DNA of 23,309 nucleotides. Origin: a virus. This document shows positions 1-23,309 of the stretch, piece by piece; position 1 is the stretch's first letter, and every line of letters begins with the position of its first letter. Position numbers and translations under genes: made by a program. Below the pieces are notes generated by a model that was given only the letters and a program-made list of their open reading frames with translations, was not told the DNA's origin and did not search any database. The DNA lies in the IMG/VR virus record IMGVR_UViG_3300013005_000176, positions 1 to 23,309 of that record. One strand, 5' to 3'.

Positions 1-639
1 AGAGTAGATATCTAATATTAATTTTTTTAAATCTTCATTTTGAATAAATTTAATCCCATCTGATACGACTAAATCATTAATTACACTTAATGTTTTATTA
101 ATTTCCTGCCAAAATAAAAATCTCGTAACTTTACCTTTAGTTCCTAAACGAATTGCTTTAGAGTTAGGATAGTTTCTATAATCTTTAACTTCGTATTTTT
201 TATTTCCTACTGTTAAATCAAATGATTCTCCGCCGCCTGACACTTTAGAATTTCTTATTAACGTAGCTAGTAATAATTCTGCCTTACCAATCCCTTTTGG
301 TTCTAAATCATATAATTTTGAACCTACACCTGAAGAATAATCATTCGAAGATATATCTGCTATAGAATCTTTAGAATATAATATTTTTACAAATTCATCT
401 TGCTCTTCTGATGTTAATTTGTTTAAAAACCCGTTTATTGCCTTTGTAGAATTGCCCCCTGGTAGGTTTGCTTTAAAAGTATTAAAATCTTCCTCTTTAC
501 CATTCTCAATAAGTTTTTTCTGTAAAGATTCTGGTATTTGTATAGATTGGTTTACAGAGCTTCTTTTTACAGCATCATTAATCATGCCGTGAATATCTTC
601 TTTTGTAAGAGTTATACGTTCTAATAGTTTATTTATCAT
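1..639 (-). CDS. Partial protein with PD-(D/E)XK nuclease-like core
   Basis: The frame opens at an ATG (complement of 637-639) and stays open for 213 codons to base 1, so the C-terminus lies outside the window. It starts MINKLLERIT, with charged helices up to about residue 100. Residues 118-152 carry GKAELLL, a GGGESFD stretch and YEVKDY. E121, D141, E150 and K152 match the E...D-x8-E-x-K layout of PD-(D/E)XK nucleases. That fold is used by restriction enzymes, resolvases and phage DNA-processing nucleases; the specific role here is unknown. The leader is A/T-rich without a Shine-Dalgarno sequence, and a promoter-like element lies about 20 bases upstream, so the gene may be its own transcription unit. 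The nuclease call rests on motif spacing only. Confidence 0.7.
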   Translation of the reverse strand, partial: MINKLLERITLTKEDIHGMINDAVKRSSVNQSIQIPESLQKKLIENGKEEDFNTFKANLPGGNSTKAINGFLNKLTSEEQDEFVKILYSKDSIADISSNDYSSGVGSKLYDLEPKGIGKAELLLATLIRNSKVSGGGESFDLTVGNKKYEVKDYRNYPNSKAIRLGTKGKVTRFLFWQEINKTLSVINDLVVSDGIKFIQNEDLKKLILDIYS

Positions 640-658
640 ATTTATATTTTATTTATAC

Positions 659-708
659 ATAAAGATAAAGTATAGTTTTCAATTAAACAACCTATACTTT
701 ATCTTTAT
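659..708. repeat. Perfect 17-bp inverted repeat between dut and the next gene
   Basis: The arms 659-675 and 692-708 are perfectly complementary over 17 bp and separated by a 16-base loop. The structure lies 23 bases past the dUTPase stop codon in the direction of transcription. No T-run follows the stem on the minus strand, so it is not a textbook intrinsic terminator. It overlaps promoter P1: the TTG lies in the loop and the -7 box in one arm. It may be a terminator/promoter boundary or a protein-binding palindrome; I cannot tell which. Confidence 0.7.
660..690 (-). promoter_or_regulatory. Bacteroidetal-type promoter P1 (TTG-N20-TATCTTTA)
   Basis: On the minus strand TTG lies at 690-688 and TATCTTTA at 667-660, separated by 20 bases. 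This is close to the known Bacteroidota consensus, -33 TTG and -7 TAnnTTTG. The block from AGGTTGTTTAATTGAAA through TTATCTTTA to GTATAA recurs with identical spacing at 10612-10642, also just upstream of a minus-strand start codon. Two copies with conserved spacing and different intervening bases argue for a functional element. It would drive the gene starting at 639. Confidence 0.55.
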
Positions 709-731
709 ATATTATAAATATCATCTATATA

Positions 732-1157
732 TTATTTCCCGCTACTTCCAAACCCACCTTCGCCTCGTTCAGAACTAGATAAATTATCTAATTCTACAAA
801 TTCAATTTCTGGGTATGGCATTATAATAAGTTGACCTATACGTTCTCCAACTTCATAACGTTTAGACGGTACTCCACCGGTTTTATTAAATGTAAATTGT
901 ATTTCGCCTCTATATCCACTATCAATTACACCGACGCAATTTGATAAATTTAATTCATAATTACGAATAGAGCTTCTTGGAAAAATTAAACCAACATATC
1001 CTAAAGGTATTTCTACAGAAATTCCAGTACCATAAGTTATTTGAAATCCAGAGTCTTTAATAATTTCCGTTGCAGTCAAATCTAATCCAGCATCTCCTGC
1101 TTTTGAATACTTTGGTATTACTGCATCTGGGTGTAATTTTTTAATTCCTACTTTCAT
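732..1157 (-). CDS. dut: dUTP diphosphatase (trimeric dUTPase)
   Basis: Hydrolyses dUTP to dUMP and diphosphate, which keeps uracil out of phage DNA and feeds dTMP synthesis. At 141 aa it has the usual length of homotrimeric dUTPases. All five family motifs are visible: I, DAGLDL (residues 22-27); II, PRSS (60-63); III, GVIDSGYRGE (76-85) with the catalytic Asp and Tyr; IV, GERIGQLI (104-111); V, the C-terminal arm RGEGGFGSSG (131-140). It follows the ribonucleotide reductase gene by 19 bases and is probably co-transcribed with it as a nucleotide-metabolism pair. It ends in TAA, followed by the 17-bp inverted repeat. Confidence 0.97.
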   Translation of the reverse strand: MKVGIKKLHPDAVIPKYSKAGDAGLDLTATEIIKDSGFQITYGTGISVEIPLGYVGLIFPRSSIRNYELNLSNCVGVIDSGYRGEIQFTFNKTGGVPSKRYEVGERIGQLIIMPYPEIEFVELDNLSSSERGEGGFGSSGK

Positions 1158-1176
1158 CTTTATTTATTTTATAATA

Positions 1177-3033
1177 TTAAACTATAACACATCCATCTGC
1201 GCCGCAAGCAATTTCCCCGCTAAGATTAGTATTGTCTATTAATTCTACTACTTGAGATAAATCAATATTAACTAATGAGTTCATTAACTCTTCGTATTTT
1301 TCTGCGGTAATATCTTCAAACGGAGCTTGAATATATGTATGATCTGCATAAGGAAGAACTGAAAGACCGTTATAACAATTTTTATTCTCCCACATCCATT
1401 CACCTACTGTTTCCCATTCATCGTCTTTTATAGAAACTGTCGCAGAAATGTTATGTGTATTTTGTCCTGTTCTGTGACCTGGCTTAACCCAATTTGTATA
1501 GAACCATTTAACGCGCTCCAATAACTCAATAGCAGATTCTGTTCTTAAAATAGAACCTTCTGGGGCTTTTTGAGGTACTGAAATAACTGCAGTATCATGA
1601 GGTCTAAAATATTCGTCTTCAATAAGCTCTGGATGATTTATTAATAAATGTGTATATAATGATTCATTTTTACCAATACGCATTCTTCTAATATAGTAAT
1701 CATTGTGCCAAGCATGAATACCGCTTGAAGTTCCTAATACTAATGAAGAAGTTCCGCTAGGCTTAATTGTTGTTGTTCTCGCTGCACAATTAATACCAAT
1801 TAAATCTGCTACTCGTTTGTTTTCGGCATTAACTATATTAGCAGCTTCTGCCATGTTATATTGTTGAGCTTTACCCGAACCGACACCTGTAATACCTATT
1901 CCTATTAAAGCTTCTTTTTCTGTTGTTCTTTGCCAAACTGGTCTTAGATAATGAAAATCTGTATAACCTGCTTGAAGCGTGCCTACAAATGCAGCGCCTT
2001 TAACTCTTTCATTTAAATCTTCTTGAGATTCGATATTACTTACATTTACTTCACATAAATTACAGAACTGAAATGGTCTAAGAGCAATTTCACAACAAGG
2101 ATTAGTTCCCCAATCTTTATCATTATTTAAATAAATACCAGGTTCTCCTGCTCCAGATGCTTTAATCTTATCCCAAAGAGACATAAAGAATTCTTTTGTA
2201 ACTCTATTACGTAATAATACAGCTGAGTTATTCGCTCTTCCTCTTTGAGGATTAAGTTCCCACCATGGACCAGATTTTGCTGCAATCATTTCATCGTCAT
2301 CAGCACTAAATAAACTAATTAATGCAGCTCTTCTAATACCGCCTGCTAATACTGCATGGGCAATATGGCATACGATATCATGCGTTTCAATAGAAGTTAA
2401 TTTATCGCCTGTATTCTTAGAATCTAAAATACCTTGAATTTTAACGATACATTCTTTTAATGGCTGAGGTCCTGGAGCTTTGCCGCCTGATGTTACAAGC
2501 TGAGCGCCCTTTTGTCTAATATCTGAAAAATCAAATACTAATGTAGAACCACCTTCAAAATAAGTTTTCATTAATACTTTAATAGCATCTGCCCAACCTT
2601 CAATAGAATCTCCAATTAAAAATCTTCTACGCTTAGAAGGATTTGGTTTGTTTATCTCAGGCAATTTTTCTACATGGTGCTTTTGAACAGAATACCCTAC
2701 GCCAGTACCACCTAATAATAAAAACATTGTTTCTCCAAATGCTCTGTAATCATCAATAGGTAAATATGCACAATTATAAATTCTATTCGGGGAAAGTTCA
2801 ATTGACTTACCTCCAAATTGTAAACTTCTCATTGAAGGAAGTATTTTACGTTCATATACAAGTTTGTATGTTTGTTCGATTTCTTCTTTTAAATGTGGAT
2901 ACTTTTTAATATGCATCTGCATATTTCTTGTTACGATTTCGTCCCACGTTTCTCTCCTTTGGACGTCTTGTTGATACTTAGCATACTTATTGTATACTGT
3001 AAGATCAGAGAGTATCTTGTTTGAAGTTTCCAT
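1177..3033 (-). CDS. nrdJ: Class II (adenosylcobalamin-dependent) ribonucleoside-triphosphate reductase
   Basis: Reduces ribonucleotides to deoxyribonucleotides with a B12-generated thiyl radical, so it needs neither oxygen nor a separate radical subunit. At 618 aa it resembles the monomeric Lactobacillus-type RTPR (739 aa) but is shorter. Residues match that enzyme in order: C88 in YNCAYLP (C119); C313 and E315 in NPCCEIAL (C408, E410); C324, eleven residues after C313 as C419 follows C408; and the C-terminal shuttle pair C610/C615 in CGADGC. The pocket region GTSSGIHAWH is also present. No nrdA/nrdB or activase gene is seen nearby. dUTPase follows in the same direction. Host cobalamin supply would be required. 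Confidence 0.95.
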   Translation of the reverse strand: METSNKILSDLTVYNKYAKYQQDVQRRETWDEIVTRNMQMHIKKYPHLKEEIEQTYKLVYERKILPSMRSLQFGGKSIELSPNRIYNCAYLPIDDYRAFGETMFLLLGGTGVGYSVQKHHVEKLPEINKPNPSKRRRFLIGDSIEGWADAIKVLMKTYFEGGSTLVFDFSDIRQKGAQLVTSGGKAPGPQPLKECIVKIQGILDSKNTGDKLTSIETHDIVCHIAHAVLAGGIRRAALISLFSADDDEMIAAKSGPWWELNPQRGRANNSAVLLRNRVTKEFFMSLWDKIKASGAGEPGIYLNNDKDWGTNPCCEIALRPFQFCNLCEVNVSNIESQEDLNERVKGAAFVGTLQAGYTDFHYLRPVWQRTTEKEALIGIGITGVGSGKAQQYNMAEAANIVNAENKRVADLIGINCAARTTTIKPSGTSSLVLGTSSGIHAWHNDYYIRRMRIGKNESLYTHLLINHPELIEDEYFRPHDTAVISVPQKAPEGSILRTESAIELLERVKWFYTNWVKPGHRTGQNTHNISATVSIKDDEWETVGEWMWENKNCYNGLSVLPYADHTYIQAPFEDITAEKYEELMNSLVNIDLSQVVELIDNTNLSGEIACGADGCVIV

Positions 3034-3128
3034 TGTTTTTGTTGTTAATTAAATTGTGTATGTTTTAAATTATTATTAATCATAACCACCCTTATTTGGG
3101 TATTTATAAATATCTTTTACGTTATATT
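3034..3128. other. Spacer between helicase and RNR genes
   Basis: This 95-bp AT-rich spacer separates the helicase stop from the RNR start. It holds a weak minus-strand hairpin (ACCC, six-base loop, AGGGT region, about 3092-3106) without a T-run, and an A-rich leader just before the RNR ATG. No TTG-N20-TATCTTTA element is present. I see no confident regulatory site. Confidence 0.4.
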
Positions 3129-4490
3129 TTATCCTAGTGAATCTCCTAAAAGTTCTGAATATTTTGTGGCTAAAGACTTTCTTGTTACGGTATCTTCATC
3201 CATATCTGTTTTTGTTTCTCTTCCCTTGACAGAAGATTCTTGATACATATCAATTCTTCCATTAGACATATTAAGTTTAGTTGGCAAAGTTAATCCATCA
3301 GGCCCAAATCTATTTTTAATAAAATGTACTCTTCCCGTTCCAGCTATCTTATCTGTCGTCTTTCTTGCTAATGAAATAATAACATCACCAATCATAATCT
3401 TACTAAATGAAGAAGCTACTTGATCTGATGTAATAATATCTGATTCAACTGAACTTCTATTTGCTTGAGATGCTGTAACTAATGGTATTTGATATTCACC
3501 TGCTAATCCTCTTAAATCTTCGTATGTAGTTTCTAATTCTTCATGAAGCTTTTCTTTTGATTTAGCAGATCTTAATAAATCCGCATAATCTACAATAACG
3601 ATGTCTGGTTTTATTCCTTGCATTATTATCTTATCTAAATGAGCTTTTAAGGTCGTTACTGATGCTGTTTTTGTAGGAAAATACTTTAATATTAATTGAC
3701 CTGTTAATTTTCCTAATTCACATTCTACTTCATCTAAGTTATATTTTAAGTTCGCAGTTGCTATTCCTGTAACTACCGAATCATATCTTTGAGCTACATA
3801 AGGCTCTGATAATTCCATAGTATAATGTACTACCGTTTTACCTTGTCTTAATAAATGAGCTCCGACATTAATCATCGCAGTTGATTTACCCGCTCCTGGT
3901 CCTGCAACAAATATAATAAGTTCTCCTTTACCAATACCACCATCAACTAATTCATTAAAAGCAGTCCAAGGTGTTGCAAGAGTCTTTCGAGCAGATTCTT
4001 CATATCTTTGCTTAATATCTTTTAAGTAATCCATTCCAATATCTTGATTGGTACCTGATTTCATAGCAGTATCAATTTTACGTTTGATATTATCATATTC
4101 ACCTGTTTTAAGTAAATCAACAGATTCGATAATAGCAGTTTTGATACATTGATTTTTACAAAAATTAACACATTCTACTTTTACAAACTCTAAATCTTCT
4201 GCTTCTACGTATCTTAGAATATCTTTTAAAGATTCAACGATTGACATTTTTAAAGGTTCTGATGTAAGCTCCATTGCTTTTACTTTAAAAACTTCTAATG
4301 TAGGTATTGCCTTATATTCTACATAATATTTCATAATTACTTCTACAATCCAAGAATTGGCTTCAGAGTCAAAATATGAAGGTAATAGAATATCGAATAT
4401 TTGTTGAAGAAATCCTTTATCTTTAATTAATGCGGCAATAATTTTTAATTGAAACGTCTTACCATACTGCGTAAATTTATCTTGATTCAT
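3129..4490 (-). CDS. Replicative DNA helicase, DnaB/T4 gp41-like
   Basis: Predicted hexameric 5'-3' helicase of the phage replisome. The 453-aa protein has a helical N-terminal domain (about 1-150) and a RecA-fold motor domain (about 165-420). The motor shows Walker A AGPGAGKST (196-204), the acidic H1a motif YTMELSE (223-229, E226), Walker B VIVDYADLL (298-306), motif H3 TASQANRSS (339-347) and IKNRFGPDGL (391-400), the usual arginine-finger/H4 region of DnaB-like helicases. It lacks a primase domain, and no primase gene is seen here, so primase is probably encoded elsewhere. The gene starts 31 bases after the 5' nuclease stop. The leader has no Shine-Dalgarno sequence. Confidence 0.93.
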   Translation of the reverse strand: MNQDKFTQYGKTFQLKIIAALIKDKGFLQQIFDILLPSYFDSEANSWIVEVIMKYYVEYKAIPTLEVFKVKAMELTSEPLKMSIVESLKDILRYVEAEDLEFVKVECVNFCKNQCIKTAIIESVDLLKTGEYDNIKRKIDTAMKSGTNQDIGMDYLKDIKQRYEESARKTLATPWTAFNELVDGGIGKGELIIFVAGPGAGKSTAMINVGAHLLRQGKTVVHYTMELSEPYVAQRYDSVVTGIATANLKYNLDEVECELGKLTGQLILKYFPTKTASVTTLKAHLDKIIMQGIKPDIVIVDYADLLRSAKSKEKLHEELETTYEDLRGLAGEYQIPLVTASQANRSSVESDIITSDQVASSFSKIMIGDVIISLARKTTDKIAGTGRVHFIKNRFGPDGLTLPTKLNMSNGRIDMYQESSVKGRETKTDMDEDTVTRKSLATKYSELLGDSLG

Positions 4491-4521
4491 AGCTCTAATA
4501 TATAATATACTTTTCTAAATA

Positions 4522-5574
4522 TCAAGAATTATTTGTAGTTAATGCAAATTGATTTAGTTGATTGAATGTATTTAAAAATTGTATAGGGTCTTTAATATAA
4601 TTGTATCCTTTATCTGCCGTTAATATTTGAATAAACTCATTTTTATTTATTAAAGAAACTTGTTCGTTAAATTTATCTAAAACAAATAATTTATGAGAAG
4701 ACGGTATATCTACAGAATGTAATTGCATTAGTTTATAGTTTCGTATAATATCTAATTTAAACTCCAAAATCTTTTTATATAGTTTGTCTGTTTTATTGTT
4801 TTCCAAGAATTCCAAAAATTCATCTAAGGAAATGACTTTGTTTTCTTGTAGAAGTTGTATTTTACATACTGTTTTAGGACCTATACCAGGAATACCAGGT
4901 ATATTATCAGATGAATCTCCTATAAATACCTTGTATAAATGATAATTAGACGCCGGAATCCCAAATCGTTCTTTAACAGTGTCTTCTTTATATAGTCGCT
5001 TTTCTACAGGCCTATATACATTAACTTTATTATTTATAAGTTGTAAATAATCTTTATCATCTGATATTAATAAAATATCACTATCATGTTTAGTTGCTAT
5101 ATCAGTTACTAAGTAAGATATTAAATCATCTGCTTCTACATTATCAGCCGTTAATACAGTCGTCGGTGTACATCTTAAATACTGTATCAATCGAACAAAC
5201 TGATGCTTCATTGAAAGCTGTTCATCTTCAGCATTTTCAAATATCTCAGCTCTGTTAAATGATTTAGGCTGTATTCTGTTACCTTTATACTCAGAAAATA
5301 TTTCTCTTCTTTTTTTCGAACCACCTTTGCCGTCAAATGTAATAATTAACCTTGTAGGTTTGAATGTTCGTATATATGACGCTAAAGATTTTAAAAATCC
5401 TAAAGAACCTCCCAGATGCTCTCCGTTGTCATTTAACACCGGATTTGCCATAAAACAGCGCAAATAAAAATTCGTCCCGTCCACCAACATAACCCGGGAG
5501 TTAATATTAAGTGTAACGGGACGATCTTTTTCTTGCTGAATTTCTTTTAATAATTCAACATATCTCTCTAACAT
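4522..5574 (-). CDS. 5'-3' exonuclease / flap endonuclease (T4 RNase H / T5 FEN type)
   Basis: Structure-specific 5' nuclease that removes RNA primers and flaps during lagging-strand synthesis. The 350-aa protein carries the metal-binding acids in order: D32 in MLVDGTNFYLR, D81 in IITFDGKGGSKKRRE, E147/D149/D150 in VEADDLIS, D172/D173/D175 in SDDKDYLQ, and D220/D223 in FIGDSSDNIPGIPGIG, which opens the helix-hairpin-helix DNA-binding loop. Family A DNA polymerases often carry this domain as a fusion; here it is a separate gene 8 kb away from the polymerase. The start lies two bases after the groEL stop, which implies tight co-transcription. It is the one gene in the window whose stop I read as TGA, evidence that TGA is a real stop in this genome. 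Confidence 0.93.
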   Translation of the reverse strand: MLERYVELLKEIQQEKDRPVTLNINSRVMLVDGTNFYLRCFMANPVLNDNGEHLGGSLGFLKSLASYIRTFKPTRLIITFDGKGGSKKRREIFSEYKGNRIQPKSFNRAEIFENAEDEQLSMKHQFVRLIQYLRCTPTTVLTADNVEADDLISYLVTDIATKHDSDILLISDDKDYLQLINNKVNVYRPVEKRLYKEDTVKERFGIPASNYHLYKVFIGDSSDNIPGIPGIGPKTVCKIQLLQENKVISLDEFLEFLENNKTDKLYKKILEFKLDIIRNYKLMQLHSVDIPSSHKLFVLDKFNEQVSLINKNEFIQILTADKGYNYIKDPIQFLNTFNQLNQFALTTNNS

Positions 5575-5576
5575 AA

Positions 5577-7205
<1,629 letters not shown>

Positions 7206-7214
7206 TTATTTAAT

Positions 7215-8366
7215 TTAAAAATCATCCCCACCCTCGGGGTTAACTACTAATTGTAATTCTTCGTCAGGGTTTGCAGGGTCATATTTCATAATATATTCTT
7301 CACAAAGTTTATCATATACTTGTTTTTTAAGTAACGGATTTTCTTTAAACTTAGATAAAATATTCGCAGACGTAAATATAACTTCTTCTCCTGTTTCAGT
7401 GTCGATATAATCATAATATGCGCCTCTTTTTTTAACTAGCTTGTGCTTAATTAAAACATCAATCCAACTAGGTGCTGAATCAATTCCAGAGTCAAAATAA
7501 ATGTCATATTCAACTTCTCTGCTAGGAGGCCCTAAACGATTTTTCTTTACTTTTAACTTTGTCTTAGCTCCTACAATAGTACCATCAGATTTTTTAATCA
7601 TCCCTAAATTATATAATGATAATCTAACAGACGAATGAAATCCAACAGCTTTACCACCACTTGTTTGAGTTTTTTCTCCAAAGCCCATTACACCTACTTT
7701 ATCTCGCAATTGATTAGTCAATACTAAGCAAATTTTTTGACGACCAATCATATTAGTAATCTTACGCATTGCTTTTGATAATACAATTGCTTTAGTAGTT
7801 GCATAACCATCTTTTTCATAATCTGCTTCTTGCTCTACTTTAGTCGTAGCACCCATAATAGAATCAATAGCAATACATACCAAGCGGTCTTTATCAGCTA
7901 ATCTAACTTTTTCAATGATCGTTTCTATAATTTCAAATGCATCTTCTATTGTTTCTACTGGAGCATAAATCATTTTACTTAAATCCATTCCTAACATTTC
8001 GAAGAAATCATTTGCTACGGCATTTTCAGTATCGATATATATTGATAATCCGCCTTTTCTTTGGCACTGAGCTAAAATACTAGCAGTTAATAATGATTTA
8101 CCAGCAGCAGTTTCACCCATTATTTCAATAATTCTTCCTACAGGTAATCCAGCATTTGGTCTATTTGCTATTGCTAAATCTACAATATCATTTCCTGTAG
8201 ATATCCAATCCGTGATGTTACTAGGAGAATCAACATCTTTATCTAAAAAATACGCTACTTTATGGTTCGTTTCTTTGAACTTTGTATTTAGCGCATTAGC
8301 TAGTAAAGAAGCTAAGTCTTCATTTATAACATCAGATGGAATTCCTTCTGATTTCTTTTTTGCCAT
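7215..8366 (-). CDS. recA: RecA/UvsX-like recombinase
   Basis: Strand-exchange ATPase for recombination-dependent replication and repair. The 383-aa protein has Walker A GETAAGKS (84-91), the catalytic-Glu region IYIDTENA (109-116), Walker B VCIAIDS (163-169), LVLTNQLRDKVGV and the L2 loop EKTQTSGGKA (231-240), then a C-terminal domain ending in an acidic tail. Length is closer to T4 UvsX (391 aa) than to most bacterial RecAs (about 350 aa), but the Walker A and L2 sequences are RecA-like. It lies 12 bases after the SSB gene and 21 bases before groEL. Its position beside a gp32-like SSB matches the functional pairing in T4-type recombination. Confidence 0.94.
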   Translation of the reverse strand: MAKKKSEGIPSDVINEDLASLLANALNTKFKETNHKVAYFLDKDVDSPSNITDWISTGNDIVDLAIANRPNAGLPVGRIIEIMGETAAGKSLLTASILAQCQRKGGLSIYIDTENAVANDFFEMLGMDLSKMIYAPVETIEDAFEIIETIIEKVRLADKDRLVCIAIDSIMGATTKVEQEADYEKDGYATTKAIVLSKAMRKITNMIGRQKICLVLTNQLRDKVGVMGFGEKTQTSGGKAVGFHSSVRLSLYNLGMIKKSDGTIVGAKTKLKVKKNRLGPPSREVEYDIYFDSGIDSAPSWIDVLIKHKLVKKRGAYYDYIDTETGEEVIFTSANILSKFKENPLLKKQVYDKLCEEYIMKYDPANPDEELQLVVNPEGGDDF

Positions 8367-8378
8367 AATAAATTATTT

Positions 8379-9161
8379 TTAATTAAATAGTTTATCAAAT
8401 GCACTAGAAATGTCTTCTACTGATTTAGTATCTTCTTGTTTTGTAGCCGGTCTTTGCGGAGTGCTAGCTGGTGCTGATTCTTCTTGAACACCTTCAGTGT
8501 CACGATTTAACCATGTAGTCAATACTGCTTTTAAATCTTCGTAAGAAGGCTCTTTAAAAATTTCAGTTAAGTTCTTTTGACCTGTAGCAATTTTTGTGAT
8601 AATTTCCTTATCTGTGTGTACCGGAGTTTGATTAGGTTTAATACGAATAGAAGTTTCAGGATAATCTTTACCTGTTTGTTCTTTTGTTTTAAATTCTACT
8701 GTAATGTCTCTTCCAGAAACTGGGTCTGTAATATCGCCATAATCTGGGTCAGCGATAAACCCTAATAATTCTTGATAAACTGTTTTACCAAATCCCCAAA
8801 ACTTTACACCTTCATGTTCTTTACCGCGAACAATAATAGGAGCATATACTCTCATCTTAGGTTCGATCTTTTTACCTAACTTCCATTCTTCTTTTTTACC
8901 TGTAGATTGTAACTTTTCAGCAAATTCTACTACCGGATCTGGTTTACCGAATGTTGATGGAGATAAATACTGCTTGTTTCCAAATTCATAATGAAAATAC
9001 AATTCGTTAAATGGATTGTCTTTGTTGAACTGATACGGAACGATTCTAACTACTTGTGTTCCTGGTTCTGGTTTCCATAACGTGTCTTGTCTTTCACCTT
9101 TTCCCGTGTTTTTTTGCAAATCTCCGAGCTTCGCTCTAATTGCATCTAAATTGATTGCCAT
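8379..9161 (-). CDS. Single-stranded DNA-binding protein, T4 gp32-like
   Basis: Coats ssDNA at replication forks and recombination intermediates. The 260-aa protein has a short basic N-terminal arm (LGDLQKNTGKGERQD), a core with many aromatic and basic residues (QVVRIVPYQ, ELYFHYEFGNKQYLSPSTFG, VKFWGFGKTVYQELLGF), a low-complexity Pro/Ala/Thr linker (about 225-243) and an acidic tip ending EDISSAFDKLFN. That architecture fits gp32-family SSBs, whose acidic tail recruits partners. It has no cysteine, so the zinc site of T4 gp32 (three Cys and one His) is missing. It is followed by the recombinase gene. The call rests on layout and context as well as on motif resemblance. Confidence 0.82.
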   Translation of the reverse strand: MAINLDAIRAKLGDLQKNTGKGERQDTLWKPEPGTQVVRIVPYQFNKDNPFNELYFHYEFGNKQYLSPSTFGKPDPVVEFAEKLQSTGKKEEWKLGKKIEPKMRVYAPIIVRGKEHEGVKFWGFGKTVYQELLGFIADPDYGDITDPVSGRDITVEFKTKEQTGKDYPETSIRIKPNQTPVHTDKEIITKIATGQKNLTEIFKEPSYEDLKAVLTTWLNRDTEGVQEESAPASTPQRPATKQEDTKSVEDISSAFDKLFN

Positions 9162-9190
9162 TTGTTTTTTTGTTTTGTTTTTAATTGTTT
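9162..9190 (-). promoter_or_regulatory. A-rich unstructured leader of the SSB gene
   Basis: The last 29 bases before the SSB ATG are almost only A with scattered C and T on the transcribed strand, and contain no Shine-Dalgarno motif. T4 gp32 represses its own translation by coating an unstructured A/U-rich leader, so this stretch could act similarly. A-rich leaders are also common before Bacteroidota genes, so the regulatory reading is an inference. Confidence 0.3.
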
Positions 9191-9270
9191 AACTTACTAA
9201 ATATCTAACTGATATCTAAATTTCTTATCTAATATAATATTATCTTTTCTATTATCCTATTTTTTTCTTT

Positions 9271-9654
9271 TTATAATTTAATAATATCAAATATTTCTAA
9301 TTGATGTATTATTAATGTTTTATCTGTTACTAATATTGCTGAGTTTGAATAATCATCCCAATTTACTTTATAATTTTTATCTATGATATTATTATTAAGT
9401 GATGAAATTAAATAATTCAATCCATTTATAGTATATAATGTATTTGTTTCTTTATGTCTGTGTATTGCTATTGTACTATCTAATAAATCTTTTAAGTTTC
9501 CAGATTCTATATTATATGTACATGCTAATTCAGATGTTTTGCTCATACGCAAAATAAAAATTTTATTGTTAAGTATATTATAATTACTTTCAATTAAATC
9601 AATTGTATCTTGAATATTAGTTTCTTGAGTAAATGTGCAGAGTAGTCGTATCAC
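9271..9654 (-). CDS. Small conserved-looking phage protein of unknown function
   Basis: A 127-aa protein rich in Ile, Asn and Leu, with no signal peptide or membrane segment. The N-terminal half (LCTFTQETNIQDTIDLIESN, then NKIFILRM and ELACTYNI) alternates beta-like and helical stretches. The C-terminal half contains TLYTINGLNYLI and a YKVNWDDYSNSAILV segment. I do not recognise a catalytic motif. The chosen start is GTG, because an in-frame stop lies a few codons upstream and the first internal Met would remove 35 residues; this start is less certain than the others. It lies between the accessory island and the SSB gene. A copy of the polymerase-tail repeat sits just upstream. Confidence 0.7.
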   Translation of the reverse strand: MIRLLCTFTQETNIQDTIDLIESNYNILNNKIFILRMSKTSELACTYNIESGNLKDLLDSTIAIHRHKETNTLYTINGLNYLISSLNNNIIDKNYKVNWDDYSNSAILVTDKTLIIHQLEIFDIIKL

Positions 9655-9676
9655 TATAGGTATAGATTATTTAAAT

Positions 9677-9714
9677 ATAAATATCTATAATGTTACATTT
9701 TTTAAGTTATGATA
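9677..9714. repeat. Copy 3 of the polymerase-tail repeat (38 bp, identical)
   Basis: These 38 bp are identical to the segment at the 3' end of the DNA polymerase gene (native copy 13276-13313), which encodes the last residues YHNLKNVTL and the TAG stop plus the following spacer. Here the copy is not preceded by a polymerase gene. It lies in the spacer between the 274-aa gene and the 127-aa gene. The right boundary (…TTATGATA on the plus strand) is the same as that of copy 2. Confidence 0.9.
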
Positions 9715-9765
9715 GCCGTATCTAAATTAAAGATATACATTAACAAGAAAAATGTTATTTTATTT

Positions 9766-10590
9766 TTAATCAATGATCTGTGTTACAATATTTTTATTTT
9801 TATCAATGAATAAGTTCCATGATTCATCACCGTAATTATTAAGTTCCTCTAATTCTTCTAATGTCATTCCTGTAATTTTTAAGAGGATATCTAATTTAAT
9901 TACTTTTTCATAATTACCATCAATATTTTTCCAAGCCGGATTTTCATCAGCTTTCTCATATTTCTTATATAATTCTTTACCTCTTTTATCATCAAATTGG
10001 TAAGGTACATACTCTGCATTTTCTTTGATAAGCCCTGCTAACTTTTTCATTCTAACAAATTGTTCATTTAATGAAGATGGTTGTTTACGATCAAATATAT
10101 CCCAAGCTATTTGAGCGTTGTCAAATGATTGATCTTGAAATTTAGGTTTTAAATTATAACCTTGTTCATCTTGAGCTCCTGGGCCATATGCTGGCTTTGA
10201 GAAATAAGTGTAATATTTAGCTAAATTATCAAGAGATTTTTTAGTATCTTTACCATTATAAAATACACTAAGAGTTAAAGGTAATTTGTTGTTTGCTCTT
10301 CTATCTTTAGTAGATTGAACCGATGCGTTATATTCAGCCTCATATTCAGCGTTAAATTTAGCACTTGAAGCTTCTAAATCTTTTTTACTTTGATCTTTAG
10401 TAGCTGCGGCTTTTGCAAGCGATGCTGCCCTTTTCTCAGCATATCCCGGTTCATTTTTACGAGCATCTGACTGGCCTTTACGACGAGCTGACATCAACGT
10501 ATATTCTACGCTTTTAATTTCATTATTTCCTATTTCACCTTTAGCAGCCATATCTGATAATTGCTGCATTAATGTTTCAAATTTTGTCAT
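9766..10590 (-). CDS. Unknown phage protein with Lys/Ala-rich N-terminal half
   Basis: A 274-aa protein. Residues 1-105 are helical and rich in Lys, Ala, Glu and Gln (MTKFETLMQQLSDMAAKGEI; ARRKGQSDARKN), probably coiled-coil or DNA/virion-associated. Residues 105-170 hold FYNGKDTKKSLDNLAKYYTYF and an FDNAQIAWDIFDR segment. Residues 178-191 read FVRMKKLAGLIKEN, resembling the LLKEN-type N-termini of neighbouring genes. The rest is acidic. No enzyme motif is recognised. A TTG-N20-TATCTTTA promoter-like element lies 22 bases upstream of the ATG, so this is probably the first gene of a transcript. Virion or accessory function is a guess from location. Confidence 0.8.
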   Translation of the reverse strand: MTKFETLMQQLSDMAAKGEIGNNEIKSVEYTLMSARRKGQSDARKNEPGYAEKRAASLAKAAATKDQSKKDLEASSAKFNAEYEAEYNASVQSTKDRRANNKLPLTLSVFYNGKDTKKSLDNLAKYYTYFSKPAYGPGAQDEQGYNLKPKFQDQSFDNAQIAWDIFDRKQPSSLNEQFVRMKKLAGLIKENAEYVPYQFDDKRGKELYKKYEKADENPAWKNIDGNYEKVIKLDILLKITGMTLEELEELNNYGDESWNLFIDKNKNIVTQIID

Positions 10591-10611
10591 TAGTTTATTT
10601 TTTATTATACT

Positions 10612-10642
10612 TAAAGATAAGATATTACTTTCAATTAAACAA
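10612..10642 (-). promoter_or_regulatory. Bacteroidetal-type promoter P2 (TTG-N20-TATCTTTA)
   Basis: Minus-strand TTG at 10642-10640 and TATCTTTA at 10619-10612, 20 bases apart, lie upstream of the ATG at 10590. The flanks AGGTTGTTTAATTGAAA and GTATAA match P1 (660-690) at the same spacing, while the eight bases between the two conserved blocks differ. Unlike P1, this copy has no perfect hairpin, which separates promoter conservation from hairpin conservation. Its upstream edge abuts the nine-codon remnant of an LRR gene. Confidence 0.55.
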
Positions 10643-10643
10643 C

Positions 10644-10673
10644 CTAAATGTTACTTTTTTTAAGTTTGATCAT
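10644..10673 (-). pseudogene. Nine-codon remnant of an LRR-gene start
   Basis: Reads MIKLKKSNI then TAG. The first six codons, ATGATCAAACTTAAAAAA, are identical to the start of the LRR paralogues nearby, and the upstream spacer is also the same. After codon six the sequence switches to AGTAACATTTAGG, which resembles the polymerase tail TGTAACATTATAG. Both the LRR start and the polymerase tail contain AACTTAAAAAA, so the hybrid looks like a recombination product at that 11-bp microhomology. It leads directly into promoter P2. Confidence 0.65.
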
Positions 10674-10714
10674 ATAAATAAATATCTATAATGTTACATT
10701 TTTAAGTTATGATA
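10655..10714. repeat. Copy 2 of the polymerase-tail / LRR-start repeat (60 bp)
   Basis: Matches 13253-13313 over its whole length with a single one-base deletion in a T-run. It includes the polymerase tail codons, the TAG stop, the 12-base spacer and the LRR start codons. It follows the broken third LRR gene and overlaps that gene's stop codon. Confidence 0.9.
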
Positions 10715-11300
10715 GATAGATATTACCTTTTACTCCAGGTAACATTTGTTTTAATTGTTCTTCTGAGTATTTTTTGGATATTAGAGTATTACTTAAATCA
10801 AGTATCCCATTTACTTTTAAATTATTTGGAAGTGATGTTATTGGAGTATTATCTAAAATAAGACCTAGATTTACTTTTAAATTATTAGGAAGGGATTTTA
10901 TTGGAGTACTACTTAAATCAAGACCTCCTCCAACAGTTAAATTATCAGGTAACGATGTTATTAATGTTTCGCCTAGACCAAGACTTCCTCCGACTGTTAA
11001 ATTATCAGGAAGTGATGTTATTTTAGTATTATATAAAAAAAGATCTTTATCTACTTTTAAATTATCTGGGAGTGATGTTATTTTAGTCCCAGTCAAATAA
11101 AGATCTCCGCCGACTGTTAAATTATCCGGAAGTAATGTTATTGGAGTATTACTTAAATCAAGAGTTCCTTTACTGCCGTCTTTAATATATTGCTGAATCT
11201 TTTTTTGAATAGAGATTATATAATTCTTTCATCTTTCTTCAGGAGATCTTCTTGGAATTAGAATATTTTCTTCCTTTAATAATTTTTTAAGTTTGATCAT
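10707..11300 (-). pseudogene. Third LRR paralogue, interrupted by in-frame TGA at codon 24
   Basis: Read from the ATG at 11300, which overlaps the stop of the 264-aa gene as TAATG, the frame begins MIKLKKLLKEENILIPRRSP. A TGA follows (complement of 11229-11231) where the paralogues have Lys or Glu. The frame then resumes KNYIISIQKKIQQYIKDGSK and continues without further interruption to TAA at 10707, 197 codons in all. Six 20-residue leucine-rich repeats (residues 56-175) and the C-terminal cap YSEEQLKQMLPGVKGNIYL are intact. No Met lies between the TGA and the repeats, so reinitiation would need a non-ATG start such as the TTG at 11096. The best reading is a recent nonsense mutation; a sequencing error or strain variation is possible. 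Confidence 0.8.
10776..11135 (-). repeat. 60-bp tandem repeats (six units) in the third LRR gene
   Basis: Six units of 60 bp encode 20-residue repeats of the form [S/L]LPxNLxVxxxLxLxxTxI[T/K/S]. The units are diverged from each other, so this array looks older than the three near-identical units in the second LRR gene. Confidence 0.85.
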
Positions 11301-12094
11301 TACTTCAGACCCGTTATTCGTGTAAAAGTTTTAATATCTTTTGGAGATATTTGATCGTCTAACCCATCATATCCGTCTATTTTACTATCAGATAAAACCG
11401 CTAAAGCAACTACCATCATAGCTTTATATTTTTCAAGTTTTTTATTTTTTTTATGAGAACCTGGAAATGCTTTTTGAAGTTGTTCTATCATTGCCGGAGA
11501 TTTTACTAAAACATAATAAAAAGTAACGTTATTGCTATAATAATAATCGTTAAAATGATCTGGAGCTTTATAAGTAGTACACCAAGCAGAATCTTTCTCT
11601 CCTGTAGTATTACCCATTTCATCAGTGCAATCTCTAAAAGCAAAATAAGACAATCCTAATTTTCTAGAAGCTTCATGTGTATGAGGGGTCATTACAAGTA
11701 AATCTGGAGTATCGATTATTGTTTCATAATCACTTTCAAGGTCTTTAACAGATACACCTTCTCCAGATTTATTAATTGTATCTACTTCATTTTTTAAATC
11801 CGCAAATGATTTGAAAGCATTAACATCTTTAGTTTTTGCTTTACCTTTATTTAAAAATGTGTTATATTCTTCTACAGTATTTCTTAAATCATCTATATCA
11901 GTAACTGTTTTATTAATCCATTGCTTACCCATCCATCCAACAAATTTACGTGTTGGCGTTGGATCTATACTTACTAAAGTTTTAAAATCTTCATCAGATA
12001 ATTTTCCTTGCTCAAGATATTGCTTAGCTTGTTTAATATTCTCAAGAATAAAGTTTTTATTTTCTTTAAGAAGTTTTGATTTTATTATTCTCAT
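11300..12094 (-). CDS. Unknown phage protein with an SAWCTTYK core
   Basis: A 264-aa soluble protein. The N-terminus MRIIKSKLLKENKNFIL is basic-amphipathic and like the starts of the LRR neighbours. Residues about 8-105 are helical. The most distinctive region (about 135-200) reads TPHTHEASRKLGLSYFAFRD, then DSAWCTTYK, DYYYSNN and FYYVLVKSP. From memory, a Trp-Cys-Thr core followed by aromatic-rich strands recurs in uncharacterised phage proteins, but I know no assigned activity. A Lys-rich segment and a helix (MMVVALAVLSDS) follow. The gene sits between two LRR paralogues, and its stop overlaps the third one's ATG by one base, so it belongs to the same transcript. Confidence 0.8.
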   Translation of the reverse strand: MRIIKSKLLKENKNFILENIKQAKQYLEQGKLSDEDFKTLVSIDPTPTRKFVGWMGKQWINKTVTDIDDLRNTVEEYNTFLNKGKAKTKDVNAFKSFADLKNEVDTINKSGEGVSVKDLESDYETIIDTPDLLVMTPHTHEASRKLGLSYFAFRDCTDEMGNTTGEKDSAWCTTYKAPDHFNDYYYSNNVTFYYVLVKSPAMIEQLQKAFPGSHKKNKKLEKYKAMMVVALAVLSDSKIDGYDGLDDQISPKDIKTFTRITGLK

Positions 12095-12126
12095 TTTATA
12101 TATTTCTTTATTATATATCTATAACG

Positions 12127-12717
12127 TTATAGATATATCTCTCCTTTAACGCCTGGTAGCATTTGTCTTAATTGTTCTTTAGTATATTTTTTAGATATTG
12201 GGCTGTTACGTAAATCTAGATCACGTTTAACTGTTAAATTATCAGGTAATTGAGTTATTTTAGTTCCTGTTAAACTAAGTGTCCCGTTAACTGTTAAATT
12301 ATCAGGTAATTGAGTTATTTTAGTTCCTCTTAAAATAAGTGATCCGTTAACTGTTAAATTATCAGGTAATTGAGTTATTTTAGTTTTATTCAAAAAAAGT
12401 CCGCCTCCTACAGTTAGGTTATTAGGTAGGGATGTTATTGGGGTGTTATTTAAATAAAGACCGTCTGTTACTGTTAAATTATCAGGTAGCGATGTTATTT
12501 TAGTATTCATTAAATTAAATTCTCCATTAACTGTTAAATTATCTGGAAGTGATGTTATTGGCGCTCCGCTTAAATTAAGACTCCCCTCACTGCCATCTTT
12601 AATATACTGCTGTATTTTCCTTTGAATTGCTATTATATAGTTTTTCTCACGTTCTTCTGGTGAACGTCTCGGAATTAAAATATTCTCTTCCTTTAATAAT
12701 TTTTTAAGTTTGATCAT
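12127..12717 (-). CDS. Leucine-rich-repeat solenoid protein, paralogue 2 (intact)
   Basis: A 196-aa protein in three parts. Residues 1-45 form a basic N-terminal segment (MIKLKKLLKEENILIPRRSP) plus a helix (NYIIAIQRKIQQYIKDGS). Residues 56-175 are six exact 20-residue repeats of type LPDNLTVxGxLxLxxTxIT. Residues 176-196 are a conserved cap (KKYTKEQLRQMLPGVKGEIYL region). The repeat pattern predicts a short LRR-like beta-solenoid, a scaffold that usually binds proteins. No enzyme domain, signal peptide or membrane segment is present. Three consecutive units (QLPDNLTVNG type) are nearly identical in DNA, which indicates recent unit duplication. It follows paralogue 1 after a 20-base spacer that duplicates the polymerase/LRR junction. 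Its target is unknown. Confidence 0.85.
   Translation of the reverse strand: MIKLKKLLKEENILIPRRSPEEREKNYIIAIQRKIQQYIKDGSEGSLNLSGAPITSLPDNLTVNGEFNLMNTKITSLPDNLTVTDGLYLNNTPITSLPNNLTVGGGLFLNKTKITQLPDNLTVNGSLILRGTKITQLPDNLTVNGTLSLTGTKITQLPDNLTVKRDLDLRNSPISKKYTKEQLRQMLPGVKGEIYL
12193..12552 (-). repeat. 60-bp tandem repeats (six units) in LRR paralogue 2
   Basis: The period is exactly 60 bp. Three successive units share an identical run of more than 30 bases starting ACTGTTAAATTATCAGGTAA, spaced 60 bp apart, near 12230-12385. The unit count differs between paralogues (five in paralogue 1, six in paralogues 2 and 3). Confidence 0.9.
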
Positions 12718-12742
12718 ATAAATAAATATCTATAACGTTACA
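12700..12742. repeat. Junction repeat between LRR paralogues 1 and 2
   Basis: Matches the polymerase/LRR1 junction (13253-13296) with one mismatch. It spans the terminal codons and stop of paralogue 1, the spacer and the first codons of paralogue 2. Because the same junction lies on both sides of paralogue 1, the gene is bounded by direct repeats and could be duplicated or lost by recombination. Confidence 0.85.
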
Positions 12743-13271
12743 GATATATCTCACCCTTTACTCTAGGTAACATTTGTTTTAATTGTTCCTTTGTGTATTT
12801 TGCAGATAATGGAGTATTAAATAACTCAAGATCTCCTCCTACTGTTAAATTATTTGGTAATGATGTTATTTTAGTATTCATTAAAGAAAGATCATCTCCT
12901 ACTTTTAAATTATTCGGAAGTGATGTTATTGGAGCATTATCTAAATAAAGACCTCCTTTAATTGTTAAATTATTTGGTAGTGATGTTATTTTAGTATTCG
13001 TTAAAGAAAGAGAGCCCCCAACTTTTAAATTATCTGGAAGAGATGCTATTGGAGTATTAAATAACTCAAGATCTCCTCCAACTTTTGTTAAATTATCTGG
13101 AAGAGATGTTATTGGCACCTTACTTAAATCAAGATCTCCTTTACTGCCATCTTTAATATATTGTTGTATCTTTTTTTGAATAGAGATTATATAATTCTTT
13201 TTACGCTCTTCAGGGGAACGTCTCGGAATTAAAATATTCTCTTCCTTTAATATTTTTTTAAGTTTGATCAT
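12738..13271 (-). CDS. Leucine-rich-repeat solenoid protein, paralogue 1 (intact)
   Basis: A 177-aa protein with the same plan as paralogue 2: a basic N-terminus (MIKLKKILKEEN), a helix (NYIISIQKKIQQYIKDGSKG), repeats at residues 56-156, and the C-terminal cap YTKEQLKQMLPRVKGEIYL. It has five repeats, one carrying an extra Lys (LTKVGG), so it is one unit shorter than its paralogues. The repeats are more diverse in sequence than those of paralogue 2. It starts 12 bases after the DNA polymerase stop and is probably translated from the same message. The function is unknown; LRR solenoids commonly mediate protein binding, so a virion-associated or host-interacting role is possible. Confidence 0.85.
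   Translation of the reverse strand: MIKLKKILKEENILIPRRSPEERKKNYIISIQKKIQQYIKDGSKGDLDLSKVPITSLPDNLTKVGGDLELFNTPIASLPDNLKVGGSLSLTNTKITSLPNNLTIKGGLYLDNAPITSLPNNLKVGDDLSLMNTKITSLPNNLTVGGDLELFNTPLSAKYTKEQLKQMLPRVKGEIYL
12804..13106 (-). repeat. 60-bp tandem repeats (five units) in LRR paralogue 1
   Basis: Five units encode 20-residue repeats, the first being 63 bp because of one inserted Lys codon. Alternate units end in NTPI or NTKI, so a two-unit (120-bp) periodicity is also visible and suggests duplication of pairs. Confidence 0.8.
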
Positions 13272-13313
13272 ATAAATAAATATCTATAATGTTACATTTT
13301 TTAAGTTATGATA
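13253..13313. repeat. Native polymerase-tail / LRR-start junction (copy 1)
   Basis: This 61-bp segment contains the final polymerase codons (YHNLKNVTL, TAG), the spacer and the first LRR codons. It is the presumed parent of copies at 10655-10714 and 9677-9714, because only here is the upstream reading frame a complete polymerase gene. A shorter version lies at 12700-12742. Confidence 0.9.
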
Positions 13314-14636
13314 ATCATAGCCAACAGCACACTTAACTGGATATTTGCCATTACATTCCAATAGTTGTTTTATATCATGTATATACTTACCACCATCATC
13401 TTTATGAAAATCAATCAAAACTGAATCATATAAATACAATATTATCTTACTCTTATATCGTTCGTTAACGCTCGTCAAAGTGTCTAATATCGCCATAGTT
13501 TCCTCCATCTCTAAGGATTGAATTAAATAATTTAATAATTTTTGAGAGTTCATATCATTAAAAAAATCACTTTTTAATATACGTTTATAAATAGGTGTTT
13601 CTATGTATTTTTGTGTTTTGTATAATTTCCAGTTTGTTTTTGTAAAATCATCAACTAATTTAAAAAACGGAATATTTAAAAATTCTTCATCTATACCGCC
13701 ATATAATTGTTTAAATGTAACTGATTTACTTTGATCGTATTCTTCTTGAGTTAATTCTTCTTTTCCAAAATAATAACGACCTAAATATTCATGCATATTT
13801 ATTTTGCCTGGAAATTGATATCCTAATAATTCTCCTAATAATCGAATATGATAAGCATCATAATCAAACTGTAATAAAAATCCGTCTTTACCAAACCGAG
13901 ACTTAAATGACTTTCTTACGCCTGAATCTTTATTTAAAGCAGCATAATTTACAGAATCAAATCTATTTGAAGGTCTTCCTGTTGTTGTATAAGGATTATA
14001 TTCAGTGTAAACAAAATCATTAGTTATTGTTACGTTTGGAAATGTTTCTTTAAGTATATTAGAATCAACGTTCAAGCCGTTCATTTCTATTTTGTTAAGA
14101 GTCTTTATAATAGTATTGTATTTTATAAAAGACTCGGAAATTTGAAATGACTTATATAAATCTAAATATTCTTGAATAACATTATAAAATTTCTCATGCT
14201 GTTTTACAATGGGAAGAAGAAAATTTAAATTTTTAAGATTGGAATATTTTTGATTAAAATAATCATGTACTGAAGTATTAAATTCTTCAGAATCTATTGA
14301 TTTATTTGTTACGAAATAATAAACTAAATTAGCATCATATATATGGTCACATTTTATTGTGTTTAATATATACTTTAAATTAAATATAAATACTTCTTTA
14401 GCAGAACATAACACTTCAGAAATAATTGGATTGTTTATTTTTAATCCCTCTGAATGATCTATACTAATAATAGTATGTCTGTCAATCGTTAAATCATAAA
14501 TAAATATTAATGAAAGTTCATTAACTTTATAATGTAAAAATGGGTCTTTTAATATAGGGGCTACAAATAATCGATGGCCCGCTACTTTTGGAATTAACCG
14601 TTCTAATTCTTCAATTGTTTCTATTATGGGCATCAT
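13284..14636 (-). CDS. polA: Family A DNA polymerase with degenerate proofreading domain
   Basis: Phage replicative polymerase, 450 aa. Polymerase landmarks: TGRPSNRF (219-226); motif A FDYDAYHIRL (257-266, D258), with His where most family members have the Glu of DYSQIELR; motif B KSVTFKQLYGG (304-314; K304, F308, Y312 conserved, but Tyr in place of the usual upstream Arg); and motif C LYDSVLID (402-409, D404), with YDS instead of HDE. Both catalytic Asps are present. The N-terminal region (1-170) still shows an exonuclease-like FNLKYI element (compare NLKYD), but the DxE motif and that Asp are missing, so proofreading is probably absent here. The 5' nuclease is a separate gene. It lies between the tail genes and the LRR cassettes. 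Confidence 0.88.
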   Translation of the reverse strand: MMPIIETIEELERLIPKVAGHRLFVAPILKDPFLHYKVNELSLIFIYDLTIDRHTIISIDHSEGLKINNPIISEVLCSAKEVFIFNLKYILNTIKCDHIYDANLVYYFVTNKSIDSEEFNTSVHDYFNQKYSNLKNLNFLLPIVKQHEKFYNVIQEYLDLYKSFQISESFIKYNTIIKTLNKIEMNGLNVDSNILKETFPNVTITNDFVYTEYNPYTTTGRPSNRFDSVNYAALNKDSGVRKSFKSRFGKDGFLLQFDYDAYHIRLLGELLGYQFPGKINMHEYLGRYYFGKEELTQEEYDQSKSVTFKQLYGGIDEEFLNIPFFKLVDDFTKTNWKLYKTQKYIETPIYKRILKSDFFNDMNSQKLLNYLIQSLEMEETMAILDTLTSVNERYKSKIILYLYDSVLIDFHKDDGGKYIHDIKQLLECNGKYPVKCAVGYDYHNLKNVTL

Positions 14637-14653
14637 ATATACCCTAATATAGA

Positions 14654-15205
14654 TTATTTTTTGTATAATTCCAAATAATTTCTTAAATAATCTTGCAGAC
14701 CAGGCATTTCTTCGTTATATTTTCGTACTATTTTACGATTTGCACTTTCTACATCAGATTCTATACCCGTTAATTTCCAAGGCAATTCTATCTTTAAATA
14801 TAAAAACGGGTCAATGCTACTACCCACTAAATTTGCTTGGGCTTTATCAATTTCAATAATATTATCGTATCTATTGTTAGATTTTCGTAAAAAATAACGT
14901 GTTACATATCCTTGATTATAATCTTGAACTGAAGGAATAGGATAATATTGTTGGGGTGGTATATAATTTCGTACGTTTGTTTCAGTTAAAGAATCATACT
15001 TAAATAATTTTTCTGAGCGATATGGAATTAAATATTCTGATGTAAGTTCGTTGTAATCAAAGCCAGTCATTATCATACCATCTGTATAAGTATGATAATA
15101 TCCTTTATATTCTGTACCATTATTTAACATCCATTCTTTACCAGATGTTTTAAGGCCAGTAGTTATTTGTTCTTGAGAATAATATATTTTAGGTCTTTTA
15201 GTCAT
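14654..15205 (-). CDS. Phage protein of unknown function in the tail module
   Basis: A 183-aa soluble protein with many aromatic residues. The N-terminus reads KIYYSQEQITTGLKTSGKEW, followed by GTEYKGYYHTYTDGMIMTG, a pattern I associate with virion proteins of uncharacterised marine-type phages without a known function. Further on are PPQQYYPIPSVQDYNQGYVTR (about 83-103) and a helical C-terminus (EEMPGLQDYLRNYLELYKK). It starts two bases after the hub gene stop and ends 17 bases before the polymerase gene, so it is the last gene of the tail block. A virion or baseplate role is inferred from position only. Confidence 0.75.
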   Translation of the reverse strand: MTKRPKIYYSQEQITTGLKTSGKEWMLNNGTEYKGYYHTYTDGMIMTGFDYNELTSEYLIPYRSEKLFKYDSLTETNVRNYIPPQQYYPIPSVQDYNQGYVTRYFLRKSNNRYDNIIEIDKAQANLVGSSIDPFLYLKIELPWKLTGIESDVESANRKIVRKYNEEMPGLQDYLRNYLELYKK

Positions 15206-15207
15206 TG

Positions 15208-17541
15208 TTAAGGTAAAATTATTCTGTATATTGCTTCTAATTCAGTATACCAGTCGTTATTTGATATTGTATGAGATATTCTAAGTATTGTAAAATAGCA
15301 ATTTTTGCTATTATATCCTGTAGGTAACCAGTTAGTTGTTATAGAATTTCCTTGTTTAAATCCATGTATACCGTCTAATTTTATTTTTAATTTAATTGGA
15401 AATGTTGCAGTTCGTAAATTAAAAATAGATTTCCACATTGTATTATTACCTTCAAATACAGATTGCCTTGCTCCTTGAAATATAAGCTTATATAATTCTT
15501 GTATTCTCATTACATAAGCATAATGACTTGTTGGATATGGCTCTTGTAAATATTCATCCAGGTATTGACTATCTTGATTTCTAGTTTGATTTGGAGGCGC
15601 ATCTGCTCTAGGATCTCCTGCAATACCTCTATACGAAATATTATATTTCTCAATTAAGTTTATTATGTTACTCGGTATTTCTAAGTATGATTGGACCAAT
15701 ACCTCATCAATATTAATAGGTATACGTGCCCTTATTAAATTTTTTTGCGCCTCGCTATAACTTTTCCATTCTTGTATTGTAATTACTTTTCCATTTTCAG
15801 TTATAATTTGTTTAGAAACAGAATTACCTATACTAGTCTCTGATTGACCTGCTAATGCAGCAACAGTTATTATTTCATTACTAACATCAGACTCGACTAA
15901 TATTTCTCTACATACTGAATTTGTAGTAAATGCTGTAATTTCTAACGCCTCTTCTTTTTTTATTGTAGTATTGACAGAGTTAATATTTTTTATTATAACT
16001 TCCGTATCAGTCATAAAACAAGTCGCTTGTATCATACCACCTGTTTCTACATCTAATTGTTTAAATAAATTATTTAAAAATCCCTGAAATGTGTTAAGCT
16101 TTATTTCAGAATTATTTTTTATATTTGAAATAGTTGCTAAAAATTCAGTTAATACATATTCTACATTTAATAAAATAGCACCTAAATAATAACTGTCTGT
16201 GCTGTAATTTTTAAAATCGACTATTGGCGGAAAACTTACATAACCATCCCCAACCGAAGAATATGGAAAAGCAAATTTATAAAAATCTGCTGGCCCTGTT
16301 TTCATAATAACCTCATCACATTTAGAAAAATAACTTACATCCGGATTAATTATAAATTGTGTAGGTGTATCTTTTTGTGTACGTAAATTATATGCTAAAA
16401 TACAATTTATAATATGTATTAATGAATCTAATCTAATATATGCTCTAGGTAATGTCTGAGCTTCCGTAACGAATACTCCTAATGAACGAATCCCTAGTGG
16501 ATATAAAAATACCCCCGTTGGCATATCAATAATATAATAACCCGTTACATTTTTTATATTTGTAGGCTCAAAATCAGATGCGACAGTTTTAATAGAAATT
16601 TTTCGTTGAGACCCAACCGGGTTATCAAAAATTGCACTCGTATTATCTATAAGATTAGTTAATATTGTACCTAAACCTCCATTAATATTTATTAAATTTG
16701 CACTGGCTAGCTGAGAGTTAATTTCAGCCTGCGATGTTGTTTTTACATATGTATTGTCACTGTATATTGGTAAGGTATCATTTCTTCTGCCAGTAACTGT
16801 CGTTACATTTTCAGTTACAGTTACACTAGTTAAACCAACCCCATCAACTAAAGATGGGTTTGAATATCCTTCGATCATACAATTCCAAGAACCGTCGCTA
16901 TTGGCAGAAAAAGAAAAATTAGTAACAGTGCCTCGAACAAATCCTCTATTAGGATCATTATCTTCAGTAGACCATCCAAACCCTAATTCAATAGGAGTTA
17001 ATGGTCTCATTAAATTTTCTAAATAAAAGGAAACTTGGTCTCGATCATGTATTATAAATTTTACAGAAAACTTTGTGGTATACGCCAGGCCCTCTCCAAT
17101 TGTATCTATTGATGCTTCTATTAAAGTTGTCGCAATAAAGCCCTTTTCAGGCGTATATAGGTCTAATAAAGGTACTGTAACTGGGCCTAATAAAACAGGA
17201 TATCCCGTTGTTTGGGTTACTTCTGCACTATTAATATTTACATCCCTTGCAACTTGCGGAGATACTTCTCTAAAACGTGATATATCTGCTGGGTTTTCAT
17301 TATAAACAATATCCATTAGTGGCTTGCCTAGATTAATGTCATAAATAACAACAGATTCGGTACTTTTTAATCTTCGAAGAGTTAAGTATGCAGTTTTCCT
17401 ATAAAGCCATTTATATTCATCGTCTGATAATACAGACCCTTGAATACCTTTAGAGTATATATTTTTACGTCTTGTAATTTCTGATTCAACTTTTGAATCG
17501 ACTTTATTGACAAAAATTTCATCAAATGTTGGTCCGGCCAT
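15208..17541 (-). CDS. Putative baseplate hub protein (gp27/gpD-like)
   Basis: A 777-aa structural protein. Residues about 135-230 (TTKFSVKFIIHDRDQVSFYL, PIELGFGWS, GTVTNFSFSANSDGSWNCMI) resemble the first beta-domain of gp27/gpD-type hubs, where a flat IELGFGW strand is typical. The C-terminus (about 718-777) shows the usual hub ending: IHGFKQGNSI, YNSKNCYFTILRISHTISNN, then DWYTELEAIYR. In that family the hub forms the trimeric adapter between tail tube and spike. The middle section is long and unassigned. There is no lysozyme or spike domain that I can see. It starts three bases after the LysM gene; that pairing is common in contractile tails and injection systems. Confidence 0.7.
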   Translation of the reverse strand: MAGPTFDEIFVNKVDSKVESEITRRKNIYSKGIQGSVLSDDEYKWLYRKTAYLTLRRLKSTESVVIYDINLGKPLMDIVYNENPADISRFREVSPQVARDVNINSAEVTQTTGYPVLLGPVTVPLLDLYTPEKGFIATTLIEASIDTIGEGLAYTTKFSVKFIIHDRDQVSFYLENLMRPLTPIELGFGWSTEDNDPNRGFVRGTVTNFSFSANSDGSWNCMIEGYSNPSLVDGVGLTSVTVTENVTTVTGRRNDTLPIYSDNTYVKTTSQAEINSQLASANLININGGLGTILTNLIDNTSAIFDNPVGSQRKISIKTVASDFEPTNIKNVTGYYIIDMPTGVFLYPLGIRSLGVFVTEAQTLPRAYIRLDSLIHIINCILAYNLRTQKDTPTQFIINPDVSYFSKCDEVIMKTGPADFYKFAFPYSSVGDGYVSFPPIVDFKNYSTDSYYLGAILLNVEYVLTEFLATISNIKNNSEIKLNTFQGFLNNLFKQLDVETGGMIQATCFMTDTEVIIKNINSVNTTIKKEEALEITAFTTNSVCREILVESDVSNEIITVAALAGQSETSIGNSVSKQIITENGKVITIQEWKSYSEAQKNLIRARIPINIDEVLVQSYLEIPSNIINLIEKYNISYRGIAGDPRADAPPNQTRNQDSQYLDEYLQEPYPTSHYAYVMRIQELYKLIFQGARQSVFEGNNTMWKSIFNLRTATFPIKLKIKLDGIHGFKQGNSITTNWLPTGYNSKNCYFTILRISHTISNNDWYTELEAIYRIILP

Positions 17542-17544
17542 AAC

Positions 17545-17853
17545 TTATCTACTTAAATTAGTTTTAAATATTTGTTGCTTAAATCCTGTAATTTTATTGG
17601 GGTCAGGTATTCTTAATTGTTTTCCCGATTCGACATTTAAACTACCCAAGCCTATACTATTAGCAGATGCTATTATTGGCCATGCCGTAGAATCTCCATA
17701 AAATTGATTGGCTAATAAATCTAATCTATCTGACGGGTCAGTAATAACATATATATCATTATCTGATTTATCAAAAAACGGGACAAATGTAGTTACAAAT
17801 TTACGCCTTCCGTTAGAATCTTTTGTTATTGCAAGGTCTTGATATCTATTCAT
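17545..17853 (-). CDS. LysM-domain tail/baseplate protein (gp53 / P2 gpX type)
   Basis: A 102-aa protein. Residues 33-84 (DIYVITDPSDRLDLLANQFY, GDSTAWPIIASANSI, ESGKQLRIP) form a LysM domain of the kind found in T4 gp53, P2 gpX and the LysM component of contractile injection systems. There it stabilises the baseplate rather than binding the cell wall. The N-terminal 30 residues (YQDLAITKDSNGRRKFVTTF) form a short beta-rich lead-in, also typical of these proteins. No signal peptide is present. The stop is three bases before the hub start, which supports the baseplate assignment of both. Confidence 0.85.
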   Translation of the reverse strand: MNRYQDLAITKDSNGRRKFVTTFVPFFDKSDNDIYVITDPSDRLDLLANQFYGDSTAWPIIASANSIGLGSLNVESGKQLRIPDPNKITGFKQQIFKTNLSR

Positions 17854-17893
17854 ATATTAATAAATATCTTTGAAGTTTATTAATTGTAGTATT

Positions 17894-20890
17894 TTAACGT
17901 GTATTTAATATCTGTTGGCGCTCGCTTCTAAAATCTGTTTCTGACAAACCGTCACTTGCCGGTCTACCGCCCAATGGATATAAATTTCCAATGCTATAAT
18001 GTTTGATATCAGTAACTCCGGCTGGTTCAGAATCAACTGTAATTGACTCTGGTCGAGTTTCTCCAAATATTTGTAAATTAACTTGTACTGAAACATACAT
18101 AGGTAATTGGCCTACAGCTGATACAGATGCATCGCCACTATATAATTTTGAATCTCCTAAATTAATTTCCCAAGGAGTTTCATTATCAACTGTATACGAT
18201 AAAGATCTAATAAATGCAGGGGTATTAATAAACCAATTACCTAAAGTAAATTTAATTAACGGGCCTACCATTTTATAATTGCTTCTGTAACTAGGTACTG
18301 TAGTTTTAGCTAATCGTTCTAATTGGTCCCACATTAACATTAAATCTCCGCGAGATAAAGCAGCTGCTTTAAATGATACACTAACAGAACGTTCAAATCC
18401 TTGATAAATATAAGGACTATCTGCACGACCTAATATTTTTACTTCTTGCCAGTTAGGGCTAAAATCTTCAGACACATTTTCGATGTATGCTCTAAATCTA
18501 AATCTTTCATTAGTATTTAAATCATAAAACATAAATTTAACAAAATCATCTACAGCTTCTTCATCAGTTTGATTTATTTTCCATATAGGGTCAGTCATTC
18601 CATTACCGCCGGGAGTATATTTCGACATAAAACTTCCAGCTAAAGGATTTCTTAAATCTTTACCTCGTTTACCATAATCTGGTACGCTAAGTTTAGTTCT
18701 TTGATGTTGAGATGTTTGTGAGTAATTTTGAATTACCGTGCCGTAATATGAACCTTGAGTAGAAATCCACTTAGCATCGAAAACATCAGATGACCCGTTA
18801 AGTAAAAAGTTAAAAATTACATTACTATTTAATCTAGATGCTTTTGCTGATATACGTATATCATCATATCCTAATGTATAATATTGTTGAGAAGCGCCAT
18901 CTGTTAATGATTTATTAGATACCTTTTCATAAAATGGTAATGTAGAAGTACCTATACTGTTAAAATTAAATATACCATTTGGTATAAGTTTTGAAAATGT
19001 ACTCGTACCTGCAAAACTTGAATTAGATAATTTAAGATATAATTCATCATTGTATATAGGGACCGTATCTTCATCAATTAATGGATAAGAATTTCTTGCT
19101 ATATATTTACGAGTTTTATTAAATAAATTTCGACCTACTGCATCAGCGTCAGTAGCAGTCTTGTATGGAAATGGACCTGTACTATTAACGGTTCTATTAA
19201 TAGGTGTAGTCCCAATACCATATACTGATTGAGGGCCTCCGCTTATTCCCGACGGGCCAGATATGGAATAAGTACCTGTGCCTAATATTAAAGACTGGTA
19301 AAGTTTATTTAAACGATTGTTATTTAAAGGCTGTATTACTCTAGATTTAATACCTCGTCCGGAAGATGGGTCTATACCTGCAAGCCCGAACATTACACCA
19401 GAATATGTTGTTCTAGGTATAAATGGTATTGCATCTTTTCTAAATCTAAGACCTAAATGCTGTGTTGCTGTATTTACTAATGAACTAGCTAATGTAAATG
19501 CTCCATTTTTTATTCTACCGGCCAATGAAGGATCTGCTTCTGTGTTAGGTGCTGCTCCTTGAAGTAATCCTTGGCGAGCTGTAAATAATAACCCTTTTAC
19601 AGAAGCATACCATTTTCCAATACGAAGAACATCGACAATAGCTCTTTGAGTTGATGTTACTACACCGCCTCTAATAAATCCATCATCAAATTTCCACGTG
19701 TCAAATACATTTAATTTAGCACCTCTTCGTTGAATACCACTTAAAATTAAGGGCTGATCAAATAATACTAAACCAGTATTAAATGAATTATCTCTTAAAT
19801 TAAATGCAGTATATAAAATATCTCTGGCTGACGGAGAATTTGTTCTGTAAAAATACTTTTCTAAAGTATCGCCTGTTATTCCTAAAGATGTCGTATATGG
19901 TTTAGTTATACTATATGTTGTTCTTGTATATCTCGTGCTGTTTAATCTATTTGGAAATAAAACAGGCGATTGCCATTGATTAGCGCCGACAATTTTAGTT
20001 ATATCTTTTAATGTACCATTATTTACCGTCGTCGGATATACATATCTTAGTGCTGATAAATCTAATCCTAAAAACTGAGTCGAGGTTTGATTTAAAGTAA
20101 ATCCTTTAGAGCCAGATCTTAAATCATTAAAGGCATTTATAACAGGTAAAGTTTTATTTGCATATATCTGAATAGTTAATGGAAACCTTAATAAACGTAT
20201 AATTTCAGCGCGGGTATCGTATATACTATTAAAATTATCTACTTTAAATTGTTTATAAAGGCTCAACTTATCTAATAAACTAGGAACTTGGTCTTTATAT
20301 AAACTCAACTTGTCTAATAAACTAGGAATTTGGTCTTTATACAAACTTAACTTGTCTATGATATTAGGAATTTGGTCTTTATATAAACTAAGTTTTAATA
20401 TATCAATAGGTCTTTGATTTATATAAAGGCTTAACTTTAATATATTAATTGGAAATCGTTGTATATATAGACTTGACTTTTCTTTTAAAATCGTTTTAAT
20501 TATTTCTACAGAAGATATATGTTGAATACCTCTAGGAGTAATTTTAATAAAGCTCGATACTTTATTTAATTCTTCTGGTGTTTGTTTTTTAAACGTAGAT
20601 ACTTTATTTAATATTGTATCTCCAAATAATGTAGAAATTGCAGGTAAGCTTCTTCTACGATTTGAATTAATAGAATATATCTTATAATCTATTTTTTTAG
20701 CCCCTGGCACTTGAATAGACGTAGAATTATCTACTTTGTTTATCTTTATATCAGTTGATTGTAAAAGTTCAGTAGACGTGCTGTAAACTGCTTTTACTGG
20801 AGACTCCGACAGCTTCTTTTTTTCTGCAGATTCTACTGTTGAAGGTTTACGCCATCCAGATAAATTTGATTTTAAATCTAATATTGCCAT
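17894..20890 (-). CDS. Large tail/baseplate protein with N-terminal 14-residue repeats
   Basis: A 998-aa protein between the tape measure and LysM genes. Residues 1-92 are low-complexity. Residues 93-215 hold about nine copies of a 14-residue unit of the type LDKLSLYKDQIPSL. The centre (about 215-740) is Ser/Thr/Asn/Gly-rich, as in fibrous or beta-structured virion proteins. The C-terminal 230 residues look like a folded tail domain: FRFRAYIENVSEDFSPNWQE, GFERSVSVSFKAAALSRGDL, FTLGNWFINTPAFIRSLSYT and MYVSVQVNLQIFGE. The position suggests a baseplate or tail-tip connector, but no named family is certain. No enzymatic or membrane motif is visible. Confidence 0.7.
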   Translation of the reverse strand: MAILDLKSNLSGWRKPSTVESAEKKKLSESPVKAVYSTSTELLQSTDIKINKVDNSTSIQVPGAKKIDYKIYSINSNRRRSLPAISTLFGDTILNKVSTFKKQTPEELNKVSSFIKITPRGIQHISSVEIIKTILKEKSSLYIQRFPINILKLSLYINQRPIDILKLSLYKDQIPNIIDKLSLYKDQIPSLLDKLSLYKDQVPSLLDKLSLYKQFKVDNFNSIYDTRAEIIRLLRFPLTIQIYANKTLPVINAFNDLRSGSKGFTLNQTSTQFLGLDLSALRYVYPTTVNNGTLKDITKIVGANQWQSPVLFPNRLNSTRYTRTTYSITKPYTTSLGITGDTLEKYFYRTNSPSARDILYTAFNLRDNSFNTGLVLFDQPLILSGIQRRGAKLNVFDTWKFDDGFIRGGVVTSTQRAIVDVLRIGKWYASVKGLLFTARQGLLQGAAPNTEADPSLAGRIKNGAFTLASSLVNTATQHLGLRFRKDAIPFIPRTTYSGVMFGLAGIDPSSGRGIKSRVIQPLNNNRLNKLYQSLILGTGTYSISGPSGISGGPQSVYGIGTTPINRTVNSTGPFPYKTATDADAVGRNLFNKTRKYIARNSYPLIDEDTVPIYNDELYLKLSNSSFAGTSTFSKLIPNGIFNFNSIGTSTLPFYEKVSNKSLTDGASQQYYTLGYDDIRISAKASRLNSNVIFNFLLNGSSDVFDAKWISTQGSYYGTVIQNYSQTSQHQRTKLSVPDYGKRGKDLRNPLAGSFMSKYTPGGNGMTDPIWKINQTDEEAVDDFVKFMFYDLNTNERFRFRAYIENVSEDFSPNWQEVKILGRADSPYIYQGFERSVSVSFKAAALSRGDLMLMWDQLERLAKTTVPSYRSNYKMVGPLIKFTLGNWFINTPAFIRSLSYTVDNETPWEINLGDSKLYSGDASVSAVGQLPMYVSVQVNLQIFGETRPESITVDSEPAGVTDIKHYSIGNLYPLGGRPASDGLSETDFRSERQQILNTR
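20246..20614 (-). repeat. 42-bp tandem repeats (about nine units) in the 998-aa tail gene
   Basis: Encodes successive 14-residue units. The last three are almost identical (DKLSLYKDQIPSLL type) and the earlier ones progressively diverged (LKLSLYINQRPIDI; LNKVSSFIKITPRG). The 42-bp period is clear in DNA from about 20250 to 20400. Each unit has a conserved Lys-Leu/Val-Ser-x-Tyr/Phe core and a Pro, so a continuous long helix is unlikely. Confidence 0.85.
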
Positions 20891-20899
20891 TTGTTATAA

Positions 20900-22987
20900 T
20901 TATGATAGACGACTAACATTAGGTGTATAACTTCTGTTTAGTCCTATATTACTATTTATTTGATTAATTGCTCTATCTCCAATATTTAAATTTACTGGCT
21001 GATCTACTTTATTAATTAATTGTTTAAGTAAGTCATTTGTTTCTTTTGTATTTACAGATACATTTTTTGTTTCGACAGTTTCTTTATAATATGAACTAGC
21101 GCCTGTTATTCCCGGTTGAGGTGTCATCACTGGCTGCATTGATGTTGTAGCATCATAAATATCCATCCCCGCACCAAGGACAGCTCCGCCTAATGCGCCT
21201 AAAGGATTTCCTCCTGATGCTGCAAATCCAATTAATCCATAAATTAAGGTTTTATATTTAGCTAAAAATGCTACAATATTTGCTAATACATGTAAAGCCG
21301 GAAGTAATATAATAGCAATTTCTGCTATAATATTTTTAACATCAGACATTGCTTTGTTTAATGTTTCTTGCACTGTAGCTTGTTTCATTTGTTCTATCGT
21401 CTGCTTAGCTGTTTCATTACCCATTGCAGCTAAATATTCTAAACGATTTCTATCAGCATTTGTCATTGCTAAAACTCCTTTAGATATATCTACACCCAAC
21501 TCTTTAAATTTTTCTTGTTCTAACACCATTTTAGATAGTTGCTCTAGACTCATACCCATAGATTCGGCTAATTTTATATTACCTACTCTATTACCTTCTG
21601 TTAAGTCTTTAGATGTAATGCCTTGTTTAACTAATTCGCCTGCAACGCCTACTAAATCATTTTCAAATGCTAATTGACGAGCTTTATCTAAATTAATTTT
21701 CTTACCAGTTAATATTTGAGCCTGTACTTGGTTTGTTATTGACGATTCAATATCTAATAATCCATCAGCTACGCCTTGAACATCTTTAAGCTCTAAACCC
21801 AATCCTTTAACTGCAACAATTCCATTTGCTAATTCTTTAGCACTGGCATTAAAAATAACCTTTAATTCATCAGATGAGTTAGCAACATCTTTCATGATGT
21901 CATTAAATACAAACCCAGCGCCTGTAAGTTTATTAAATCCTTCTACTTGAGCAGCAATTTCTTGAGTTACTACTTCAGCATCTTTTCCTTGTATTGTTCC
22001 TAAACGTTGAATCTCAGCAGCTTCGTCACCTTGAAGACCTAAATATTTAGTTAACATTACTTGATCTTCTAAACGCTTTGTATCAGTTAAAGATAACTTA
22101 CCATATACCCTAGATAATTCATTTGTTGCTTCTACTAAATTTTCTCTAGTAGCCAATTCTAACTCTGAATTAACTGTTGCTCTATAAATATTATCTCTAT
22201 ATTGTGTTATTTGGTCGTTTGTAGTCGCAAATGCTCTTTGTACTTTTTTCCACCATTCTTCTTCAGAAATAGCTATTAATGCGCCAGATACTAATACGCC
22301 TATACTTTTACTTAAAACTTCAAATCTCTTTTTTAATGACGGGTCTTCAAAAAATTCTGCAAACTTTTTACTTAAATTATCTTTAGCTTTTTCTGTCATT
22401 AATGTATTTGCTATTAAATCGCCAAACACCGGTATTTTTCGCATGTTTTGTTCAATACCATTTACATATTCAGATGCAGCATCTAATTGGGCCTGCTTTT
22501 TTTCCTTAAGAATCTTTAAATCCGCTTTTTGTAATTCAGCTTGGATTTTTTCTAACTCAATTTCATCTTTTATTGATGATGCTAAATTTTTATGTTCTTT
22601 TATAAGGTCCTTTATATTAGCACCAGAAGTTTTTAATTTATCTTGATATTCAGTTGCAAGGTCTGATAAATTTTGTTCATTATCTGTTAATGTTTTACCT
22701 AACCTTTCTTTATTTTTTAATGATTTTATTTGATCTTGTAAACTGTCAGTATATGATTCTGCTAAATCTGTTAATTTTTCTTCTTGACGAGCTCTTTTTT
22801 CTTCGAGTATACTAAGTCTTTCTAAGAGTGCTAGTTCTCTTTCAATTAAAATTAATTGTCGTTTTTTGGCAGCTTCTTTTTCTTTATAACTCGACCTATC
22901 ATTTTCAATAATACGTTGTTTAGCATCAATCTCTCTTCGAAGATCTTCTACCCTATCATTTATGACATCTTCTCTTTTTCTTGCCAT
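20900..22987 (-). CDS. Tail tape measure protein
   Basis: Sets tail length and is ejected during infection. The 695-aa protein has a strongly charged coiled-coil N-terminus (about 1-170: repeated KEK, EEK, LKEKKQAQ patterns) and long helical central segments with no globular enzyme domain. A hydrophobic C-terminal segment at about 555-606 (AEIAIILLPALHVLANIVAF through GLIGFAASGGNPLGALGGAV) is typical of tape measures and is thought to help DNA cross the inner membrane. The tail end (about 640-695) is Asn/Gln/Thr-rich. It is short for a myovirus; using about 0.15 nm per residue, a tail near 100 nm would be expected. It starts four bases after the upstream small gene and ends nine bases before the next. 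Confidence 0.85.
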   Translation of the reverse strand: MARKREDVINDRVEDLRREIDAKQRIIENDRSSYKEKEAAKKRQLILIERELALLERLSILEEKRARQEEKLTDLAESYTDSLQDQIKSLKNKERLGKTLTDNEQNLSDLATEYQDKLKTSGANIKDLIKEHKNLASSIKDEIELEKIQAELQKADLKILKEKKQAQLDAASEYVNGIEQNMRKIPVFGDLIANTLMTEKAKDNLSKKFAEFFEDPSLKKRFEVLSKSIGVLVSGALIAISEEEWWKKVQRAFATTNDQITQYRDNIYRATVNSELELATRENLVEATNELSRVYGKLSLTDTKRLEDQVMLTKYLGLQGDEAAEIQRLGTIQGKDAEVVTQEIAAQVEGFNKLTGAGFVFNDIMKDVANSSDELKVIFNASAKELANGIVAVKGLGLELKDVQGVADGLLDIESSITNQVQAQILTGKKINLDKARQLAFENDLVGVAGELVKQGITSKDLTEGNRVGNIKLAESMGMSLEQLSKMVLEQEKFKELGVDISKGVLAMTNADRNRLEYLAAMGNETAKQTIEQMKQATVQETLNKAMSDVKNIIAEIAIILLPALHVLANIVAFLAKYKTLIYGLIGFAASGGNPLGALGGAVLGAGMDIYDATTSMQPVMTPQPGITGASSYYKETVETKNVSVNTKETNDLLKQLINKVDQPVNLNIGDRAINQINSNIGLNRSYTPNVSRLS

Positions 22988-22991
22988 ACGT

Positions 22992-23252
22992 TTACTTTGC
23001 TTTTAAAGATTTTTTATGTATACTAATAGTATTTGCATGACCTGCTATGGCTTTTTTATATTTTTCAGTTTTTCCAGAAGCACCGTATTTCTTTTCATAC
23101 GAATCTACCGCAGCTTGAGCCTTTCTACGTTTTTTATCAGCATCCTTAATTGCCTTTAATACTCTCGGATCTTTTTTCCATTTATTTTTAGCATCGTGAT
23201 AATTTGGGCCAAATAATGTACCTAGTACAGTTGCAAATAATCCTGTTAACAT
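22992..23252 (-). CDS. Small basic protein upstream of the tape measure
   Basis: An 86-aa protein with a hydrophobic N-terminus (MLTGLFATVLGTLFG) followed by a Lys-rich helical region (AKNKWKKDPRVLKAIKDADK, KKRRKAQAAVDSYEKKYG). The first 15 residues could insert in a membrane, but there is no clear signal-peptidase site. I do not recognise a family. Its position directly before the tape measure, where tail assembly chaperones often lie, is not enough to call it one. It is the first gene after the terminator arm at the right edge. Confidence 0.65.
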   Translation of the reverse strand: MLTGLFATVLGTLFGPNYHDAKNKWKKDPRVLKAIKDADKKRRKAQAAVDSYEKKYGASGKTEKYKKAIAGHANTISIHKKSLKAK

Positions 23253-23293
23253 ATCTTTTTATTCTTTTATATTATTAATTATCGTTATACAGT

Positions 23294-23309
23294 AAAAAAG
23301 CCCTTTTTA
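23294..23309 (-). terminator. Right arm and T-tract of a probable intrinsic terminator (cut by window edge)
   Basis: On the minus strand the edge reads AAAAAGGGC followed by six T. This is the usual 3' half of a phage intrinsic terminator. The matching GCCC-T-rich left arm would lie just outside the window. It would end transcription of the gene to the right and separate it from the tail block. Confidence 0.45.

Follow-up and report, generated by a model that had tools for sequence, protein, structure and literature searches.

Recurrent gene insertion beside the DNA polymerase gene of related phages, with duplicated polymerase gene ends as probable insertion scars

The interval between the DNA polymerase gene (pol) and orf127 in a group of related phages is best explained, with a probability that we put at about 0.8, as a gene-insertion hotspot, where foreign genes would enter by break repair or illegitimate recombination in products that keep both gene ends and from which they may later be lost through repeats. 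Comparison of genomes shows that related phages have repeatedly received foreign cassettes next to the stop codon of pol. The in-use pol tail lies on one side of the cargo and a displaced one on the other, a cassette can differ exactly between two repeats in near-identical genomes, and alleles of the pol 3′ end have been exchanged. A first-pass annotation of the same DNA had attributed the core-gene fragments scattered between accessory genes to repeated recombination at a junction of pol tail and LRR start. This idea is largely right, except that the junction copies are probably in the main insertion scars, that is, duplicated pol ends, and not the agent that first imported the cassettes.

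Results

The pol-SSB island and its junction copies

The window is the whole stretch of DNA that was analysed, 23,309 nt of IMG/VR record IMGVR_UViG_3300013005_000176. All genes in its pol-SSB island are encoded on the minus strand, where the gene order is baseplate and tail genes, pol, LRR1, LRR2, X, LRR3, gene Y, orf127, gp32-type single-strand DNA-binding protein (SSB), RecA-type recombinase (UvsX), GroEL, 5′-3′ exonuclease, DnaB-like helicase, B12-type ribonucleotide reductase and dUTPase (Table 1). The pol product has a PHROG DNA polymerase match (E 2.8e-11), and its homologue in Flavobacterium phage immuto is annotated as DNA polymerase family A. In one relative (L024, 16609-19498) an intein-like region interrupts the gene for the DnaB-like helicase, whose halves flank an endonuclease-like ORF (REase_MTES_1575) in a fractured-gene arrangement.

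Table 1. Features of the pol-SSB island in the window
Feature	Positions	Strand	Remark
pol, DNA polymerase (family A type)	13284..14636	-	core gene, 3′ end duplicated
Variant pol 3′-end allele, about -150 to -30 relative to stop	13314..13434	-	compared with L010
Junction A: in-use pol tail, stop, spacer, LRR1 start	13253..13313	-	61-mer
LRR1, 177 aa	12738..13271	-	cassette gene; empty relatives lack a homologue
Junction B: tail remnant TGTAACGTTATAGATATTTAT and LRR2 start	12700..12742	-	43 nt, one mismatch
LRR2, 196 aa	12127..12717	-	cassette gene
Short tail remnant TAACGTTATAGATAT	about 12113..12135	-	inside palindrome, behind LRR2
X, conserved protein, 264 aa	11300..12094	-	travels with LRR genes
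LRR3-start repeat ATGATCAAACTTAAAAAA	11283..11300	-	18 bp; one end joined in L008
LRR3	10707..11300	-	interrupted by TGA at 11229-11231; L009 has AGA
Junction C: displaced pol tail of other spelling, with LRR-start remnant	10655..10714	-	60 nt; precedes gene Y
Gene Y cassette promoter (GTAACATTTAGGTTGTTTAATTGAAA ... TTATCTTTAAGTATAATA)	10597..10659	-	motif enriched upstream of genes
Gene Y, 274 aa	9766..10590	-	missing from L010, sole cargo in L021
Junction D: displaced native pol tail before orf127	9677..9714	-	38 identical bases
orf127	9271..9654	-	conserved, GTG start; next after pol at empty site
gp32-type SSB	8379..9161	-	right border of interval; Pfam gp32 E 6.9e-17

In minus-strand reading, the 61-mer of junction A consists of the last pol codons and stop (TATCATAACTTAAAAAATGTAACATTATAG), ATATTTATTTAT and the LRR start (ATGATCAAACTTAAAAAAA, MIKLKK). 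The positions that the first-pass annotation gave for it and for all its copies proved exact, and the repeats are far beyond chance, for at any other place in the window the 61-mer matches exactly over at most 49 nt, while 100 second-order Markov shuffles averaged 12 nt and never exceeded 15 nt. The copies at 10655 and 9677 had been said to stop at the same right-hand base; they do, the copy at 13253 ends there too, and one further base is common to the first two. What had been described as a 1-bp deletion at 10655 is indeed one base fewer, better read as the loss of a C, because L009, 99.9% identical to the window, has AACCTTAAAAATG there, which is the pol tail spelling of the L011 lineage. 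The copy at 9677 had been listed as a fragment of a core gene; it is the native pol-orf127 junction, displaced downstream, since its sequence joins orf127 directly in L010 and tail, spacer and orf127 follow each other in this order in the empty relatives. The tail remnant behind LRR2 and the LRR3-start repeat are additions to the earlier list.

Empty and occupied sites

With the window pol protein as query, 17 loci were recovered; a renewed pol search using an alignment gave no further close contigs. All close relatives are metagenome contigs, and the independent events among them are few. The site is empty in L011, L012, L014-L019 and L024, where the pol stop is followed by a 26–28-nt spacer and orf127 and a single copy of the pol tail is present; in cultured phage immuto, 19 nt separate pol from the homologue of orf127. 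Judged from these genomes, the ancestral order is pol, a 26–28-nt spacer, orf127 and SSB, with one pol tail.

In the other relatives the cargo varies. LRR1-LRR2-X-LRR3-Y occupies the site in the window and in L009, the same array without LRR3 in L008, LRR-X-LRR without gene Y in L010, nothing but a shorter Y in L021, a single LRR gene in each of L022 and L023, and a GIY-YIG homing endonuclease in L013. A further contig (L088), which begins within an LRR gene so that pol lies outside it, has X together with four complete LRR genes ahead of orf127. In every close lineage showing both pol and cargo, one pol tail is found at pol and a second just before orf127. As the first-pass annotation had anticipated, the number of cassettes between pol and SSB varies among close relatives within bounds set by the pol tail, and their kind varies too. 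The finding that would have spoken against it, a fixed gene order with the repeats kept as independent regulatory elements, was not obtained, the empty sites being single-tailed. The cargo is broader than the LRR cassettes then proposed, and includes gene Y with its own promoter and the homing endonuclease of L013. On an SSB and UvsX tree the occupancy labels require 9 changes, and cargo differs among rows with identical SSB and UvsX. The position is therefore an accessory-gene insertion hotspot (hyperplastic site) in the sense that it is empty or differently filled among close relatives. No tail repeat was seen in distant phages with one large fixed gene between pol and orf127, nor at older X/LRR insertions there (e.g. 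L057, L165, L167, L203); at the latter, missing repeats would be expected if scars decay.

Clean gains and one loss

Several pairs of genomes are similar enough to expose breakpoints. Compared with L016 (98–99.9% identical), L021 has a 618-bp insert flanked by 62 bp that are single in L016, and compared with L018 and L019 (96–98% identical), L022 has a 582-bp insert with a 31-bp flanking duplication. The gene Y insert of the window lies between two pol tails where L010 has one. Taken together, the duplications measure 31, 38, about 45–50 and 62 bp and have differing end points; the constant target duplication or att core of a transposon or integrative element is not found. A second L022 insert, in the roomier orf127-SSB gap, has no convincing duplication: an apparent one of 36 bp proved on inspection of the letters to be weak AT-rich similarity and was not counted.

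The window and L008 (99.8–99.9% identical) differ by 609 bp containing LRR3; at the point of joining, L008 retains precisely one of the two 18-bp LRR-start copies. Since LRR3 is present in L010 too, loss in L008 would be the simpler direction. The proposal that recombination at the junction lets cassettes be copied, lost or mixed is borne out in this respect, LRR3 being missing precisely between LRR-start repeats.

Tail spelling and exchanged pol ends

The in-use pol tail of the window and the copy at 9677 read TTA AAA AAT GTA ACA TTA TAG. The L009 copy at the 10655 site is spelled CTT AAA AAT, like the L011-lineage pol and unlike the window's own. Behind LRR1 and LRR2 the tail copies are spelled TAACGTTATAG, as are the pol tails of L014, L015, L018, L019, L022 and L023, and this spelling is also found behind the LRR insert of L022. 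Because displaced tails vary in this way and some equal the pol tails of other lineages, we infer that some cassettes came with a piece of the donor's pol tail.

The pol 3′ end itself points to exchange. Between the window and L010, identity is 77–80% in the last two 75-nt bins and 93–100% in the remaining gene, with the final 30 nt identical. The protein signature of this divergent tail is also found in the L013 tail, to which the nucleotide identity is 81% for the window and 82% for L017. The displaced tail of L013 has 91% identity to the L019 type and 78% to the in-use tail of L013, so the pol 3′ end there was exchanged upon arrival of the endonuclease. A coconverted (exchanged) flank of the neighbour gene is present in both comparisons, the window pol 3′ end against L010 and the displaced against the in-use tail of L013.

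Cassette genes

Gene Y came with a promoter of the phage's own family. This promoter is 89–95% identical to several promoters of the relative G001, and in both the window and L021 the cassette begins at its upstream edge. The two versions of gene Y (1171-1728 in L021) have promoter and N-terminus in common and are divergent further on. Among the relatives examined no donor copy of gene Y was found, only its promoter family. The family, approximately GTAACATTTcGGTTGTTTAWTTGAAA followed by TTATCTTTAAGTATAATA, precedes many short genes (in L217, that is, G001 at 80–100 kb, and at 10597-10659 of the window). Gene Y contains the motif LNEQFxRMKKLAGLIKEN, which also occurs in other ORFs of these phages. 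Elsewhere in the window (646-721), the promoter core GGTTGTTTAATTGAAA lies in the loop of a long inverted repeat, a promoter-in-hairpin.

No promoter of the gene Y type was found at the LRR and X cassettes. The in-frame TGA of LRR3 is either a fresh nonsense change or a sequencing error. X was found in 56 loci (the window and loci L028-L082), mostly adjoining LRR genes, and has a conserved core with PHTHEASR and DSxWCTTYKAPDHFNDYYY. It belongs to no recognised family, giving no Pfam, PHROG or clear defence match (PADLOC search included), and its AlphaFold model, of moderate confidence (pLDDT 72), had no significant PDB fold match. By a rough estimate made by eye, endonuclease genes are not clearly commoner near X/LRR cassettes than elsewhere.

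Seg-like endonucleases

The GIY-YIG gene of L013 lies at the exact pol-orf127 site and matches the PHROG homing endonuclease family (E 9.7e-37). In the distant L317 an endonuclease gene directly follows pol, and in Vibrio phage nt-1 SegD adjoins gp43. An endonuclease within the insert is found only in the relative L013; none was recognised in the window island. It is plausible that a Seg-like endonuclease could initiate breaks at the pol 3′ end. Flanking gene-end repeats as a general signature of Seg-like genes were rejected, as they were found at 0/8 of these genes in named phages and at 3/58 in viral contigs.

Two further endonuclease loci are worth recording. In G001 (the contig of L017), a second Seg-like GIY-YIG endonuclease insert (169655-170227) has a copy of an intrinsic terminator on either side, where the relative G002 has just one. 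In L280, an endonuclease insert is accompanied by a displaced copy of the 39 bases with which the downstream gene begins (in front of the endonuclease ORF at 3980, and at 4849-4888); its differences look synonymous, and it resembles a 5′-end counterpart of the pol tail scar.

Discussion

Why would insertion beside pol leave a duplicated pol tail? We propose that a cassette is inserted by break repair or by illegitimate or short-homology recombination at two junctions, which would take place in a phage encoding UvsX and gp32. If the right junction of an insert lay past the left one, a gene end or leader would usually be destroyed, and mainly products retaining both gene ends, which carry the duplicated pol tail, would survive. 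As pol and orf127 are only 26–28 nt apart, such duplication-bearing products are the ones expected to survive, and the lack of a convincing duplication in the roomier orf127-SSB gap fits the same selection. Later, recombination between the repeats may remove or shuffle cassettes. Some of the breaks may come from Seg-like GIY-YIG homing endonucleases, one of which stands in a sister lineage beside a different pol 3′ end. Against this explanation it counts that the independent events are few, that the close relatives are all metagenome contigs, that flank duplications are rare at Seg-like genes in general, and that the island of the window has neither a recognised endonuclease nor a recombinase.

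A sharper version of the same explanation, and not its opposite, would make the whole island homing-driven: a Seg-like endonuclease would cleave the native 3′ end of pol, its flanking DNA with a recoded tail would be copied in, the cassettes would be either passengers or genes that later took the place of an endonuclease since lost, and the divergent tail of the window would be a leftover resistant allele. We regard this as a real possibility that falls short of an even chance. The endonuclease of L013, with its displaced tail nearer to the L019 type than to its own, the neighbours of pol in L317 and nt-1, and the protein signature that the tails of the window and L013 have in common all speak for it. 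However, the site is filled without an endonuclease in the window, L010, L021, L022 and L088, the native tail is kept in L021 and L022, and in nucleotides the window tail is no closer to that of L013 than is the L017 tail. That a dedicated enzyme, such as a transposase, an integrase or a paired nickase, inserts cassettes with long target duplications is improbable; direct target duplications do flank the inserts, but their lengths and end points vary, and Pfam, PHROGs and PADLOC recognised neither a recombinase nor a transposase in the set of cassette proteins.

Two readings would do without insertion scars altogether. The repeats might be regulatory or RNA elements kept for a function of their own, independent of insertion. 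Indeed, GATATTTA is enriched on the coding strand ahead of genes, with 9 occurrences for 1.1 expected, and the junction may at its end also serve as a leader signal. Nevertheless, the copies contain codons of pol, a single copy is present in empty relatives, the full tail is repeated only with cargo, and AGATATTTATA is present only twice in a 197-kb relative; the single-copy empty sites and the rarity of the motif in this large relative largely refute this reading, which we consider highly improbable. The chance that the arrangement is an assembly artefact is smaller still: short repeats and paralogous LRR genes can mislead assemblers, but L009 shows the same arrangement, and L008, L010, L021, L022 and L023 are contigs of other metagenome records.

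Gain of single genes between conserved genes of phages is usually inferred from old, blurred events. In the hotspot described here, near-identical genomes expose recent gains and one loss with exact breakpoints, and the scars are readable pieces of a core gene. They provide a signature that can be searched for in other phages, namely displaced copies of gene ends, sometimes of a different allele, and the pol-orf127 case offers a direct test of whether homing endonucleases open sites to unrelated cargo. It is rather unlikely, yet worth stating, that single-gene capture at gene ends is a general process, undescribed in the open-access text, that leaves 30–60-bp duplications of the neighbour's end and in which tail spelling records the donor lineage; if so, the history of accessory-gene capture could be read from scars.

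How does this site compare with known systems? Free-standing endonucleases of T4-like phages lie between conserved genes and convert flanking markers (PMC2988022). The seg and mob insertions resemble the pol-orf127 case in their position between conserved genes and near a replication gene, in the exchanged end of the neighbour gene and in the actual Seg-like gene at this site in L013; they differ in that the window cassettes have no endonuclease and gene-end duplications are irregular at Seg-like genes. SegB promotes amplification of segments via short homologies and UvsX-dependent recombination in T-even phages (PMC13096335). There too, the copy number of small segments changes through short homologies and the phage's own recombination, but the products are tandem copies of one segment under selection, whereas here different foreign genes would be inserted and later lost. 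Endonuclease-flanked HEG islands have been described at boundaries of exchange (PMC10448857); these share with our case a boundary beside an essential gene, but they exceed 10 kb and are bracketed by endonuclease genes, while the genes found here are single, of 0.5–1 kb and unbracketed. Promoter early stem-loops (PeSL) are credited with the shuffling of genes between T4-like phages (cited in PMC4503421). The likeness is that gene Y moves with its own family promoter and that its cassette starts at the upstream edge of that promoter; the difference is that no stem-loop is evident by eye at the gene Y copy and that the LRR and X cassettes have no such promoter. Because the window cassettes contain no recognised endonuclease or recombinase, we do not file the pol-orf127 case as a member of any of these systems, although, as far as the comparison of genomes goes, it works like them.
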